Below are positions 1-64,000 of a stretch of DNA of 64,000 bases, in pieces. Both the position numbers and the translations under genes were made by a program. Numbering within the stretch: position 1 is the stretch's first letter; each line of letters opens with the position of its first letter. The DNA lies in the NCBI RefSeq assembly GCF_003611275.1, contig NZ_CP020694.1, positions 2,294,001-2,358,000 on the forward strand, read 5' to 3'. The notes beneath the pieces were generated by a model, which searched no databases, was not told the origin of the DNA, and worked only from the letters and a program-made list of their open reading frames with translations. Source of the stretch: Sulfitobacter sp. D7 (GTDB lineage Bacteria; Pseudomonadota; Alphaproteobacteria; Rhodobacterales; Rhodobacteraceae).

Positions 1-2
1 GC

Positions 3-50
3 AATCCCGTCGACAAAAAGCGGCACGCCCACGTGTCCAACATGGAGTAA
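3..50 (+). CDS. C-terminal end of an upstream gene (partial)
   Basis: Fifteen in-frame sense codons run from the window edge to a TAA at 48-50, only 3 nt before the start of the substrate-binding protein gene. The GGAG at 44-47 inside its last codons doubles as the ribosome-binding site of the next gene, which is typical of an operon partner. The next genes encode a binding protein and two permeases but no ATPase, so an ABC ATP-binding subunit is a reasonable guess. The tail is too short to identify it. Confidence 0.5.
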   Translation, partial: NPVDKKRHAHVSNME

Positions 51-53
51 GAT

Positions 54-1775
54 ATGAAATTGAAGACCCTATTGATGGGGGCTGTCGCATCGACTGCGTT
101 TGCCCCTATGGCCTTTGCAGAAGCCCATGAGGGCGAGCGTGGCCGCGACGGCGAAGTCAAAATCATTTATTGGCAGGCGCCTTCGATCCTGAACCCCTAT
201 CTGTCGAGCGGCACGAAGGACGTCGAAGCGTCCTCGCTGATCCTCGAACCCCTTGGTCGCTATGACGAAACCGGCGCGCTGGTCCCCTATCTGGCGAACG
301 AAATTCCGACGCTGGAAAACGGCGGCGTGAGCGAAGACCTCAAGACCATCACATGGAAGCTGAAAGATGGGCTGATGTGGTCCGACGGCACCCCCGTCAC
401 CGCCAATGACGTCAAATTCACCGCCGATTACTGCATGAACCCCGAAGGCGGCTGCGCACAGTTGGCCAAATTCGAAGGTGTCTCTTCGGTCGATGTGGTC
501 GACGACCAGACGGTCAAGGTTACCTTCTCCGAGCCGATGCCGAACCCCTACGGCCCCTTCATGGGCGGCCAGTCCCCGATCATTCAGGCAGCGCAGTTTG
601 CCGATTGTACTGGCGCCAAGGCGCCCGAGTGTACCGAAGCGAACTTTAACCCCATCGGCACCGGCCCCTTCACCGTCACTGAGTTCCGCCCGAACGACGT
701 GATCACCATGGCCGCGAACGAAAACTACCGCGACCCGAGCAAGCCCGCCTTTGCCTCGCTGACCTTCAAAGGTGGCGGCGACGCGACAGCTGCGGGCCGT
801 GCCGTGATGGAAACCGGCGAATTCGACTACGCCTGGAACCTGCAACTGGCCCCCGATGTCATCGCCAAGATGGCCGAAGGCGGCAAGGGCAAGCCGATGT
901 CGGCTTTCGGCACGCTGGTTGAGCGTCTGGAACTGAACATGACAGACCCCTCCCCGGACCTGCCGGAAGGTGAGCGGGCCACAGCCAAGCACCCGCATCC
1001 GTTCCTCACCGATGAGAGCGTCCGCCGGGCACTGTCGATGGCGATTGACCGCGAACTGCTGGTCGAAGTCGGCTACGGCCAAGCGGGCCGCGCCACCTGC
1101 AACATGGTGCCCGCGCCAGAGCTTTACGCCTCCGACAACACCGACTGCCTGACCCAAGACATCGAAGGCGCCAAGGCGCTCTTGGACGAAGCGGGCTGGG
1201 TTGACAGCGATGGCGACGGCATCCGCGAAAAAGACGGCGTGAAGCTGGAAATCCTTTACCAGACCTCGACCAACGCCGTGCGTCAGGACTTCCAAGCGCT
1301 GATCAAGGATTGGTGGAGCCAGATCGGTGTTGAAACCGAATTGCGCAACATCGACGCTTCGGTCTTCTTTGGGGGTGATCCCGGTTCGACCGACACATTC
1401 CAGCGTTTCTATGCAGACGTGGAAATGTATGCCAACAACTTCGATGGCACCGATCCGCAAAGCTACCTCGCTCAGCGGACCTGCGCCAAATTCCCAAGCC
1501 CGGAATCGCAGTGGCAGGGTGAGAACATCAACCGTTTCTGCGAAGAAGAGTATGACGCGATGGTGGCCGAACTGGGCCGTACCGGCGAAATGGAAAAGCG
1601 TGGCGAACTGGCCAAAAAGCTGAACGACATGCTAACCAAAGACAGCTACTCGATCCTGCCGCTGGTTGACCGTGGTCGCGTTTCTGCTGCAGCCAACACC
1701 CTTGGTGGCGTTGTTCTGAACACATGGGACTCCGAGCTGTGGAATGCCGCCGATTGGTACCGCATGGAAGAGTGA
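54..1775 (+). CDS. Peptide-type ABC transporter substrate-binding protein (SBP family 5)
   Basis: This is the periplasmic binding protein of an oligopeptide/dipeptide/opine-type ABC importer, 573 residues. A Sec signal peptide occupies about residues 1-22 (basic start, hydrophobic core, cleavage after AFA). The mature protein shows family-5 features: an early stretch ending LNPYLSSGT, then WSDGTPVTANDVKFT near residue 110, a GTGPF motif near 200, and a late region with VRRALSMAIDRE. Length is usual for the family. GGAG lies 6 nt before the ATG. Two permease genes follow in the same direction, so it feeds substrate to them. Substrate cannot be read from sequence; acidic residues are frequent. 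Confidence 0.93.
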   Translation: MKLKTLLMGAVASTAFAPMAFAEAHEGERGRDGEVKIIYWQAPSILNPYLSSGTKDVEASSLILEPLGRYDETGALVPYLANEIPTLENGGVSEDLKTITWKLKDGLMWSDGTPVTANDVKFTADYCMNPEGGCAQLAKFEGVSSVDVVDDQTVKVTFSEPMPNPYGPFMGGQSPIIQAAQFADCTGAKAPECTEANFNPIGTGPFTVTEFRPNDVITMAANENYRDPSKPAFASLTFKGGGDATAAGRAVMETGEFDYAWNLQLAPDVIAKMAEGGKGKPMSAFGTLVERLELNMTDPSPDLPEGERATAKHPHPFLTDESVRRALSMAIDRELLVEVGYGQAGRATCNMVPAPELYASDNTDCLTQDIEGAKALLDEAGWVDSDGDGIREKDGVKLEILYQTSTNAVRQDFQALIKDWWSQIGVETELRNIDASVFFGGDPGSTDTFQRFYADVEMYANNFDGTDPQSYLAQRTCAKFPSPESQWQGENINRFCEEEYDAMVAELGRTGEMEKRGELAKKLNDMLTKDSYSILPLVDRGRVSAAANTLGGVVLNTWDSELWNAADWYRMEE

Positions 1776-1783
1776 TCTAGGAC

Positions 1784-1807
1784 GGAGGCGCGGCATGCTG
1801 CGCCTCC
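1784..1807 (+). terminator. Hairpin after the binding-protein gene
   Basis: Perfect 8-bp inverted repeat (GGAGGCGC / GCGCCTCC) with an 8-nt loop, 9 nt after the stop codon. There is no U-run, so it more likely stabilises the 3' end of the binding-protein mRNA or slows read-through to the permeases. Confidence 0.55.
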
Positions 1808-1821
1808 CTTCACCGACCTTT

Positions 1822-1850
1822 GGGGGGTGTGCGCCATCCGCACGCCCCCC
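1822..1850 (+). terminator. Second hairpin before the permease gene
   Basis: An 11-bp stem with one G-U pair (G6-rich arm against C6-rich arm) and a 7-nt loop. With the hairpin 14 nt upstream it forms a double stem-loop between binding protein and permease, a layout that commonly gives more binding protein than permease. Confidence 0.5.
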
Positions 1851-1895
1851 TCTCGCCCCCACCCCCTCACAGACTGACCTACAAAGGCGACGCCC

Positions 1896-2933
1896 ATGTT
1901 GACCTTCTCCATCCGACGACTTCTTTTGTCGATCCCGACGCTTTTGTTTATCAGCCTGGTGATTTTCCTGCTGCTACAACTCGCCCCCGGCGACCCCATG
2001 GCCCAAGTGCCGCTGACGGTCCCGCCTGAAGTGAAAGAAAAAATGCGCGAGGCGCTTGGCCTTGGGCAACCGATCTATATCCAATATTGGAAATGGCTGG
2101 TGCAGGTCTTTTGGATCGAGCCGCAGGTCTTCATCGACTACCTGACCAACCGCTCCGCCCTGTTTAGCTGGCTGCCCGACACCAACCTGTCGGACGGCAA
2201 GCTGCGCGTGATCTCTTGGCAGACCCGTTCGCCTGTGATGGACATCGTGATCCAGCGCATGCCGCAGACCCTTTGGGTCGTGGGTCTGGCCTATATCGTG
2301 GGGATCGTCATCGCCATTCCCATCGGCATCTACTCGGCCTACCGCCATTATTCGGTCTTTGATCAAGCGGGTACCTTCATCACCATGATCGGCTTTTCGA
2401 TCCCGCCGTTCTTTACTGGGCCGCTGCTAATCGTGATTTTCTCGGTCTATCTGGGATGGCTGCCGTCAATCTATGACACCACCCATGTGGTGAATGACTG
2501 GGCCAGCTTCAAAGTGCAATTCATGCAGATGATCATGCCCGTCATGGTGCTGGCGCTGCAAACCACGGCGCAGATCAGCCGCTACATGCGCGGTGCGATG
2601 CTCGACAACCTCAACCAAGACTACGTGCGCACCGCCCGCGCGAAAGGGCTGAAGGAAAGCGTCGTCGTCATGGTGCATGTGCTGCGCAACTCGATGATCC
2701 CGGTGGTCACCATCATCGCGCTTGGCATGCCTGCCATTTTTGGCGGCGCCATCATCACCGAGAACGTCTTTAAGGTGAATGGCATCGGCCAGCTTCTGTT
2801 GACCGCGCTGCGCGCCAACGATTTGCCCATGGTGATGACCCTGACCTTTATCTTTGCGGTGTTGATCGTGCTGTTCAACCTGATCGCAGATATCCTCTAC
2901 GGCCTGCTTGACCCAAGGATCCGTTATGACTGA
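1896..2933 (+). CDS. ABC transporter permease, DppB/OppB type
   Basis: First inner-membrane subunit of the peptide-type importer, 345 residues. The first membrane helix (about 8-29) runs into LAPGDPM, the hallmark of the DppB side. About five more hydrophobic segments follow after residue 120. The coupling (EAA-like) loop that contacts the ATPase is visible around residues 242-265 (YVRTARAKGLKES). The C-terminus LLDPRIRYD is typical. The stop codon overlaps the next start by 8 nt, so the two permeases are translationally coupled. The loop between helices 1 and 2 is long, which is normal in this branch. Confidence 0.93.
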   Translation: MLTFSIRRLLLSIPTLLFISLVIFLLLQLAPGDPMAQVPLTVPPEVKEKMREALGLGQPIYIQYWKWLVQVFWIEPQVFIDYLTNRSALFSWLPDTNLSDGKLRVISWQTRSPVMDIVIQRMPQTLWVVGLAYIVGIVIAIPIGIYSAYRHYSVFDQAGTFITMIGFSIPPFFTGPLLIVIFSVYLGWLPSIYDTTHVVNDWASFKVQFMQMIMPVMVLALQTTAQISRYMRGAMLDNLNQDYVRTARAKGLKESVVVMVHVLRNSMIPVVTIIALGMPAIFGGAIITENVFKVNGIGQLLLTALRANDLPMVMTLTFIFAVLIVLFNLIADILYGLLDPRIRYD

Positions 2934-3924
2934 GCAACCCATTCCCGCCAGCCCGGTCGAAGCCGACCTCGAATTCATGAAAGCCCTGCAAGACAAGGGC
3001 CCGCAGAAGCCCCCGCGCAGCCAATGGCGCGATGTCTGGGACCAGTTCCGCAAGCACAAGGGCGCGCTTTTCGGCGGCGGTTTCCTGATCTTCATCACGC
3101 TCGCGGTGATCTTTGGCCCCTATCTGTGGGACATCGACGCCAAGAAGCTCGACATTCGCAACAAGAATTGGCGGCCGATCTATACGCTGCTGTGGGACGG
3201 CGATGCCAAGGCGGGGTGGAGCCATCCCTTCGGCACCGATCAGTTGGGCCGCGACATCCTTGCGCAGATGCTTTTTGGCGGGCGCGTGTCGATGGCCGTG
3301 GGCTGGATGGCCATGGCGCTGGCGCTGATCATCGGCACGGCCGTCGGCGTGCTTTCGGGCTTTTTCAAGCGGATGGACTTCTGGCTCATGCGTTTCACCG
3401 ATCTGATCCTCAGCCTGCCGATCCTGCCGCTGGTGCTTTTGGCGGTGACACTCTTCGGGCAACCGCTGCGCTCGCAATTTGGGCCTGAGGGGGGCATGTT
3501 CATCCTCATCGTCTCGGTCATCAGCCTGACCTCTTGGATGCAGACGGCGCGGATCGTGCGGGGCGATATTCTGGCGCTGAAGGAACGTGAGTTCATCCTT
3601 GCCGCCCGCTCTATCGGCACCACGCCGGGCAAGATCATCCGCCGTCACCTGCTGCCTAACGTGATCTCGCCCATCATGGTCTCGGCCACCCTTGGCCTTG
3701 CCACGGCGATCATCACCGAAAGCGCGCTGAGCTTTCTGGGCGTCGGCTTTCCGTCGGACTTCCCCACATGGGGCAAGCAACTGGCCGACGCAGTGGACCG
3801 CATGCAGGAGTTTCCCGAGCGCGTGATGCTGCCCGGCATCGCCATCTCGCTGACCGTGCTGGCGGTGAACTACCTTGGCGATGGTCTGCGCGACGCGCTT
3901 GATCCGCGCATTCGCGGACGCTGA
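2926..3924 (+). CDS. ABC transporter permease, DppC/OppC type
   Basis: Second inner-membrane subunit, 332 residues from the ATG at 2926, which lies inside the 3' end of the preceding permease. It has a cytoplasmic N-terminal tail of about 45 residues, helix 1 near 50-70, the OppC-type GTDQLGRD motif near residue 105, further helices, and the coupling loop EREFILAARSIG near residue 222. It ends in LDPRIRGR. It pairs with the upstream DppB-type subunit. No ATPase follows, so ATP-binding subunits must be encoded upstream of the window or elsewhere. Confidence 0.93.
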   Translation: MTEQPIPASPVEADLEFMKALQDKGPQKPPRSQWRDVWDQFRKHKGALFGGGFLIFITLAVIFGPYLWDIDAKKLDIRNKNWRPIYTLLWDGDAKAGWSHPFGTDQLGRDILAQMLFGGRVSMAVGWMAMALALIIGTAVGVLSGFFKRMDFWLMRFTDLILSLPILPLVLLAVTLFGQPLRSQFGPEGGMFILIVSVISLTSWMQTARIVRGDILALKEREFILAARSIGTTPGKIIRRHLLPNVISPIMVSATLGLATAIITESALSFLGVGFPSDFPTWGKQLADAVDRMQEFPERVMLPGIAISLTVLAVNYLGDGLRDALDPRIRGR

Positions 3925-3939
3925 GCCAAATAAGGACCG

Positions 3940-3971
3940 ACCGGCCCCCGCCCATCGCGACGGGGGCCGGT
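3940..3971 (+). terminator. Terminator of the ABC operon
   Basis: An 11-bp perfect GC-rich stem (3940-3950 with 3961-3971) and a 10-nt loop, followed by TGTTT, 15 nt after the last permease gene. Confidence 0.75.
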
Positions 3972-4027
3972 TGTTTCGCGGCCCCTGACGCAGGGTGAAC
4001 AGCGTCGCCCATTTCTCCATCAAAACA

Positions 4028-4112
4028 GAAATAATTTCGCTGACGCCGGAGGCCCCCACGTCAGCTTTCGCTTGATTGTGACCCCCAGCCCCTCCAAATG
4101 GGAAATAATTCC
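4028..4112 (+). promoter_or_regulatory. Paired AT-rich dyads upstream of the YeeE gene
   Basis: GAAATAATTTC at 4028-4038 is a perfect 5+1+5 inverted repeat. A near copy, GGAAATAATTCC, lies at 4101-4112, ending 19 nt before the ATG at 4132. Both share GAAATAATT. This arrangement suggests an operator pair for a dimeric regulator; no regulator gene is adjacent, so the assignment is inference. Confidence 0.35.
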
Positions 4113-4131
4113 GTTTTCGAGGGTTTTCGCG

Positions 4132-5205
4132 ATGTTTGAGTCTTTCGGCTTTGAAGAGACGACAGCAAAAGAGGCGTCCGTTCTGCTGGCGGCGCTCATC
4201 GGGCTGGCGTTTGGCGTCTTGGCACAGCGCACGCGCTTTTGCTTTCGCCGCAGCCTCGTGGGCGAAGACCGGCGTCAAGCGCTCGGGGTCTGGCTCACCG
4301 CGTTGGCGCTGGCGGTGATCGGCACGCAGGCCGCCGTGGCCGCGGGTTGGATCAGTTTCGACGCGCATCGCTTTATGACCAGTGACGTGCCGTTTCTGGC
4401 GATTGGCATCGGCGGGCTGCTGTTCGGCGCGGGCATGGTGCTCACACGCGGCTGCATCTCGCGCCTCACGGTGCTGACAGGCGGCGGCAACCTGCGCGGG
4501 GCGCTGGTGGTGCTGGTCTTTGCCGTGGTGGCCCATGCCACACTCAAAGGGGTTCTGGCCCCGCTGCGCGTGGCGCTTGGGTCCGTGACCGTCGACATGG
4601 GCGACAGCGTGAGCCTTGCTGCCCTGCCCGGCGGTGCGCTGGTTTGGGGCGGTCTGATCGCCGTGGCGGCGCTGGCCTATGCGCTGCGCTCGGGCAACCG
4701 TCCGGGGCAACTGGTAATGGCCGGTTTGATCGGGCTTTTGGTGCCTGCCGCATGGGTCGGCACCGGGTATATCCTGCTGGATGAATTTGACCCGATCGCG
4801 ATGGAGAGCCTTAGCTTCACCTCCCCCTCTGCCGATACTCTGTTCTGGACCATCGCCAGCAGTTCGATCCCCGCGGGCTTTGGCACCGGGCTTTTGGGCG
4901 GCGTGTTTGTCGGCGCGCTGGTCGCCAGCCTGATCGCACGAGAGTTTCAGTGGCAGAGCTTTGACGCCCCGCGCCAAACCGGACGCTACCTGACCGGGGC
5001 GGCCATGATGGGCGTGGGCGGTGTGCTGGCCGGGGGCTGCACCTTGGGCGCGGGCCTTTCGGGTGTCCCCACGCTTTCCGTCGCGGCCATCGAGGCCATC
5101 GTGATGATCGCACTGGGCGCGCTTGCCATGCAGGCGTTGCTCAGCCGATCTTCCGCCGCAGGTGGCGCAGCGTCCACCACACGCCAAGCACAACCGGCAC
5201 GGTGA
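4132..5205 (+). CDS. YeeE/YedE family sulfur-compound transporter
   Basis: Inner-membrane protein of 357 residues with about nine or ten hydrophobic segments. Three conserved cysteine sites of the YeeE/YedE (thiosulfate uptake) family are visible: RTRFCFRR near residue 42, LTRGCISRL near 107, and AGGCTLGAGLSG near 303. Known members carry thiosulfate or related sulfur compounds, with these cysteines lining the path. Both family halves are fused in one chain, as in single-gene members. The ATG at 4132 begins MFESFGFE; an in-frame TTG at 4072 would add residues not typical of the family. The 3' end overlaps the opposite-strand DUF3422 gene by 65 nt. Confidence 0.88.
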   Translation: MFESFGFEETTAKEASVLLAALIGLAFGVLAQRTRFCFRRSLVGEDRRQALGVWLTALALAVIGTQAAVAAGWISFDAHRFMTSDVPFLAIGIGGLLFGAGMVLTRGCISRLTVLTGGGNLRGALVVLVFAVVAHATLKGVLAPLRVALGSVTVDMGDSVSLAALPGGALVWGGLIAVAALAYALRSGNRPGQLVMAGLIGLLVPAAWVGTGYILLDEFDPIAMESLSFTSPSADTLFWTIASSSIPAGFGTGLLGGVFVGALVASLIAREFQWQSFDAPRQTGRYLTGAAMMGVGGVLAGGCTLGAGLSGVPTLSVAAIEAIVMIALGALAMQALLSRSSAAGGAASTTRQAQPAR

Positions 5206-6409
5206 CCACGGCGGTCAGCAGCCCCTTGCTGACCGCCAGCGGCTCTGCCAGCGGGTAGAGCAGATAGCTGACCAGTGAAACCGCGTAGTAGCTGATCGCC
5301 ACCACAGACAGCCCCTCGACCGTATGCTGTAGCCGCAATTGCAGGTCGGCGCGGCGGTCCATGCTGGCAAGGATCGCTTGGTTCTGGGCCGAGCGTTCCA
5401 CATCCACCCGCGTGCGCAAAAGATCCGCGGCCCTCAGCGCGCGGGCTGCGATGGTCTGCAGCCGCGTCTCGGTAGATTTGACCGTGCGCATGGCGGGCGC
5501 ATAGCGGCGCATCATGAATTCCCCAAACCCCTGCCGCCCCATGAAACGCGCCTCGCGCAGGGCCGATATACGTTCATAGACGATGGCCTCATAAGCGCCC
5601 GTGGCGGCGAAGCGATAGGCGGTCTCCGCCGTCAGCGCCTCTAGCGCGACCGAGACATCCAGCAGCGCATGCAGCGTCTCTTCTGCCGCCGTGCCCGCCC
5701 CGCTGCGCATCGCCCCCATGAGGGTCGACAACTGACCATCCAGATCATTCAAGGCCGCCGCCATGTCGCGCGCCTGCATGAAGCCCAGCATCGACATCGC
5801 CTTATAGGTCTCAATCTCGCACAGCCGCTGCACGATCCGCCCAATCCGCCGCTGCCCGGTCGCCGCGTCGGTAAAGAGTGCCAGCCGCAGATGGCCAGCG
5901 GGATCAATCCGAAAATCGCTGGCAACCACCGCTGCCCCGTCGAGCACCTCTGCCACGGCGAGGCTCTCGGGCACGAACCAGTCTTGCAGGTGACCCGCGA
6001 TCTCTTCGTCCTCCTCTGGCTTCGGCAGGACCGCAAGCAAGGCCGAGGTGATCCGCTCCCCTTCTATGTCGGCCAGCCAATCATCGGGAAAGGCGGCGAA
6101 ATCCGCAGCGGCGAAAGGCAGGCTTCGGCCAGTGGGGGCGATCACCGTATAGGTAACGAATTCGGTATGCTGCTCCCATTTCAGCGTGAAGCGGCCCATT
6201 TCCCCATAGTAGTGCGTGGCCGAAGCATCGGCGCGCGGCGCGCCGTAATGGGCCAGCAGCGCGTTCAACTCAGCCTGCGGTGCGGCATCCGGCGACGGTT
6301 TCACCGCAAGAAAGGCGACCCGCGAGGGCGCGGCGAGCTGCGGAAACGGGCGTGCGTGCATTTCGCCGGTGAGGGCAAGGCGCTGCGGGTGGTCTTTGAT
6401 CGGGGCCAT
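5141..6409 (-). CDS. DUF3422 family membrane-anchored protein
   Basis: A 422-residue protein of the DUF3422 family, recognised from the N-terminal HPQRLALTGEMHARPFP and the middle CEIETYKAMSMLGF, both well kept in alphaproteobacteria. A long soluble part rich in helices precedes two hydrophobic segments near the C-terminus (about 363-385 and 393-412), ending in a basic tail. It may sit in the inner membrane facing the cytoplasm. No biochemical role is established. Its last 65 nt are read on the opposite strand as the end of the YeeE gene. The promoter would lie in the 217-nt gap before 6627. Confidence 0.85.
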   Translation of the reverse strand: MAPIKDHPQRLALTGEMHARPFPQLAAPSRVAFLAVKPSPDAAPQAELNALLAHYGAPRADASATHYYGEMGRFTLKWEQHTEFVTYTVIAPTGRSLPFAAADFAAFPDDWLADIEGERITSALLAVLPKPEEDEEIAGHLQDWFVPESLAVAEVLDGAAVVASDFRIDPAGHLRLALFTDAATGQRRIGRIVQRLCEIETYKAMSMLGFMQARDMAAALNDLDGQLSTLMGAMRSGAGTAAEETLHALLDVSVALEALTAETAYRFAATGAYEAIVYERISALREARFMGRQGFGEFMMRRYAPAMRTVKSTETRLQTIAARALRAADLLRTRVDVERSAQNQAILASMDRRADLQLRLQHTVEGLSVVAISYYAVSLVSYLLYPLAEPLAVSKGLLTAVVTVPVVLGVWWTLRHLRRKIG

Positions 6410-6536
6410 GAGGGGTTCCGCTGCTGGAGAGAGTTTCTTCCTCCAAGAATAGCGCTATCGCCGCCGATGAACAGAAGAAGAATACGCCTTTTCAGATACT
6501 TACTGCATACCGACGTATACCGCCCCTAGAAACGGC

Positions 6537-6566
6537 AAACGCCCCACCGTTTCCGGCGGGGCGTTT
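6537..6566 (-). terminator. Terminator downstream of pntAB
   Basis: A perfect 9-bp stem (AAACGCCCC / GGGGCGTTT) around a 12-nt loop. The T-rich arm ends suit termination in either direction. It sits about 60 nt past the pntB stop codon. Confidence 0.65.
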
Positions 6567-6580
6567 AAGATGTATAGGTC

Positions 6581-6601
6581 GGGAATTTTTTAAAAATTCC
6601 C
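6581..6601. repeat. 21-nt perfect palindrome
   Basis: Ten-base arms GGGAATTTTT and AAAAATTCCC around one T. It is the middle of three inverted repeats in a row between pntB and the terminator hairpin. Function unknown. Confidence 0.7.
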
Positions 6602-6603
6602 GG

Positions 6604-6626
6604 TCGTTTTCTTTTAAAGAAAACGA
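6604..6626. repeat. 23-nt perfect palindrome abutting the pntB stop codon
   Basis: Eleven-base arms TCGTTTTCTTT and AAAGAAAACGA around one T, touching the TAA of pntB at 6627-6629. Just 2 nt separate it from the 21-nt palindrome. It could fold as the 3'-end hairpin of the pntAB mRNA or be part of a dispersed repeat. Confidence 0.7.
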
Positions 6627-8060
6627 TTAGTCGATCAGCGGCAGCAGCTTGTCGAGGCTGGCCTTCGCGTCACCGTAGAACATGCGCGTGTTCTCTTTGA
6701 AGAACAGCGGGTTCTCGATGCCCGAATACCCGGTGCCCTGCCCGCGCTTGGAGACGAAGACGGTTTTCGCCTTCCAGCATTCCAGCACCGGCATGCCAGC
6801 GATGGGGCTGTTGGGGTCGTCTTGCGCCGCGGGGTTTACGATGTCGTTGGAGCCAATGACGATCGCGACGTCGGTCTCGGGGAAATCGTCGTTGATCTCA
6901 TCCATCTCCATCACAATGTCATAGGGCACTTTGGCCTCGGCCAGCAGCACGTTCATGTGACCGGGCAGACGGCCCGCCACCGGGTGGATGGCAAAGCGGA
7001 CGTTCTTGCCACGGGCGCGCAGCTTCTTGACCAGATCGCTGACCGCGCCTTGAGCTTGAGCCACCGCCATGCCGTAGCCGGGGATGATGATGACGCTGTC
7101 GGCCTCGTTGAGCGCCTGTGCGACACCGTCGGCCTCAATCGCCACCTGCTCGCCTTCGACCTCCATCGCCGGCCCAGATGTCCCGCCAAAGCCGCCCAAT
7201 ATCACGCTGACGAACGAACGGTTCATCGCTTTACACATGATGTAGCTCAGGATCGCACCCGAAGAACCGACCAAGGCGCCAACCACGATCAACAGATCGT
7301 TGCCAAGCGAGAAGCCAATCGCCGCCGCGGCCCAGCCGGAGTAGCTGTTCAGCATCGACACAACCACCGGCATGTCAGCACCACCGATGCCCATGATCAG
7401 GTGATACCCGATAAAGAGCGCCGCCAGCGTCATGATGAACAGCGGCAAGAAGCCCCCGGTGTTGAAGTACCAGATCAGGCAGATCAGCGAGAGCGCTGCC
7501 GCACCGGCGTTGAGCATGTGACCACCCGGCAGTTTCGTCGCTGCCGAGCTGACGCGGCCCGCCAGTTTGCCATAGGCGATGACAGAACCGGTAAAGGTCA
7601 CGGCACCAATGAAGATGCCGAGCACCAGTTCGACCCGCAGGATCGCGATCTCGACACTGTCCTTCTTGGCCAGCAGCGCCGCGAAACCTTCGGTGGAGGC
7701 GCGCGCCACCTCGTCCATCGCCATTACGTTGCCCAGTTCGATATGGGCGTTATAGCCCACGAAGACCGCCGCCAGACCAACAAGGCTGTGCATCGCCGCG
7801 ACCAGTTCCGGCATCTGCGTCATCTGCACGCGGGTGGCCAATTGGTAGCCGATCGCGCCACCGGCGGCGATCAGGATCAGCGAGAGGAGCCAGAACCCCG
7901 CCCCCGGCCCGATCAGCGTGGCGACAACCGCCAGCGCCATGCCGGCGATACCGTACCATACCGCGCGTTTCGCGCTTTCCTGCCCCGACAGACCGCCGAG
8001 CGACAGGATGAAGAGAACCGCTGCGACCACATAGGCCGCTGTCGTAAATCCGTATTCCAT
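6627..8060 (-). CDS. pntB: NAD(P) transhydrogenase subunit beta
   Basis: Membrane and NADP(H)-binding subunit of the proton-translocating transhydrogenase, which uses the proton gradient to reduce NADP+ with NADH. Length is 477 residues. About nine hydrophobic helices fill residues 1-290; the C-terminal domain III starts near 300 and contains [10 protein letters not shown] near residue 329 and the downstream [12 protein letters not shown] stretch that close over NADP(H). It follows pntA with a 13-nt gap on the same strand, so both come from one transcript. Confidence 0.97.
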
Positions 8061-8073
8061 GATGCTCGCTCCT

Positions 8074-9648
8074 TCAGGATTTCTGGAACATGGCGAGCAT
8101 GCGCCGTGTCACGAGGAAGCCGCCGAAAATGTTGATCCCACACATGAAGACCGACAAGGCAGCAAGAAGGATCACCAGCCACGAGCCAGAGCCGATCTGC
8201 ATCAGCGCGCCCAGAATGATGATCGAGGAGATCGCGTTGGTCACCGCCATCAGTGGCGTGTGCAGGCTGTGCGCCACGCCCCAGATGACTTGGAAACCGA
8301 CAAAGACCGCCAGAACGAAGACGATGAAGTGCTGCATGAAGCTGGCGGGTGCGACGAGGCCGACACCGAGCAGCAGCGCCGCGCCTACGGCCAAGAGCGT
8401 GACTTGGTTCTTGGTCTGCGCTTTGAAAGCAGCCAATTCGTCAGCCCGTTTCTCTTCCGGGGTCTTTTCTTTAACCTTTTCCTTCTTCGGCGCGGCCGCG
8501 ATGGCTGCGACCTTGGGCGGTGGCGGTGGGAAGGTCACTTCTTTTTCGTGGGTGATGGTCGCGCCCCGGATCACGTCATCTTCCATATCGTGGTTGATGA
8601 CACCGTCTTTCTCGGGCGTCAGATCCGTCATCAGGTGGCGGATGTTGGTGGCGTAAAGTGTCGAAGCCTGCGTCGCCATGCGCGAGGGGAAATCGGTATA
8701 ACCGATGATCGTGACACCGTTGTCGGTGACGATCTTCTCGTCCATCTTGGTGAGCTTGCAGTTGCCGCCCTTCTCTGCCGCGAGATCGACGATCACGGAG
8801 CCGGGCTTCATCGCCTGCACCATGTCCTCGGTCCAAAGCTCGGGTGCTTCGCGGTTGGGGATCAGCGCCGTGGTGATGACGATGTCCACATCAGGCGCCA
8901 ATTCGCGGAACTTGGCCAATTGCGCTTCGCGGAATTCGGGCGAGGAAACAGAGGCATAACCGCCCGAAGCCGACCCATCGGCCTGTTCTTCTTCAAAGTC
9001 GAGATAGACAAACTCAGCGCCCATCGATTCGACCTGTTCGGCCACTTCGGGGCGCACGTCGAACGCGAGCGTGATGGCACCCAGCGAGGTCGATGTGCCG
9101 ATGGCGGCAAGACCCGCAACACCCGCGCCGACGACCAGCACCTTGGCCGGGGGCACCTTGCCCGCCGCCGTGATCTGCCCGGTGAAGAAACGGCCAAAGT
9201 TGTTGCCCGCCTCAATGACCGCACGGTAGCCCGCGATATTGGCCATGGAGGACAGCGCGTCCATCTTCTGGGCGCGGCTGATGCGCGGCACCATGTCCAT
9301 CGCCATGACGGTCGCGCCTTTGGCGGCGGCGGCCTCCATCAGCTCTTTGTTGCCCGCAGGGTTGAACATGGAAATGAGCGTCTGGCCCGCGCGCAGGCGC
9401 TTGACCTCGGCGTCAGACGGAGGGCGCACCTTGGCAACCACATCGGCGGCCTTGTAGAGAGCAGCGGCGGTGTTCACCACCTCGACGCCTGCGCCCTCAT
9501 ATGCGGCATCGTCAAAGCCCGCAGCCGCACCGGCGCCGGTTTCGATGACGCATGTATGCCCAAGCTTTTGCAGTTGCAGCGCGCTGTCCGGCGTCATTGC
9601 GACCCGGTTCTCGCCCTCAAATATTTCCTTTGGTGTCCCGATCTTCAA
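8074..9648 (-). CDS. pntA: NAD(P) transhydrogenase subunit alpha
   Basis: NAD(H)-binding subunit with its membrane anchor fused on, 524 residues. Domain I starts [19 protein letters not shown] and carries the nucleotide-binding glycine motif [11 protein letters not shown] near residue 170. A charged Lys/Glu and Pro-rich linker around 380-415 leads to about four helices at the C-terminus. I place the start at the TTG at 9648-9646, because AAAGGGGGA lies 8 nt upstream and family members begin at MKIGTPKE. An ATG at 9693 would add 15 unusual residues and has no such site. Confidence 0.93.
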
Positions 9649-9889
9649 ACCAAGAGTCCCCCTTTGCTGGCCCGTCACGCCGCTTTGGCGCAACTTTGTT
9701 AGTCAGAGCGATAGCGCGCGCGCAGCAATAGTACAAGCAAACCGCTACGTGAAACGGAGCAAAATTGCTGCGCTGCGACACCGAGAGAACGGTTTGCTGT
9801 TTTCGGAGCGGAGATAGAACAGCCGTTCTACACCGCGACAATGGCATGGCCCGAAGGCCATACCAAATCGCCGACCCAATGCGTGGGTA

Positions 9890-10606
9890 TCAGAGACCCG
9901 GGATCAGCCGGGCCAACCCGCGCTGGTCAAAGGTGGTCCCACGATCTGCGCCAAAGGCGATCTCGCCGCCCAAACCGACGAAGGGTTCAGAGACGTTCAC
10001 GCCGCCCGCTTCGGCCTTGGCCGAGCCGACCTCAAGGAACAGGTTGGTGTTAACCGATACGTCGCGGTCAAGACGGATTGCGAACCGGGACAGATCGCCG
10101 GTGTCATCGTCGGCCATGTCATAAGAGCCTGTCAGGCCAAAGCCCTCCTGCATCTCATAGCGGGCTTTGATACCGCCAAGCGTGGCATCGCCCAGATCCG
10201 CGTCGACATTGGCGATATAGCCCTCGAACTCCCATTCGCGGACTTCATAGCCAGCCTCGATCCCAAAGATATCGGCCTCATCGCCTTCGACGTCTTCAAA
10301 GGTGTAGAAAGCGCCGAAAGAGGTCGCGTCGTTCAGGTGATAGATGCCGTGCAGACCCAGCAGCGTGCTGTCGATATCGGTAAAGCCAAAATCATGATAG
10401 GCGGCATCGATTTGCAGGCTGAAATCGCGGTTGAACCCCAGTTCCATCGCGCCTTCGAGACCCCAGTGGTTAAAATCGGTGTCTTCGGCGAAGGCCGAAT
10501 AAGACAGCCCGACCGACCCGCCGGTGACTTCGACGGCGCCTGCCGTTGTCGCGCCCAATGCAAAGGACGCGGCCAGCGCCAGTGAGGAAATTTGCGAAAA
10601 ATTCAT
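9890..10606 (-). CDS. Outer-membrane beta-barrel-like protein
   Basis: A 238-residue exported protein. Residues 1-22 are a signal peptide ending TTAGA. The mature part is an alternating polar/aromatic pattern with many Gly, Asp and Phe (for example GLSYSAF, ELGFNRDFSLQIDAAYHDFGF, AGYEVREWEFEG), as in eight- to ten-stranded barrels. No typical porin signature is visible and length is short, so a small OmpA- or OmpW-like barrel is likelier than a trimeric porin. The ATG at 10606 has GGAG 7 nt upstream; an in-frame ATG 18 nt earlier lies before the SD. Single gene, divergent from the SDR gene. Confidence 0.65.
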   Translation of the reverse strand: MNFSQISSLALAASFALGATTAGAVEVTGGSVGLSYSAFAEDTDFNHWGLEGAMELGFNRDFSLQIDAAYHDFGFTDIDSTLLGLHGIYHLNDATSFGAFYTFEDVEGDEADIFGIEAGYEVREWEFEGYIANVDADLGDATLGGIKARYEMQEGFGLTGSYDMADDDTGDLSRFAIRLDRDVSVNTNLFLEVGSAKAEAGGVNVSEPFVGLGGEIAFGADRGTTFDQRGLARLIPGL

Positions 10607-10640
10607 GATACTGCTCCAATACAAAACAAGGCCCTGTGAT

Positions 10641-10661
10641 CAGGTTACCTGCTGCAACCTG
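10641..10661. promoter_or_regulatory. Dyad between the divergent barrel and SDR genes
   Basis: CAGGTT and AACCTG flank 9 nt, and CAGGTTACCTG (10641-10651) is itself a perfect palindrome. Position in a 233-nt divergent intergenic gap suggests an operator. No regulator is known. Confidence 0.3.
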
Positions 10662-10839
10662 TGAGGGAATGTTCGCGCGGCTGCAAGGGTGGCTGTGCCC
10701 GCCCCAGATAATTGTGTCTGCGCCGCCACTACCCTGCGCCCCTCGCCTGTGCTGCCCCTCAAATAACGCCCCGTCATCCGAAGCTGCCTCTTGTCCTGCC
10801 GCCGCCAGCGCGCCACCCTGCCCGCAAAGGGGAGGCATT

Positions 10840-11592
10840 ATGACATTGCAAGACAAACACGCATTCATCACCGGCGGTGGCACCGGCATCGGGCTCGCCA
10901 TCGCGCAGGATCTGGCGGCCAAGGGGGCGCGGGTCACCATCACCGGGCGGCGGCAGGAGGTGCTTGACGCAGTGTCGGGCAATGGCATCACCGGCATGGC
11001 GATGGATGTCCGCGACGAGGCGCAGGTCATCGACACGATCGCCCGCGCGGTAGAGGCCAACGGGCCGGTGCAAATCTGCGTGGCAAACGCAGGCGTGGCC
11101 GAGGGGCGATCGCTGCATAAAACCGACCTCGATTTCTGGCGCGACATGATGGCGACCAATCTCGATGGCGCCTTTCTCACCATCCGCGAGAGCCTGAAAT
11201 CCATGCGCCAGACCGATTGGGGCCGGGTGATCGCGGTGTCCTCCATGGCGGGGCTGCGCGGGCTGCCGGGGGCGGCCTGCTACTCGGCCTCGAAACACGG
11301 GATGATCGGGCTGATCCGCTCGCTCAGTGAGGATTACATGGGCCAGCCCTTTACCTTCAACGCCCTCTGCCCCGGCTATGTCGATACCGAAATCATCGCG
11401 CGCAATACTCAAGCGATCTCCAAACGCGCCGGGCTGTCCGAGGAAAAGGCCCGTGATGTCATGGTCAACGCCAACCGCCACAAACGCCTGATCGCCCCGT
11501 CTGAAGTGGCGGCGGCAGCGGCTTGGCTGGTTGGCGAAGGCTCGGAAAGCGTCAACGGCCAGTCGATCGAGATTGCGGGCGGGCAGATGTAG
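10840..11592 (+). CDS. SDR family NAD(P)-dependent oxidoreductase
   Basis: Classical short-chain dehydrogenase of 250 residues. The Rossmann glycine motif GGGTGIGLA is at residues 12-20, NAG near 86, catalytic Ser in VSSMAG near 139, and YSASK near 152-156. The C-terminus SVNGQSIEIAGGQM is normal. The sequence resembles 3-hydroxyacyl/3-hydroxybutyrate-type dehydrogenases, but the substrate cannot be fixed. GGAGG lies 5 nt before the ATG. The neighbour downstream is unrelated. Confidence 0.88.
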   Translation: MTLQDKHAFITGGGTGIGLAIAQDLAAKGARVTITGRRQEVLDAVSGNGITGMAMDVRDEAQVIDTIARAVEANGPVQICVANAGVAEGRSLHKTDLDFWRDMMATNLDGAFLTIRESLKSMRQTDWGRVIAVSSMAGLRGLPGAACYSASKHGMIGLIRSLSEDYMGQPFTFNALCPGYVDTEIIARNTQAISKRAGLSEEKARDVMVNANRHKRLIAPSEVAAAAAWLVGEGSESVNGQSIEIAGGQM

Positions 11593-11636
11593 CAGCGTTA
11601 AGGGGAGTTTAACCAAGCTGCGCCAAACATGGGGCC

Positions 11637-12221
11637 ATGAGAGACCGCATTTCATCCCATGGCCCGAACAGCTATTTCTTTACCCTGCGCCTTGCAAAGC
11701 GGGACGATGACGCGCTGTTGCGGCATATCACGGCCCTGCGCCAAGCGATGCGCGAGACTTTGGCGCGCAGGCCGTTCCGGATTGATGCCATCGCGGTCCT
11801 ACCGGATGTGATCCACACGGTTTGGACCCTGCCCCCGAATGATAATGACTACGGCAACCGCATCGGCATGTGGAAGGGGCGCTTTTCCAGACACCTCCCC
11901 CCAGCCCCACATCGCAGCCTGCAGCAGATCAAACGGAGGGAGAAGGGGATATGGCAGCGGCGTTTTTGGGAGCATCGGATACGCGATCACGCGGATTTCG
12001 AGCGGCACTGCGATCTGGTGCACCTCAGCCCGGTGCATGCAGGATATTGTCAGCGACCAGAGGGGTGGCCCTACAGTTCCTATTCCCGCGCCTTTTCTCG
12101 TGAGGTCCCGCCGCAGGATCGGAGGGCGGACCATCCGGCGGAGGAGGCGGTCTTGGACGATGATGTAACGCCGCTCAGTCACATGATGACACCCGCGCCC
12201 CCGAACCGCCTGCACAGTTGA
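11637..12221 (+). CDS. REP-associated tyrosine transposase relative (degenerate)
   Basis: A 194-residue member of the IS200-like Y1 group of REP-associated transposases. Recognisable blocks are PFRIDAIAVLPDVIHTVWTLP (split here around residues 47-66), IWQRRFWEHRIRDHADFERH (105-124) and GWPYSSY (143-149). In active relatives the first block contains His-x-His and the later one a catalytic Tyr in a DYIxxNPVKHG context. Here the first His is Val58 (V58-I59-H60), and the Tyr region reads D126-L127-V128-H129-L130-S131-P132 with no Tyr. The gene is intact as a frame, so it may be domesticated or decaying. No clear flanking REP array is visible. Confidence 0.8.
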   Translation: MRDRISSHGPNSYFFTLRLAKRDDDALLRHITALRQAMRETLARRPFRIDAIAVLPDVIHTVWTLPPNDNDYGNRIGMWKGRFSRHLPPAPHRSLQQIKRREKGIWQRRFWEHRIRDHADFERHCDLVHLSPVHAGYCQRPEGWPYSSYSRAFSREVPPQDRRADHPAEEAVLDDDVTPLSHMMTPAPPNRLHS

Positions 12222-12371
12222 CTTGCTTGGCGGCAGATCACAGTGGCAGCCGGTATCGTGGCCCCATCTTTCATGGCCCGTTTTCGACAGGGGGTTGCGG
12301 TCGTCTCGTCATGCGGCACTGCGCGCGGCATCCCCGCAAGAGAGGTATCAACCCGACAGCGCCCGCAATAT

Positions 12372-12404
12372 GCGCGGCCCGCGCTCATTCAGTGAGGGCC
12401 GCGC
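12372..12404 (-). terminator. GC-rich hairpin downstream of the puuD-like gene
   Basis: A 9-bp perfect stem (GCGCGGCCC / GGGCCGCGC) with a 3-bp inner stem. It lies 37 nt past the stop codon of the minus-strand hydrolase. No U-run, so termination is uncertain. Confidence 0.4.
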
Positions 12405-12440
12405 GCGCCCCGTGAGACCCGCGCGGTCAGCCGCCCAGTT

Positions 12441-13223
12441 CTATTGCGCGGCAGTCATCACCGGCAGGGCCGAGCCATCCGCGGCCCAAGCCCGCACCGC
12501 GGCACCGAAATGTTCAAACAACGGGCGCGAGACCGGGTCACTGGCCGCGTTCCACTCAGGATGCCATTGCACCGCGAGGGTAAAGCCCGGCGCGTCTTTG
12601 ATGTAGATCGCCTCGGGCGTGCCGTCATCCGCGTGGCCGTCGATCACCACGCGCGGGCCGGGTTCCTTGATCCCCTGCCCGTGCAGCGTGTTGGTCAGCA
12701 CCTTCGATGCCCCCATCACGTGATGGAAAACACCGCCTTCGGTAAAGCTCACGTCATGGCGCAGCTCGAATTTCTCTTCCATGGTGCCATCGGGGGGCAT
12801 CCGGTGGTTCATCCGCCCGGGCAGCTCGCGAATCTCAGGGTAGAGCGACCCGCCCATCGCCACGTTCACCTCTTGAAAGCCGCGGCACAGCCCGAGGAAC
12901 GGTTGGCCGCGCGCCACACAGGCGCGCACCAGCGCCAGCGCCACGGCATCGCGGGCGCGGTCAAAAGCACCATGGGCCTCTGTCTCGGGTTCACCGTATT
13001 CTTCGGGATGCACATTGGGGCGCCCGCCGGTCAGCAAAAAGCCGTCGCAGACCTCCAGCAATTCCTCGACCGAGACAAAGCGCGGATCGCTCGGCACGAT
13101 CAGCGGCAGGCAGCCCGACACCTCGGCAATCGCTTCGGTGTTCATCTGCCCGCCCGCGTGGACGGGGTATTGATCGTTCAGCAGGTAGGAATTGCCAATG
13201 ATACCAACGACGGGTCGGGCCAT
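12441..13223 (-). CDS. Gamma-glutamyl-gamma-aminobutyrate hydrolase family protein (PuuD-like)
   Basis: Class I glutamine-amidotransferase-like hydrolase (peptidase C26), 260 residues. The nucleophile Cys is in GLCRGFQE near residue 113, and the His-Glu partners are in QWHPEW near 222. The N-terminus VVGIIGNSYLLND and LLTGGRPNVHP are typical of PuuD-type enzymes that split gamma-glutamyl-GABA in putrescine breakdown. No other putrescine-pathway gene is nearby, so the substrate is inferred. GAGG lies upstream of the ATG. It is followed on the genome, upstream on the strand, by glcB with a 52-nt gap. Confidence 0.88.
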   Translation of the reverse strand: MARPVVGIIGNSYLLNDQYPVHAGGQMNTEAIAEVSGCLPLIVPSDPRFVSVEELLEVCDGFLLTGGRPNVHPEEYGEPETEAHGAFDRARDAVALALVRACVARGQPFLGLCRGFQEVNVAMGGSLYPEIRELPGRMNHRMPPDGTMEEKFELRHDVSFTEGGVFHHVMGASKVLTNTLHGQGIKEPGPRVVIDGHADDGTPEAIYIKDAPGFTLAVQWHPEWNAASDPVSRPLFEHFGAAVRAWAADGSALPVMTAAQ

Positions 13224-13275
13224 GAGTTACCTCTTTTTCACCATGGCCCGAACATAGGCGCTTCGCGCCGCGGCC

Positions 13276-15441
13276 TCAACCTCGGCTCTGCGCCTTCAAC
13301 TCCAAACGCCGCGCGTGCAGCACCGGTTCGGTATAGCCCGAGGGCTGTTCGCGCCCCTTCAGCACCAGATCGCAAGCGGCCTGAAAGGCCACCCCGTCAA
13401 AGCCGGGCGCCATGGGACGATAGCTGGGATCGCCCTCGTTTTGACGGTCCACCACGGCTGCCATTTTTTTAAGCGCAGCCTCGGCTTCTTCGCGGCTGAT
13501 GACGCCGTGATGCAGCCAATTCGCCAGCGCTTGGGCCGAGATGCGGCAGGTGGCGCGGTCTTCCATCAGGCCCACGTCGTTGATGTCGGGCACTTTGGAG
13601 CAGCCGACCCCTTGATCAATCCAGCGGACGACATACCCCAAAATACCCTGCGCATTGTTCTCAATCTCGCGGGTGATTTCTTCGGTGCTGAGGTTGCGGC
13701 CTTCCAGCACCGGGATGGTCAACAGCGCGTCGAGCGTGCCGCGCGCGCCGCCCTCTTTGATTTCTTCTTGCCGCGCCAACACGTCAACCTTGTGGTAATG
13801 TGTGGCATGTAGCGTGGCCGCCGTGGGCGATGGCACCCATGCGCAGTTGGCCCCGGATTGGGGGTGGCCGATCTTGGCCTCCAGCATCTCGGCCATGCGG
13901 TCGGGCATGGCCCACATGCCCTTGCCGATCTGCGCCCGCCCCTGCAATCCGCAGGCAAGGCCTATGTCGACGTTGCGATCTTCGTAGGCAGCGATCCAAG
14001 CGCTGTTCTTCATCTCGCCCTTGGGCACCATCGGCCCGGCTTCCATGCTGGTGTGGATTTCGTCCCCTGTGCGGTCAAGAAAACCGGTGTTGATAAAGGC
14101 CACACGATGTTTCGCGGCCCGGATACATTCCGCGAGGTTCGCGCTAGTGCGGCGCTCTTCGTCCATGATGCCCAGCTTCACGGTATATTGCGGCAGGCCG
14201 AGCGTCTTTTCCACATGGGTGAAAATCTCATCGGCAAAGGCCACTTCCTCGGGTCCATGCATCTTGGGTTTCACCACATAGACGCTGCCGGTGACCGAAT
14301 TGCCGCCTTCGCGCTTAAGGTCGTGGATCGCGATCAATGTGGTGATCATGGCATCCATCAGCCCTTCGCCGATCTCATGCCCCGCGCGGTCGAGCACGGC
14401 GGGATTGGTCATCAGATGTCCGACATTGCGAACCAGCATCAAAGAGCGGCCCTTCAGCGTCACTTCACCGCCATCCGGCGCGGTATAGCTCCGATCATCG
14501 GCCATGCGGCGGGTGACGGTCTGGCCACCCTTTTCAAAGGTTTCTGCAAGATCGCCCTTCATCAGCCCCAGCCAGTTGCCATAGGCCAGCACCTTGTCCT
14601 CGGCGTCCACCGCCGCGACGCTGTCTTCGCAGTCCATGATGGTCGACAGCGCGGATTCGATGACCACATCGGCGACGCTGGCGGGATCGTCTTTGCCAAT
14701 CGCATGGTCCGGGTCGATCTTGATCTCAATATGCAGCCCGTTGTTGCGCAAGAGCATCGCATCTGGCGCTTCTGCCGCGCCCCGGTAGCCTGCAAACTGC
14801 GCCGGATCGGCCAAACCGCAGGGGGCCGCATCCTGAGACATCACACCTTCGAGATGCCCGTCCACAACGCGGTAGCCCGCCAAATCTGCGTGTCTGCCCG
14901 CAGAGAGCGGCACCGCGTCATCCAAGAAAGCTTTTGCCCGCGACACCACCCGCGCACCACGGTCGACGTCATACCCCTTGCCCATCGGCAGATCACCCAG
15001 CGCATCGGTGCCGTAGAACGCATCATAAAGGCTCCCCCAGCGCGCATTGGCGGCGTTGAGCGCGAAACGAGCATTGGTGATTGGCACCACAAGCTGCGGC
15101 CCGGGCACCTGCGCGATCTCGGGGTCGACGTTCTGCGTTTCAATCTGAAAATCTGGCCCTTCGGGCAAGAGGTAACCAATCTCGCGCAGGAATGCGGTAT
15201 AGCTTTCCGCGTCGTGCGGCTGACCCGCGCGGGTGCGGTGCCAGTCGTCGATTTTGGCCTGAAGCTCGGCACGTTTCTCGAGCAGCGCGCGGTTCTTCGG
15301 CCCCAGATCATGCACGAGGTCCGACAGGCCCGCCCAAAAAACATCCGCTTCTACATCGGTGCCCGGCAGGGCCGATCCATCAATGAACTCAACCAGTTCG
15401 GGGTCTACCTGCAAACCGTTTTTGTCAATTCTACCCGTCAT
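13276..15441 (-). CDS. glcB: Malate synthase G
   Basis: Condenses glyoxylate with acetyl-CoA to malate, 721 residues, the expected length for the monomeric G form (A form is about 530). Visible landmarks: the N-terminal [28 protein letters not shown] with [22 protein letters not shown] mid-protein, [13 protein letters not shown] near 400, and the C-terminal [13 protein letters not shown] region. The start has GGAGAGG upstream. It stands alone, without aceA or the glc operon in the window, and a small membrane-protein gene lies upstream on the same strand. Confidence 0.97.
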
Positions 15442-15532
15442 TCTCTGCCCTCTCCCGCACTGAATACCTTTGCGAAATGTCTAGCAGAAAGGCAAAGCGG
15501 CGCAAGCGCGTGAAGGACGGCGAGGCACGGCG

Positions 15533-15757
15533 TTATTTTACCGTCGGTTCTGGGGTGGCGATCACAGGCTCGGCGTCCGCCGGGCCGTCCACGGGCTGCA
15601 CCTCTCCTTCTGGGGAAGGGTCCGTGGCCTGCAACACCGCGTAAACGATGCCAGCAATCATCAATAGCGCGCCCGCGATGATAGCGGTTTTGATACCGAT
15701 CAAAGCGGGGCGATGACGTTTCTTCTGCGTTTCGGTATCGTTGTCGGGGGCGGACAT
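15533..15757 (-). CDS. Small single-pass membrane protein, unknown
   Basis: A 74-residue protein with a polar basic N-terminus, one hydrophobic helix at about 21-44 and a C-terminal tail rich in Pro, Glu and Asp. GAGG lies 8 nt before the ATG, which supports translation. The orientation predicted by positive residues is N-in, tail in the periplasm. It lies 91 nt upstream of glcB on the same strand, divergent from pepN. No family recognised. Confidence 0.7.
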   Translation of the reverse strand: MSAPDNDTETQKKRHRPALIGIKTAIIAGALLMIAGIVYAVLQATDPSPEGEVQPVDGPADAEPVIATPEPTVK

Positions 15758-15860
15758 GGATACACCTCATTGCTCGAAGTTGGGGCGGCTCGGCTTGCAG
15801 GCCGCCTTCTAGAGACATAACCTTTCCCAGACCAATTACGTTCCCCCGACTGGAGGCCCA

Positions 15861-18419
15861 ATGCGCGACGCCACCCCCCAAACGATCTATCTCAGCGACT
15901 ATCAGCCGTTCGGCTTCCTTGTGGATGAGGTGGCACTGACCTTTGAGCTTGATCCCCACAAGACGCGGGTCAAAAGCCGCATCGCCTTTCGCCCAAATCC
16001 TGCGGCGCAGACGGCGGAATTCTTCCTTCACGGAAAAGAACTCTCGCTGATTTCCGCGCAGATTGACGGCAAGCCCGCCTCCCCGAAGGTGACGGAGCGG
16101 GGTTTGACCTGCGATGTGCCAGACGGCCCCTTTATCTGGGAAGCCGAGGTTGAGATTGATCCCAAGGGCAACACCGCCCTTGAAGGGCTTTATATGTCGG
16201 GCGGCATGTATTGCACCCAATGCGAGGCCGAAGGCTTTCGCAAGATCACCTATTATCCCGACCGCCCCGATGTGATGAGTGTCTTTACCGTCACCATCAA
16301 CGGGCCGCATCCTGTCTTGCTGTCCAACGGCAACCCGGTAGCGCAGGGGCAGAACCACGCCGAATGGCACGACCCATGGCCTAAGCCTGCCTATCTTTTC
16401 GCGCTGGTGGCGGGCGATTTGGTCGCCCATTCCGATCGCTTCACCACCATGTCGGGCCGCGAAGTCGATCTGAACCTCTATGTCCGTCCCGGGGATGAGG
16501 GCAAATGTGCCTTTGGGATGGAGGCGCTGAAGGCGTCGATGAAATGGGACGAAGATGTCTATGGCCGCGAATATGACCTCGATATTTTCAACATCGTCGC
16601 GGTGGATGACTTCAACATGGGCGCGATGGAGAACAAGGGGCTGAACATTTTCAACTCCGCCGCCGTGCTCGCCTCGCCCGAGACCTCTACGGATGACAAT
16701 TTCGAGCGGATCGAGGCGATCATCGCCCATGAGTATTTCCACAATTGGACCGGCAACCGCATCACCTGCCGCGATTGGTTCCAGCTTTGTCTGAAGGAAG
16801 GGCTGACCGTCTACCGTGACAGCCAGTTCACCTCCGACATGCGGTCCCCAGCGGTGAAACGCATCAGCGATGTGATCGACCTACGCGGGCGCCAGTTCGC
16901 CGAAGATCAAGGCCCGCTGGCCCATCCGGTACGGCCCGAAAGCTTTCAGGAAATTAACAACTTCTACACCGCCACCGTTTATGAGAAAGGCGCCGAGGTG
17001 ATCGGCATGCTCAAGACATTGGTGGGCGATGACGCCTATGCCAAAGCGCTGAACCTCTATTTCGAGCGTCACGACGGCGATGCGGCAACGATCGAAGATT
17101 GGCTAAAGGTGTTCGAAGACACCACGGGCCGTGACCTTACCCAGTTCAAACGCTGGTATGCGCAGGCGGGCACGCCGCATCTGTCGGTGACAGAGGCATG
17201 GGACGCGGGCAAAGGCATCTTCACGCTGACCTTCAATCAGCACACCCCGCCCAGCGCCGCCACGCCTGAGCCCAAGCCGCAGGTTCTGCCCATCACCGTG
17301 GGTTTGATCGGCGCGGACGGGGCCGAAGTGGCCCCCTCTCGCGTGCTGGAAATGACCGAAGCGGAGCAGAGCTTTGCCTTCGACGGGCTGGATGCGCGCC
17401 CGGTGGCCTCGGTGCTGCGGGGCTTCTCCGCTCCGGTGGTGCTGGATCAAGACCTCTCGAAAGAAGAGCGCCTGCTGCTGCTTGCCCATGACAGCGATCC
17501 GTTCAACCGGTGGGAGGCCGGGCGCACCTTGGCGCGGCAGTCCTTGCTGGTCACGATCACCGAAGACAGCGCGCCGGATGACGAATGGCTCGCAGCATTG
17601 CGGGCGGTGCTGGAGGATGAGGCGCTGGAGCCTGCCTACCGCGCGCTGATGCTGGGCCTGCCCAGCCATGCCGATTTGGCCAGCACCCTTCATGACGCGG
17701 GCAAGACCCCGGATCCGGCGGCGATCCATCAGGCGGTGGAAGCCACGCGCGATGCCATGGCCGAGCGTTTTGCCCCGCTGCTGAGCGAGCTTTACGATCG
17801 GCATAAGGTCGACGCCCCCTACCAACCCAATGCCGCGCAATCGGGCAAACGTGCTCTGACAAATACCGCCCTTGCCTTGCTGACCCGCGTGCAGGGGCCA
17901 GAGCGCGCGCAGGCGCAGTACGATCAGGCCAACAACATGACCCAGCAACTCAGTGCGCTGGCCGCATTGCTGCGCGCAGGCCATGGCGTCAAAGCGTTGG
18001 AGGATTTCGAAGTCCAATGGCGCGATGACCGTTTGGTGATGGACAAATGGTTCGGGCTGCAAGTCAGCCAAGCCGCGCCGGAAGAGGCCGCCGAGGTGGC
18101 GCGCAAACTCACCCAGCACGCGGATTTCAATTGGAAGAACCCCAACCGCTTCCGCGCGGTCTTTGGCAGCCTTGCAATGCATCATGCCGGGTTCCACCAC
18201 GAAAGCGGCAAAGGCTACGCGCTGCTGGCCGACTGGTTGATCAAACTCGACCCGGTGAACCCGCAGACCACGGCGCGGATGTGTTCGGCCTTTCAGACAT
18301 GGCGGCGCTACGACGCGACGCGGCAAGGGATGATCGAGACGCAACTGGACCGCATCCTCGCCAGCCCCGACCTCAGCCGGGACACGTCAGAGATGCTTAG
18401 CCGCATTCGCGGTGCCTGA
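15861..18419 (+). CDS. pepN: Aminopeptidase N
   Basis: M1 zinc aminopeptidase, 852 residues, removing N-terminal residues from peptides in the cytoplasm. The exopeptidase motif GAMENKG is near residue 254, and the zinc site HEYFHNWTGNR near 291-301, with a Glu ligand about 19 residues on (KEGLTVYRD). Domains in order: beta saddle, thermolysin-like catalytic, small beta, and a helical C-terminal half, as in proteobacterial PepN. GGAGG precedes the ATG closely. The stop codon overlaps the next gene if that gene uses GTG. Confidence 0.97.
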   Translation: MRDATPQTIYLSDYQPFGFLVDEVALTFELDPHKTRVKSRIAFRPNPAAQTAEFFLHGKELSLISAQIDGKPASPKVTERGLTCDVPDGPFIWEAEVEIDPKGNTALEGLYMSGGMYCTQCEAEGFRKITYYPDRPDVMSVFTVTINGPHPVLLSNGNPVAQGQNHAEWHDPWPKPAYLFALVAGDLVAHSDRFTTMSGREVDLNLYVRPGDEGKCAFGMEALKASMKWDEDVYGREYDLDIFNIVAVDDFNMGAMENKGLNIFNSAAVLASPETSTDDNFERIEAIIAHEYFHNWTGNRITCRDWFQLCLKEGLTVYRDSQFTSDMRSPAVKRISDVIDLRGRQFAEDQGPLAHPVRPESFQEINNFYTATVYEKGAEVIGMLKTLVGDDAYAKALNLYFERHDGDAATIEDWLKVFEDTTGRDLTQFKRWYAQAGTPHLSVTEAWDAGKGIFTLTFNQHTPPSAATPEPKPQVLPITVGLIGADGAEVAPSRVLEMTEAEQSFAFDGLDARPVASVLRGFSAPVVLDQDLSKEERLLLLAHDSDPFNRWEAGRTLARQSLLVTITEDSAPDDEWLAALRAVLEDEALEPAYRALMLGLPSHADLASTLHDAGKTPDPAAIHQAVEATRDAMAERFAPLLSELYDRHKVDAPYQPNAAQSGKRALTNTALALLTRVQGPERAQAQYDQANNMTQQLSALAALLRAGHGVKALEDFEVQWRDDRLVMDKWFGLQVSQAAPEEAAEVARKLTQHADFNWKNPNRFRAVFGSLAMHHAGFHHESGKGYALLADWLIKLDPVNPQTTARMCSAFQTWRRYDATRQGMIETQLDRILASPDLSRDTSEMLSRIRGA

Positions 18420-18873
18420 CGCGGCACCCCAGACAGAAAGCATGGCGGCCTATACCTACCGCCGCCATGCCCGCAGCCGGACGGCCCTGCTGGTGTTGCC
18501 CGCGATCTGGGCGGCCCTCGGCGCGGGGTGGCTCTGGCTTGATGCTTCGGGCTGGCTTGTGGGGCTGCTGGGGCTCTTCACCCTGCCTGCGCTTTGGGAG
18601 CTTTTTACCAATCCGAGCAGCGGCTTGACGCTAGACACCGACAATCTGTCATGGGTCACCGGCAAGCGTGACGCGAAAATAGCACTGGCGCAGATCGACC
18701 GCGTGCGGCTTGATACTCGGCTTGATATGTCGGTCCGCGCCACAGTCATTCTAAAGACGGGCCGCAAGATCAAACTGCCCTTCGAGGCCACCCCACCGCA
18801 CCGCGCACTGGAAACCGCGCTACATGCGCGCGGCATCACCACAGAGCGGCACCACTTCACGCTGATCCAATGA
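18412..18873 (+). CDS. Two-helix membrane protein, unknown
   Basis: Up to 153 residues. Two adjacent hydrophobic segments (about residues 24-45 and 47-64 from the GTG start) precede a soluble beta-rich part with WVTGKRDAKIALAQIDRVRL, which resembles bacterial PH-like domains, but I do not assign a family. The GTG at 18412 overlaps the pepN stop; an ATG at 18442 is an alternative, and neither has a strong ribosome-binding site. It is probably cotranscribed with pepN. Confidence 0.65.
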   Translation: MPDAAPQTESMAAYTYRRHARSRTALLVLPAIWAALGAGWLWLDASGWLVGLLGLFTLPALWELFTNPSSGLTLDTDNLSWVTGKRDAKIALAQIDRVRLDTRLDMSVRATVILKTGRKIKLPFEATPPHRALETALHARGITTERHHFTLIQ

Positions 18874-18874
18874 T

Positions 18875-19636
18875 TTACGGACGGCTGCGGGGCCGTGTCG
18901 CGTTCAACGGTTTGCAATAGGACTGCTGCCGAAGCCAGCGAGACATATCCGCCCGTTTGGACGCACTGCGCATCGGCCCCCAATCGGCCCCGACACCGCG
19001 CTTGCCGTTTCCGGCAATCACCCCGTCCCGCGGCACCGTCGTCGCCATGATCCGCACGGCACAGCTGAGATTCGCCGCCCCGTTCTTGAGCGCATCACCG
19101 CTGCCGACGTTACACTTATAGCCGCGCGCCGTGCCAGGCAGGATTTGCAACAGCCCATACCACCGACCGCCCCCACCCACGGCCCAAGACCGATAGGTGC
19201 TTTCATGTTTCGCCAGCGTCGACATAAAGCCGACCCAAAAGGCGCGCCGCTGGCTCTCGGATGCGTTCGGATAGGCCGGGCACCAGCTTTCGATATCGGC
19301 AGGCACCATATCGACCAAAGGCTTGCCATGCGACTTGAGCGCCGAAATAGCGGCCCGCGTCCAAAGCGAATGCCCCCGCATATGTTGCCAGCGCGTGCGC
19401 GGCAGATTGCCCGGGCGCGCAGGCGGGCGCAGCGTTGTGGTGAACGGCGCGGTTTCAAGCGCGGGCGGTTCCTCGTCAGCCTCCACCGCATCGGGGAAAG
19501 ACAAAGAGGTCGCGGCGGTCTGCACCACGTTATCCACCTCCACCACAGGGGCGGGCTGTTTGGGAAGCTCGGCCCAAAGCAATGTGGGGCTTGTGCAGAG
19601 CAGCAGGGCAATCATGGCAGGTCTCATGGCGCGCAT
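18875..19636 (-). CDS. Transglycosylase SLT-domain protein, exported
   Basis: A 253-residue protein with a signal peptide (about 1-22, ending LLWA), a Pro/Glu-rich linker to about residue 85, and a C-terminal lysozyme-like SLT domain. The likely catalytic Glu is in LAKHESTYRSW (near residue 146) and the following GLLQILPGTARGYKC matches the family block GLMQI. The domain would cut peptidoglycan in the periplasm. Four cysteines in the domain suggest disulfides. The ATG at 19636 has GGGGCGG 5 nt upstream. It ends 1 nt past the end of the plus-strand gene before it, so the two genes converge. Confidence 0.75.
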   Translation of the reverse strand: MRAMRPAMIALLLCTSPTLLWAELPKQPAPVVEVDNVVQTAATSLSFPDAVEADEEPPALETAPFTTTLRPPARPGNLPRTRWQHMRGHSLWTRAAISALKSHGKPLVDMVPADIESWCPAYPNASESQRRAFWVGFMSTLAKHESTYRSWAVGGGGRWYGLLQILPGTARGYKCNVGSGDALKNGAANLSCAVRIMATTVPRDGVIAGNGKRGVGADWGPMRSASKRADMSRWLRQQSYCKPLNATRPRSRP

Positions 19637-19868
19637 AAGACCGCCCCAAAGCGCGGTTGGCAAGCATGACGGCCCCGCAGGATCGGCAGATTTCCTCTGA
19701 TCGGGAAACAGCGCGCCGCCCAGATGCCAGATTGTGGCCTGTGGTTACGCTTTCATGCCCGCCCCCGCTGCAGAATTTTCCCGAAAGCTCCGCACCCCGG
19801 ACACGGTTCCGCCCCATTGCCCGGTCAAACCTAAATCATCGATAAATAGCAGGCAGGACCGGCCCCAG

Positions 19869-21143
19869 ATGAAGAAACTCTCGCATATGATCCCGTCCGC
19901 CTTGCAGGGGTTCTTTGGCAAACCCGCGCCCCAAGCGCCCGAGCTTGAACCGCTGGAAATGCCGCTGCTGCGCCGCCGTGCGCCGCGCGACGCCTTGCTG
20001 CGCATTTCCTGCCCCGACCCCACCGCCGAAGAGATGCAGCGCGACCGCCACCAATACCGCGCGCAATGGCTGGTGCGCCAAGAACGCTGGGATGAGATGG
20101 CAACCCTGCTGCATGACGCCGATATGCGCCGCGAAATGACACCAGGTGCCATGCCGGTGGCCGAACTGATGGCCTTTGGCGCGCGGGCGGATGTGATTCT
20201 TGCTGCCGAACATGCGCTCTATGACGGCAAACCGGCCAGCGACGCGCCGCTGATGGCCGGGATCGAAGCCTTGGAACATGTGCTCGCCGACCATGCCGAA
20301 AGCCCCGTGATTGCGGCCATCGTGGCCCAAGCGCATATGGACATCGGCTGGGCTTGGCGCGGGACGGGCTGGGACAGCGACGTGCCCGCCCGCAACCACG
20401 CGGCCTTTGCGGCGCATTTTGAACGCGCGGAGCAAATCCTCGCGCCATTCGACAAGGACACAGCCGCCTCGCCCCTGCTCGCGGCGACGCACTGTGCCCT
20501 ACTGGGGGGAACCGGCGGTGACGCCCGCGCCGTGGCCGACCGCTACGCCCGGCTCATCGACCTGAACCCCGAAAACCCGCGCCCCATGCGGGCCATGGGC
20601 AACCACCTTCTGCCGCGGTGGCATGGCTCATATGACCAATTGGAACTCGAGGCCCGTCGCACTGCCGCGCGGACCGAAGAGACATGGGGCGCGGGCGGTT
20701 ATACATGGGTGCAATTCGATGCGATCAGCTGCGATGCGCGGGCCTGTGCCAATCTTGATGTACCGTTTTTCATCGAAGGGCTGCGCGATATCCTCGCGCG
20801 TCGCCCCGATCCGCACACCGCCAACCTATTGGCCGCCTATTGTGCCAGCGCCATCGGTCAGGCCACCCCGTCCGAAGATGCCGCAGGGGCCGTGCGCGCC
20901 GAGATCGCCGATTGCGCGCGTTGGATCGTGCGGGACCATATGACGGAACTGCACCCGCTGCTATGGGCCCATGCTGCACGCGGCTTCGACAACAACCTGC
21001 GCGTCCGCTCCGCCCGGCGCTTTGCCGCCTCGGGCCGGGATGAGGCGATGCGCATCATCACCGGCCTGTTCCAAGGCGAGATCGAAGCGGGCAAACGGGT
21101 CATTTTCACCGAAGGCCGCCGCCAGATTGCCATGCCGGGCTAG
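19869..21143 (+). CDS. Conserved hypothetical protein, about 424 residues
   Basis: I do not recognise a named family. The protein is soluble, mostly helical, rich in Ala and Arg, with a hydrophobic-poor N-terminus and repeated helix pairs (for example QWLVRQERWDEMATLLHDAD and ARYARLIDLNPENPRPMRAMG), which resembles tetratricopeptide-like solenoids. The ATG at 19869 follows a CAGGACCGGCC stretch; an in-frame start at 19734 would add 45 atypical residues. It lies 70 nt before gatB on the same strand and could share its transcript. Confidence 0.7.
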   Translation: MKKLSHMIPSALQGFFGKPAPQAPELEPLEMPLLRRRAPRDALLRISCPDPTAEEMQRDRHQYRAQWLVRQERWDEMATLLHDADMRREMTPGAMPVAELMAFGARADVILAAEHALYDGKPASDAPLMAGIEALEHVLADHAESPVIAAIVAQAHMDIGWAWRGTGWDSDVPARNHAAFAAHFERAEQILAPFDKDTAASPLLAATHCALLGGTGGDARAVADRYARLIDLNPENPRPMRAMGNHLLPRWHGSYDQLELEARRTAARTEETWGAGGYTWVQFDAISCDARACANLDVPFFIEGLRDILARRPDPHTANLLAAYCASAIGQATPSEDAAGAVRAEIADCARWIVRDHMTELHPLLWAHAARGFDNNLRVRSARRFAASGRDEAMRIITGLFQGEIEAGKRVIFTEGRRQIAMPG

Positions 21144-21213
21144 CCTGCCTCTTGAAGCGCGTGGTGCGCTCCAGTATGACCGGCCAAGTTCCAATTGACC
21201 GAAGGCGGCCGCG

Positions 21214-22728
21214 ATGCTTGATCTGAGTTACGACACCCCGAAACCGCGCGTGATTGCCGGTGCCAAACATGACTGGGAACTGGTCATCGGGATGGAGGTG
21301 CACGCGCAGGTCGCGTCGAACGCGAAACTCTTCTCCGGCGCCTCGACCAAATTCGGCGCGGAGCCCAACAGCAATGTGGCCTTCGTCGATGCCGCGATGC
21401 CCGGCATGCTGCCGGTGATCAACGAATATTGCGTCGAACAGGCCGTGCGCACCGGGCTGGGCCTCAAGGCCGAGATCAACCTGAAGTCCGCCTTCGACCG
21501 CAAGAACTACTTCTACCCCGACTTGCCGCAGGGATATCAGATCAGCCAGCTTTATGAGCCCATCGTGGGCGAAGGCGAAGTGCTGGTCGAGATTGGCGAC
21601 GGCACCGCGCGGCTCGTGCGGATCGAGCGCATCCACATGGAACAGGACGCGGGCAAGTCGATCCACGATATGGACCCGAATATGTCTTTCGTCGATCTCA
21701 ACCGTACCGGCGTCTGCCTGATGGAGATCGTCTCGCGCCCCGACATTCGCGGCCCCGAAGAGGCCGCCGCCTACCTTGGCAAACTGCGCCAAATCCTGCG
21801 CTATCTGGGCACCTGCAACGGCGACATGCAGTCCGGCGCGATGCGTGCTGACGTGAACGTGTCGATCTGCCGCGTGGGCCAGTACGAGAAGTACCAAGAG
21901 ACACAGGATTTCAGCCATCTGGGCACCCGCTGCGAGATCAAGAACATGAACTCCATGCGCTTTATCCAGCAGGCCATCGAAGTCGAAGCCAAACGCCAGA
22001 TCGCGATTGTCGAAGCCGGTGGCGAAGTGGTGCAGGAAACGCGCCTTTTCGACCCAGACAAGCAAGAAACCCGCTCCATGCGCTCCAAAGAAGAGGCGCA
22101 TGACTACCGCTATTTCCCCGACCCCGATCTGCTGCCGCTTGAGATTGAGCAGGCATGGGTGGACGAGATTGCCGCAAACCTGCCGGAACTGCCGGACCAA
22201 AAGAAAGCGCGTTTCATCGGTGACTTTGGCCTGAGCGACTATGACGCTTCCGTGCTGACCGCCGATCTCGACAGCGCGGGCTACTTTGAGGCCGTGGCGC
22301 AGGGGCGCGATGGCAAGATGGCGGCGAACTGGGTGATCAACGAACTCTTCGGGCGTCTCAAGAAAGACGACAAGGGCATCACCGAAAGCCCGGTCACCCC
22401 GGCGCAGCTTGGCAGCATCGTCGATCTAATCGCGTCAGATGCGATTTCCGGCAAGATCGCCAAGGAAGTCTTTGAAATCACCTACACAACTGGCCGCGAC
22501 CCGGCAGAGATCGTGGAGACTGAGGGCCTCAAGCAGGTCACAGACACCGGGGCGATTGAAACCGCTGTAGATGAAATCATCGCCGCCAACCCCGATCAAG
22601 TCGCCAAGGCGCAGCAGAACCCGAAACTTGCGGGTTGGTTCGTTGGTCAGGTGATGAAAGCCACGGGCGGCAAGGCCAACCCCAAGGCCGTCAACGAAAT
22701 CGTGTCGCGCAAGCTCGCCCAGCAATGA
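21214..22728 (+). CDS. gatB: Asp-tRNA(Asn)/Glu-tRNA(Gln) amidotransferase subunit B
   Basis: Subunit of GatCAB, which converts mischarged Glu-tRNA(Gln) and Asp-tRNA(Asn) to the correct aminoacyl-tRNA. Length is 504 residues. The N-terminal [32 protein letters not shown] near 92, and [13 protein letters not shown] near 295 are family hallmarks of the kinase-like cradle. The C-terminal YqeY-like tail domain (about 355-504) ends [11 protein letters not shown]. gatA and gatC are not in the window, common in alphaproteobacteria. The stop overlaps the next ATG (ATGA). Confidence 0.98.
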
Positions 22729-23210
22729 GCGAGACCCCGGCCCCCTTCCGTTCGAGCGAGATGAAGGTTCTCCCCGAATGGATTGATTTCAATGGTCATT
22801 TGAACATGGCCTATTACAACGTCCTGTTCGATCAGGGCGTTGACCAAGCCTATGGCGACATTGGGCTGGGGCCGGAGTATCAACGCACGGGCTGCACCAC
22901 CTATGTGGCCGAATTCCACGTCTGCTACCTGCGCGAATTGCATGAGGGTGACCGCGTCTACACCACCTTCCAATTGCTCGACCATGACGAGAAACGGTTT
23001 CACAGCTTTCAAGAGCTGTGGCACGTCGACGGTTGGCTCGCCGCCACCGCCGAAGGGTTAACGCTGCATGTGGACCAATCCGGCCCGCGTGTCGCCCCGA
23101 TGCCGCAGCATATCCTGACACGTCTTGACGCGATGCGCCGCAGCCATGCCAAATTGCCCACACCGGCGCGGGCCGGTCGCCGCATCGGCATCCGCCGCAA
23201 ATCCGCCTGA
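22725..23210 (+). CDS. Hotdog-fold acyl-CoA thioesterase
   Basis: A 161-residue 4HBT-type protein. The active-site block reads [14 protein letters not shown] (about residues 17-30) with the Asp and His of the family, followed by a typical beta strand [16 protein letters not shown]. The substrate is not readable; relatives hydrolyse short acyl-CoAs or aid carnitine metabolism. It overlaps gatB by 4 nt (ATGA), which couples translation, although the functions are unrelated. The basic C-terminal tail is probably disordered. Confidence 0.82.
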
Positions 23211-23255
23211 AACTCACCTGACGCGGCTCATGTCGCCAACCCAGCCGAGGCCCCT

Positions 23256-23765
23256 ATGCGCTACGAATACAAGATCCTTCCCGCCCCCACCAAAGGGCAG
23301 AAAGCCAAAGGTCTGAAAGCCCCCGAAGCGCGCTTTGCCAATACGTTGGAAGAGTGCCTGAACGAACAGGCCGCCGAGGGCTGGGAGTACCAGCGGGCCG
23401 AGACATTGCCCTCGCAAGAACGCTCTGGCCTGACCTCGACCACCACCGAGTGGCGCAATGTGCTGGTGTTCCGCCGCTTGGCCAGCGCGAGCAGCCAGCC
23501 AGAGGACGGCGATCTGCTGCCCCCCGCCGCTGCAACGCCTGCATTGTCCGCCACGATTGAGGGCGACGAGACGGCGCTTCAGGCCGATGCGCCTGCCTCT
23601 ATCACGCCCGACGACGACGCCCCTACAAAGGTGGAGCCCGCCAAAGAGGAACCCGCCAAGCTGGCAACGCCACCTGCGTTCCTCTCCGGCACCGCGACAG
23701 AGCAAGCGCCGGACGTTTCTTCGCCGGAAAAACCCGACGAAACCGACGATAAGTCAAAGCCCTAA
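23256..23765 (+). CDS. DUF4177-like protein with acidic tail
   Basis: A 169-residue protein. Residues 1-77 form the DUF4177-like domain (MRYEYKILPAP, KAPEARFANTLEECLNEQAAEGWEYQRAE, WRNVLVFRR). The rest is a Pro/Ala/Glu/Asp-rich disordered tail. DUF4177 has no established function. CGAGG lies upstream of the ATG. It lies in the same direction as gatB and the thioesterase, and runs toward the opposite-strand bolA gene with 9 nt between the ends. Confidence 0.75.
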   Translation: MRYEYKILPAPTKGQKAKGLKAPEARFANTLEECLNEQAAEGWEYQRAETLPSQERSGLTSTTTEWRNVLVFRRLASASSQPEDGDLLPPAAATPALSATIEGDETALQADAPASITPDDDAPTKVEPAKEEPAKLATPPAFLSGTATEQAPDVSSPEKPDETDDKSKP

Positions 23766-23774
23766 ACGCGGGCC

Positions 23775-24032
23775 TTATTCGTCCAGATCAAGCGCCAGCG
23801 CATGAATGCGCCCCATCAGATCCGGCCCCAAGGCACTGTGCACCGCGCGGTGCCGCGCCAGCCGGTTCTGACCCTTGAAACGCTCTGAGCGGATGCGCAC
23901 GTTGAAGTGGCTTTCGCCCCCTTCTTGAAACCCGGCGTGACCGCGATGGCTTTCGCTGTCATCTACCACATCCAATTCTCGCGGCGCAAAAGCGGCTTCC
24001 AGCCGGTCTGAAATCTCTTGTGTTGTCGACAT
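23775..24032 (-). CDS. BolA family protein
   Basis: An 85-residue single-domain BolA protein. The helix-strand pattern and the SHFNVRIRSERFKGQNRLARHRAVHS region (about 39-64) match the family, including the invariant His that with monothiol glutaredoxins binds iron-sulfur clusters. HRGHAGFQEGG precedes it. The ATG at 24032 has GAGG 7 nt upstream; an upstream in-frame ATG would add eight residues and includes that site. It is divergent from the J-domain gene, with a 77-nt gap. A role in Fe-S handling or stress morphology is known for the family. Confidence 0.92.
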   Translation of the reverse strand: MSTTQEISDRLEAAFAPRELDVVDDSESHRGHAGFQEGGESHFNVRIRSERFKGQNRLARHRAVHSALGPDLMGRIHALALDLDE

Positions 24033-24109
24033 ATTTTTTACCTCGGCCCCCTTCAATCCTGCGACGCAGGGTATATGGTGACCGGCCTGAGTCGGAAAGG
24101 TCTATCCAC

Positions 24110-24736
24110 ATGCCAAAAGCTGATCCCTTCGGATTCGACATGTCCGTGTCGTCCTCCAAAAAGAAAAACCCCCGCGGCCGCCGCGGCATGTCCGGCGCGT
24201 CGGAAACCTCGACCCGGATTTGCGACCATGAGGGCTGCGACGAGCCGGGCAAGTTCCGCGCGCCCAAGGCCCCCGATGTGCTCGATGATTACTTCTGGTT
24301 CTGCCAGCAACACGTCCGCGAATACAACGCGAAGTGGAGCTTCTTTGACGGCACCACCGAAGCCGAGTTGAACGCTCAGATGTCCAAGGACAAGGTCTGG
24401 GAACGCGCCACCAAGCCGCTCGGCGACCCCGAGCAGCGTGCATGGGCCCGCCTCGGCATCGAAGACCCGCATCAGGTTTTGGGCAAGAACGCGACCCAGA
24501 ACCCCGGCAAGGGCCAGCAAGCGGGCCGCCGCCTGCCCCCGACCGAGCGCCGCGCGATCGAGATTCTCGAAGCCAAGGACACATGGACCAAACCCGAGGT
24601 CCGCAAAGCCTACAAAGCGCTGATCAAAGTACTGCACCCCGATATGAACGGCGGCGACCGCAGTCAGGAAGAGCAGTTGCAGCTGGTCGTCTGGGCATGG
24701 GATCAAATCAAGGGCAGCCGCAACTTCAAGGACTGA
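24110..24736 (+). CDS. J-domain (DnaJ) protein with putative zinc site
   Basis: A 208-residue protein with a C-terminal J domain (about 147-208). The HPD motif is at 176-178 in VLHPDMNGGD, so it can stimulate an Hsp70 ATPase. The N-terminal part carries C38-x4-C43 and C65-x2-H68, spaced like a small zinc site, before a Trp-rich segment. This layout occurs in alphaproteobacteria just upstream of cobS. GGAAAGG lies 9 nt before the ATG. Orientation and closeness to cobS suggest cotranscription, with a 130-nt gap and a hairpin between. Confidence 0.85.
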   Translation: MPKADPFGFDMSVSSSKKKNPRGRRGMSGASETSTRICDHEGCDEPGKFRAPKAPDVLDDYFWFCQQHVREYNAKWSFFDGTTEAELNAQMSKDKVWERATKPLGDPEQRAWARLGIEDPHQVLGKNATQNPGKGQQAGRRLPPTERRAIEILEAKDTWTKPEVRKAYKALIKVLHPDMNGGDRSQEEQLQLVVWAWDQIKGSRNFKD

Positions 24737-24741
24737 TCCCA

Positions 24742-24763
24742 CAACCGGACCAGCGGCCGGTTG
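24742..24763 (+). terminator. Weak hairpin between J-domain gene and cobS
   Basis: A 7-bp perfect stem (CAACCGG / CCGGTTG) 5 nt after the stop codon, with no U-run. It may only partly stop transcription. Confidence 0.35.
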
Positions 24764-24866
24764 CGGATAATGCCAGTTGCCCCTTCCCCTTGCGGATATG
24801 CACGATATGTTGCACCAGATACGCGCGCGGCCCCGACCGCGCGCCTAAGGAAAAGGATGACGAGCG

Positions 24867-25853
24867 ATGGCCGACGGTGCACTGGAACACGACATGAAAC
24901 CCACCGAAGAACTCTCGGTGCGCGATGTCTTTGGCATCGACACCGATATGGTCGTCAAAGGCTTCCCGCAGCGCACCAGCCGCGTGCCGGACATCGACAG
25001 CACCTATAAGTTTGATCCTGACACCACGTTGGCGATCCTCGCAGGGTTCACACACAACCGCCGCGTCATGATCCAAGGCTACCACGGCACTGGCAAATCG
25101 ACCCATATCGAACAGGTCGCCGCGCTGCTGAACTGGCCCACCGTGCGCGTCAACCTCGACAGTCACATCAGCCGGATCGACCTGATCGGCAAGGACGCGA
25201 TCAAACTGCGCGACGGCAAGCAGGTCACCGAATTTCACGAGGGCATCCTGCCTTGGGCGCTGCGCAACCCGACCGCCATCGTCTTTGACGAATATGACGC
25301 GGGCCGCGCCGATGTGATGTTCGTGATCCAGCGCGTGCTTGAGCATGACGGCAAGCTGACGCTGATGGACCAGAACGAGATCATCACTCCGCACCCCTAT
25401 TTCCGCCTCTTTGCCACGGCCAACACCGTGGGATTGGGCGATACCACCGGGCTTTATCACGGCACCCAGCAGATCAACCAAGCGCAGATGGACCGTTGGT
25501 CGCTCGTGGCCACGCTGAACTACCTCAGCATCGACGCCGAGACCGCCATCGTGCTGGCCAAAAACCCGCATTACAATACCGAGAAGGGCCGCAAGACCCT
25601 CAAGCAGATGGTGACTGTGGCGGACCTCACGCGGACCGCCTTCATGAACGGCGAACTGTCCACCGTGATGTCGCCCCGTACCGTGATCGCATGGGCCCAG
25701 AACGCTGAAATTTTCCGCAATGTCGGCTATGCTTTCCGGCTGTCCTTCCTCAACAAATGCGATGAGTTGGAGCGCCAGACCGTGGCCGAGTTCTACCAGC
25801 GTCTGTTTGACGAGGAACTGCCCGAAAGCGCGGCCAGCCTCAGCTTGGGCTAA
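24867..25853 (+). CDS. cobS: Aerobic cobaltochelatase subunit CobS
   Basis: AAA+ ATPase of 328 residues. With CobT and CobN it inserts cobalt into hydrogenobyrinic acid a,c-diamide in the aerobic B12 pathway. Walker A reads GYHGTGKST near residue 72, Walker B is IVFDEYDAG near 137, and sensor-type residues follow in [13 protein letters not shown]. Length is typical. cobT lies 1.1 kb downstream on the same strand, split from cobS by a minus-strand gene. A palindromic terminator follows cobS, so cobT needs its own promoter. Confidence 0.96.
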
Positions 25854-25876
25854 GCCGTTTACACCACCAACCAAGA

Positions 25877-25908
25877 ATAAAGGGGCGCTGATATCAGCGC
25901 CCCTTTAT
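25877..25908. terminator. Bidirectional terminator between cobS and the PRC-barrel gene
   Basis: A near perfect palindrome: AAAGGGGCGCTGA pairs with TCAGCGCCCCTTT around TA, extended by AT pairs. T-rich arms on both sides let it act for both converging genes. Confidence 0.88.
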
Positions 25909-25930
25909 CGTTCAGGCTGTGGCCCCGTAC

Positions 25931-26776
25931 TTAGTTGACAGGTGCGGGCTCAGTGGTGACCGCGTTGGGGTCTTGCGGGGCAGCGTTTTCAAGCGCTTGC
26001 TGCTCGGCTTCCATATCCTGCGCGGTTTTAAAGGCCTCTGCGGCTTCAAGGTCGGTCTTCGTGGCCGAGGATACCAGACGCAGCGTGCCGCTTTCGTCAG
26101 TCATGGTCGACAGGCTGTCCATTTTCACGGCAACCCATTTTTCACCCATGCCGAGGAAACCACCGACACCGATCACGACACCTTCGACGGTGCCATCAAG
26201 ATTGACGATCAGGTCATCTACATCGCCGATCTTTTCACCTGCGTCGGAATAGACATTGCTGCCAATCAGGTCGTCGGCGAGGATCGTGTTCTCGCTTTGC
26301 ATGGTGATCTGACCTTCAACCGGCTTTGCAGGCTCTTCTGCCGGCGCCTCGGCGGTTTTGTCAGCGGGGGCGACGGTGTCGCCCAAGGGCTCCGTTGCCG
26401 GGGCCTCTGCCGTGTCTTCGGTCATCGGCTCAGTCGTGGCCGGTGCTTCGGCACTGTCAGTCGCGGCGTCCGTGTCAGGTGCCCCTGCGGTATCGGCCTC
26501 CTTATCGGCGTCAGCTTCAGGTGCTTCAGCCGTGTCGGCCTCCAATTCCGCTTCGCCTTCGGGCGCTTCGGCAGTGTCGGTTTCGGTTTCGGACTCTACC
26601 GCATCATCGCTGGCCGTGGCCTCGCTGCTCTGTGTCGCCTCATCGGTCTGAGGCGCTTCGGCAGTGGCTTCGTCTGATGCGGGTTTTGTCGCATCCTGTG
26701 CGGTGGCGGCCAAAGGCGCGGCCCCCAAAACTGCGATCATAGCCAGACGGCTCGCATGTTGCATAAAATTGGTCAT
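25931..26776 (-). CDS. Exported PRC-barrel protein with acidic repeat region
   Basis: A 281-residue protein. A signal peptide (about 1-26, ending AATA) is followed by about 130 residues of low-complexity Ala/Glu/Thr/Asp with repeated TAEAPE units. A PRC-barrel domain covers about residues 170-245 (ADDLIGSNVYSDAGEKIGDVDD), and the tail is acidic and Gln-rich. PRC barrels bind proteins or RNA; an exported one probably works in the periplasm or at the surface. TAGGAG lies 7 nt before the ATG. It is the lone minus-strand gene between cobS and cobT. Confidence 0.78.
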   Translation of the reverse strand: MTNFMQHASRLAMIAVLGAAPLAATAQDATKPASDEATAEAPQTDEATQSSEATASDDAVESETETDTAEAPEGEAELEADTAEAPEADADKEADTAGAPDTDAATDSAEAPATTEPMTEDTAEAPATEPLGDTVAPADKTAEAPAEEPAKPVEGQITMQSENTILADDLIGSNVYSDAGEKIGDVDDLIVNLDGTVEGVVIGVGGFLGMGEKWVAVKMDSLSTMTDESGTLRLVSSATKTDLEAAEAFKTAQDMEAEQQALENAAPQDPNAVTTEPAPVN

Positions 26777-26991
26777 TTCCTTACTCCTACTTGCTGAGAC
26801 GCGTTGCTGCCAGGGTTCAGAGAGGCACTGGTGCGTCGACTGCTGGGGAAATGCCGATCTGCGGGTGGGGGTTCCCGCTCAGCGGGTGCTATGGGCGGAA
26901 ACTGGCGTATTGATCCGCGCGCCCCTGCCCCTTTGACCCTTCCGCGAAAACCTGCCAAACCTCATGTCGAAGCTGACAGAGGCATGGGCTC

Positions 26992-28866
26992 ATGAAGAAA
27001 TCCGACAACCCCGCTGACGCATTCAAAAAGGCCCTCGCAGAGGCCACCAAAGTGATGGCCGATGACGCCGAGCTGAACGTCAGCTACTCCGTTGATCCGT
27101 CAGGGCTTTCCGGTGACGCGATGCGCCTGCCGCAGGTCAGCCGCCGGATGACCCGAGAAGAGGTTCTGCTGGCCCGTGGCACCGCCGATGCGCTGGCGTT
27201 GAACCGCCGCTATCATGATGCCGCCACCCACGCCCGCTATGCCCCGCAAGGCGACATGGCGCGCGAACTCTATGAGGCGATGGAAACCGCCCGTTGCGAG
27301 GCCATGGGCGCGCGCGACATGCCCGGCACCGCGGGCAATATCGACGTCAAGATCAAGCACGAGGCCCTGCGCCGCGGCTACGATCAGGCGAAACAGGCCA
27401 GCGACGTGCCGCTCTCTGTCGCGGCGGGCTATATGGTGCGTCATATGGCGACGGGTCGCCCCCTGCCCGCAGGGGCCGAGAACGCCATGGAACTCTGGCG
27501 CGGCTTTATCGAAGATCAGGCGGGCGGCACCCTAGAGGGGATCGACGGCAGCCTTGCCGATCAAGCCGGTTTCGCGCGGTTGGCGCGCAAGATGATCTCG
27601 GATCTTGGCTATGGTGACCAATTGGGTGACGACCCCGACAGCCAAGACGACGAGCAAGAGGATCAGGCCGAAGAGGGCTCCGAAGAGGAGCAAGACCCCG
27701 ACAGCACCGGTCAAGACGATCAGGACGAGGAAGAGGCCGAAGGCACGCCCGAAAACTCTCAAGAGCAGCAGCAGGACGAAAGTCAGGCGCAGGTCTCGAT
27801 GGATGACGAAGCAGATGAAGAGTTGGGCGATGAGGCGGATATGCCCGAGGGCGACGCGCCCATGGACCCGCCGCCCCCGCCCCCTGTCTCTGATGCCGAT
27901 CCTGAGTACCGCGTCTATCTCGGCGAGCATGACGAGGTGATCGGGGCCGAGGAATTGGCCGAACCGATCGAACTGGAACGTCTGCGCGCCTATTTGGATC
28001 AGCAGCTTGAGCCGCTGAAAGGCGCTGTGGGCCGTTTGGCCAACAAGTTACAACGCCGACTGCAAGCGCAGCAGAACCGTTCGTGGGAGTTCGACCTAGA
28101 AGAAGGCACGCTGGACGCGGGCCGTCTGGCGCGGGTCGTGGCCAACCCCACCACGCCGCTCAGCTTCAAGGTTGAGAAGGACACCGAGTTCCGCGACACT
28201 GTGGTGACGCTGCTGCTGGACAACTCCGGCTCTATGCGCGGGCGGCCCATCTCCATCGCCGCGATCTGCGCCGATGTTCTGGCCCGCACGCTGGAGCGCT
28301 GCAACGTCAAGGTCGAGATCCTCGGCTTTACCACCCGCGCATGGAAGGGCGGTCAGGCGCGCGAAGCATGGCTGAATGACGGGCGCCCTGCCCAGCCGGG
28401 ACGCCTGAATGACCTGCGCCACATCATCTACAAATCCGCTGATGCCCCATGGCGGCGGACCCGCGACCACTTGGGTTTGATGATGAAAGAAGGCCTGTTG
28501 AAAGAGAACATCGACGGGGAAGCGCTAGAATGGGCGCACCGGCGCATGTTGGCACGGCATGAGGCGCGCAAGATCCTTATGGTGATTTCCGATGGGGCAC
28601 CGGTGGATGACAGCACGCTTTCGGTGAACCCGGCCAATTACCTTGAGAAACATCTGCGCGACGTGATTGCGATGGTTGAAAAGCGCCGCGCGGTGGAGCT
28701 TTTGGCGATCGGCATCGGCCATGATGTGACGCGCTATTACGACCGCGCCGTGACGATTACGGATGTGGATCAGTTGGCCGGGGCGATGACCGAACAGCTT
28801 GCCGCGCTCTTTGACAGCGACCCGCGGAAACGGGCGCGTGTCATGGGCATGCGTCGCGTGGGCTGA
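26992..28866 (+). CDS. cobT: Aerobic cobaltochelatase subunit CobT
   Basis: A 624-residue partner of CobS in the CobN-CobS-CobT cobalt chelatase. It has an N-terminal helical region, a highly acidic Asp/Glu/Gln linker (about residues 215-305), and a C-terminal von Willebrand A domain with MIDAS motif DNSGSM near residue 410, followed by SDGAPVDDS for the metal site. This is the usual architecture and length. CobN is not in the window. The start ATG at 26992 is 215 nt after the divergent PRC-barrel gene, which must contain its promoter. Confidence 0.96.
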
Positions 28867-28908
28867 AGCTGCGGGATCGGTATTTGAAAAAGGATGAAGG
28901 AGGGGCGT

Positions 28909-30699
28909 GTGTTCCAGAGTTTCGAGGTCACCGCGCGTCCTGAGCAGGGGCCGCCACGGCTGGAAGCGCTGCGCAGGGAGTTGGCGCGGGCAGGCTTGGA
29001 TGGGTTCTTGGTGCCGCGCGCCGATGCGCATCAGGGGGAATATGTCGCCCCGCGCGATGATCGTTTGGCGTGGCTGACGGGATTTACCGGATCGGCAGGC
29101 TTTTGTGCGGCACTGCGGGATGTGGCGGGGGTCTTTATCGACGGGCGTTACCGCACGCAGGTCAAGGCGCAGGTGGCGGAGGTTTTTACGCCTGTGCCTT
29201 GGCCCGAGCTGTCTTTGGCCGATTGGTTGAAGGACCAATTGCCTGAGGGCGGTGTGGTTGGTTTTGACCCGATGTTGCATACGCCGGGACAGATGGACCT
29301 TTTGGTGGAAGCGCTGGCGGGCTCTGGCATTGAGCTGCGACGCAGCGAGAATATGGTGGACCGGGTTTGGGAGAACCAACCTGCGGCACCGATGGGCAAA
29401 GTGGCGGCCCACCCTGAGCGCTTTGCCGGGGAAAGGCATGCCGCCAAACGGCAACGTTTGGCGGCAGACCTGCGCGCGGCGGGGCAGAAGGCGGCGTTGA
29501 TCACCCTTCCCGACAGCCACAACTGGTTGTTGAACATTCGCGGGCAGGACATTCCGCGCAATCCCGTGGCTCATGGCTTTGCCGTTTTGCATGACGACGC
29601 GCGGGTTGATCTGTTTATGGCGGCCGAGAAATTGGCGGATGTGGCGGACCATTTGGGGCCGGAGGTGGTGCAGCATGACCCCGCTGGCCTGCCTGATACC
29701 CTGCGCGCGTTGGAAGGGCCGGTGCGGCTTGATCGGCAGTCGGCGCCGGTGTTGTTCGCGGACCTGCTGGGGGACCGCGCGCAGGCGGGGGAAGACCCCT
29801 GCGCCCTGCCCAAGGCCTGCAAGAATGACGCTGAGATTGCAGGCGCGGCGGAGGCGCACCTGCGCGATGGCGCGGCGATGGCGGAGCTGCTCGCCTGGCT
29901 GGATGCGCAGCCTCCCGGCACGATCACAGAAACACAGGTGGTGGGGCAGTTGGAAGGTCTGCGGCGCCGGGATCCGTCCTTGCGCGACATCAGTTTCGAG
30001 ACGATCTCGGGCAGCGGAGCGAATGGGGCGATCATTCATTACCGGGTGAATGAGGAGACCGACAGCCTGCTGCAGGAGGGACATCTCTTGGTGCTCGACA
30101 GTGGCGGTCAGTACCTTGACGGGACCACGGATATCACCCGCACCATTGCCATCGGCAGCCCCGATCAGGATGCGCGCAGCGCCTTTACGCGGGTGCTGTC
30201 GGGCATGATCGCCATGAGCCGTCTGCGGTGGCCGCGCGGGCTGGCCGGGCGGGATATCGAGATGCTCGGGCGTCTGCCGCTTTGGATGGCGGGGCAGGAT
30301 TTCGATCATGGTCTGGGGCATGGCGTTGGCGCTTACTTGTCGGTGCATGAGGGGCCGCAGCGGCTGAGCCGGATGAGCCATGTGCCGTTGCAACCGGGTA
30401 TGATCCTGAGCAATGAGCCGGGTTATTACCGCGAAGGGGCGTTTGGCATTCGGATCGAGAACCTTTTGGTGGTGCAGGAGGCCCCCGCCTTGCCCGGCGG
30501 TGACGTGCATCGCAAGATGCTGGATTGGCGCACCCTGACGCTCGTGCCGATTGACCGGCGGTTGATTGATGTGGAGGCGCTTGGCCCCGCGGCGCGCGAT
30601 TGGCTGAACGCCTATCACCGCGACGTTGCGGAAAAGATCGGGCCGCGGGTATCACCTGTTACAAAACTGTGGTTGGATGCGGCAACGGCGCCCCTATGA
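28909..30699 (+). CDS. Aminopeptidase P family protein (M24B)
   Basis: Xaa-Pro aminopeptidase of 596 residues, with the long XPNPEP-type arrangement: two N-terminal creatinase-like domains (VPRADAHQGEYV near 42 and a TLPDSHNWLLNIRG region) and a C-terminal pita-bread domain. Metal ligands are visible: Asp in LVLDSGGQYLDGTTD (two), His in HGLGHGVG, Glu in SNEPGYY and in GIRIENLL. The GTG at 28909 has AAGGAGGGG 3-6 nt upstream; the ATG at 28894 lies upstream of that site. It follows cobT by 42 nt on the same strand. Confidence 0.93.
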   Translation: MFQSFEVTARPEQGPPRLEALRRELARAGLDGFLVPRADAHQGEYVAPRDDRLAWLTGFTGSAGFCAALRDVAGVFIDGRYRTQVKAQVAEVFTPVPWPELSLADWLKDQLPEGGVVGFDPMLHTPGQMDLLVEALAGSGIELRRSENMVDRVWENQPAAPMGKVAAHPERFAGERHAAKRQRLAADLRAAGQKAALITLPDSHNWLLNIRGQDIPRNPVAHGFAVLHDDARVDLFMAAEKLADVADHLGPEVVQHDPAGLPDTLRALEGPVRLDRQSAPVLFADLLGDRAQAGEDPCALPKACKNDAEIAGAAEAHLRDGAAMAELLAWLDAQPPGTITETQVVGQLEGLRRRDPSLRDISFETISGSGANGAIIHYRVNEETDSLLQEGHLLVLDSGGQYLDGTTDITRTIAIGSPDQDARSAFTRVLSGMIAMSRLRWPRGLAGRDIEMLGRLPLWMAGQDFDHGLGHGVGAYLSVHEGPQRLSRMSHVPLQPGMILSNEPGYYREGAFGIRIENLLVVQEAPALPGGDVHRKMLDWRTLTLVPIDRRLIDVEALGPAARDWLNAYHRDVAEKIGPRVSPVTKLWLDAATAPL

Positions 30700-30732
30700 G
30701 CGTCCGATTTCAGTAAACTAGGGGGGTACGGC

Positions 30733-31077
30733 ATGTCCGACCATATTACGATTACTCCGGCCCAAGGCACATGGGTTGTTCGCGCTGGCGGGGCCGTGCT
30801 GGGCGAGACCACAGACGCGCTGGAGCTGCGCGAAGGGGACCACGCGCCGGTCATCTATTTCCCGCGCGGCGACATCGCGATGGCCTTCCTTGATGGCTCA
30901 GACAAGACCAGCCATTGCCCCTACAAGGGCGACGCCAGCTATTTCTCGGTCGTGACCAAGAGCCGTACCTTGCAAGATGCCGTCTGGTCCTATGAAGACC
31001 CGAAAGCGGATGTAGCCGAGATCAAAGGGTATCTGGCTTTCACGCCGATGGACGAAATCGCCATCGAACGTATCTGA
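30733..31077 (+). CDS. DUF427 domain protein
   Basis: A 114-residue DUF427 protein. The block VIYFPRGDIAM, then KTSHCPYKGDASYFSV and AVWSYEDPK, is diagnostic. The strictly kept Cys-Pro-Tyr-Lys-Gly core suggests a ligand or catalytic site, but no function is established. GGGGGG lies about 7 nt before the ATG. It follows the aminopeptidase gene by 33 nt in the same direction and converges with the ClC gene (7 nt between ends). Confidence 0.88.
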   Translation: MSDHITITPAQGTWVVRAGGAVLGETTDALELREGDHAPVIYFPRGDIAMAFLDGSDKTSHCPYKGDASYFSVVTKSRTLQDAVWSYEDPKADVAEIKGYLAFTPMDEIAIERI

Positions 31078-31084
31078 GCGCGGC

Positions 31085-32770
31085 TCAGGAATGCTCCTCT
31101 GCCGCGGTGGCGGCGAGGGCGCGATTATAGGCCTTCAGCGCATCGACGTGGAACAGCGCGCCCAGCAGTTCGGGCGGCGCATCGGCGCTGAGGGTGACCA
31201 CCGGGATGAAGTTGGAATGGGTCTGGTCGAACAACGGCAAGGCGGCCTCTAGCGTGGCGCTGCCGTCGATATAGGTGCCCTTGTCGATCAAATCCCAACA
31301 GGCCTCCTCCGAGGCCGCGTCTTCGTCATCGGGGCGGCGCATGATCCGGCCCACCATGAACATCGATAGCAGATAGGCCTGCGGGCCTGCGGCCAGATGA
31401 ATGCCGCGCCGCTCCATCTGGGTGAGGAAGAACGACCGGTCGACCAAACGGGAGGCCAGCGCCGTCGACATGCTGACGGCAACCATCACCGCCAGACCGG
31501 TTTGCCAGTCGCCCGTCATCTCGAAAACGATCAGCGTGGTGGAGATCGGCGCGCCCAGCACGGCGGCGGCCACCGCGCCCATCCCCGCCAGCGCATAGAG
31601 CGAGGAAGAGCCGGAGATCTCAGGGAACACGCCGGTGGCGATCAAACCAAAGGCCAGCCCTGTGAGCGCGCCCACCATCAGCGAGGGCGAAAAGACACCG
31701 CCGCCCATCCGCCCCCCCAAAGTGATCGCCACGGCGGCAACTTTGAGAACCGCGAAGATGATCACCTCATGCAGTACCAGCTCGCCGACCAGCGCGCGGG
31801 AGGTCGTCTCATAGCCGACACCGATGATATGCGGGAACCAGAGAGCGATGATGCCAAGGATCGCCCCCGCCACCGCCGGGCGCAGCCAACGCGCCAGCCC
31901 GGTCCGGGCTTGCAGGTAGTTGCCAAAATCCTCGGCCCAAAAGATTGACCGCATCAGCACGACAGAGACCAGACCGCAGGTCAGCCCCAGCAACAGGAAG
32001 GCGGGCAGTTCGACGTAAAATTGCACATCCCCAAGGCTGGGCAAGACGAACTCGGTCAAGCCGCCGAACTCCAGCCGGTTGATCACCGTGCCCGCAGCCG
32101 AAGCGATGACGATAGGGGCGAAAGCATGGACCGCGAAATGCCGCAGCACGACTTCGAGCGCGAAAAGCGCGCCCGCGATGGGGGCGTTGAAGCTCGCGGA
32201 AACCGCCGCCGCCACCGCGCAGCCCAGAAGGTCACGCCCGGTGATCCCATCGGCCTTGATAAAGCGGCTGACCTTGGTCGAGATCACGGCGGCCAGATGC
32301 ACCACCGGCCCTTCGCGGCCTGATGAGCCGCCCGTCGAGAGAGTGATAAGCGAGGCCAATGCCGAGGCCACCCCGGCGCGAGTTTCGACCCGACCGTCGT
32401 GCAGGGCGGCCCCGAGGATCACATCGCCCACGCTGCGGGCACGCCCGTCGCGGGTAAAGCGGTGCAGGATCAGCCCAACAAGTAGCCCGCCCAACGTGGG
32501 GATCAGCACCACCCAATACCATGGCAACCCGGCGAGAAAGCTGTGCAGAAATTGCACGTCGTCCGTGCCGTAAAGCGTGGCCTGTAACCAGTTGATCCCT
32601 TTGCGAAAGAACAAGGCCGCGAAGCCCGCCGCAATGCCCACCAACAACGCGATGAACCAAAAGGTGATCTTGCCCGGCCCCCGGGTGCGCAGCACCGTCC
32701 AGCCCTGCTTGCAGCCGCAGAGCGCCTGATGCAATTGTTGGGAAAAGAATGCGTTATCTTGCGGAGGCAT
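31085..32770 (-). CDS. ClC family chloride channel/transporter with a C-terminal CBS-like region
   Basis: A 561-residue membrane protein with about 11 hydrophobic segments in residues 35-445 and a soluble tail with weak CBS-like pattern (about 460-550). The gating glutamate is E153 in GREGPVVH. The usual GSGIP filter block reads ARSVGDVI here. At the place of the proton-path glutamate, the helix reads N195-A-P-I-A-G-A-L-F-A-L-E206-V207; the E. coli ClcA counterpart has Glu-Glu, so the inner proton glutamate is Val. This fits a channel-like rather than H+/Cl- exchanger mechanism. Last gene of the minus-strand block, 62 nt after recN. Confidence 0.88.
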   Translation of the reverse strand: MPPQDNAFFSQQLHQALCGCKQGWTVLRTRGPGKITFWFIALLVGIAAGFAALFFRKGINWLQATLYGTDDVQFLHSFLAGLPWYWVVLIPTLGGLLVGLILHRFTRDGRARSVGDVILGAALHDGRVETRAGVASALASLITLSTGGSSGREGPVVHLAAVISTKVSRFIKADGITGRDLLGCAVAAAVSASFNAPIAGALFALEVVLRHFAVHAFAPIVIASAAGTVINRLEFGGLTEFVLPSLGDVQFYVELPAFLLLGLTCGLVSVVLMRSIFWAEDFGNYLQARTGLARWLRPAVAGAILGIIALWFPHIIGVGYETTSRALVGELVLHEVIIFAVLKVAAVAITLGGRMGGGVFSPSLMVGALTGLAFGLIATGVFPEISGSSSLYALAGMGAVAAAVLGAPISTTLIVFEMTGDWQTGLAVMVAVSMSTALASRLVDRSFFLTQMERRGIHLAAGPQAYLLSMFMVGRIMRRPDDEDAASEEACWDLIDKGTYIDGSATLEAALPLFDQTHSNFIPVVTLSADAPPELLGALFHVDALKAYNRALAATAAEEHS

Positions 32771-32832
32771 GGGACTTGGACCAGTTGGACCCTTTCTGTC
32801 TAGGGCAAGCTGACCTTGGGTAAAACCGCCAT

Positions 32833-34503
32833 TTAAGAAGTCGTCGCGCCCTGTTGCCCGTTAAGCAATGCCTCGGCTGCCGCGCGGGCGGCATCGGTGA
32901 TGGTATCGCCCGCGAGCATCCGCGCGACTTCGTCCACCCGTTCTTCGGGGGCGAGTGCCGTGACCGTTGAGGTGGTCATGCCCTTGGCAACCGATTTGGC
33001 CACGCGCCAGTGATGCGCGCCCAATGCCGCGACCTGCGGCGAGTGGGTGACGACCAGCACTTGCCCCTCAGCCGCCAGCGCCTTCAGGCGGCGGCCGACG
33101 GCGTCTGCGGTGGCGCCCCCTACCCCGCGGTCGATCTCATCAAAGATCAGGGTCAGGCCCGATTGGCTTTGTGTCAGGCAGACTTTCAGCGCCAAGAGGA
33201 ACCGGCTAAGTTCCCCGCCCGAGGCGATCTTGCCCAAAGGCCCGGCAGGCGCGCCGGGGTTGGTCGCCACGGTGAAGGACACTGCATCGCGCCCCTCGGG
33301 GCCTGCGGGCTCGTCGGTCAATTGGGTCTGGAACACCGCGCGCTCCATCTTGAGCGGGGCAAGCTCCGCCGCCACCGCCTTGTCGAGTTTGACCGCGGCC
33401 TTGCGGCGTTTCGTCGTCAGTGCTTCGGCGCGCTCATCGTAAAGCGCCTGTGCGTCGCGAACGGCTTTCTCCAACCTTTCCTGCGCGGCCTCACCCGCAT
33501 CAAGCGCATCGAGTTTGGCGCGCAGCGTGTCGGCGAAACCGGCCAATTCATCGGGCTGCACGTCATGTTTGCGCGCCAAGCCGCGGATCGCAAAGAGCCG
33601 CTCTTCGCAGGCTTCCAACTCATAGGGGTCGAACGACATGCCGTCGATCGCATCGGCCACGCCGGACATTGCTTCGTCCAGTTCCACCATAGCGCGGTTC
33701 AGCGCGGCAAGCGGACCTTCCAACGCGCCTTCGGCCTTGTCGGCGACGCCATCAAGCCAGCGCAGCGCGTCGCCCATGGCGGTTTCTGCCCCGCCTTGGC
33801 CCAACAACTCATAGGCGTTGACCACATCGCGGCGGATTTTTTCGGCGCCCTGCATCTGGCGGCGGCGGGTGTCGAGGGTGGCTTCCTCGCCCGCTTCGGG
33901 GGCGAGCTTGTCCAGTTCCGCCACCGCATGGCGCAGGAACTCTTCTTCGGCGGCGATGGCCTCGCGTTCGGCGGCAGCAGCGGCGGCCGCTTTGCGCGCC
34001 GCACCAAGGGCCGTCCAAGCCTCCCGCACCGCTGCAATCGCGCGGTCATTCCCGGCGTAATCGTCAAGGATGGCGCGGTGGCCGCGCGGGTTCAGCAAGC
34101 CGCGATCGTCGTGCTGGCCGTGCAGTTCCACCAATGTTTCAGACAGGCGCCGCAGTACCTCGCCCGAGCAGCGGCGGTCATTTACCCAAGCGGTCTTGCG
34201 CCCTTCGGAGGTGTTGATGCGGCGCAGGATCAATTCGTCCCCGGCAGGCAGACCCGCGTCTTCGAGCACCGCATGGGCCGGGTGGCCGGGCGGCAGATCG
34301 AACCAAGCGGTCACTTCCCCCTGTGCTGCCCCTTGGCGCACCAGATCGGCGCGACCGCGCCAGCCCAGAACAAACCCAAGTGAATCCAACAAGATAGACT
34401 TGCCCGCGCCGGTTTCACCGGTGAGCACGTTCAACCCCGGCTGGAAGCCAAGCTCCAGCCGGTCGATGATCAGCATGTCTGAAATATCAAGTCCGCGCAG
34501 CAT
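32833..34503 (-). CDS. recN: DNA repair protein RecN
   Basis: SMC-like ATPase of 556 residues for double-strand break repair. Walker A GETGAGKSI is near residue 30, followed by the Q-loop and a long coiled-coil middle (about 155-370, Ala/Glu/Arg-rich). The C-terminal half has the ABC signature region IASGGELSRFLLALK near 423 and Walker B LIFDEIDRGVGG near 450, then the H-loop VTHSPQVAALG. It lies 32 nt past bamD on the same strand and may be read with it. Confidence 0.97.
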   Translation of the reverse strand: MLRGLDISDMLIIDRLELGFQPGLNVLTGETGAGKSILLDSLGFVLGWRGRADLVRQGAAQGEVTAWFDLPPGHPAHAVLEDAGLPAGDELILRRINTSEGRKTAWVNDRRCSGEVLRRLSETLVELHGQHDDRGLLNPRGHRAILDDYAGNDRAIAAVREAWTALGAARKAAAAAAAEREAIAAEEEFLRHAVAELDKLAPEAGEEATLDTRRRQMQGAEKIRRDVVNAYELLGQGGAETAMGDALRWLDGVADKAEGALEGPLAALNRAMVELDEAMSGVADAIDGMSFDPYELEACEERLFAIRGLARKHDVQPDELAGFADTLRAKLDALDAGEAAQERLEKAVRDAQALYDERAEALTTKRRKAAVKLDKAVAAELAPLKMERAVFQTQLTDEPAGPEGRDAVSFTVATNPGAPAGPLGKIASGGELSRFLLALKVCLTQSQSGLTLIFDEIDRGVGGATADAVGRRLKALAAEGQVLVVTHSPQVAALGAHHWRVAKSVAKGMTTSTVTALAPEERVDEVARMLAGDTITDAARAAAEALLNGQQGATTS

Positions 34504-34535
34504 CTAGAACCGTCGGATGGGCAACCCCACCCCCC

Positions 34536-35402
34536 TTAAAGCCACTCGCCCTTGATGGTCTGGCGATAGGCTGCACCCAGCCAGTTGTCCTTGTAGAAGG
34601 CCGGCGCAAGGCCACGCCCGGTCAGCAGTTTGTAGCTGTCCTCATACCACTCAGAGCCACGGTAGTTGTGGCCAAGGATGGCCCCCGCCGTCTGCGCCTC
34701 ATGGTTCAGACCCAGCGACAGATAGGCTTCGACCAAACGGTGGAGGGCTTCGGCGGTATGGGTCGTGGTCTGGAAATCCTCGACCACCACGCGGAAGCGA
34801 TTGATCGCAGCAGTATGGTGATCGCGGCGCAGATAGTAGCGTCCAATCTCCATTTCCTTGCCCGCCAGATGGTCAAAGGCGAGGTCGAATTTCAGGATCG
34901 CAGAGCGGGCATATTCGCTGTCGGGGTAGCCTTCGATCACGGCGCGCAGGGATTGCAGCGCTTGGAAGGTCAGTCCTTGATCGCGGCCCACTTCATCGAT
35001 CTGGTCATAATAGCTCAGCGCCAAGAGATACTGCGCATAGGCGGCATCATCTTCGGCCGGATAGAAATCAATGAACCGCTGCGCGGCGGAGCGGCTGTTG
35101 GGGTAGTCCTGATCCTTGTGATAGGCGAAAGCCTGCATGATCAGGGCGCGTTTGGCCCATTCGGAATAGGGATAAAGGCGCTCGATCTCGGCGAAATAAA
35201 ACGCCGCCTCACCCGGATTGTTGTTGGTCAGCTCATATTCGCCGCGCTCAAAGATTTGCTCGGCTGAATAGGTCTCAAGCGGGATTTCCTGCGGGTTGAA
35301 AAAGCTGCCGTCCGATCGTCCGTCACCACCGCCGCAGGCTGCCAATGTCGCGACCAGAAGCACCGCACTGATCGTCCGCTTGCGCGATCCTGCTACCGTC
35401 AT
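34536..35402 (-). CDS. bamD: Outer membrane assembly lipoprotein BamD
   Basis: A 288-residue lipoprotein. The signal ends in a lipobox L20-A21-A22-C23, so Cys23 is lipidated. Five TPR-like helical repeats follow (EQIFERGEYELTNNNPGEAAFYFAEIERLYP starts the first), typical of BamD (ComL/YfiO), which helps BamA fold outer-membrane proteins. The ATG at 35402 has AAGGGG 7 nt upstream; earlier in-frame starts would hide the signal peptide. A 241-nt gap to lpxC suggests its own promoter. Confidence 0.95.
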   Translation of the reverse strand: MTVAGSRKRTISAVLLVATLAACGGGDGRSDGSFFNPQEIPLETYSAEQIFERGEYELTNNNPGEAAFYFAEIERLYPYSEWAKRALIMQAFAYHKDQDYPNSRSAAQRFIDFYPAEDDAAYAQYLLALSYYDQIDEVGRDQGLTFQALQSLRAVIEGYPDSEYARSAILKFDLAFDHLAGKEMEIGRYYLRRDHHTAAINRFRVVVEDFQTTTHTAEALHRLVEAYLSLGLNHEAQTAGAILGHNYRGSEWYEDSYKLLTGRGLAPAFYKDNWLGAAYRQTIKGEWL

Positions 35403-35643
35403 GCCCGCACCCCTTGCATCGTCCAACCCATGGTCTTTGACCCTCTTGCGCATGTGACTAGCACAATAATCTGCGTTGCAAAACGCCCATTCCACCCCCG
35501 CCCGCAGCCGGGTACGCGGTGGCGCATCGCTGGGTCAGGCATGTCACTTCGGCTTAGTGAATACAAGGCATTGGCAGGGCGTTCAATGGCACTTCGCCGC
35601 CTAAGCGCCCTGCGGTTTACGGTGTTTCTGACCTGCTGCCAGA

Positions 35644-36567
35644 TCAAGCAACCTGCGGGATTTCGCCCCAGATCAACCCGGAGCCCGGCAACCGTGCGGT
35701 TTGCGCCGCGTCACAGGCCACCAGACGCACGGCATCCGGTGTGGCAAAGAGCGCGCGCAGCAGTGTGTTGGTCAGCGAATGGCCCGCACGTTTGCCCTCG
35801 TAGTGGCCCAAAAGCGGCGCGCCTGCCAGCGCCAGATCGCCAAGCGCATCAAGCATCTTGTGGCGCACAGGCTCATCCGCGTGGCGCAGACCACCGGGGC
35901 TGACGACCGCATCGCCGTCGAAAACCACCGCGTTCTCGCCCGCTTCACCGCCGAGCGCCAGACCATTGGCCTGCATCGTTTCGACATCGGCCTGACGGCA
36001 GAAGGTGCGGCTGTCGCAAAGTTCGCGTGCAAAAGAGCCGTTGTTCATGATCAGCGACTTGTGCTGTTGACCGATGGCCGCATCGGCAAAATCAATCTCA
36101 AAGTCGATCTGCAGCGTGTCCGCCGGAGAGATCGTAGCCGTCGCATCACCGTCTTGCACGCTCACGGTTTTGAGCACTTCAAACGCCATCACAGGGGCCG
36201 CAAGCTGACGCAAGCCGCGCTGCATGATGCCGCGCACGAAAGGCAGGGAGGAGCCATCGAGGATCGGCACTTCGGGGCCGTCGATCTCAATCAAAAGGTT
36301 ATGGATGCCACAGCCAGAAATGGCCGCCATCAGATGCTCAACGGTAGAGATCGACAGGCCAGTGGGGTTTTCCAACTTGGTGCAGAGCGGCGAGCGGTTC
36401 ACCGCGTCCCAGCGGGCGGGGACCAGTCGGTCGCCCACGGCCACATCGCTGCGCGAGAACCAGATGCCATGGTGGGCGGAGGCCGGGCGCAGAGTCACCG
36501 TCGCAGGCTGACCGGAGTGCAGGCCTGTGCCAGAAAAACTTACTGCTGATTTGATCGTTGTCTGCAC
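35644..36567 (-). CDS. lpxC: UDP-3-O-acyl-N-acetylglucosamine deacetylase
   Basis: Zinc deacetylase that commits carbon to lipid A, 307 residues. Zinc ligands sit in STVEHLMAA (His near residue 81, with the catalytic Glu just before) and RHKMLDALGD (His and Asp near 236-240); GHYEGKRAGHS supplies the late His. N-terminus FSGTGLHSGQ is the family start. It follows ftsZ, with a terminator between, as at the end of dcw clusters in many proteobacteria. Length is normal. Confidence 0.97.
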   Translation of the reverse strand: MQTTIKSAVSFSGTGLHSGQPATVTLRPASAHHGIWFSRSDVAVGDRLVPARWDAVNRSPLCTKLENPTGLSISTVEHLMAAISGCGIHNLLIEIDGPEVPILDGSSLPFVRGIMQRGLRQLAAPVMAFEVLKTVSVQDGDATATISPADTLQIDFEIDFADAAIGQQHKSLIMNNGSFARELCDSRTFCRQADVETMQANGLALGGEAGENAVVFDGDAVVSPGGLRHADEPVRHKMLDALGDLALAGAPLLGHYEGKRAGHSLTNTLLRALFATPDAVRLVACDAAQTARLPGSGLIWGEIPQVA

Positions 36568-36725
36568 CGGGTCATCCTCAAGCTTCGAACATCTTCTTGT
36601 GTGTTGAACTCTGAATTAAGGCGCTGGTTCGTTTTGCTCAACTCAATCTTTGCAACGGTCTGAAACATGCCCGTAACATTTGGGCGCTAGCGTGCCGACC
36701 TTATTACAAAACCTTGTTATAAAAC

Positions 36726-36756
36726 GAAAAAGGGCCGCCCTAAGGCGACCCTTTCG
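36726..36756 (-). terminator. Terminator downstream of ftsZ
   Basis: Read on the minus strand, an 11-bp stem (AAAGGGTCGCC / GGCGGCCCTTT, one G-U pair) with a 4-nt loop is followed by TTTTTCGTTTT. It sits 18 nt past the ftsZ stop codon and separates ftsZ from lpxC. Confidence 0.88.
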
Positions 36757-36774
36757 TCATCTATCGTGATCGGA

Positions 36775-38376
36775 TCAGTTGGCCTGACGGCGCAGGAACG
36801 CGGGGATTTCAATGCGCTCTTGATCGGGATCGTTGTTTTCTTGCGGCTGCGGAGCAGCTGCAGAAGCGCGAGTCTGAACCGGAGGTTGCTGGCGCGCAGG
36901 GCGGGCCTGTGCTTCGCCTTCGGCGTGGCCGGTCATCCGGTTGATTAGAGAGTTGATGCCAAAGCGACCTTTGTCGCCCTGCTCACCCTGCTGCTGCTGG
37001 GCCTGACGGTGCTGTTCGGGCGCTGCTTTTTGGGCGGCGGCGCGCAGGCGGGCCAGTGCTTCGGGGGACGGCGTGCCGGGTGTCGGGGCGCGCGGTGCAA
37101 CGAAGGCTTCGGGCTCGGCCTCAATGGCTTCTTCCTGACGCGGCTCGAATGCGGCCACCTCGGGCTGATAGGCCGGAGCGGGCAGACCGTCGTCATCTTC
37201 GACAACGTTCTCTTCTTCATACTGATCCTGGACCGGCTGAAGGTCTTGGAACAGGGCGGCTTGCTCAACTTCCTGCTTCATTTCGGCAGCAACCGGCGCA
37301 GCGGCAGGCGCTTGCGCGGCAGAGACCGGGGCGACATCGTCAACCGACACGTTCTGGCGCAGCGGCTGGCTCATGGAGCGGCGCGGGACCGGCATTTCGG
37401 TGTTCACATCGGTGGCGTCGATGCCGGTGGCGACAACGCTGACGCGCATCAGGCCACCAAGGCTTTCGTCCAGCGTGGAGCCGACGATGATGTTTGCTTC
37501 GGGGTCAACTTCTTCGCGGATGCGGTTCGCCGCTTCGTCGAGTTCGAACAGCGTGAGGTCGTGACCGCCGGTGATGTTGATGAGAACGCCCTTGGCACCG
37601 CGCAAGCTGATTTCGTCCAGCAGCGGGTTGGCGATGGCTTTCTCGGCGGCTTGGATGGCGCGATCTTCGCCCTCGGCCTCGCCTGTGCCCATCATCGCTT
37701 TGCCCATCTCGTCCATCACGGCGCGCACGTCGGCAAAGTCGAGGTTGATCAAGCCCGGACGAACCATCAGGTCAGTCACGCCCTTGACACCTTGGTACAG
37801 CACGTCATCGGCAAGCGAGAAGGCTTCGGTGAAGGTGGTTTTTTCGTTGGCCAGACGGAACAGGTTCTGGTTGGGAATGATGATCAGCGTGTCGACGACC
37901 TTTTGCAGCGTCTCAACGCCGTCTTCGGCCTGACGCATGCGCTTGGCACCCTCAAACTGGAAGGGCTTGGTCACGACGCCAACGGTCAGCACGCCCAGCT
38001 CACGCGCGGCCTGCGCGATGATCGGTGCCGCACCCGTACCGGTGCCGCCGCCCATGCCTGCGGTGATGAAACACATATGCGCGCCAGCAAGGTGGTCGAC
38101 GATCTGCTCAATGCTTTCTTCGGCAGCGGCGGCGCCAACGCTGGCACGGGCGCCCGCGCCCAGACCTTCGGTAACCTTGATGCCCAGCTGGACGCGGTTT
38201 TCGGCCTGTGCCTGCTGCAGCGCCTGAGCGTCGGTGTTCGCCACGACGAAATCAACACCATCAAGCTGCTTCTCGATCATGTTGTTGACCGCGTTGCCGC
38301 CTGCCCCACCAACACCAAAGACGGTGATACGGGGTTTCAGATCATCTTGTCCTGGCATTGAAAGGTTGAGTGTCAT
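36775..38376 (-). CDS. ftsZ: Cell division protein FtsZ
   Basis: Tubulin-like GTPase of the Z-ring, 533 residues. The GTP-binding [10 protein letters not shown] motif is near residue 108; the T7 loop region [11 protein letters not shown] is near 212. The globular part ends near 320 and a long linker (about 330-515), rich in Ala, Gln and Glu, leads to the C-terminal peptide [16 protein letters not shown] that binds FtsA and others. Long linkers are typical of alphaproteobacteria. The ATG at 38376 begins [10 protein letters not shown]. ftsA ends 174 nt upstream, a gap large enough for an ftsZ promoter. Confidence 0.98.
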
Positions 38377-38549
38377 GTGCTGTCCGCCTGTCCAGTTATC
38401 CGCGTTCTGCGGGAGTTTTTCGACCAAATTTGCCCGACCCTACCGGGCTAGGGCCGGATCGTCACCTAAAAAACATCGATTTGACGCTAAATATGGGCAG
38501 AAACTTGCCAGTTTCCGCCTTATCTCGGGTGTCTCACCCGATATTGCGG

Positions 38550-39884
38550 TCACCAGTTGTCTCTAAACCATTTGACGGCGCGTTTGAGAGAGCGGGACGG
38601 ATAGCGGTCGGCGGGGATGTCGAAATCCCACCATTCGTCTTGCGGATGCGCCGCAAAGAGCGCGAGGCCCACCGAGCTGGCAAAGCCCGGCCCTGTTGCG
38701 GCCTGCGGCAGCCCATGCACGCGCAGCGGACGGCCCAGACGGACCTGCTGGCCGAGTATCTTGCTGGCCAGCCCATCAAGCCCCGGTATCTGGCTGCCTG
38801 CGCCAGTAAGTACAATCTGTTGGCTTGGCAGGTGGTCAAAACCGGCAGCATCCAGCCGAACGCGGACCTCTTCGAGGATCTCTTCGACGCGCGGACGCAT
38901 GATGCCGATCAATTCGGCCCGGCTCGCGGTGCGGCGGTCGTGCTCATAATCGCCCGTCTCGCCACCGATCTCGATCATGTCGCGGTCGTCCATGCCGGTA
39001 GCATGCACGCCGCCGTAGAAGGTCTTGATCCGCTCGGCGTTGGCCATCGGCACTTGTAGGCCCATGGAGATGTCCGAGGTGACGTGATCTCCGCCCATAC
39101 GCACGGTATCGGCATAGATCATGTGTTTCTTGATGAAGATCGACACGCCAGTGGTACCACCGCCAAAGTCGATACAGGCCGCGCCGAGTTCCTGTTCGTC
39201 CTCAACCAGCGCCGAGATGCCCGAGGCATAGGAGGACGACGCGATCCCGGCCAGTTCCAGATCACAGCGTTTGATGCAATGCGCGAGGTGTTGGACCGTA
39301 TCGGCATCGACGGTGAGCATGTGCATATCCACCGACAGGCTGTTGCCCAACTGCCCGCGCGGATCGGCCAGACCGCTGCGGTGATCCAGCGCAAAGTTCA
39401 CCGGCTGGGCGTGCAGCACTTCGCGGCCCTCGCCGTATTCCGGCACGTCACAGCCCGCCAGCACGCGCGCCACGTCTTGCTCCGAGACCGACTGCCCCTC
39501 CAGCTCCACCGAAGCGTCGAGGCCATAGCTGCGCGGCTCCCCGCCCGAGAAACAGGCGATAACGTGGTCAACCCGGATGCCAGCCATCTTCTGCGCGGCC
39601 TGAAGTGCGGTGCGGATCGCGCGCTCGGTCTCGCCCATGGCGCAAATCTCACCAAAGCGCACACCGCGCGAGCGGGTGGTCGCCGCCCCGATGACCCGGA
39701 ACCCCGACTGCCCGGCCAGCGAGCCGATGTCGCCATTCTCTCCGTCATGGGTAATGCCGTCAAAACGCAGCACCAGACAGGCGATCTTGGAACTGCCCAC
39801 GTCCAAAATGGCCACCACCCCGCGCTGGATCGCCAATTTGCGCATGTGCCGCATCGAACGCTGACTGTCGTATAGGTCCATCAT
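38550..39884 (-). CDS. ftsA: Cell division protein FtsA
   Basis: Actin-like protein that ties FtsZ to the membrane, 444 residues. The phosphate-1 motif reads ILDVGSSKIACLV near residue 25; phosphate-2 ACIDFGGGTTGV is near 233; LTGAGSQIPGL follows near 358. The C-terminus LKRAVKWFRDNW is an amphipathic membrane-targeting helix. 30 nt separate it from the ftsQ stop. Either of two adjacent ATG codons may be the start. Confidence 0.97.
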   Translation of the reverse strand: MMDLYDSQRSMRHMRKLAIQRGVVAILDVGSSKIACLVLRFDGITHDGENGDIGSLAGQSGFRVIGAATTRSRGVRFGEICAMGETERAIRTALQAAQKMAGIRVDHVIACFSGGEPRSYGLDASVELEGQSVSEQDVARVLAGCDVPEYGEGREVLHAQPVNFALDHRSGLADPRGQLGNSLSVDMHMLTVDADTVQHLAHCIKRCDLELAGIASSSYASGISALVEDEQELGAACIDFGGGTTGVSIFIKKHMIYADTVRMGGDHVTSDISMGLQVPMANAERIKTFYGGVHATGMDDRDMIEIGGETGDYEHDRRTASRAELIGIMRPRVEEILEEVRVRLDAAGFDHLPSQQIVLTGAGSQIPGLDGLASKILGQQVRLGRPLRVHGLPQAATGPGFASSVGLALFAAHPQDEWWDFDIPADRYPSRSLKRAVKWFRDNW

Positions 39885-39914
39885 TTCGTTACTGTCCCGA
39901 TTCCAATGGCCATC

Positions 39915-40796
39915 TTACTGGCCGGAAAGCTGCCTGATGTGCCACCATTCGCGGGTGGCATCTTCGTTCATTCTGAGGGTTGGTCTTGCCGCCAACCGCA
40001 TATCCACACGCGCCACATCCCGCGTGAGGACTTCTTGTGCGCCTTCCAGCGCGATCACCCGTTCCAGCGCTTGCAGCGCGTTTTCTTCAGGCAACATGAT
40101 CGTCTGATTGCGGTCCAACACCACGTCCCAGCGGCGCCCACCGACACGGACCAAGCCGCGCAGCCGGTCACCCAAAACATTGGCGGCCCCAATCAGTTTG
40201 AGCGCTTCTGGCACCGCATTGGCGGCCCCTGCCCCGGCGATCAGGGGCAAATCCGCATGATCGCGCCGTGCCCCGATCCGTGCCACATGCGCGCCAGTGT
40301 TGTCCACCAGCGCCAGCCCGGTCTCACTGCGCCAGACGGCCACAGGCACGCGCGGGGTGACGTCGATTTGCAGCACGCCACCAGGGCGGATGCGGACATT
40401 GGCCTGTCTGACCCCATCGATATCGGTGATCTTTTCGCGGATCTGCGGCAGGTCGAGGTCGAAGGAGGACAGCGGGAATTCCAGCGGCAGCGCGGTGCGA
40501 ATTTCAGACGACAGCAGGTCGCTTGCGCCGTCGATGGCCATGAGCTTGACCATGAACTCCGGCCGCTCTTCAATGCTGGCGCGGACATCGGCGATTGCCT
40601 GCACCACGGTGCCGCGGCGCTCTTCGTCGGCCATATAGATCGTGCCTGCCAGCAGGCTTAACGTAAAAGGCAACCCGACGCGCAGGGCAAAGCGAAAGCC
40701 GGGCGTCAGCATCAGCCGCTGCATGCGCCACGACCACCGCGAGGGGGCGGGATCGGCTTTGCCAGCCTCCGGGCGGCGGCGGATCAGCGATCGCAT
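39915..40796 (-). CDS. ftsQ: Cell division protein FtsQ
   Basis: Single-pass divisome protein of 293 residues that ties the FtsB/FtsL group to later proteins. A basic cytoplasmic tail precedes one helix (about 37-56, FALRVGLPFTLSLLAGTIYM). The periplasmic POTRA domain (about 75-145) and the FtsQ beta domain follow (VDLFNRN-like sequence is replaced by RNQTIMLPEENALQALERV). The ATG at 40796 has GGAGG 8 nt upstream and overlaps the end of ddl by 13 nt. Confidence 0.93.
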   Translation of the reverse strand: MRSLIRRRPEAGKADPAPSRWSWRMQRLMLTPGFRFALRVGLPFTLSLLAGTIYMADEERRGTVVQAIADVRASIEERPEFMVKLMAIDGASDLLSSEIRTALPLEFPLSSFDLDLPQIREKITDIDGVRQANVRIRPGGVLQIDVTPRVPVAVWRSETGLALVDNTGAHVARIGARRDHADLPLIAGAGAANAVPEALKLIGAANVLGDRLRGLVRVGGRRWDVVLDRNQTIMLPEENALQALERVIALEGAQEVLTRDVARVDMRLAARPTLRMNEDATREWWHIRQLSGQ

Positions 40797-41707
40797 GAGG
40801 CATCCTCCACCATCCAAGCGCAAAGCTCAGGGAACGAGATGCCGCAGGCCGCGGCCTGTTCGGGCGTCAGCGAGGTGGCGGTCATGCCGGGCTGGGTGTT
40901 GGTCTCAAGCAGGATCAGCCCCGCAGGCCCCCGCGCCTCGTCCCAGCGGAAATCGGTGCGGCTGATGCCTTTGCAGCCAAGCGCCACATGGGCGCGGCGG
41001 GCATAGTCGAAACACAGATCGGTAATCTCTTGCGGCAGATCGGCGGGCACCACGTGGCGCGAGCCGCCGGGCTTGTATTTCGCGTCGTAATCATACCAGC
41101 CGGTGGTGATGATATCCGTCACGGCCAACGCCCGGTCGCCCATCACGGTGGTGGTCAGCTCACGCCCCGGGGCAAAGGTCTCGACCATCACCTCGGCGGG
41201 CATGTCTTCGGACAGCTGCGGCGGGCCGTTATTTTCCTCGGCCACGAGGTAGACCCCAACCGAGGAGCCTTCGTTGTTGGGTTTGACCACATAGGGCGGC
41301 GCCATCACATGGGCTGCCATCACATCGGCCTTGGGGGCGATAACGCTTTCGACGACCGGCAGCCCCGCATGGCGGAACACATCCTTGGAGCGCTGCTTGT
41401 CCATCGCGAGGGCCGAGGCGAGCACGCCGGAATGCGTATAAGGCAGTTTGAGCCACTCAAGCAGACCCTGCACACAGCCATCTTCGCCCCAACGGCCATG
41501 CAGGCAATTCAATACGGCATGGGGCTGAAGATCAGTCAGGACAGCTGCAAGATCGTGGTCGGCTTCGACCTCGATCACGTTATATCCGCCATGTTCCCGC
41601 AAGGCAGCGGCGCATGCACGCCCACTGGACAGGGACACCTCACGCTCGGCCGAGGGGCCACCCATCAATACCGCCACTGTCGGGGTTTGTCCGCTCGACT
41701 TACCCAC
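40784..41707 (-). CDS. ddl: D-alanine--D-alanine ligase
   Basis: ATP-grasp ligase making D-Ala-D-Ala, 307 residues from the GTG at 41707. VAVLMGGPSAEREVSLSSG is the N-terminal binding loop, MDKQRSKDVFRHAGLP near 95 starts the ATP-grasp, and the Mg site reads LLETNTQPGMT near 278. I chose GTG because AGAGG lies 7 nt upstream and relatives start here; an ATG at 41749 adds 14 residues without a clear site. It overlaps ftsQ at the 3' end. Confidence 0.95.
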   Translation of the reverse strand: MGKSSGQTPTVAVLMGGPSAEREVSLSSGRACAAALREHGGYNVIEVEADHDLAAVLTDLQPHAVLNCLHGRWGEDGCVQGLLEWLKLPYTHSGVLASALAMDKQRSKDVFRHAGLPVVESVIAPKADVMAAHVMAPPYVVKPNNEGSSVGVYLVAEENNGPPQLSEDMPAEVMVETFAPGRELTTTVMGDRALAVTDIITTGWYDYDAKYKPGGSRHVVPADLPQEITDLCFDYARRAHVALGCKGISRTDFRWDEARGPAGLILLETNTQPGMTATSLTPEQAAACGISFPELCAWMVEDASCDR

Positions 41708-41791
41708 CAAAGTGCCTCTTCGCCTCGGACCGTTTGCGGCCCCTATCATTGTTTTCTTTGCTTTGCCGTGACTTAGCTGATGCCCGACGGC

Positions 41792-42739
41792 TTAGCTTTG
41801 CGACACCGGATCACCCAATTTTTCACCGACGCGCTTAATTTCCCATTCTAGCCTTATACCGCTTGAAGCGTAAACCTTTTTTCGCACCTCTTCGCCCAAT
41901 GACTCTAGATCATGGGCCGTCGCACCGCCGGTGTTGATGAGGAAATTGGAGTGTTTCGGGCTCATCTGTGCGCCCCCCACGGTGGCCCCACGCATCCCGG
42001 CGTCGTCGATCACCTTCCACGCCTTCAGGTCGTGCACATCGTCCGCCTTCCCGGTTGAGGAAAACCCCGCCGGATTGCGAAAGGTCGACCCGGCGCTGCA
42101 GTCCTTAGTGGGCTGGCTCTCGTCGCGTTTGGCTAGCTGCTGTTCCATCCGGGCATGAAGCTCCTCAGCCGCGCCTTTGGGCGGCGCAAAGGTTGCCCCG
42201 ATCAGCACCGCACCGGGCGACAGATCGCTCTGCCGGTAGCGGAAGTTGAGATCATCGGCGGTCAGGGTCACCACCTCGCCCGCGCGGGTCACGGCCTTGG
42301 CCGAGACGAAATGATCCGCCGTGTAGCTGCCATAACAGCCCGCGTTCATGCGCAAAGCCCCGCCGATGCTGCCGGGAATGGTGCGCAGAAAGGTCAGATC
42401 CAGCCCCGCATCCGCTGCCTTGCGCGCCACATGAGCATCCAGCGCCGCCGCGCCCGCAGTCACCTGATCCCCGTCGATCTCAATCCCGTTGAAACCACGA
42501 CCCAGCCGGATCACCACCGCCCGCAAGCCTCCGTCGCGCACGATCAGGTTGCTGCCCACGCCCATGGGGAAAACCGTGATGCCCTGCGGCAAGCGGCGCA
42601 TGAAAAGGCACAGGTCCTCCACATCGGCGGGTTGGAACAGATAATCCGCAGGGCCGCCAACGCGGAGCCATGTCAGGTCGCTCAAGGCGCGATTTGGGGT
42701 CAGCCTGCCGCGCAGGTCGGGGATATTCAGCGTCATCAT
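41792..42739 (-). CDS. murB: UDP-N-acetylenolpyruvoylglucosamine reductase
   Basis: FAD enzyme, 315 residues, reducing UDP-GlcNAc-enolpyruvate to UDP-MurNAc. FAD contacts are [12 protein letters not shown] near 62 and [17 protein letters not shown] near 123. The catalytic Ser is in [13 protein letters not shown] near 219, with a late Glu in [10 protein letters not shown]. The start could be either of two adjacent ATG codons. 84 nt separate it from ddl. Confidence 0.97.
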
Positions 42740-42778
42740 GGCGCCGGACTTAGCGCATTTAACAGGCGGGGCAAACCA

Positions 42779-43078
42779 TCAAGAAGACGGCGGATCGACG
42801 CGGCTCTCACGCCAGCGTTTCGCCACCCGCCCGGCCAGCCAGCCCAGACCGAAACCGCCCACCGCATAGAACAGCACCGAAAGCTGCGCCAACAGCGCAT
42901 GGGGTTCAAACACCCGTGCATCCAGCCAGAACACCATCCATGTGGCATTGAGCGCAAGACCAGTCGCCAGCACGATGAAGAACCACAGCACACGCGCACG
43001 AAAGCCGGTCCAGATACAGGCGATCATCCAGATTGCAAAGACGGTCAGCAGCGCGGCAAGGGTCGGTGTCAGGGTCAT
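42779..43078 (-). CDS. Small membrane protein between murB and DUF2484 genes
   Basis: A 99-residue protein with three hydrophobic segments (about 5-22, 26-48 and 58-83) and a basic C-terminal tail. No family recognised. Its ATG overlaps the stop of the DUF2484 gene before it (ATGA), and the same kind of overlap ties the two genes upstream, so murC and three small membrane genes are translated as a coupled chain. Location in the dcw cluster suggests a role in wall synthesis or division, but this is inference. Confidence 0.75.
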   Translation of the reverse strand: MTLTPTLAALLTVFAIWMIACIWTGFRARVLWFFIVLATGLALNATWMVFWLDARVFEPHALLAQLSVLFYAVGGFGLGWLAGRVAKRWRESRVDPPSS

Positions 43079-43341
43079 TCCGCCGGGCCCTTGATCCGCC
43101 CTGCCCCTCGGCGCAGCCAACGGACGAAATAGACCACCGGCCAGCGCAGCACCGAACAGCCCCCCGCCAACACCAGCATGCCCAGCCATGGGCCGTGCTG
43201 CGCGGTGACGAAACCAACGATGGGGATGCCCACGGCGATCAGCAGATAGGCGCTGCGCCAGTGGAAATCTTTGCTGGGGGTCATGGCGAGGATATTGGCG
43301 ATCACAAACCAGAAACAGGCGAGGATGAGAGACAGGCTCAT
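43075..43341 (-). CDS. DUF2484 family membrane protein, copy 1
   Basis: An 88-residue protein with about three hydrophobic helices. The pattern LACFWFVIANILAM, a central GIPIVGFV, and SVLRWPVVYFVRWLRR near the C-terminus match DUF2484, a family found mostly in Rhodobacterales beside mur genes. It resembles the next gene upstream in the same positions (Trp near 11, Met-x-Pro near 20, Arg-x-Pro-x-x-Tyr at the end), so the two are probably a tandem duplication. The ATG overlaps the preceding stop codon by 4 nt. Confidence 0.8.
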   Translation of the reverse strand: MSLSLILACFWFVIANILAMTPSKDFHWRSAYLLIAVGIPIVGFVTAQHGPWLGMLVLAGGCSVLRWPVVYFVRWLRRGAGRIKGPAE

Positions 43342-43589
43342 TTCGGCAGCTCCGGTTTTTGGCCCCGCAGCCGCGCCCAGAGATAACGCAGCGGATTGCG
43401 GAACATCGACAGGAAAGCCAGCAGGGCCAAGAGCGCAAAGGCCCATGAATGCGTCACACCGATGGCGACGATCAGCACCGGTGCGGCGATCAGCAAGATC
43501 ACCCCCGGCAGGTATTGAGAGCGCAGCGGCAGCATGGCCACTGTCACGGCGGCGAAGACCCAAAGGATCGACAGCCACACGAGGGTCAC
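43338..43589 (-). CDS. DUF2484-like membrane protein, copy 2
   Basis: An 83-residue protein with about three hydrophobic helices and the block [15 protein letters not shown] near the C-terminus, parallel to the copy next to it. It starts with GTG (43589) inside the murC stop (GTGA) and ends in an ATGA overlap. Function unknown; linkage to murC and murB is the main clue. The two copies differ in the middle helix. Confidence 0.78.
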
Positions 43590-45004
43590 GCGGCGGCCTC
43601 CTTGGCCGCGCGCAGCGCTTCGGGCAGGTCATTGGCCCAGCCGCTGATCGTACCCGCCCCAAGGCAGACTACCATATCGCCCGGTCGCGCCTCGCGCCGG
43701 ACCAATTGCGTCAGCGCCTCGGCATCCTCGACCGCATAGGCGTGGCGATGCCCGTGCTGGATCAGCCCGGCGACCAGCCCGTCGCGGTCGGCACCGGGGA
43801 TCGGCTCTTCGCCCGCGGCATAGACATCGGCGATGCCCACCACATCGGCATCGTTGAAACAGGCGCAGAATTCGTCGAAGTGATGCGACAGGCGGGAGTA
43901 ACGGTGCGGCTGGTGCACGGCGATCACGCGGCCCTCGCTGGCCTGCCGCGCGGCTTTGAGGACGGCGGTAATCTCAACCGGGTGGTGGCCATAGTCGTCG
44001 ATGATGGTGACCCCGTCCACTTCGCCCACGCGGGTAAAGCGGCGGTTCACCCCGCCAAAGCTGCCCAAAGCTGCGCGGATCTCTTCCAGCTTCATCCCAA
44101 GGTGCCGCGCCACAGTCACCGCCGCCAGCGCGTTCGAGACGTTGTGATCGCCCGGCATTGGCAGGGCGCAGTCTTCGATGACCATGCCTTCGGATTGTAG
44201 ATGCACATCGAAATGCGCCACGCCGTCTTTGTAATGCAGCCCCACCGCGCGCACATCGGCCTGCGCGTTGAACCCATAGGTCATGACGCGGCGGTCGGTC
44301 AGCTTGCCCACCAGCGACTGCACTTCAGGGTGATCGGTGCAACAGACCGCCAGCCCATAGAAGGGGATGTTGGAGACGAAGTTCAAAAACCCCTGCCGCA
44401 GCGTGTCGAAGTCGCCCCAATGCTCCATATGCTCGGGGTCGATGTTGGTGACGATGGCGATGGTTGCGGGCAGCCGGTTGAAGGTGCCGTCGCTCTCATC
44501 CGCCTCGACCACCATCCATTCGCCCTGCCCCATCCGCGCGTTGGAGCCATAGGCGTGGATGATGCCGCCGTTTACCACAGTGGGGTCAATGCCCCCCGCA
44601 ACCAGCAGTTCGGCCACCAGCGTGGTGGTCGTCGTTTTGCCATGCGTTCCCGCCACGGCGATGTTGGACTTAAGCCGCATAAGCTCGGCCAGCATCTCGG
44701 CCCGGCGCACGACAGGCAGGCCACGGCGGCGGGCCTCGTCCAATTCTGCATTGCCCGGTTTGATCGCCGAAGAGATCACGACCACTGCCGCCCCTTCGAC
44801 ATTCTCAGCCGCTTGCCCCTCGAAGATGCGCCCGCCTAGCTCGGCCAGCCGCACGGTGATCTTAGTGGTCTTCAGGTCCGATCCCTGCACCTTGTAGCCG
44901 TGGTTCAGCAGAACTTCGGCGATGCCCGACATGCCGATGCCGCCGATGCCGACGAAATGGATCGGGCCGACATCGGTCGGCAGTTTGGTGGCGGCGGCGT
45001 TCAT
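43586..45004 (-). CDS. murC: UDP-N-acetylmuramate--L-alanine ligase
   Basis: Adds L-Ala to UDP-MurNAc, 472 residues. The ATP loop [15 protein letters not shown] is near residue 119; [15 protein letters not shown] is the N-terminal UDP-binding loop; the family DDYGHHP block lies near 344. All three Mur-ligase domains are present. The ATG overlaps the end of murG by 4 nt (ATGA), and its stop overlaps the GTG of the next gene. Confidence 0.98.
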
Positions 45005-46125
45005 TGGGGGTTTTCCTCTTCTGCGGGGGCCAGCGTGCCTTGGGCGGCAAGCTGTTCGACCATATCTGCCAATGTCTCGGCCGCGTCGGGTTTGCCGACC
45101 GACAGCGCGGCCCGCGCCATCTGCAACGCCCCATCGGGCATCTCGAGCACCGCGAGGATTTGGTCGGTCATGATTTCGGGGTTTGCCTTGCGTTCGGGCA
45201 CCATGATCGCGGCCCCGGCATCAACCAGACCGCGGGCATTGGCGCTTTGGTGGTCACCTGCCGCAGCGGCAAAGGGGATCAGGATCGACGGACGCCCGAT
45301 CACCGACAGATCTGCCACGCTGGAGGCACCCGAGCGGCTGATCACCAGTTGCGCTTCGGACATGCGGCGGGGCACATCGTCAAAGAAGGGGCGCACATCG
45401 GCGCTGATGCCAGACTCGGCATAGTAGTCTGCCACCCGCTGGCCGTCTTCGTCGCGGGCCTGATGGCTGACGCGGATGTTGCGGATCATGTTCATCGGCA
45501 GCGCGGCCAGCGCGGGCGGCACCACGTCGGACAGGATGCGCGCGCCTTGGCTGCCGCCCATCACCAAAACTTCCATCGGATAATCCCCCGGCGGGATATA
45601 GGCGGCCCCTGCGCGGTCAAGCACAGCCGCACGCACGGGATTGCCCACATGCCAGCCCTGCACGCCCTCGGGCAATTTCGTGGGCCAGATGCCGCAGGCC
45701 ACGGCGTGCACCCGCTTGGCAAAGATTTCGTTCACCCGGCCCAGAATGCCATTTTGCTCATGGATCATTCGCGGCATCCGCAGCGCCCATGCAGCGCCAA
45801 GCGCGGGGATCGACGGATAGCCACCAAAGCCCACCACGACCGAAGGCCGGTCGCGCAGCATATTCAACCCCGAGCGGACCACACCAGCCGCGATGCGGAA
45901 CGGCACCAGCGCCTTGGCCACCACGCCGCCCCGGGCGAAAGTGGCGCTGCTGATCTGGCTGATCTCAACCGCTTCGGGAAAGCCGCCGGTATAGCGCGCG
46001 CCGCGAGCATCGGTGCTGAGCTTCACCCGCCAGCCGCGTTTCAGCATTACCTCGGCCAAAGCCTGCGCGGGAAACATATGCCCACCGGTCCCCCCGGCGG
46101 CGATGATCAGCAATGGCGCGGCCAT
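45001..46125 (-). CDS. murG: UDP-GlcNAc--MurNAc-pentapeptide transferase
   Basis: Membrane-associated glycosyltransferase making lipid II, 374 residues. The [10 protein letters not shown] motif near residue 11, the membrane-contact stretch, and the donor-site SGASSVADL and [13 protein letters not shown] blocks near 270-300 are all kept. The start shares one base with the ftsW stop (TGATG), so the flippase/polymerase and this transferase are coupled. Length is usual. Confidence 0.97.
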
Positions 46126-47291
46126 CAGCGGCGGCCCCGGCCCAGAATGTCGCTGATCTCACCCTGTGGGCGCGAGCGGGTAAAGGCGAGGAGCATGCCC
46201 ACGGCAATGCCGCTGGCGATCACCGAAGAGCCACCATAGCTCACGAAGGGCAAGGTCATGCCCTTGGCGGGCAAAAGCCGCACTGCCACACCCATGTTGA
46301 TCATCGCCTGTACTCCGAATGTGCAGGCCAGCCCGGTTCCGGCCAGCCGGATGAAGGGGTCACGCTCGCGCACCAACCGCAGCAGCGAACGGACGACCAC
46401 AACAGTATATAGGGCGATAATGCAGACGACCATGATAAGGCCATATTCTTCGGCGGCGACAGCAATGATAAAGTCGGTATGCGCATCGGGCAGCGACCAT
46501 TTCACCTCGCCCTCGCCAACGCCCACGCCAAAAAGCCCGCCCTCGCGGATGGCGTTGGTTGCATAGCCAAGCTGGGTTGTCGGATCGACATCAACGCTGA
46601 GAAAGCCGTCGATACGCCGCGCGAAGTGTTCGGAGTTGGAGTAGGCAAAGGTGCCCGCCAGAACGACGAGCCCCGCCATGCCGACCAGCAGCACCATAGG
46701 CGCGCCGGCCACGAAATACATCACGCCCCAGCCAAAGAGCACAAGACAGGCCTGCCCAAAGTCGGGCTGCATCGCCAGCATGAGCACGATGGAGATACAC
46801 AGCGCAAAAGACCAAGACTTACCCGGAGGGCCGTTGATCTCGGTGGCGGCGGCCATCATCCATGCGGCGGCCACCATGAAACCGGGTTTCAGAAATTCAG
46901 ACGGCTGGAACGAGGCGAACCCCAGCGAATACCAGCGAGTCGCCCCCTTGCCAAAGTCGGTGCCGAAAAAGGGCAGCAGCGCCAGCGCCACGAATGAAAG
47001 AACAAACCCCAGCACCGCCAAGCGCCGCACCAGCGTCGGCGACATCATTGAGGTCAGCAGCATCGCCACCAGCGCCAATCCGCCAAAGAACGCCTGCCGC
47101 TGCACATAGTGAAAGGCATCAAAGCCATTTTTCGCCGCCAAGGGCGGTGAGGCGGCGAGCCCCAAAAGCATGCCGACAGCAAACAGGATCAACACGCAGG
47201 ACAAAGCCCAGCGGTCGACCGTACGCCACCATTTTGGAAGGATCGGTTCACCATCCCGTACCGGGACCGCGCCATAGACCATCTCTGTCAT
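46125..47291 (-). CDS. ftsW: Septal peptidoglycan polymerase FtsW
   Basis: SEDS-family polymerase, 388 residues, with about ten membrane helices starting at residue 22. Landmarks are [13 protein letters not shown] near 115, the catalytic-region [13 protein letters not shown] near 205, and [15 protein letters not shown] near 345. It works with FtsI at the septum. I place the start at the ATG at 47291 ([11 protein letters not shown]), where relatives begin. Upstream there is a nine-base triple repeat which, if translated from 47324, would add RQLRQLRQIP. Confidence 0.96.
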
Positions 47292-47297
47292 GGGTAT

Positions 47298-47324
47298 CTG
47301 CCTTAACTGCCTTAACTGCCTCAA
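47298..47324 (-). repeat. 9-bp tandem repeat at the ftsW start
   Basis: Three copies of CTGCCTTAA on the plus strand (third copy CTGCCTCAA), ending 6 nt from the ftsW ATG. On the coding strand this is TTAAGGCAG repeated, which places AAGG Shine-Dalgarno-like cores at different distances. Copy number is a multiple of 3 bp, so the frame is kept. Confidence 0.8.
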
Positions 47325-47404
47325 CGGCCCCTTTGCGGGGTCTCATCCGGGAAGAATAGCCCGAATTGTTAAATGAAGCTAGTGCATTTCACCCCGCAAA
47401 GGCA

Positions 47405-47428
47405 GGCGGGGCCGTGCAAGGCCCCGCC
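47405..47428 (-). terminator. Hairpin downstream of the peroxiredoxin gene
   Basis: A perfect 9-bp stem (GGCGGGGCC / GGCCCCGCC) around GTGCAA, about 50 nt past the stop codon. There is no U-run. It would separate the peroxiredoxin from ftsW. Confidence 0.6.
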
Positions 47429-47476
47429 GCCGGGCAGTCTGGCCGCCCTTTCAGGTCGTCGCCTGTGGTCGCCCTA

Positions 47477-48004
47477 TCAGGCGGCCTTGTGGGTGCCGCG
47501 CACCGGGTAGCCTTTGTCGCGAACGAACTTGAGGCCGTTCAACAGCCCCTCCAACTCGGGCCGCGCGAAGGGCGCGTTAGAGATGTCGACGATCTGCAGC
47601 TTGCCTTCGTCGTTGATGACAAAGGTGGCTGGTTCGGCGAAGGGCCGGTCGGTCTCCTGCGGGCTGCGCGGGTCAGAGATGTAGAGGCCAAGGTCGGCCA
47701 TCTGTTCGAGGCTCAGATCATAGCCGATGGGCAGGGTCAGGCTGTCTTCTTCGGCCATGGATTTGGCCTTTTCCTCGGGGTCGCCCGAAACGGCGATCAC
47801 ATCCACACCGATCTCATGAAACTGGCTTTGCAGCTTTTCCAACTGGGCGAGGTACTTTTTGCAGATCGGGCAGTGCAGCCCGCGGTAGACCACCACCAAC
47901 TGCCAGTCGCGCCCCTCTTGCGGTTGGCCCAAGGTCAGCGTGCCGCCGCCGAGTTTGGCCACATCGATCTTCGGGAAATCCTGTTCTGCGGTCAATTTGG
48001 TCAT
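47477..48004 (-). CDS. Peroxiredoxin-like (AhpC/TSA) protein with CPIC site
   Basis: A 175-residue thioredoxin-fold protein. The redox site reads RGLHCPICKK with C45 and C48, a CxxC rather than the single-Cys TxxC of classic peroxiredoxins. VVVYRGLHC and VIAVSGDPEEKAK frame the fold, and the C-terminal VINDEGKLQIVDIS is normal. A peroxide- or disulfide-reducing role is likely. AGGAG lies 6 nt before the ATG at 48004. It sits between ftsW and murD, divergent from the flavoprotein gene with a 111-nt shared upstream region. Confidence 0.83.
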   Translation of the reverse strand: MTKLTAEQDFPKIDVAKLGGGTLTLGQPQEGRDWQLVVVYRGLHCPICKKYLAQLEKLQSQFHEIGVDVIAVSGDPEEKAKSMAEEDSLTLPIGYDLSLEQMADLGLYISDPRSPQETDRPFAEPATFVINDEGKLQIVDISNAPFARPELEGLLNGLKFVRDKGYPVRGTHKAA

Positions 48005-48115
48005 TCTCTGCTCCTGTTCAAATTGCGTCTTGCCTCCAGCTATGCCGTCAGCGTGAACGGACAACCACTCTCACGTCTTCTTGACCGGGCCTTCGCATTC
48101 GGGCAGAGCGCGCCC

Positions 48116-49291
48116 ATGCAAGTTGATACAGCCATCATTGGAGCCGGAGCCGCTGGCATGATGTGCGCGGCCCACACGGGCGGGCGCGTGTTGGTGGTGG
48201 ACCATGCCAAAGCGCCGGGCGAGAAAATTCGCATCTCGGGCGGCGGGCGGTGCAATTTCACCAATATGTATTGCGAGCCGCAGGCGTTTCTCAGCCAGAA
48301 CCCGCATTTCGCCAAATCCGCACTGGCGCGCTATACCCAGTGGGATTTCATCGAACTGGTCGATCGCCACGGCATCGCGTGGCATGAGAAAACGCTGGGC
48401 CAACTCTTCTGCGATACCAGCGCGAAAGAGATCATCGCCATGCTGCGCGGGTTGATGCAAAAGGCCGGGGTCGATCTGCAATTGCAAAGCAGCGCCAGCA
48501 ATTTTGAGAAGGTCGATGGCCACTTCACCTTTGATTTGCAAACACCTGATAAGACAGTGAAAGTTACCGCGCGCAGCCTTGTAATCGCCACCGGCGGCAA
48601 GTCGATCCCCAAGATGGGCGCGACCGGCATCGCCTATGACATCGCGCGCCAGTTCGGCCTGAAGGTGACCGATACGCGCGCCGGTCTGGTGCCTTTCACC
48701 TTTGCCGAAGGCCGCTTTGCGCCGCTGGCCGGTGTGGCGACCCCTGCGCGCATCACTGCCGGGGCCACTGGCTTTGACGAGGCGCTGCTCTTCACCCACC
48801 GTGGCCTCTCTGGCCCCGCGGTTTTGCAGGCGTCGTCTTACTGGCAAGAGGGCGCGCCGATCACGGTGAACCTTGCCCCCGAGGGCACTCTGTTGGACGC
48901 CCTGCGCGATCAAAGGCAGCTTGCGGGGCGGCGGAACTTTACCACCATCCTCGCGCAGCACCTGCCCTCGCGGTTGGTGGACTATTTAGGCCAAGAGTTT
49001 GACCTCTCAGGCAACTTGGCGGATTGGTCCGACGCGCGGCTCATCGCCTTTGTGGAGGCGTTGCAGAACTGGCAATTGCACCCCGGCGGCACCGAAGGCT
49101 ATCGCACGGCTGAGGTCACTTTGGGCGGTGTGGATACCGATGCGCTCTCGTCCAAAACCATGGCGGCGAAGGACGTGCCCGGTCTCTATTTCATCGGCGA
49201 AGCGGTGGACGTGACCGGCTGGCTCGGCGGGTATAACTTCCAGTGGGCCTGGTCCTCGGGCATGGCCGCGGCGCGGGCGATTAGCGGCTAG
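48116..49291 (+). CDS. NAD(P)/FAD-dependent oxidoreductase, HI0933/BaiN family
   Basis: A 391-residue flavoprotein. The dinucleotide loop GAGAAGMMCA is at 9-18, RISGGGRCNFTN near 39-50 is the family signature, and the C-terminal TGWLGGYNFQWAWSSG binds FAD. The physiological substrate of this family is poorly known. It is a plus-strand gene within an otherwise minus-strand cell-wall cluster, facing murD (10 nt between ends) and divergent from the peroxiredoxin, so a shared redox regulation is possible. Confidence 0.9.
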   Translation: MQVDTAIIGAGAAGMMCAAHTGGRVLVVDHAKAPGEKIRISGGGRCNFTNMYCEPQAFLSQNPHFAKSALARYTQWDFIELVDRHGIAWHEKTLGQLFCDTSAKEIIAMLRGLMQKAGVDLQLQSSASNFEKVDGHFTFDLQTPDKTVKVTARSLVIATGGKSIPKMGATGIAYDIARQFGLKVTDTRAGLVPFTFAEGRFAPLAGVATPARITAGATGFDEALLFTHRGLSGPAVLQASSYWQEGAPITVNLAPEGTLLDALRDQRQLAGRRNFTTILAQHLPSRLVDYLGQEFDLSGNLADWSDARLIAFVEALQNWQLHPGGTEGYRTAEVTLGGVDTDALSSKTMAAKDVPGLYFIGEAVDVTGWLGGYNFQWAWSSGMAAARAISG

Positions 49292-49300
49292 GCGCGCGGA

Positions 49301-50701
49301 TTACTCCGAGAGTGCCTTTTGCACCTGCGCCACGAAATCCTCACCACGCCGTTCGAAATTGTCATATTGATCGAAACTCGCCGCAGCCGGGGCGAGCAGG
49401 ACAACATCGCCTTCCTCCGCCTCTGCCGCAGCCCGCGCCACGGCTTTCTCCATCGTGCCGCAGACTTCAGCTTCGGTCGTCAACTGCATGGCGAAATGCG
49501 CGGCCTCGCGGCCAATGACATAGGCCTTGCGTACCGCGCCTTGGGCCTCTGCCAACCCTTTCAGCCCGCCCTCTTTCTCCAACCCGCCGCAGATCCAGCG
49601 GATGTTGCGGAAAGCGGCCAGCGCCTTGGCTGCGCTGTCGACGTTGGTGGCTTTGCTGTCGTTGACGTAGCGCACGCCATTCGCCTCGGCCACGGTCTGG
49701 CTGCGATGGGGCAAGCCGCCGAAACTGTGGAACGCCGCTTCGATCACGCGCGGGGCGAGGCCAAGCGCGCGACAGGCGGCATAGGCCGCACAGGCGTTTT
49801 GATGGTTATGCGAACCCGGCAGCCCCTGAATGCTGCGCAGATCGATCGAGCCGACCTGTTTGCCACGGCGGTATTCGCTCAAGAACCCCTTTTTGGCAAA
49901 GACCTGCCAGCCGGGGCCAGAGAGTTTGGTCTCCGCACTGATGCGGATCACCCGGTCATCGCTTGGTCCCTCGCTCATTTGCCCGGCGAGGAAACGGCCC
50001 TCGGCCTCGTCCACACCGATCACCGCGCGGTCTGGCCCGCCTTCGGAGAACAGCCGACGTTTCGCGGCGTAGTAGCCGCCCATGCCCGCGTGACGGTCCA
50101 AATGGTCTGGGCTGAGATTGGTAAAGACCGCCACATCAGGCGTTAGCGCGCGGGCAAGTTCGGTCTGATAGCTGCTGAGTTCCAACACCACGACCTCGCC
50201 ATCCACGGCAGGGTCGAGGTCCAAGACCCCGCGCCCGATATTTCCCGCCAATTGGCAGGGCCGCCCGACATGCTCAAGAATATGATGGATCAACGCCGAA
50301 GTGGTGGATTTGCCGTTCGAGCCGGTCACCGCCACGACGCGCGGTGCGACATCGTAGTGATCCCATGCCAGTGTCGCAAAACTTTGGAAAAACAGGCCGA
50401 TGTCATTGTCCACCGGCACGCCTGCGTCGAGGGCAGCGGCGACCACCGGGTTCGGCGCGGGGTAGAGGTGCGGAATGCCGGGGCTGACGATCAGCCGGGT
50501 GATTTTATCAAGCGCGCCGGGGGTGTTGAGGTCGACACAGGCGAACCCCTCCCGCTCGGCCCGTGCGCGTGCTGCCGGGTCATCGTCCCAACAGCTGACC
50601 TTGGCCCCGCCCGCCTGCAACGCGCGTGCCGCACTCAGGCCCGAGCGGCCCAATCCCAGCACCGCCACGCGTGCGCCTTCCAAGCCCTGTACTGGAATCA
50701 T
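49301..50701 (-). CDS. murD: UDP-N-acetylmuramoylalanine--D-glutamate ligase
   Basis: Adds D-Glu to UDP-MurNAc-L-Ala, 466 residues. [14 protein letters not shown] is the UDP-binding loop, [15 protein letters not shown] near 120 is the ATP loop, and NDSKATN near 330 is the domain-3 block. The ATG at 50701 has AGGGG 8 nt upstream; a TTG 6 nt earlier is less likely. glsA interrupts the cluster upstream, so murD must be read from its own promoter in the 74-nt gap. Confidence 0.97.
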
Positions 50702-50775
50702 CTGCAATCCCCTGATACCCGTTGACCCCAGAATGGGGGCATGATGCGCTCATCACAAGCCAGAGGTCGCCAAAG

Positions 50776-51702
50776 ATGTCCAGCCCCGCGAAACCCGACC
50801 TTAACGATGTGTTGCCGCGCCTCAATGACATGATGCGCGAAGACGACCATTGGGGCGACGTGGCGGCCTATATTCCGCAACTGGCTACGGTGGACCCGGC
50901 ACAGTTCGGCATCGCGGTGGTGACGGCGGATGGCCAGTGCCATGTGGCGGGCGATACGCAGGTGCCCTTTTCGGTGCAGTCGATCACCAAGGTCTTCACG
51001 CTCGCCATCGCCCTTGGCCGGTCGGGCGACCAACTGTGGCACCGTGTGGGGCGCGAGCCTTCGGGGCGGGCGTTCAACTCCATCGTACAGCTTGAGCAGG
51101 AACAGGGCCGCCCGCGCAATCCGTTCATCAACGCGGGCGCGATTGTTACCACTGACGAGGTTCTGGGCAACCGCGAGCCGCGCGAAGCACTGGCCGAGAT
51201 CATGCGCTTCGTGCGGGAAGCTGCGGGCACAGATGACATCCACATCAACGACACCGTCGCCGCATCAGAGACCGATTTCGGCCACCGCAATTTCGCGCTG
51301 GCGCATTTTCTAAAATCCTACGGCAACCTCATCAACGCGCCGGAGCGGACGCTTGGCACCTATTTCCACCACTGCGCGATGGAGATGACGGTACAGCAGC
51401 TTGCAATGGCGGGGCGCTTCCTGATCGAAGCGCCGGACGTGCCGCGCTTGGTCGCGCCAAGCCGCATCCGGCGGCTGAACGCGCTGATGCTGACCTGTGG
51501 ACATTACGATGGGTCGGGCGATTTTGCCTACCGCGTGGGTCTGCCGGGCAAATCCGGCGTGGGCGGCGGCATTCTGGCCATCGTCCCGGGGCGGGCCAGC
51601 ATCGCGGTCTGGTCACCGGGGTTGAACCGTTATGGCAACAGCCAAAAGGGCACCGAAGCACTGGCCCTTTTGGCGCGTCACATGGATTGGTCGATCTTCT
51701 AA
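50776..51702 (+). CDS. glsA: Glutaminase
   Basis: Serine-dependent glutaminase (beta-lactamase-like fold), 308 residues, splitting glutamine to glutamate and ammonia. The SxxK nucleophile block is FSVQSITKVFTL near 72-83, NPFINAGAI near 116 and YFHHCAMEMT near 193 are family blocks, and SGVGGGILAI near 258 closes the site. The ATG at 50776 has AGAGG upstream. It is on the plus strand inside the dcw cluster, between mraY and murD, and converges with mraY with 4 nt between stops. Confidence 0.95.
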   Translation: MSSPAKPDLNDVLPRLNDMMREDDHWGDVAAYIPQLATVDPAQFGIAVVTADGQCHVAGDTQVPFSVQSITKVFTLAIALGRSGDQLWHRVGREPSGRAFNSIVQLEQEQGRPRNPFINAGAIVTTDEVLGNREPREALAEIMRFVREAAGTDDIHINDTVAASETDFGHRNFALAHFLKSYGNLINAPERTLGTYFHHCAMEMTVQQLAMAGRFLIEAPDVPRLVAPSRIRRLNALMLTCGHYDGSGDFAYRVGLPGKSGVGGGILAIVPGRASIAVWSPGLNRYGNSQKGTEALALLARHMDWSIF

Positions 51703-51706
51703 GCGC

Positions 51707-52789
51707 TTAGCGCACCTTGAGCGTCGCCAGCCCCAGCAGAGCGAGGATCAGCGAGATGATCCAGAAGCGGATCACGATCTGCGGCTCGGCCCAGCCCTTT
51801 TTCTCATAGTGGTGGTGGATCGGTGCCATCAGGAAGACCCGTTTGCCGGTGCGTTTGAAATAGAGCACCTGCACGATGACCGAAAGCGCCTCGACCACGA
51901 AAAGCCCGCCGACAATCGCCAGCACCAGCTCGTGTTTCGTGGCCACGGCAATCGCGCCCAAAGCGCCGCCGAGTGCCAAGGAGCCGGTGTCGCCCATGAA
52001 GACGGCGGCGGGCGGCGCGTTGTACCACAGGAACCCGAGGCCACCCCCAAAGAGACCGGCGGTGAAGATCAGGATTTCCCCCGTGCCCGGTACATAGTGC
52101 ACATCGAGATAATCGGTAAAATCGACCCGGCCCACGGCATAGGCAATGACGCCAAGCGCGCCTGCGGCAATCATCACCGGCATGATGGCCAAGCCATCCA
52201 GCCCGTCGGTAAGGTTCACCGCATTGGCCGAGCCGACGATGACGATGATCGCGAAGGGCACAAACAGCACGCCGAGGTTGATCAGCGTGTCTTTGAAGAC
52301 CGGCAGGGCAAGTTGGTACTGCAACTCTGTCGGATGGTATTGCGCGGCCCAGTAGCCGGCGATGCCCGCAATAAGAAAGCCCAGCAAAAGCCGCACCTTA
52401 CCCGGTACCCCATCGGTGTTTTGCTTGCTGACCTTGGCGTGGTCGTCGGCATAGCCGATGGCGGCAAAGCTCATCGTGACGAAAAGCACGAGCCAGACGA
52501 AAGGATTGTCGAGCCGCGCCCAAAGCAGGGTCGAGGTCAACAAGGCCCCCACGATCAGCAGCCCGCCCATGGTGGGAGTGCCCGCCTTGGCGAAGTGCCC
52601 CTCGGGGCCGTCATCGCGGATCGGTTGACCCTTGCCCTGCCGTTTGCGCAGCACTTCGATCAGCGGTTTGCCAAAGATAAAGCCAAATACCAATGCCGTT
52701 AGAAACGCCCCGCCCGCGCGGAAAGTGATATAGCGAAACAGGTTAAAAAAATCGCCGCCATCCGACAGCAGCGTCAACCAATAGAGCAT
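51707..52789 (-). CDS. mraY: Phospho-N-acetylmuramoyl-pentapeptide-transferase
   Basis: Makes lipid I from UDP-MurNAc-pentapeptide and undecaprenyl phosphate, 360 residues, about ten helices. The catalytic Asp pair is in GYADDHAKV near 115, [13 protein letters not shown] near 193 holds the third Asp, and the cytoplasmic loop [12 protein letters not shown] near 322 binds substrate. The start [22 protein letters not shown] is standard. 40 nt separate it from murF. It is the last gene of the mraZ-mraY run before the glsA insertion. Confidence 0.98.
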
Positions 52790-52829
52790 ATATCGCGTCC
52801 TAACTCATCATGTTGGGGTTATTCGCCGA

Positions 52830-54263
52830 TCAGGCGGTCGGAACCGGATGGCCCATTTTGCGGATGGCGTCAACAATACTGCCCAGCTTCATCGAAAGCG
52901 ACCCTTTGATCAGCACGACATCGCCGGAATCGAGACGTGCGCGGAGTCCTTGCAACATCTCTTCGGCGGTCTCGGTCCAGTCGCCGCGCTGGTGTTCGGG
53001 CAGATTATCGTAAAAGGCCTTCATCAGCGGGCCAACACAATGCACCACGTCCAGCGCGCGGGTGGCCTCCAGATCGGCCAAGCTTGCGTGCAGCGCCACG
53101 GTCTCGGGGCCAAGTTCTTTCATGTCACCGACAAAGGCGATCCGCCGGCCCTTGCTGACACGACCGATATCATGGGTCACGTCCGAGGCCGCCAGCACTT
53201 CAAGTGCTGCGGCCATCGAGGTCGGGTTGGCGTTATAGCTATCGTCGATCAGTTCAAGCGTCAGATGGTTGTCCACCGGGTCGAGCAGGATTTGCTCACG
53301 CACGCCGCGCCCTGCATAGGGCGACCAGCGGCCCAATGATTGCATCGCCAGCGCCCGGTCCGCGCCGAGCGCCTCTGCCACCGCCAGTGCGCCGAGCGCG
53401 TTCATGGCAAAATGCCGCCCCGGCGTGGCGATCTTGAAGATCAGCGGTGCGCCTTCGACCTCGGCTTGGGCCACGGTGGCATCGCCCTGCACCTTCACAT
53501 CGGTCAGCGTATAGTGGTGGCCCTTGCGCCCGAAAGTCGTCTCGCGCAGCCCGCGTTCCAGCGCTTTGTCGAGCACGATATCGCTGTGCGCGTGGTCGGC
53601 GTTGATCACCGCCACGCCGCCCGGCTCCATGCCGTCAAATATGCTGGCCTTTTCCACCGCGATGGCAGCGACATCCTTAAAGGCTTCGAGGTGCACGGCG
53701 GCAACATTGGTCACCATCGCCCCGTCGGGCCGCGCCTGTTTGGCGAGCGGTGCGATCTCTCCGGGATGGTTCATGCCGATCTCAATCACCGCATAATCGG
53801 TATCGCGTGGCATCCGCGCGAGTGTCAGCGGTACGCCCCAATGGTTGTTGTAGCTGTCGACGCTGGCATGGGCGCGACCCTGATCGCCAAAGATCGCCAG
53901 CAGCATTTCCTTGGTCGAGGTTTTGCCAACGCTGCCGGTCACCGCCGCCACCTTGGCCTGCGGACCAAGCCGGGCGCGCCCTGCCCGGCCAAGCGCTTCG
54001 AGCGCTGTTTGCACATCATCGACGATCAAAAGCGGCGCATCTTGCGCCACGCCTTCGGGAATATGGGTCACCAAAGCCGCTGCCGCGCCATTATCAAGCG
54101 CTTGCGCCACGAACTCATGCCCGTCCCGCGCGGCCTTGAGGGCCACGAAGAGATCGCCGGGCTGCAAGGTCCGCGTGTCAATCGACACACCGTTGCAGGC
54201 CCAATCGCCCTGCGCGCGGCCCCCCGTCGCTTCCGCCGCTTCTGTCGCTGTCCAAAGGCTCAT
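52830..54263 (-). CDS. murF: UDP-N-acetylmuramoyl-tripeptide--D-alanyl-D-alanine ligase
   Basis: Adds the D-Ala-D-Ala dipeptide made by Ddl, 477 residues. The ATP loop GSVGKTSTKEMLLA is near residue 110, EIGMNHPGEI near 160, and NPTSMAAALEVL near 340 in the C-terminal domain. The ATG overlaps the stop of murE by 4 nt (ATGA). Confidence 0.97.
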   Translation of the reverse strand: MSLWTATEAAEATGGRAQGDWACNGVSIDTRTLQPGDLFVALKAARDGHEFVAQALDNGAAAALVTHIPEGVAQDAPLLIVDDVQTALEALGRAGRARLGPQAKVAAVTGSVGKTSTKEMLLAIFGDQGRAHASVDSYNNHWGVPLTLARMPRDTDYAVIEIGMNHPGEIAPLAKQARPDGAMVTNVAAVHLEAFKDVAAIAVEKASIFDGMEPGGVAVINADHAHSDIVLDKALERGLRETTFGRKGHHYTLTDVKVQGDATVAQAEVEGAPLIFKIATPGRHFAMNALGALAVAEALGADRALAMQSLGRWSPYAGRGVREQILLDPVDNHLTLELIDDSYNANPTSMAAALEVLAASDVTHDIGRVSKGRRIAFVGDMKELGPETVALHASLADLEATRALDVVHCVGPLMKAFYDNLPEHQRGDWTETAEEMLQGLRARLDSGDVVLIKGSLSMKLGSIVDAIRKMGHPVPTA

Positions 54264-55741
54264 GCCAATCTCCCGTCCAGTGCCGCCACGGCCACGCTGG
54301 CCTGTTCCACATCGTCAAAGGGCAGCACGTCATCGCCAACGGTCTGCCCGGTTTCATGGCCCTTGCCCGCGATCAGCAGCGCGTCGCCCGGCTCCAAAGC
54401 ATCGACGCCACGCAGGATTGCTTCGGCGCGGTCGCCGACCTCCATCGCGTCGGGCGCGCCGCCCAGCACGGCGGCGCGGATGCTGGCCGGGTCTTCGCTG
54501 CGCGGGTTGTCGTCGGTGACAATCACCATATCCGCATTCTCGGCCGCTGCCTGCCCCATCAAGGGGCGCTTGGCCCGGTCTCGGTCCCCGCCCGCGCCCA
54601 CGATGGCAACGAGCCGTCCCATGACATGCGGGCGCATGGCGGCGAGTGCGGTGGCCACGGCATCGGGCGTATGGGCGTAGTCCACAAACACCGCCGCGCC
54701 ATTGTCGCGGGTGGCGGCAAGCTGCATCCGGCCCCGCACGGTGGTGAGATGCGGCAGTGTGTCAAAAACCTCTTGCGGGTCGGCCCCGCAGGCGATGACC
54801 AGCCCGGCGGCCAGCAACACGTTATCGCCCTGAAAACCGCCGATCAGATTAAGCCGCTTTTGATAGGTCTTGCCGCGCCAGCTAAAGCGCAAGTCTTGCC
54901 CGGTTGCGTCGAAACGCTGGCCCTGCAAATGCAGATCGCCCCCGTCCCGGCCCACGGTGATGACCTCACAGCCGCGCGCGCGGGCGATGGCGGCGATGTC
55001 GACGCCTTTTTCGTCGTCAATATTGACCACTGCGGTGCCGTCTTCGGGCAAGACGCGGGCGAAAAGCGCGGCCTTTGCGGCGAAATAGGCCTCGAATGTT
55101 TCGTGATAATCAAGGTGGTCTTGGGTGAAGTTGGTGAACCCCGCCGCCTTGAGCGTCACCCCGTCCAAACGGCGCTGGTCAAGCCCGTGGCTTGATGCCT
55201 CCATCGCCGCATGGGTGATGCCGTTCTGTGCGGCCTCGGCCAGCGTGCGGTGCAGGGTGATCGGCTCGGGCGTGGTATGCGCCAGCGGTGCGGCCCATGC
55301 GCCCTCGACCCCGGTGGTGCCAAGGTTCACGGCAGGCAATCCCATCTCAACCCAAATCTGGCGCACGAAGGTCGAGACCGAGGTTTTCCCGTTGGTGCCG
55401 GTCACGGCAATCATCGTGGCGGGCTGGCCGCCGAACCACAGAGCCGCCGTCCGCGCCAGCGCTTCGCGCGGGGAGTCGGAGACCACCAGCGCCGCGTCAG
55501 AGCCCGCCAGTTCCTCGGCGGCGAGTTTCGCCCCTGCCGCGTCGGTCAGCACCGCCGCCGCGCCCATCCGCAGGGCGTATTGAATGAACTCTGCCCCATG
55601 CATGCGGCTGCCCGGCATGGCGGCGAAGAGCGTGCCTTCGCGGACCTCACGGCTGTCCACGGCGATCCCGGTGATCATGGGGTTGGCCCCCGCCCGCGCT
55701 GTCAGCCCGAGGGAGGAAAGGGGTACGGCCCGGTCGGTCAT
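54260..55741 (-). CDS. murE: UDP-N-acetylmuramoyl-tripeptide synthetase (meso-DAP type)
   Basis: Adds the third peptide residue, 493 residues. GTNGKTSVSTFVRQ near 115 is the ATP loop and HTPDAVATAL near 355 the domain-3 block. The specificity motif DNPR near residue 410 (VTDDNPRSEDP) marks meso-diaminopimelate rather than lysine. 12 nt separate it from the ftsI stop codon, and its own stop overlaps murF. Confidence 0.98.
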   Translation of the reverse strand: MTDRAVPLSSLGLTARAGANPMITGIAVDSREVREGTLFAAMPGSRMHGAEFIQYALRMGAAAVLTDAAGAKLAAEELAGSDAALVVSDSPREALARTAALWFGGQPATMIAVTGTNGKTSVSTFVRQIWVEMGLPAVNLGTTGVEGAWAAPLAHTTPEPITLHRTLAEAAQNGITHAAMEASSHGLDQRRLDGVTLKAAGFTNFTQDHLDYHETFEAYFAAKAALFARVLPEDGTAVVNIDDEKGVDIAAIARARGCEVITVGRDGGDLHLQGQRFDATGQDLRFSWRGKTYQKRLNLIGGFQGDNVLLAAGLVIACGADPQEVFDTLPHLTTVRGRMQLAATRDNGAAVFVDYAHTPDAVATALAAMRPHVMGRLVAIVGAGGDRDRAKRPLMGQAAAENADMVIVTDDNPRSEDPASIRAAVLGGAPDAMEVGDRAEAILRGVDALEPGDALLIAGKGHETGQTVGDDVLPFDDVEQASVAVAALDGRLA

Positions 55742-55753
55742 AGAGATGTCTTT

Positions 55754-57541
55754 TCAGTTGCTGCTGGTCAGCGTTAGCACAGCGTTGTTCACCGGTTCAA
55801 CAGCGGGGCGCAGGCCCAGCAAAGGCGCGATGCGGCGGACCATCTCGGCGGCCACGGGCACGGCTGTCCAACCCGCCGTGCGGCGTGGTTTCGGCCCAGA
55901 GGTTTCCACCGGTTCGTCCAACGTGACGATCAGCACATATTTGGGATTATCAATCGGGAAGATGCTGGCGAATGTGTTGATCACCTTGTCATCGTAATAG
56001 CCCCCGGTGGGCTTTGGTTTGTCCGCCGTGCCGGTTTTGCCCGCGATCTGATAGCCGGGCACCTCGGCAAAGCTCGCCGTGCCATCGGTGACGACCTTGC
56101 GCAGCATATTGCGGGCCTGTGCTGCAGTCTCTTCCGACATGACGCGGGGGCCGAGTTGGGGGGCGGATTGCTTCAGCAGCGTGGGCTTCACCACGCGCCC
56201 GCCATTGGCGATGGCTGCATAGCCCGCGGCAAGGTGCATCGGCGTGCTCGACAGGCCGTGACCATAGGAGATCGTGACGCTCGACAATTCGGTCCAGCGG
56301 CTCGGCAACAGCGGCTTCCCGCCCGAGGCTTCGACGATCTCAAAGGGGGTTGGTTCAAAGAAACCAAGGCTTTTGAGGAACTCTTGCTGCCGCTCGATGC
56401 CGATTTCCAGCGCCATCCGGCCTGTGCCCCGGTTCGAGGAATGCACGATGATGTCGGCGACGCTCAGCTTGCCGTAGTTCTTGTTGCGGAATTCACCGAT
56501 GCGGAAACCGCCAACCTTCATCGGGCCAGAGGTGTCGATGATCGTGTCCGCGTTGAACAGGCCCAACTCCACCGCCTGAGCTGCCGCAAAGATTTTGAAG
56601 GTCGAGCCGAGCTCGTAAACCCCCTGCACCGACCGGTTGAACAGCGGGCTGTCAGACGCATCCCCTTGGGTCAGCGGACGCGGGCGGTTGTTGGGGTCGA
56701 AATCAGGCAGCGACGCGACCGAGATCACCTCGCCAGTGTGCACATCCATTAGAATGCTCGTGGCACCCTTGGCGTTCATCAGCTTCATGCCGCCATAGAG
56801 CACCCGCTCAGATGCCGCCTGCACGGTCAGGTCGAGCGACAGCTCCAACGGTTTCGCGCCATTGGCCGGATCGCGCAGGTAGTCGTCGAAATATTTCTCG
56901 GCCCCCGCGACGCCGATTACCTCGGCGGCGTGGACGCCTTCTTTGCCGTAACTCGCCCCGCCGAGCACATGTGCGGCCAGCGAACCGTTTGGATAAAGGC
57001 GCATGTCGCGGGGTGCGAACAGCAGCCCCGGATCGCCGATATCATGCACGGCCTGCATCTGCTCTGGGCTGATTTTCTTTTTGATCCACAGGAACTTACG
57101 CTTGCCTGTGAAGTCCTTGATCAGACGCTCTTCTTTCAGGTCGGGAAAGATTTTGACCAGCTGCTTCGCGGCCATCTCAGGGTCGATCATGTGACGCGGC
57201 TGCGCATAGAGCGCATGGGTCTCGAAATTGGTGGCCAGCAGGTTGCCGTTACGGTCGGTGATATCCGCGCGCGAGGCCGAGATCACGGCCCCCGGCGCAT
57301 GGCCGCGTGGTTCTGACGGCTCTGACATCGCCAGCAGACCCATGCGCCCGCCGATCACGGTGAAAGCACAAAGGAAACAGACGCCCAGCACCAAAAGCCG
57401 TCCCTCAGCACGCATCCGGGCCTTGTCGCGCATCTGCTCATGGCGGATGCGCTTGTTCTCACGCTCGATCGCGTCGGGGTTTTCGCCCTTTTCGCGGGCG
57501 TCGAGGATGCGGGCCAATGGGCGAAGCGGGGTGCGGATCAT
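55754..57541 (-). CDS. ftsI: Septal transpeptidase FtsI (PBP3)
   Basis: Class B penicillin-binding protein, 595 residues. A charged cytoplasmic tail precedes one helix (about 48-68). The pedestal domain starts near 90 (SRADITDRNG), and the transpeptidase motifs are S-T-F-K near 310, S-S-N near 367 and K-T-G-T near 503. It crosslinks septal peptidoglycan made by FtsW. The ATG overlaps the ftsL stop by 4 nt. Confidence 0.97.
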   Translation of the reverse strand: MIRTPLRPLARILDAREKGENPDAIERENKRIRHEQMRDKARMRAEGRLLVLGVCFLCAFTVIGGRMGLLAMSEPSEPRGHAPGAVISASRADITDRNGNLLATNFETHALYAQPRHMIDPEMAAKQLVKIFPDLKEERLIKDFTGKRKFLWIKKKISPEQMQAVHDIGDPGLLFAPRDMRLYPNGSLAAHVLGGASYGKEGVHAAEVIGVAGAEKYFDDYLRDPANGAKPLELSLDLTVQAASERVLYGGMKLMNAKGATSILMDVHTGEVISVASLPDFDPNNRPRPLTQGDASDSPLFNRSVQGVYELGSTFKIFAAAQAVELGLFNADTIIDTSGPMKVGGFRIGEFRNKNYGKLSVADIIVHSSNRGTGRMALEIGIERQQEFLKSLGFFEPTPFEIVEASGGKPLLPSRWTELSSVTISYGHGLSSTPMHLAAGYAAIANGGRVVKPTLLKQSAPQLGPRVMSEETAAQARNMLRKVVTDGTASFAEVPGYQIAGKTGTADKPKPTGGYYDDKVINTFASIFPIDNPKYVLIVTLDEPVETSGPKPRRTAGWTAVPVAAEMVRRIAPLLGLRPAVEPVNNAVLTLTSSN

Positions 57542-57924
57542 TCAAAGTCCTCCTCGGACTCATCCGCGCCGGTAAGCGCGTCGTAATTCATGGTCGAGAC
57601 ATCCACAGGATCGGTGATCGGCAGCAGTTCGGACGGCGGCTGCGGATAGGCCACCTGATCGACCTGACCGAATTGGCCGGGATGCAGTGGCAACAGGCCG
57701 AGGCGGTCAAAGTTCAGATCGGCCAGATCGCGCAGCCGGTCAGGGCGGTTTTGGAACGCCCATTCGGCGCGCAGCACCGCCAGACGGGCATGGGCGGCGC
57801 GGATATTGGCATGTAGCCTGTCGGCATCGCTCAGGGCCTGCTGGGTCGCGTAATTCTCGCGGTAAGCCCAGAAGGCCAGCCCAACCACGGCAATGGTGGT
57901 GAGGATATACATCACCGTGCGCAT
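57538..57924 (-). CDS. ftsL: Cell division protein FtsL
   Basis: A 128-residue bitopic protein. A very short N-terminus precedes a helix (about 4-20), then a coiled-coil (about 27-70) with heptad hydrophobics, and an acidic tail. Sequence conservation in FtsL is low; the place between rsmH and ftsI, with a 3-nt gap and a 4-nt overlap, identifies it. The acidic tail is longer than in enterobacteria. Confidence 0.9.
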   Translation of the reverse strand: MRTVMYILTTIAVVGLAFWAYRENYATQQALSDADRLHANIRAAHARLAVLRAEWAFQNRPDRLRDLADLNFDRLGLLPLHPGQFGQVDQVAYPQPPSELLPITDPVDVSTMNYDALTGADESEEDFE

Positions 57925-57927
57925 CTC

Positions 57928-58911
57928 TCAGATCCCCCTGACCATCGGCATGCCGATGGATTTCGCATCAATCTCACCACTGGGCGCATCGGTGCGCGTG
58001 GCAACCCGCAGTTTGGCCGAACGGCTGCGCGGGTTTTCGTCCAATTCCTGCGCATCAGGCCCGATTGCCTTGCGGGATTTGAGTGTAAACTGCGGCGGCG
58101 CCTGTTCAAGCGCCGGGGCAAAACGGTTAGCATTGCCCCCGGCCCCTGCCCGCGCGGTGAGGAAGCGTTTGACCATGCGGTCCTCGACCGAATGAAAGGT
58201 CACCACAGCCAGTTTCCCGCCGGGCTTTAGCGCGCGCTCTGCGGCCATAAGCCCTTGGAACAGCTCGCCATATTCATTGTTCACCGCGATGCGCAGCGCT
58301 TGGAAGCTGCGCGTGGCGGGATGGCTCTGGCCGGGCTTGGAACGTGGCAGGCAGCCTTCGACCAGTTTGGCCAATTCCAATGTGGTGGTGATCGGCGCGT
58401 CTTCTCGGGCGCGGACAATCGCCTTGGCGATCCGGCGGGAGGCGCGTTCTTCACCATATTGAAACAGGATGTTGGCGATGATCTCTTCTTCGGCCTCATT
58501 CACCAGATCAGCCGCCGAGGGGCCGTCTTGGCTCATCCGCATGTCGAGCGGGCCATCCTTCATAAAGGAGAACCCACGCTCGGCCTGATCAAGCTGCATC
58601 GAAGAAACGCCGAGATCCAGCACCACCCCATCAAGATCTTGGGCATATTCATCCATGCGCGAGAAGACGCCCTGCTGCATGGTGATGCGGTCGCCATAGT
58701 CGCCCGCCCATTCCGCTGCCATCTCGAACGCCAGAGGGTCACGGTCCACCGCGATCACACGCGCGGCCCCGGCCTCTAGAAAGCCACGGGTGTAGCCGCC
58801 CGCGCCAAAGGTACCGTCAAGCCAGACCCCTTCCACGGGCGCCACGGCGTTTAGAATAGGACGCAGCAGAACGGGGGTGTGAGGGGCGGAAGGGTCAGAG
58901 GCAGCAACCAT
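57928..58911 (-). CDS. rsmH: 16S rRNA (cytosine(1402)-N(4))-methyltransferase
   Basis: SAM-dependent methyltransferase of 327 residues acting on C1402 of 16S rRNA in the decoding site. [10 protein letters not shown] starts the fold; the SAM site is [16 protein letters not shown] near 32-47; [20 protein letters not shown] near 103 and [15 protein letters not shown] near 127 are standard. The C-terminal [11 protein letters not shown] block and [13 protein letters not shown] near the end are kept. The ATG at 58911 is 4 nt after the mraZ stop. Confidence 0.98.
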
Positions 58912-58915
58912 TCCG

Positions 58916-59407
58916 TCAGACCTCCATGTCACCATCAAGGAACGAGAGCGGGTCGACATCGTCGGGCAGCTCTTGTTGCCAGGATTCTTCCTCGGTCTCG
59001 TAGGTTTCGGGCTTCCAAATCTGGAAGGTGTCACCGGCAGCGATAAAAAACGCCTCGCCGTTGAGTTCGATCTTGTTGCGCAGCTTGGCGGGCAGCACCA
59101 AGCGGCCTGTCTCATCTACCGTGGTCGGGAAAGACTGGCCGTGGAACAGACGCTGAAGCGCCTTACGCTGCATGGAGCCACGCGGCATGCGGTCGATCTT
59201 GGCGTCGACCTCTTCGATGGCTTCCATTGTATAGCATTCAAGGTAGTTGCGGCGCTGGTCGCCATAAACAATGACCAATTCGGGATTGTCGCCGTTTTTC
59301 CAGTTCGGGTCGCCAGCCTCCAACACACGCCGAAAAGAGGCTGGGATAGACACCCGCCCCTTCGTATCGACCTTGTGGTGGCTTTCGCCTCTGAACCTGC
59401 GGCTCAC
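58916..59407 (-). CDS. mraZ: Transcriptional regulator MraZ
   Basis: A 163-residue DNA-binding protein with two SpoVT-AbrB folds. The paired family motifs are [15 protein letters not shown] (about 12-26) and [15 protein letters not shown] (about 90-104). In E. coli MraZ represses its own operon by binding TGGGN repeats spaced by 5 nt; matching repeats are present upstream (see 59700-60100). The start is a GTG at 59407 with AGGGA 8 nt upstream. The acidic tail (after 130) is longer than in enterobacteria. First gene of the dcw cluster. Confidence 0.96.
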
Positions 59408-59481
59408 GTTCTGTCCCTGCCTCTTGCGCCTTTGCGCTTAATTCGTTTTTTCGTCTCTCTGCCCTGCTCCGGAAATGGAAA

Positions 59482-59517
59482 CGGCGGGTTGATCTGCTGC
59501 CACTGATCAACCCGCCG
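59482..59517 (-). promoter_or_regulatory. 13-bp perfect hairpin in the mraZ leader
   Basis: CGGCGGGTTGATC (59482-59494) pairs exactly with GATCAACCCGCCG (59505-59517) around a 10-nt loop. On the minus strand it is followed by TTTCCATTT, then about 75 nt to the mraZ start. It could terminate or attenuate leader transcripts. Confidence 0.65.
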
Positions 59518-59699
59518 CCCACGTCCCGCAGCTTGGCGGGGGAAGTCCGACTGCGCGCGCCACCTGGGGGGATGTCTGCTCGCTCACGCGCCGGATCTCT
59601 TTGGTCTGATGAAAGCGAGGTGCCTGTATGAAACCTGCTAGGTTTTGATTATTTTTGGGGTCGTTTGCTGCCCCGTGTCCCGTTCTCATCCGATGCACT

Positions 59700-59724
59700 A
59701 GGGATGCCATGGGAATTGATGGGC
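59700..59724. promoter_or_regulatory. MraZ-box-like triple repeat in front of mraZ
   Basis: AGGGA-N5-TGGGA-N5-TGGGC with exact 10-bp period. Read toward mraZ it is GCCCA-N5-TCCCA-N5-TCCCT. MraZ of E. coli binds three TGGGN units spaced by 5 nt, so this is the likely autoregulatory operator. It is about 300 nt before the mraZ start. Confidence 0.75.
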
Positions 59725-59760
59725 GTCTACATATTTTTTGGAAATATGCCCAATATTTTG

Positions 59761-59769
59761 TTTTGCACA
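59761..59769 (+). promoter_or_regulatory. DnaA box TTTTGCACA
   Basis: Exact match to the consensus TTWTNCACA in the AT-rich stretch between mraZ and the divergent membrane-protein gene. Confidence 0.55.
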
Positions 59770-59879
59770 GGCTGTGTGAACAACATCTAGTATAACTTTT
59801 TGAGCGAAAAATGGCTTAACTTGAGCTTCCTTAGGCCTCAAACACAATATCTTGTTAACGAATTGCGGGCTGCACAAAT

Positions 59880-59894
59880 TCCCACAGTTTCCCA
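59880..59894 (+). promoter_or_regulatory. MraZ-box-like pair
   Basis: TCCCA-N5-TCCCA with the same 10-bp spacing as the four-pair array downstream, 20 nt before the strong DnaA box. Confidence 0.6.
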
Positions 59895-59913
59895 CTAAAA
59901 TTTGCTCACATAG

Positions 59914-59922
59914 TTATCCACA
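59914..59922 (+). promoter_or_regulatory. DnaA box TTATCCACA
   Basis: Perfect high-affinity DnaA box. It lies between the two CCCA-pair groups. A single perfect nonamer can occur by chance in 64 kb, but this one has a second box and AT-rich DNA nearby. Confidence 0.6.
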
Positions 59923-60026
59923 GGGCGTGTTCGTTGCCTGTTCTGCGGAAACTGTATGGAGGCTTCGGAATGCAGGTCAACTCCCCTGCCCGCGAATCGG
60001 CAGAACCCGCCAATAGCGCAAGGCGT

Positions 60027-60100
60027 GCCCATAATTTCCCAGACTTCCCATGCATTCCCACGACTTTTCCCATGACGTCCCAGCCGCCCATGCTTTCCCA
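60027..60100 (+). repeat. Array of four MraZ-box-like pairs
   Basis: Four 15-bp elements of the form (G/T)CCCA-T-N4-TCCCA lie at 60027-60041, 60046-60060, 60068-60082 and 60086-60100, separated by 4, 7 and 3 nt. Inside each element the two CCCA units are exactly 10 bp apart, one helical turn. The element reads in the direction of the membrane-protein gene at 60184, ending 83 nt before its ATG. The same 15-mer, inverted, is at 59710-59724 in front of mraZ. Confidence 0.85.
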
Positions 60101-60183
60101 GCCCTACGCCTCCCTTAACTGACTGCATCTTGCCCTTTCGGCCCACCCACGCCATGTAATGCCGCAAAATGAGGGAGTTCATC

Positions 60184-60951
60184 ATGATCCAAGCCACGGC
60201 TCTATTCACCCACGCCCTGAACATGCTGTTTCACGCGCCGTCCACCACGCTGCGGGTGATCCTGCCCGCGGTGCTTTGGGTGATGGGCGCTGCCGCCGTG
60301 GCGGGTGTGCTGGCCGGAGATGCGCTTGGGGCGATGGATCAGGTGATCGACAACGCCACACCGCCGCCCACGGATCAACTCTTGATCCTGATCGCCTGCG
60401 GTGTGGCCGGCATCCTTGGCTATGCGCTGATGGCCATCCTCTGGCACCGCTACGTATTGCTTGGCCATGGTGGGGGCGACCTGCGCCCCGGCGCGCGTCT
60501 GTTCGGGGCCTATGTCTGGCGCGCCATCGTTCTGGGCTTCGTCCAGTTTCTTGCGGCACTTCCCATTGGCCTCGCCATGTTGCTCTTGGGCGGGCTGACC
60601 GGGTCGAGCCCCGCGGCGCTGCTCTTGATCGGCCTTGTGGCGGGCGTGGCCTTCCTATGGCTGGCGCTGCGGCTCAGCCTGGTATTGCCAGCCGCCGCCT
60701 TGGGGCACGTTATGTCAGTGCGCGAAAGCTGGCGCGCGACGGAACCGCTGGCAGGCACGCTCTGGGCGCTGGCCGTATTGCTGGCGGTGGTGAACACGTT
60801 GTTAGGCGTGATCGCAAGCATGCTGCCGCCCGCCGACCCCGGCCTGCGGCTGATGCTGGATTCAGCGATCTACCTTATAGAGGGGCTGGTTTTCGTCTCG
60901 ATGCTGACGACACTCTATGGTCATCTGGTCGAAGGGCGCGAACTGGGGTAA
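60184..60951 (+). CDS. Multi-pass membrane protein, unknown
   Basis: A 255-residue protein with about six hydrophobic helices (near 16-42, 63-82, 105-130, 138-165, 190-215 and 220-240), a short inner tail and a Gly/Asp loop. No named family recognised. The ATG at 60184 has GAGGGAG 6 nt upstream; an ATG 15 nt earlier lacks such a site. The four-fold CCCA-pair array just upstream suggests that MraZ controls this gene. It ends 18 nt before mrp, which is on the other strand. Confidence 0.75.
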   Translation: MIQATALFTHALNMLFHAPSTTLRVILPAVLWVMGAAAVAGVLAGDALGAMDQVIDNATPPPTDQLLILIACGVAGILGYALMAILWHRYVLLGHGGGDLRPGARLFGAYVWRAIVLGFVQFLAALPIGLAMLLLGGLTGSSPAALLLIGLVAGVAFLWLALRLSLVLPAAALGHVMSVRESWRATEPLAGTLWALAVLLAVVNTLLGVIASMLPPADPGLRLMLDSAIYLIEGLVFVSMLTTLYGHLVEGRELG

Positions 60952-60969
60952 CCGCCCGCGCCCCAAGTT

Positions 60970-62034
60970 TCAGGCCATACCGCCGTCGATCAGACCCCGC
61001 GCAAGACGCGCATAGGCGTCGGCCATCGGCCCTTCGCCTGCAGCGATCGGCGTGCCGATATCCCCCGCCAGACGGGTGTCGAGATCAATCGGCAGGCTGC
61101 CCAGCAGCGGCACCCCCATCTTGTCGGCCTCTGCCGCCACACCGCCATGGCCAAAGATCTTATGCTGAGAACCGCAATCGGGGCAGACGAATGTCGACAT
61201 ATTCTCGATCAGGCCCAGCACGGGGGTCTTCAGCGTCGCGAACATGTCCAGCGCCTTGCGCGCGTCGATCAGGGCCACATCCTGCGGTGTGCTGACCACG
61301 ATCGCGCCCGACAACTCGGACTTGGTGCAGAGCGTCAGCTGCACGTCACCCGTACCGGGCGGCAGATCGACAAGCAGCACGTCAAGCTCGCCCCATTCCA
61401 CCTGCCCCAGCATCTGCTGCAACGCGCCCATCAGCATCGGCCCGCGCCAGACCACGGCCTTGCCCTCTTCCAACATGAAACCAATCGACATCATGGTCAC
61501 GCCATGGGCCTGCAGCGGAATGATCGTTTTGCCGTCGGGGCTGGCAGGGCGTTTATTCACCCCCATCATGCGCGGCTGGCTGGGACCGTATATATCTGCG
61601 TCAAGCAGACCCACCTTGCGCCCCGCCCGCGCCAGCGCCACCGCGAGGTTGGAACTGACGGTTGATTTCCCGACCCCACCCTTGCCCGAGCCGATGGCAA
61701 GGATGCGCTTCACGCCACTGGGCTTCATCGGCCCCTCTTGCGGTTTGGGGTGCCCACCAATCTTGAGACTGGGCGCTTTCGGGGCGGGGCCATGGGCGGT
61801 CAGGGCAACCGATACATCACCTACCCCGGGCAAATCGCGCACCACCTGCTCTGCGGCGTCACGCAGGGGGGCCATCTGCCGAGCGACATCGGCGTTGGGC
61901 GCTTCGATGACGAATCGCACTTTATCGCCTTCGACGACCAGCGCGCGGACCAGATCATGGGACAACAGGCTTTTCCCGTCGGGCAGTTGCACCCGCGCCA
62001 GCGCCGCTTCGACTTCTGCTTTGGTCACAGACAT
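60970..62034 (-). CDS. mrp: Mrp/NBP35 family Fe-S carrier ATPase
   Basis: P-loop ATPase of 354 residues (also called ApbC) that carries iron-sulfur clusters. An N-terminal FSCA/DUF59 domain (about 1-85) is followed by the deviant Walker A IGSGKGGVGKSTVSSNLA near 115. The C-terminal cluster site CPDCGSQHKIFGHGG near 280 has the CxxC. The ATG at 62034 has GAGGAG 9 nt upstream. It starts next to the CCUCC RNA region, so its upstream DNA is shared with that locus. Confidence 0.94.
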   Translation of the reverse strand: MSVTKAEVEAALARVQLPDGKSLLSHDLVRALVVEGDKVRFVIEAPNADVARQMAPLRDAAEQVVRDLPGVGDVSVALTAHGPAPKAPSLKIGGHPKPQEGPMKPSGVKRILAIGSGKGGVGKSTVSSNLAVALARAGRKVGLLDADIYGPSQPRMMGVNKRPASPDGKTIIPLQAHGVTMMSIGFMLEEGKAVVWRGPMLMGALQQMLGQVEWGELDVLLVDLPPGTGDVQLTLCTKSELSGAIVVSTPQDVALIDARKALDMFATLKTPVLGLIENMSTFVCPDCGSQHKIFGHGGVAAEADKMGVPLLGSLPIDLDTRLAGDIGTPIAAGEGPMADAYARLARGLIDGGMA

Positions 62035-62161
62035 GCGCAAATTCTCCTCTATTACGGCTTCTGAAATGGCAGGTTCTGCGCCAAGCGCAAGGGGACGGCC
62101 ATTTTTGCATAGGGATGAGGCGGAATGCCCAAGGATTACGCAGGGGTACCATGTTTTCGCC

Positions 62162-62194
62162 GCATAGCAGCATTGCAAAAAGAAATATTGTGCA
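62162..62194 (+). promoter_or_regulatory. Upstream element, copy 1 (before RNA array 1)
   Basis: GCATAGCAGCATTG, 12 nt, then TTGTGCA. The same parts in the same spacing stand before the DUF1127 gene (62540-62572). It lies about 65 nt before the first hairpin and probably contains the promoter of array 1. Confidence 0.55.
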
Positions 62195-62258
62195 CTCGCA
62201 GCAATTAGCGCTAACTTAGGTTCATAGGCAGGGCCAAGCGCCCCGCTTTCGGAAAGAC

Positions 62259-62291
62259 CAGACACATTCATCCTCCTCCCGAATGTGTCTG
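62259..62291 (+). ncRNA. CCUCCUCCC-loop RNA 1 (CcsR/cuckoo type)
   Basis: An 11-bp perfect stem (CAGACACATTC / GAATGTGTCTG) with an 11-nt loop ATCCTCCTCCC. The loop is an anti-Shine-Dalgarno sequence. The fold and motif match the CcsR RNAs of Rhodobacter sphaeroides (cuckoo RNA family). Confidence 0.85.
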
Positions 62292-62303
62292 ATTTGACCA
62301 AGA

Positions 62304-62340
62304 CTTGGATGCATCCCTCCTCCTCCCGGATGCAGCTGAG
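62304..62340 (+). ncRNA. CCUCCUCCC-loop RNA 2
   Basis: A 6-bp core stem GCATCC / GGATGC around CTCCTCCTCCC, with a weaker outer stem down to 62304. The least stable member of array 1. Confidence 0.75.
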
Positions 62341-62351
62341 TTTGGAAAGAC

Positions 62352-62384
62352 CAGACGCCTCCATCCTCCTCCCGGATGTGTCTG
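62352..62384 (+). ncRNA. CCUCCUCCC-loop RNA 3
   Basis: An 11-bp stem with one G-U pair and one mismatch (CAGACGCCTCC against GGATGTGTCTG), loop ATCCTCCTCCC. It repeats the arms of RNA 1, showing duplication within the array. Confidence 0.82.
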
Positions 62385-62389
62385 TAATT

Positions 62390-62425
62390 GGCGGCGACAT
62401 CTACCTCCTCCCAGATGTCGTCGCC
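62390..62425 (+). ncRNA. CCUCCUCCC-loop RNA 4 with terminator-like tail
   Basis: A 13-bp stem with one G-U pair (62390-62402 with 62413-62425), loop ACCTCCTCCC, followed by CCCTTTT. The last hairpin of array 1 and probably its terminator. Confidence 0.85.
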
Positions 62426-62539
62426 CCCTTTTCCCACTCCACCCCCATATGACAGTTTTATGACGTTGCGCCGTTTCGCCGCAGGATCAAAACCGTTTTT
62501 AATCAATAAGTTGCGCAGATCCAAACCTATGCGATTTCT

Positions 62540-62572
62540 GCATAGCGGCATTGACTTTATGCCCGTTGTGCA
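62540..62572 (+). promoter_or_regulatory. Upstream element, copy 2 (before the DUF1127 gene)
   Basis: GCATAGCGGCATTG, 12 nt, then TTGTGCA: 13 of 14 and 7 of 7 positions match copy 1, with the same 26-nt offset. It contains a TTGACT -35-like hexamer. It ends 64 nt before the DUF1127 ATG. Confidence 0.6.
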
Positions 62573-62636
62573 AATGCAGAAAGAGCGTAAATAGCACGCA
62601 ACGAGATGATTAACCGATGAAAAAAGAGGCGCCGAA

Positions 62637-62849
62637 ATGGCTTACATGAACACAACAACCGCAAACACAACTTCCGTCTTCGCCCGTATCGGCGGCGCAT
62701 TCGAAGCACTGGCAACCCGCTACAAACAGCACCGTCTGTACCGTGAAACTTTCGACGGTCTGAGCGCGTTGAGCAACCGCGAACTGGCCGACCTTGGCCT
62801 GAGCCGTTCCGAACTGCGCCGCGTCGCATGGGAATCTTCCCGCGGCTAA
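62637..62849 (+). CDS. DUF1127 small basic protein
   Basis: A 70-residue protein. The DUF1127 helix pair covers about residues 36-66 (FDGLSALSNRELADLGLSRSEL). Such proteins stand beside CcsR RNAs in Rhodobacter sphaeroides, where the homologue (CcaF1) binds RNA and affects RNA maturation. Four CCUCC hairpins lie before it and four after it, the latter probably cotranscribed with it, so it may act on these RNAs. AGAGG lies about 8 nt before the ATG. Too short to show more. Confidence 0.88.
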   Translation: MAYMNTTTANTTSVFARIGGAFEALATRYKQHRLYRETFDGLSALSNRELADLGLSRSELRRVAWESSRG

Positions 62850-62863
62850 GCAGAGATAGAGAT

Positions 62864-62897
62864 CGGACGTCAGAACCCCTCCCTGTTCTGCCGTCTG
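62864..62897 (+). ncRNA. CCUCC-type hairpin RNA 5
   Basis: A 6-bp stem CAGAAC / GTTCTG, loop CCCTCCCT, extended after one mismatch by six more pairs (one G-U). First hairpin after the DUF1127 stop codon, 14 nt away. Confidence 0.75.
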
Positions 62898-62902
62898 AAA
62901 GT

Positions 62903-62947
62903 CGGGGTGCGCGTCACCTTCCTCCTCCCTGAATGAGGCGGACCCCG
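62903..62947 (+). ncRNA. CCUCCUCCC-loop RNA 6
   Basis: A CGGGGT / ACCCCG outer stem encloses a long apical part with CCTCCTCCC. The inner pairing is weaker. The motif and position put it in the second array. Confidence 0.68.
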
Positions 62948-62955
62948 CAAGGAGA

Positions 62956-62986
62956 CCCGAAGCCGACCCTCCCTCGACGCTTCGGG
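62956..62986 (+). ncRNA. CCUCC-type hairpin RNA 7
   Basis: An 8-bp perfect stem CCCGAAGC / GCTTCGGG with loop CGACCCTCCCTCGAC. The loop carries the shorter CCCTCCC. Confidence 0.72.
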
Positions 62987-62998
62987 CCGACATAGAAA

Positions 62999-63040
62999 CG
63001 GCGGCACCTTCCTCCCAAGGTGTCGTCGTTTTTGTTTTTA
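62999..63040 (+). ncRNA. CCUCC-type hairpin RNA 8 and terminator
   Basis: A 12-bp stem with two G-U pairs (62999-63010 with 63017-63028) and loop CCTCCC, directly followed by TTTTTGTTTTT. It closes array 2 as a Rho-independent terminator. Confidence 0.88.
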
Positions 63041-63094
63041 AAGCCTTGTTTAGGCGGGCTTTTGACTGCCTCGCCTTAGCGGTACGATGGCGCG

Positions 63095-64000
63095 TCAGAA
63101 CGGCACGTCGTTACCACCGGTCAGGAAACGCGACACGACCTTCTTGGTCCCGGCCTTTTCAAAAGCGACTTCCATCTTGTCGCCCTCCATACCGATTACC
63201 TCGCCATAGCCGAATTTATCGTGGAAAACGCGCTCGCCCATTTCAAAGGCAGCGACTGCCTGCATGTCGATCGTGACATTGCGGCTTTCGCGCGGCTGGC
63301 TGGTGCCCCGCGCCCCGCTGCGCGATTGCAGGCGTTTCCACCCCGGGGAGTTATAGACATTGGCGCTTGCCGCGCGGTCATGCAGGTCGGATTGCGGCAT
63401 CGCGGCGCCGAAACCACCGCCGTAAAGCCCCGGCGGGGTCAGCACATCCACATGCTCTTCGGGCAGCTCATCAATAAAACGGGACGGCATCGCGTTTTGC
63501 CACTGACCAAAGACCCGGCGATTGGCAGCGAAAGAGATCGTGCAAATCTGCTCGGCTCGGGTGATGCCAACATAGGCCAGCCGTCGCTCTTCTTCGAGCC
63601 CTTTTAACCCGCTTTCATCCATCGAACGCTGCGAGGGGAACAATCCGTCCTCCCAACCCGGCAGGAAAACCATAGGGAATTCCAACCCCTTGGCCGCATG
63701 AAGCGTCATGATCGAGACCTTCTCGCCGTCGCCTTCCTGTTCATTGTCCATGATCAGGCTGACATGTTCGAGGAAGCCTTGCAGGTTTTCGAACCCTTCC
63801 AGCGCTTTCACAAGCTCTTTGAGGTTCTCCAACCGCCCCGGCGCTTCGGGCGTTTTGTCATTCTGCCACATGCCGGTATAGCCGCTTTCGTCGAGAATCA
63901 TTTCAGCCAGTTCAACATGAGAGACCTCGGGCGGGCCGTAATCGACCCGCAGCGGCGCCGCGCCATCATCAAGCACCGCGTCGTCTTCGCTGATCTCGAT
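63095..64000 (-). CDS. uvrD: DNA helicase II UvrD, C-terminal part (runs off the window)
   Basis: The last 301 codons or so of a superfamily 1 helicase used in nucleotide-excision and mismatch repair; the start lies beyond 64000. Motif V is VSIMTLHAAKGLEFPMVFLP and motif VI EERRLAYVGITRAEQ. The C-terminal region includes a basic linker with RSGARGTSQPRESR and the Tudor-like domain (about the last 60 residues, VFHDKFGYGEVIGMEGDKMEV) that binds RNA polymerase in homologues. The UvrD type is preferred to PcrA or Rep because of these, but PcrA is possible. It converges with RNA array 2. Confidence 0.9.
   Translation of the reverse strand: MEISEDDAVLDDGAAPLRVDYGPPEVSHVELAEMILDESGYTGMWQNDKTPEAPGRLENLKELVKALEGFENLQGFLEHVSLIMDNEQEGDGEKVSIMTLHAAKGLEFPMVFLPGWEDGLFPSQRSMDESGLKGLEEERRLAYVGITRAEQICTISFAANRRVFGQWQNAMPSRFIDELPEEHVDVLTPPGLYGGGFGAAMPQSDLHDRAASANVYNSPGWKRLQSRSGARGTSQPRESRNVTIDMQAVAAFEMGERVFHDKFGYGEVIGMEGDKMEVAFEKAGTKKVVSRFLTGGNDVPF

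Follow-up and report, generated by a model that had tools for sequence, protein, structure and literature searches.

Two CCUCC hairpin arrays around a DUF1127 gene of Sulfitobacter, each preceded by an LsrB/VtlR-like box

A DUF1127 gene of Sulfitobacter sp. D7 is flanked by eight plus-strand stem-loops with CCUCC/CUCCC loops, four before and four after the gene. This arrangement was proposed in an earlier note on the same DNA and is confirmed by folding of the locus. The hairpins probably belong to two adjacent transcription units of one regulon, the first of which would derive from a duplicated DUF1127-array unit minus its protein gene. The new element here is a box, GCATRGCRGCATTG, which stands before both arrays and resembles the published Rhizobiales VtlR/LsrB box. 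Conservation, promoter signature, stem conservation, terminators, regulator orthology by best match and loop divergence were computed. The locus lies in a 64,000-nt stretch of the genome (the window) and contains the following features, with the hairpins as folded.

62162..62175, plus strand, LsrB/VtlR-like box 1, before array 1 (GCATAGCAGCATTG)
62188..62203, plus strand, array-1 half-site 2 (TTGTGCA-N3-GCAGCA), overlapping the likely -35
62211-62216, plus strand, putative array-1 -10 (CTAACT), a guess
62259..62291, plus strand, array 1 hairpin 1, loop AUCCUCCUCCC
62310..62334, plus strand, array 1 hairpin 2, CUCCUCCUCCC in the loop
62352..62384, plus strand, array 1 hairpin 3, loop AUCCUCCUCCC
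62390..62425, plus strand, array 1 hairpin 4, loop ACCUCCUCCC, 13-bp stem, likely terminator
62540..62553, plus strand, LsrB/VtlR-like box 2, before the DUF1127 gene (GCATAGCGGCATTG)
62566..62581, plus strand, DUF1127-gene half-site 2 (TTGTGCAAATGCAGAA), read from the sequence, overlapping the likely -35
62588-62593, plus strand, putative DUF1127-gene -10 (TAAATA), a guess
62637..62849, plus strand, DUF1127 gene, CcaF1-like, 70 aa (Pfam PF06568, 43.8 bits, cut-off 23.3, E 2.2e-11)
62864..62897, plus strand, array 2 hairpin 1, short loop CCCUCCCU
62903..62947, plus strand, array 2 hairpin 2, the sole downstream loop with the full CCUCCUCCC
62956..62986, plus strand, array 2 hairpin 3, ACCCUCCCUC in the loop region
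62996..63031, plus strand, array 2 hairpin 4, UUCCUCCC in the loop region, terminator with a UUUUUGUUUUU tail

The locus carries what defines the CcaF1/CcsR (CIN1) kind, a DUF1127 gene followed by at least two CUCC hairpins, and the earlier assignment to CcsR/DUF1127-type loci is supported. It resembles the CcaF1-CcsR1-4 operon of R. (Cereibacter) sphaeroides (RF02791, 'CIN1'), in which the DUF1127 gene precedes hairpins with CCUCCUCCC-type loops, and the cuckoo RNA family (Reinkensmeier and Giegerich 2015, as cited in a passage of PMC10253847), in which CCUCC hairpins are linked to DUF1127 genes. In a Cereibacter-like genome, the CcsR locus scores 106.2 bits with the CcsR1 model, encodes a 71-aa DUF1127 protein, has the box and half-site before the gene and adjoins mrp; unlike Sulfitobacter, it has no upstream array. 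The Sulfitobacter locus also differs from CcaF1-CcsR in its mostly shortened downstream loops and in an RF02791 match that stays below the gathering score.

The covariance-model check that had been called for gave a divided answer: CcsR1 and ar14 match the locus in a 1-kb search, but no family matches at its Rfam gathering score in the window. The best CcsR1 match (35.2 bits, E 1.1e-6, gathering score 65.3) covers 62347-62429. The ar14 model (RF02344, gathering score 58.8) matches array 1 over its whole length with 40.8 bits (E 6.7e-6) and array 2 with 31.6 bits in the 1-kb search, and the two arrays with 50.1 and 24.9 bits, respectively, in the whole-genome search, although 9 of 14 control genomes likewise have matches to this model below cut-off at E <= 10. 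At E <= 1e-6 in whole-genome searches, CcsR1 matches in 202 of 295 Rhodobacteraceae genomes, but in neither this genome nor the other Sulfitobacter genomes of the sample. Matches to 6C, Scr3202, Pxr and miRNA models in the permissive 1-kb Rfam search were set aside as chance C-rich hairpins. The whole genome yields eight ar14 matches at E <= 10, four of which are array units; match L051, a single terminator hairpin 3´ of a coding gene, and matches L053, L054 and L055, which have neither a CCUCC hairpin run nor a box, were rejected. Because the CcsR1 model (83 positions) spans two hairpins per RNA, the eight hairpins amount to about four RNAs of CcsR size, and the eight anti-Shine-Dalgarno (aSD) RNAs originally counted are an overestimate.

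Array 1 shares with the Rhizobiales ar14/NfeR1 RNAs an unpaired aSD motif in each loop, variable stems, an LsrB-type box upstream and the absence of a protein gene. Unlike ar14/NfeR1, it has four hairpins instead of three and adjoins a DUF1127 operon.

Five hairpins had been credited with the full loop CCUCCUCCC, and rightly so: CCTCCTCCC occurs at five plus-strand sites in the window (62272, 62319, 62365, 62404 and 62921) and nowhere on the minus strand of the whole window. The bare CCTCCTCCC 9-mer is not rare in the genome (29 sites vs 22 for the reversed control), only its clustering is, and it was dropped as a marker on its own. A stem score of at least 20 is reached by 7 of the 8 array sites, the eighth being scored from an early CCTCC inside its own stem, compared with 5 of the 82 other CCTCC sites in the window. 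At the looser survey threshold (score 14), 22 of these 82 background sites qualify, so that the other-genus loci serve as the real control.

The hairpins could be structural elements (serial terminators, mRNA stabilisers or a DNA-level repeat) rather than sRNAs, as the terminator-like last hairpin of each array and the wide variation of the stem sequences would allow, but we regard this as very improbable. The CUCC motifs are kept in the loops while the stems change with pairing preserved, which suggests a function of the loop. In array 1, 10 of 10 stem pairs of hairpin 3 are changed on both sides (38 distinct rows) and 304 of 322 cells of hairpin 4 are paired (26 distinct rows); the corresponding values in array 2 are 12 of 12 stem pairs for hairpin 1 (42 distinct rows) and 384 of 397 cells for hairpin 4 (33 distinct rows). 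The core stem of the last upstream hairpin is 94.4% paired, compared with 88.8% after shuffling (maximum 91.0%). A full-span MAFFT/fold comparison of the same hairpin gives a weak excess (79.1% vs a shuffled mean of 75.6%, maximum 77.3%) because window-specific outer pairs were counted in. An earlier stem count, in which each stem was picked per sequence, was circular and was set aside. The matches to the CcsR1 and ar14 models (E about 1e-6 in the 1-kb search) and the description of related RNAs as proven sRNAs in parts of PMC10746234 and PMC8844928 likewise speak against a purely structural role.

A U-rich tail had been reported at the end of both arrays. In this genome, this is true of array 2, which has a strong tail (TTTTTGTTTTT), but array 1 ends in a weakly U-rich sequence (CCCCCTTTTCCC). 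Among 50 loci of the genus, a T run of at least 5 follows the last hairpin in 35 upstream and 17 downstream arrays, compared with 5 of 75 non-last upstream hairpins. A sigma-70/terminator consensus scan returned no promoter and one irrelevant minus-strand terminator.

The box was located by pattern search. Exact GCATAGCRGCATTG occurs at two sites in the 3.96 Mb genome, both at this locus (boxes 1 and 2). When up to two mismatches are allowed, 90 genome sites are found vs 36 for the reversed control, and a single two-mismatch site therefore proves little. At this tolerance, all 50 genus loci and five added ones have box 1 before array 1, and half-site 2 (<=1 mismatch) follows the box at a distance of 12-13 nt in all 50 promoters, with a shuffled control at 0.3% for <=3 mismatches. 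The box lies within 250 nt of the DUF1127 gene in 44 of the 50 loci, the other six having no near box, and half-site 2 is lost (>3 mismatches) in 23 of these 44 promoters. Four CCUCC-array units were found in this genome, each with a box (<=2 mismatches) upstream.

A second box and promoter signature thus stand between array 1 and the DUF1127 gene, which makes it distinctly unlikely that one long transcript runs from before array 1 through the gene and array 2, with array 1 as a processed 5´-leader. Such a transcript would suit the placement of all parts on one strand within about 0.9 kb and the weak array-1 tail in this species; it is at odds with the T run behind the last upstream hairpin in most genus loci and with other genera, where 94 of 102 loci, including the Cereibacter-like CcsR locus, have the box (<=2 mismatches) close to the DUF1127 gene and only 3 have it 250-560 nt upstream. 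At the sequence level, separate initiation of array 1 is well supported: a promoter signature precedes this array and, in most species, a terminator of its own closes it.

The published VtlR motif CAATGCAGCCATGCA (other strand), given in a passage of PMC12595884, agrees with box 2 at 13 of 15 positions and with box 1 at 12 of 15. The layout is that of the published GCAT-N3-TG-N3-T, but the first T of TG is A/G in most loci; the C4 array unit is an exact match (GCATTGCTGCATTG). Helical phasing of the box spacing (2, 12 and 22 nt in this genome) is no general rule; the spacing is 12-13 nt nearly everywhere. The two odd spacings in this genome belong to the paralogue and the C4 unit. By eye, a CCTAT-like element is present 3´ of half-site 2 in many other-genus loci.

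An element of this kind would agree with the RpoH1 consensus of S. meliloti, CTTGAA-N16-CCTATAT (from a section of PMC8844928), and both units could be ordinary RpoHI/RpoHII stress operons of the type described for R. sphaeroides ccaF1-CcsR, with the box being part of the core promoter or the site of a regulator other than the LsrB/VtlR orthologue. We consider this somewhat unlikely, given the agreement of both boxes with the VtlR motif and the position of the box 12-13 nt 5´ of the -35-like half-site, outside the core promoter. A LysR activator and an alternative sigma factor are compatible, and both models can be true together.

All 55 Sulfitobacter genomes examined, this one included, have the double layout at their mrp-linked DUF1127 locus, which bears out the earlier claim of a second array upstream of the DUF1127 gene. 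Sulfitobacter dubius DSM 16472, a laboratory strain of marine origin, shows this layout too. As to its recurrence elsewhere in Roseobacter, the layout holds throughout Sulfitobacter but nearly disappears in other genera of the Rhodobacteraceae: an upstream array is present in only 3 of 102 loci, each time 3´ of another DUF1127 gene (Pfam PF06568 in 3 of 3). Among 50 genus loci, the upstream array has two hairpins in 34, three in 7 and four in 9, and a downstream run of at least two hairpins is present in 49. The full CTCCTCC motif is carried by 114 of the 125 upstream loops in the genus and by 53 of the 180 downstream ones, compared with 358 of 377 downstream loops in other genera. In Sulfitobacter, the promoter of the family persists in the upstream unit together with full loops; divergence has affected the promoter of the DUF1127 gene and the downstream loops.

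The 16 trxB-linked LysR proteins found all share one best match among the 25 LysR loci of this genome, with 39-51% identity for 15 of them and 61% for one 123-aa fragment; the next LysR matches listed have 25-35% identity. The regulator in this genome is probably C1:1682758-1683666, and the tie to the named LsrB rests on trxB adjacency, as described in a part of PMC7486931. A trxB-linked (LsrB)-type LysR (E <= 1e-70) is present in 288 of 295 Rhodobacteraceae genomes. In a passage of PMC11975290, LsrB is described as exclusive to Rhizobiales. Neither an LsrB nor a VtlR model is among the 25 of 56 NCBIfam matches listed, and the surroundings of the LysR gene contain no box at <=2 mismatches. A LysR adjoining trxB in this genome was discarded, as the neighbour looks Lrp/AsnC-type by eye. 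The candidate contains one cysteine, so it is unlikely to sense through the multi-cysteine redox switch described for LsrB of Rhizobiales. A trxB-linked-type LysR and a similar box are shared with the LsrB/VtlR regulon (AbcR1, AbcR2, NfeR1, VrsA and DUF1127 genes), whose targets are aSD sRNAs and DUF1127 genes according to portions of PMC7486931, PMC12595884, PMC10746234 and PMC8844928. Unlike that regulon, the LysR gene here is away from trxB, most boxes have A/G for T, and the protein has a single cysteine.

For the favoured arrangement of two units, we infer transcription, regulator binding, processing, targets and the order of evolutionary steps as follows. Unit 1 (62162-about 62430) would be a protein-free operon of four aSD hairpins, and unit 2 (62540-about 63045) a CcaF1/CcsR-type operon of the DUF1127 gene and four 3´-UTR hairpins. 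Each would start at a separate promoter, which an LsrB/VtlR-type LysR protein would activate by binding GCATRGCRGCATTG together with another half-site at the -35, and RNase E may cut the hairpins from the precursors, as for CcsR. Unit 1 most likely originated by tandem duplication of a DUF1127-array unit and subsequent loss of the upstream DUF1127 gene; the three other-genus loci with an array 3´ of a second DUF1127 gene are the expected intermediate of this path. After the duplication, the ancestral promoter and the full loops would have survived in unit 1, and the DUF1127 unit would have diverged.

We give roughly even chances to a broader proposal, that throughout Alphaproteobacteria, the CcsR operon of R. 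sphaeroides among them, aSD-hairpin RNAs have an LsrB/VtlR-type LysR as their ancestral activator, and that Sulfitobacter split the ancestral DUF1127 and array operon into an sRNA-only operon (old control, full loops) and a drifting DUF1127 operon (other control, shorter loops). If so, CcsR in Rhodobacter and NfeR1/AbcR in rhizobia, which have been studied apart, would share one activator and one logic, in which mimics of the ribosomal anti-Shine-Dalgarno sequence are RNAs switched on by a LysR protein. Sulfitobacter would then be a natural experiment in which an array stands apart from the DUF1127 protein, the RNA-binding factor responsible for CcsR maturation in R. sphaeroides, and the need of aSD sRNAs for a linked DUF1127 protein could be tested in one locus. 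The box would also supply testable regulon members in a widespread marine family.

The CUCCUCCC loops are predicted to pair with GGAG-rich ribosome-binding sites and thereby block translation of transport and catabolic mRNAs. The pattern GGGAGGAG-N3-10-ATG has 22 matches vs 2 for the reversed pattern. Since SD sites are rich in purines, the reversed pattern controls for them poorly, and the targets are only candidates. Four of the 22 matches are array antisense and two lead to short ORFs. Four DctP-type leaders carry GGGAGGAG sites. Solute-binding proteins, a target class of S. meliloti NfeR1/AbcR according to a section of PMC8844928, are encoded by 6 of the 16 longer ORFs 3´ of the pattern.

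Between an Mrp-type NTPase gene and a UvrD-type helicase gene, the plus strand of the window (from a genome of 3.96 Mb in six contigs) carries four hairpins (array 1), a 70-aa DUF1127 gene and four further hairpins (array 2).

60970-62037, minus strand: Mrp-type NTPase gene (Pfam)
From 63095, minus strand: UvrD-type helicase gene (Pfam)

All eight loops contain CCUCC or CUCCC and five contain CCUCCUCCC, which confirms the eight hairpins and the five full loops described around this gene in the earlier note. The stem threshold of 20 is passed by 7/8 of the array CCTCC sites, compared with 5/82 of the CCTCC sites elsewhere in the window. The DUF1127 protein has its best named relatives in Sulfitobacter (a MAG, 100%; S. 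dubius, 99%). The covariance-model search proposed in the earlier note has a divided outcome: no Rfam family was found in the window at gathering score, and a permissive search of 1 kb matches ar14 to both arrays (40.8 bits for array 1, 31.6 bits for array 2) and CcsR1 to 62347-62429 (35.2 bits). Because one CcsR1 model covers two hairpins, the eight RNAs suggested there are an overcount and should be read as eight hairpins; the observation was right and its interpretation partly right. At E ≤ 1e-6, a whole-genome CcsR1 search found no match in the window's genome or in the other Sulfitobacter of the sample, whereas 202/295 family genomes have one (10 of the 202 above gathering), which counts against the Rhodobacter-type label CcsR.

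The same 14-mer precedes each array, as box 1 (GCATAGCAGCATTG, at 62162) and box 2 (GCATAGCGGCATTG, at 62540, before the DUF1127 gene). Exact GCATAGCRGCATTG occurs at only two sites in the whole genome, both at this locus, and four more sites have one mismatch: C1:2619447 (minus) precedes a second locus with a DUF1127 gene and hairpins, and the other three lie within listed open frames. With up to two mismatches the genome holds 90 boxes, compared with 36 for the reversed control, and the background is about 0.3% per 255-nt stretch with one strand searched. The CCUCC array units of the genome were located by clustered CCTCCTCCC and ar14 matches. Since C1:2619447 and a two-mismatch box at C4 95787, which precedes a protein-free array, add to boxes 1 and 2, all four units found have a box upstream (4/4).

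L042, G000:C4:95787-95937 (105-kb contig): array of two CCUCC hairpins, protein-free and with a box of its own, which closes with a terminator-like hairpin, GCCTTTTTATTT
L043, G000:C1:2618740-2619460, minus strand: box, DUF1127 gene, small ORF, three CCUCC hairpins

The small ORF after the DUF1127 gene of L043 has no Pfam match. On the other strand, box 2 matches the published VtlR motif CAATGCAGCCATGCA (PMC12595884) at 13/15 positions and box 1 at 12/15. The box is also close to GCAT-N3-TG-N3-T (PMC7486931), with one position different in most loci, and to the LsrB box TGCA-N6-GCAT reported for the NfeR1 promoter (PMC10746234).

A DUF1127 match at E ≤ 1e-8 is present in 56/58 Sulfitobacter genomes, the window's genome counted, and all 63 rows were surveyed. 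In the first 50 rows (50 genomes), mrp adjoins in 50/50 and an upstream array is present in 50/50, with two hairpins in 34, three in 7 and four in 9; the box precedes the upstream array in 50/50 and the DUF1127 gene in 44/50. Five of the last 13 rows (five further genomes) lie at mrp and have the double layout too, which therefore holds in 55/55 Sulfitobacter genomes at the mrp locus; no upstream array was found at the remaining eight, located away from mrp. The only DUF1127 locus seen in one genome (G005) is unlinked to mrp and sits on a 3-kb contig. Among the named loci (80 of 235), which share species with the genome set and are not independent of it, all 14 titled Sulfitobacter and two titled Roseobacter (MAGs) have the double layout; the other 64 have an upstream array in 0/64, a downstream array in 63/64 and a near box in 60/64. 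The locus type is a known one, of which the double layout is a variant found across the genus.

Across the family, DUF1127 matches occur in 222/295 genomes, of which 220 belong to other genera, and one locus each was sampled in 102 of these 220 (60 + 15 + 27), mainly the higher-scoring rows listed; one of them, L105, offers only 432 nt of upstream sequence. A downstream array of two or more hairpins is present in 98/102 (57 + 14 + 27) and an upstream one in 3/102, so that the double layout, whose recurrence in other Roseobacter genomes the earlier note had raised, recurs throughout Sulfitobacter and seldom beyond it. A box with up to two mismatches lies within 250 nt of the gene in 94/102 (54 + 14 + 26) and 250-560 nt upstream in 3/102 (2 + 1 + 0). 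The rarity of the upstream array does not come from comparing other loci, because mrp or uvrD lies alongside in 77 of the 87 loci tested (60 + 27). At the three exceptions (L115, L128 and L146, from three other genera), a further DUF1127 protein (PF06568, 3/3) is encoded by a frame whose end lies 5-15 nt ahead of the upstream hairpins; at L115 the second gene, too, is preceded by an exact box, at a distance of 648 nt. These are tandem DUF1127-array units and likely intermediates on the way to the Sulfitobacter layout. At L162, L396, L147, L152 and other family loci, as many as 12 downstream hairpins fit within 500 nt, and the repeated loop and score patterns of L147 and L152 suggest array growth through unit duplication.

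The stems were evaluated with the structure taken from the window alone, MAFFT alignments of the 50 loci and 300 shuffles. Paired cells and both-side changes amount to 303/380 and 10/10 pairs for the second-last upstream core stem, 304/322 and 6/13 for the last upstream, 375/492 and 12/12 for the first downstream, and 384/397 and 10/13 for the last downstream. Pairing exceeds the maximum of the shuffles for each of the four, which supports the structure short of proof, because related sequences may beat shuffles without structure. Full CTCCTCC loops make up 114/125 of the upstream and 53/180 of the downstream hairpins in the genus, so the upstream array is its full-loop array; in other genera 358/377 downstream loops are full. 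Binned by distance, the genus downstream hairpins are full in 7/44, 38/42, 4/47 and 4/48 from first to fourth, and the downstream loops, though shortened, are not random, given that identical short forms come up repeatedly. A T run of five or more follows the last hairpin in 35/50 upstream and 17/50 downstream arrays, and non-last hairpins in 5/75 and 0/131.

Family promoters aligned on the box give the rough consensus TATGCA-N5-TGCATRGCAGCATTG-N11-ATTGTGCA-N3-GCAGCAT. The second half-site, TTGTGCA-N3-GCAGCA, lies 12-13 nt past the box with at most one mismatch in 50/50 array-1 promoters; it is found at up to two mismatches in 52/54 family gene promoters having the box, and at up to three in only 21/44 boxed gene promoters of the genus (shuffled background, 0.1-0.3% at up to three). 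Box and half-site are both exact in G108, a Cereibacter-like genome (4.6 Mb, seven contigs; CcsR1 106.2 bits; 71-aa DUF1127 protein) that is presumably C. sphaeroides. If array 1 starts near 62223, a guess from the sequence, its box lies at -61 to -48, in agreement with the S. meliloti abcR1 promoter, for which -61 to -49 has been reported (PMC8844928).

The adjacency of trxB and vtlR is described as well conserved across Alphaproteobacteria (PMC7486931). The 30 best-scoring trxB neighbourhoods (best 30 of 185 class genomes with a match) contain 16 LysR proteins, which belong to a single type, and C1:1682758-1683666 is the best match of 16/16 among the genome's 25 LysR loci, with 39-51% identity for 15 and 61% for a 123-aa fragment; the next-best loci reach 25-35% among the matches listed. 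No LsrB model is among the NCBIfam matches listed. A LysR match at E ≤ 1e-70 is present in 288/295 family genomes (258/260 good ones), which, compared through the trxB-linked proteins, would bear against the statement that LsrB is unique to Rhizobiales (PMC11975290). Because the protein has one cysteine, its signal probably differs from that described for Agrobacterium LsrB. We infer, as our main new reading, that both units share an LsrB/VtlR-type box and are split in function. CcsR/CcaF1 and LsrB/VtlR are named together in PMC12501420, in whose accessible text LsrB occurs once, in the reference list; the literature searched, apart from the founding cuckoo RNA, CcsR and CcaF1 papers, yielded, among the papers listed, no further co-mention and none about such arrays in Sulfitobacter. 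Judged apart from those founding papers, the box and the unit split appear to be new.

The candidate target pattern GGGAGGAG-N3-10-ATG occurs 22 times in the genome; four sites were set aside as antisense of arrays and two as ORFs of 56 and 11 aa. Six of the remaining 16 ORFs encode solute-binding proteins (four DctP, one just over its cut-off, one Peripla_BP_4 and one NMT1-like), a raw count rather than one set against a genomic background, and the others include acyl-CoA, malic enzyme, ornithine cyclodeaminase, reductase and further genes. Such transport genes are reported to be repressed by S. meliloti NfeR1 and AbcR via anti-SD motifs, CUCCUCCC in AbcR1/2 (PMC8844928). One candidate, the DctP gene at G000:C1:705351, has a one-mismatch box in its coding region on the opposite strand, which is probably due to chance.
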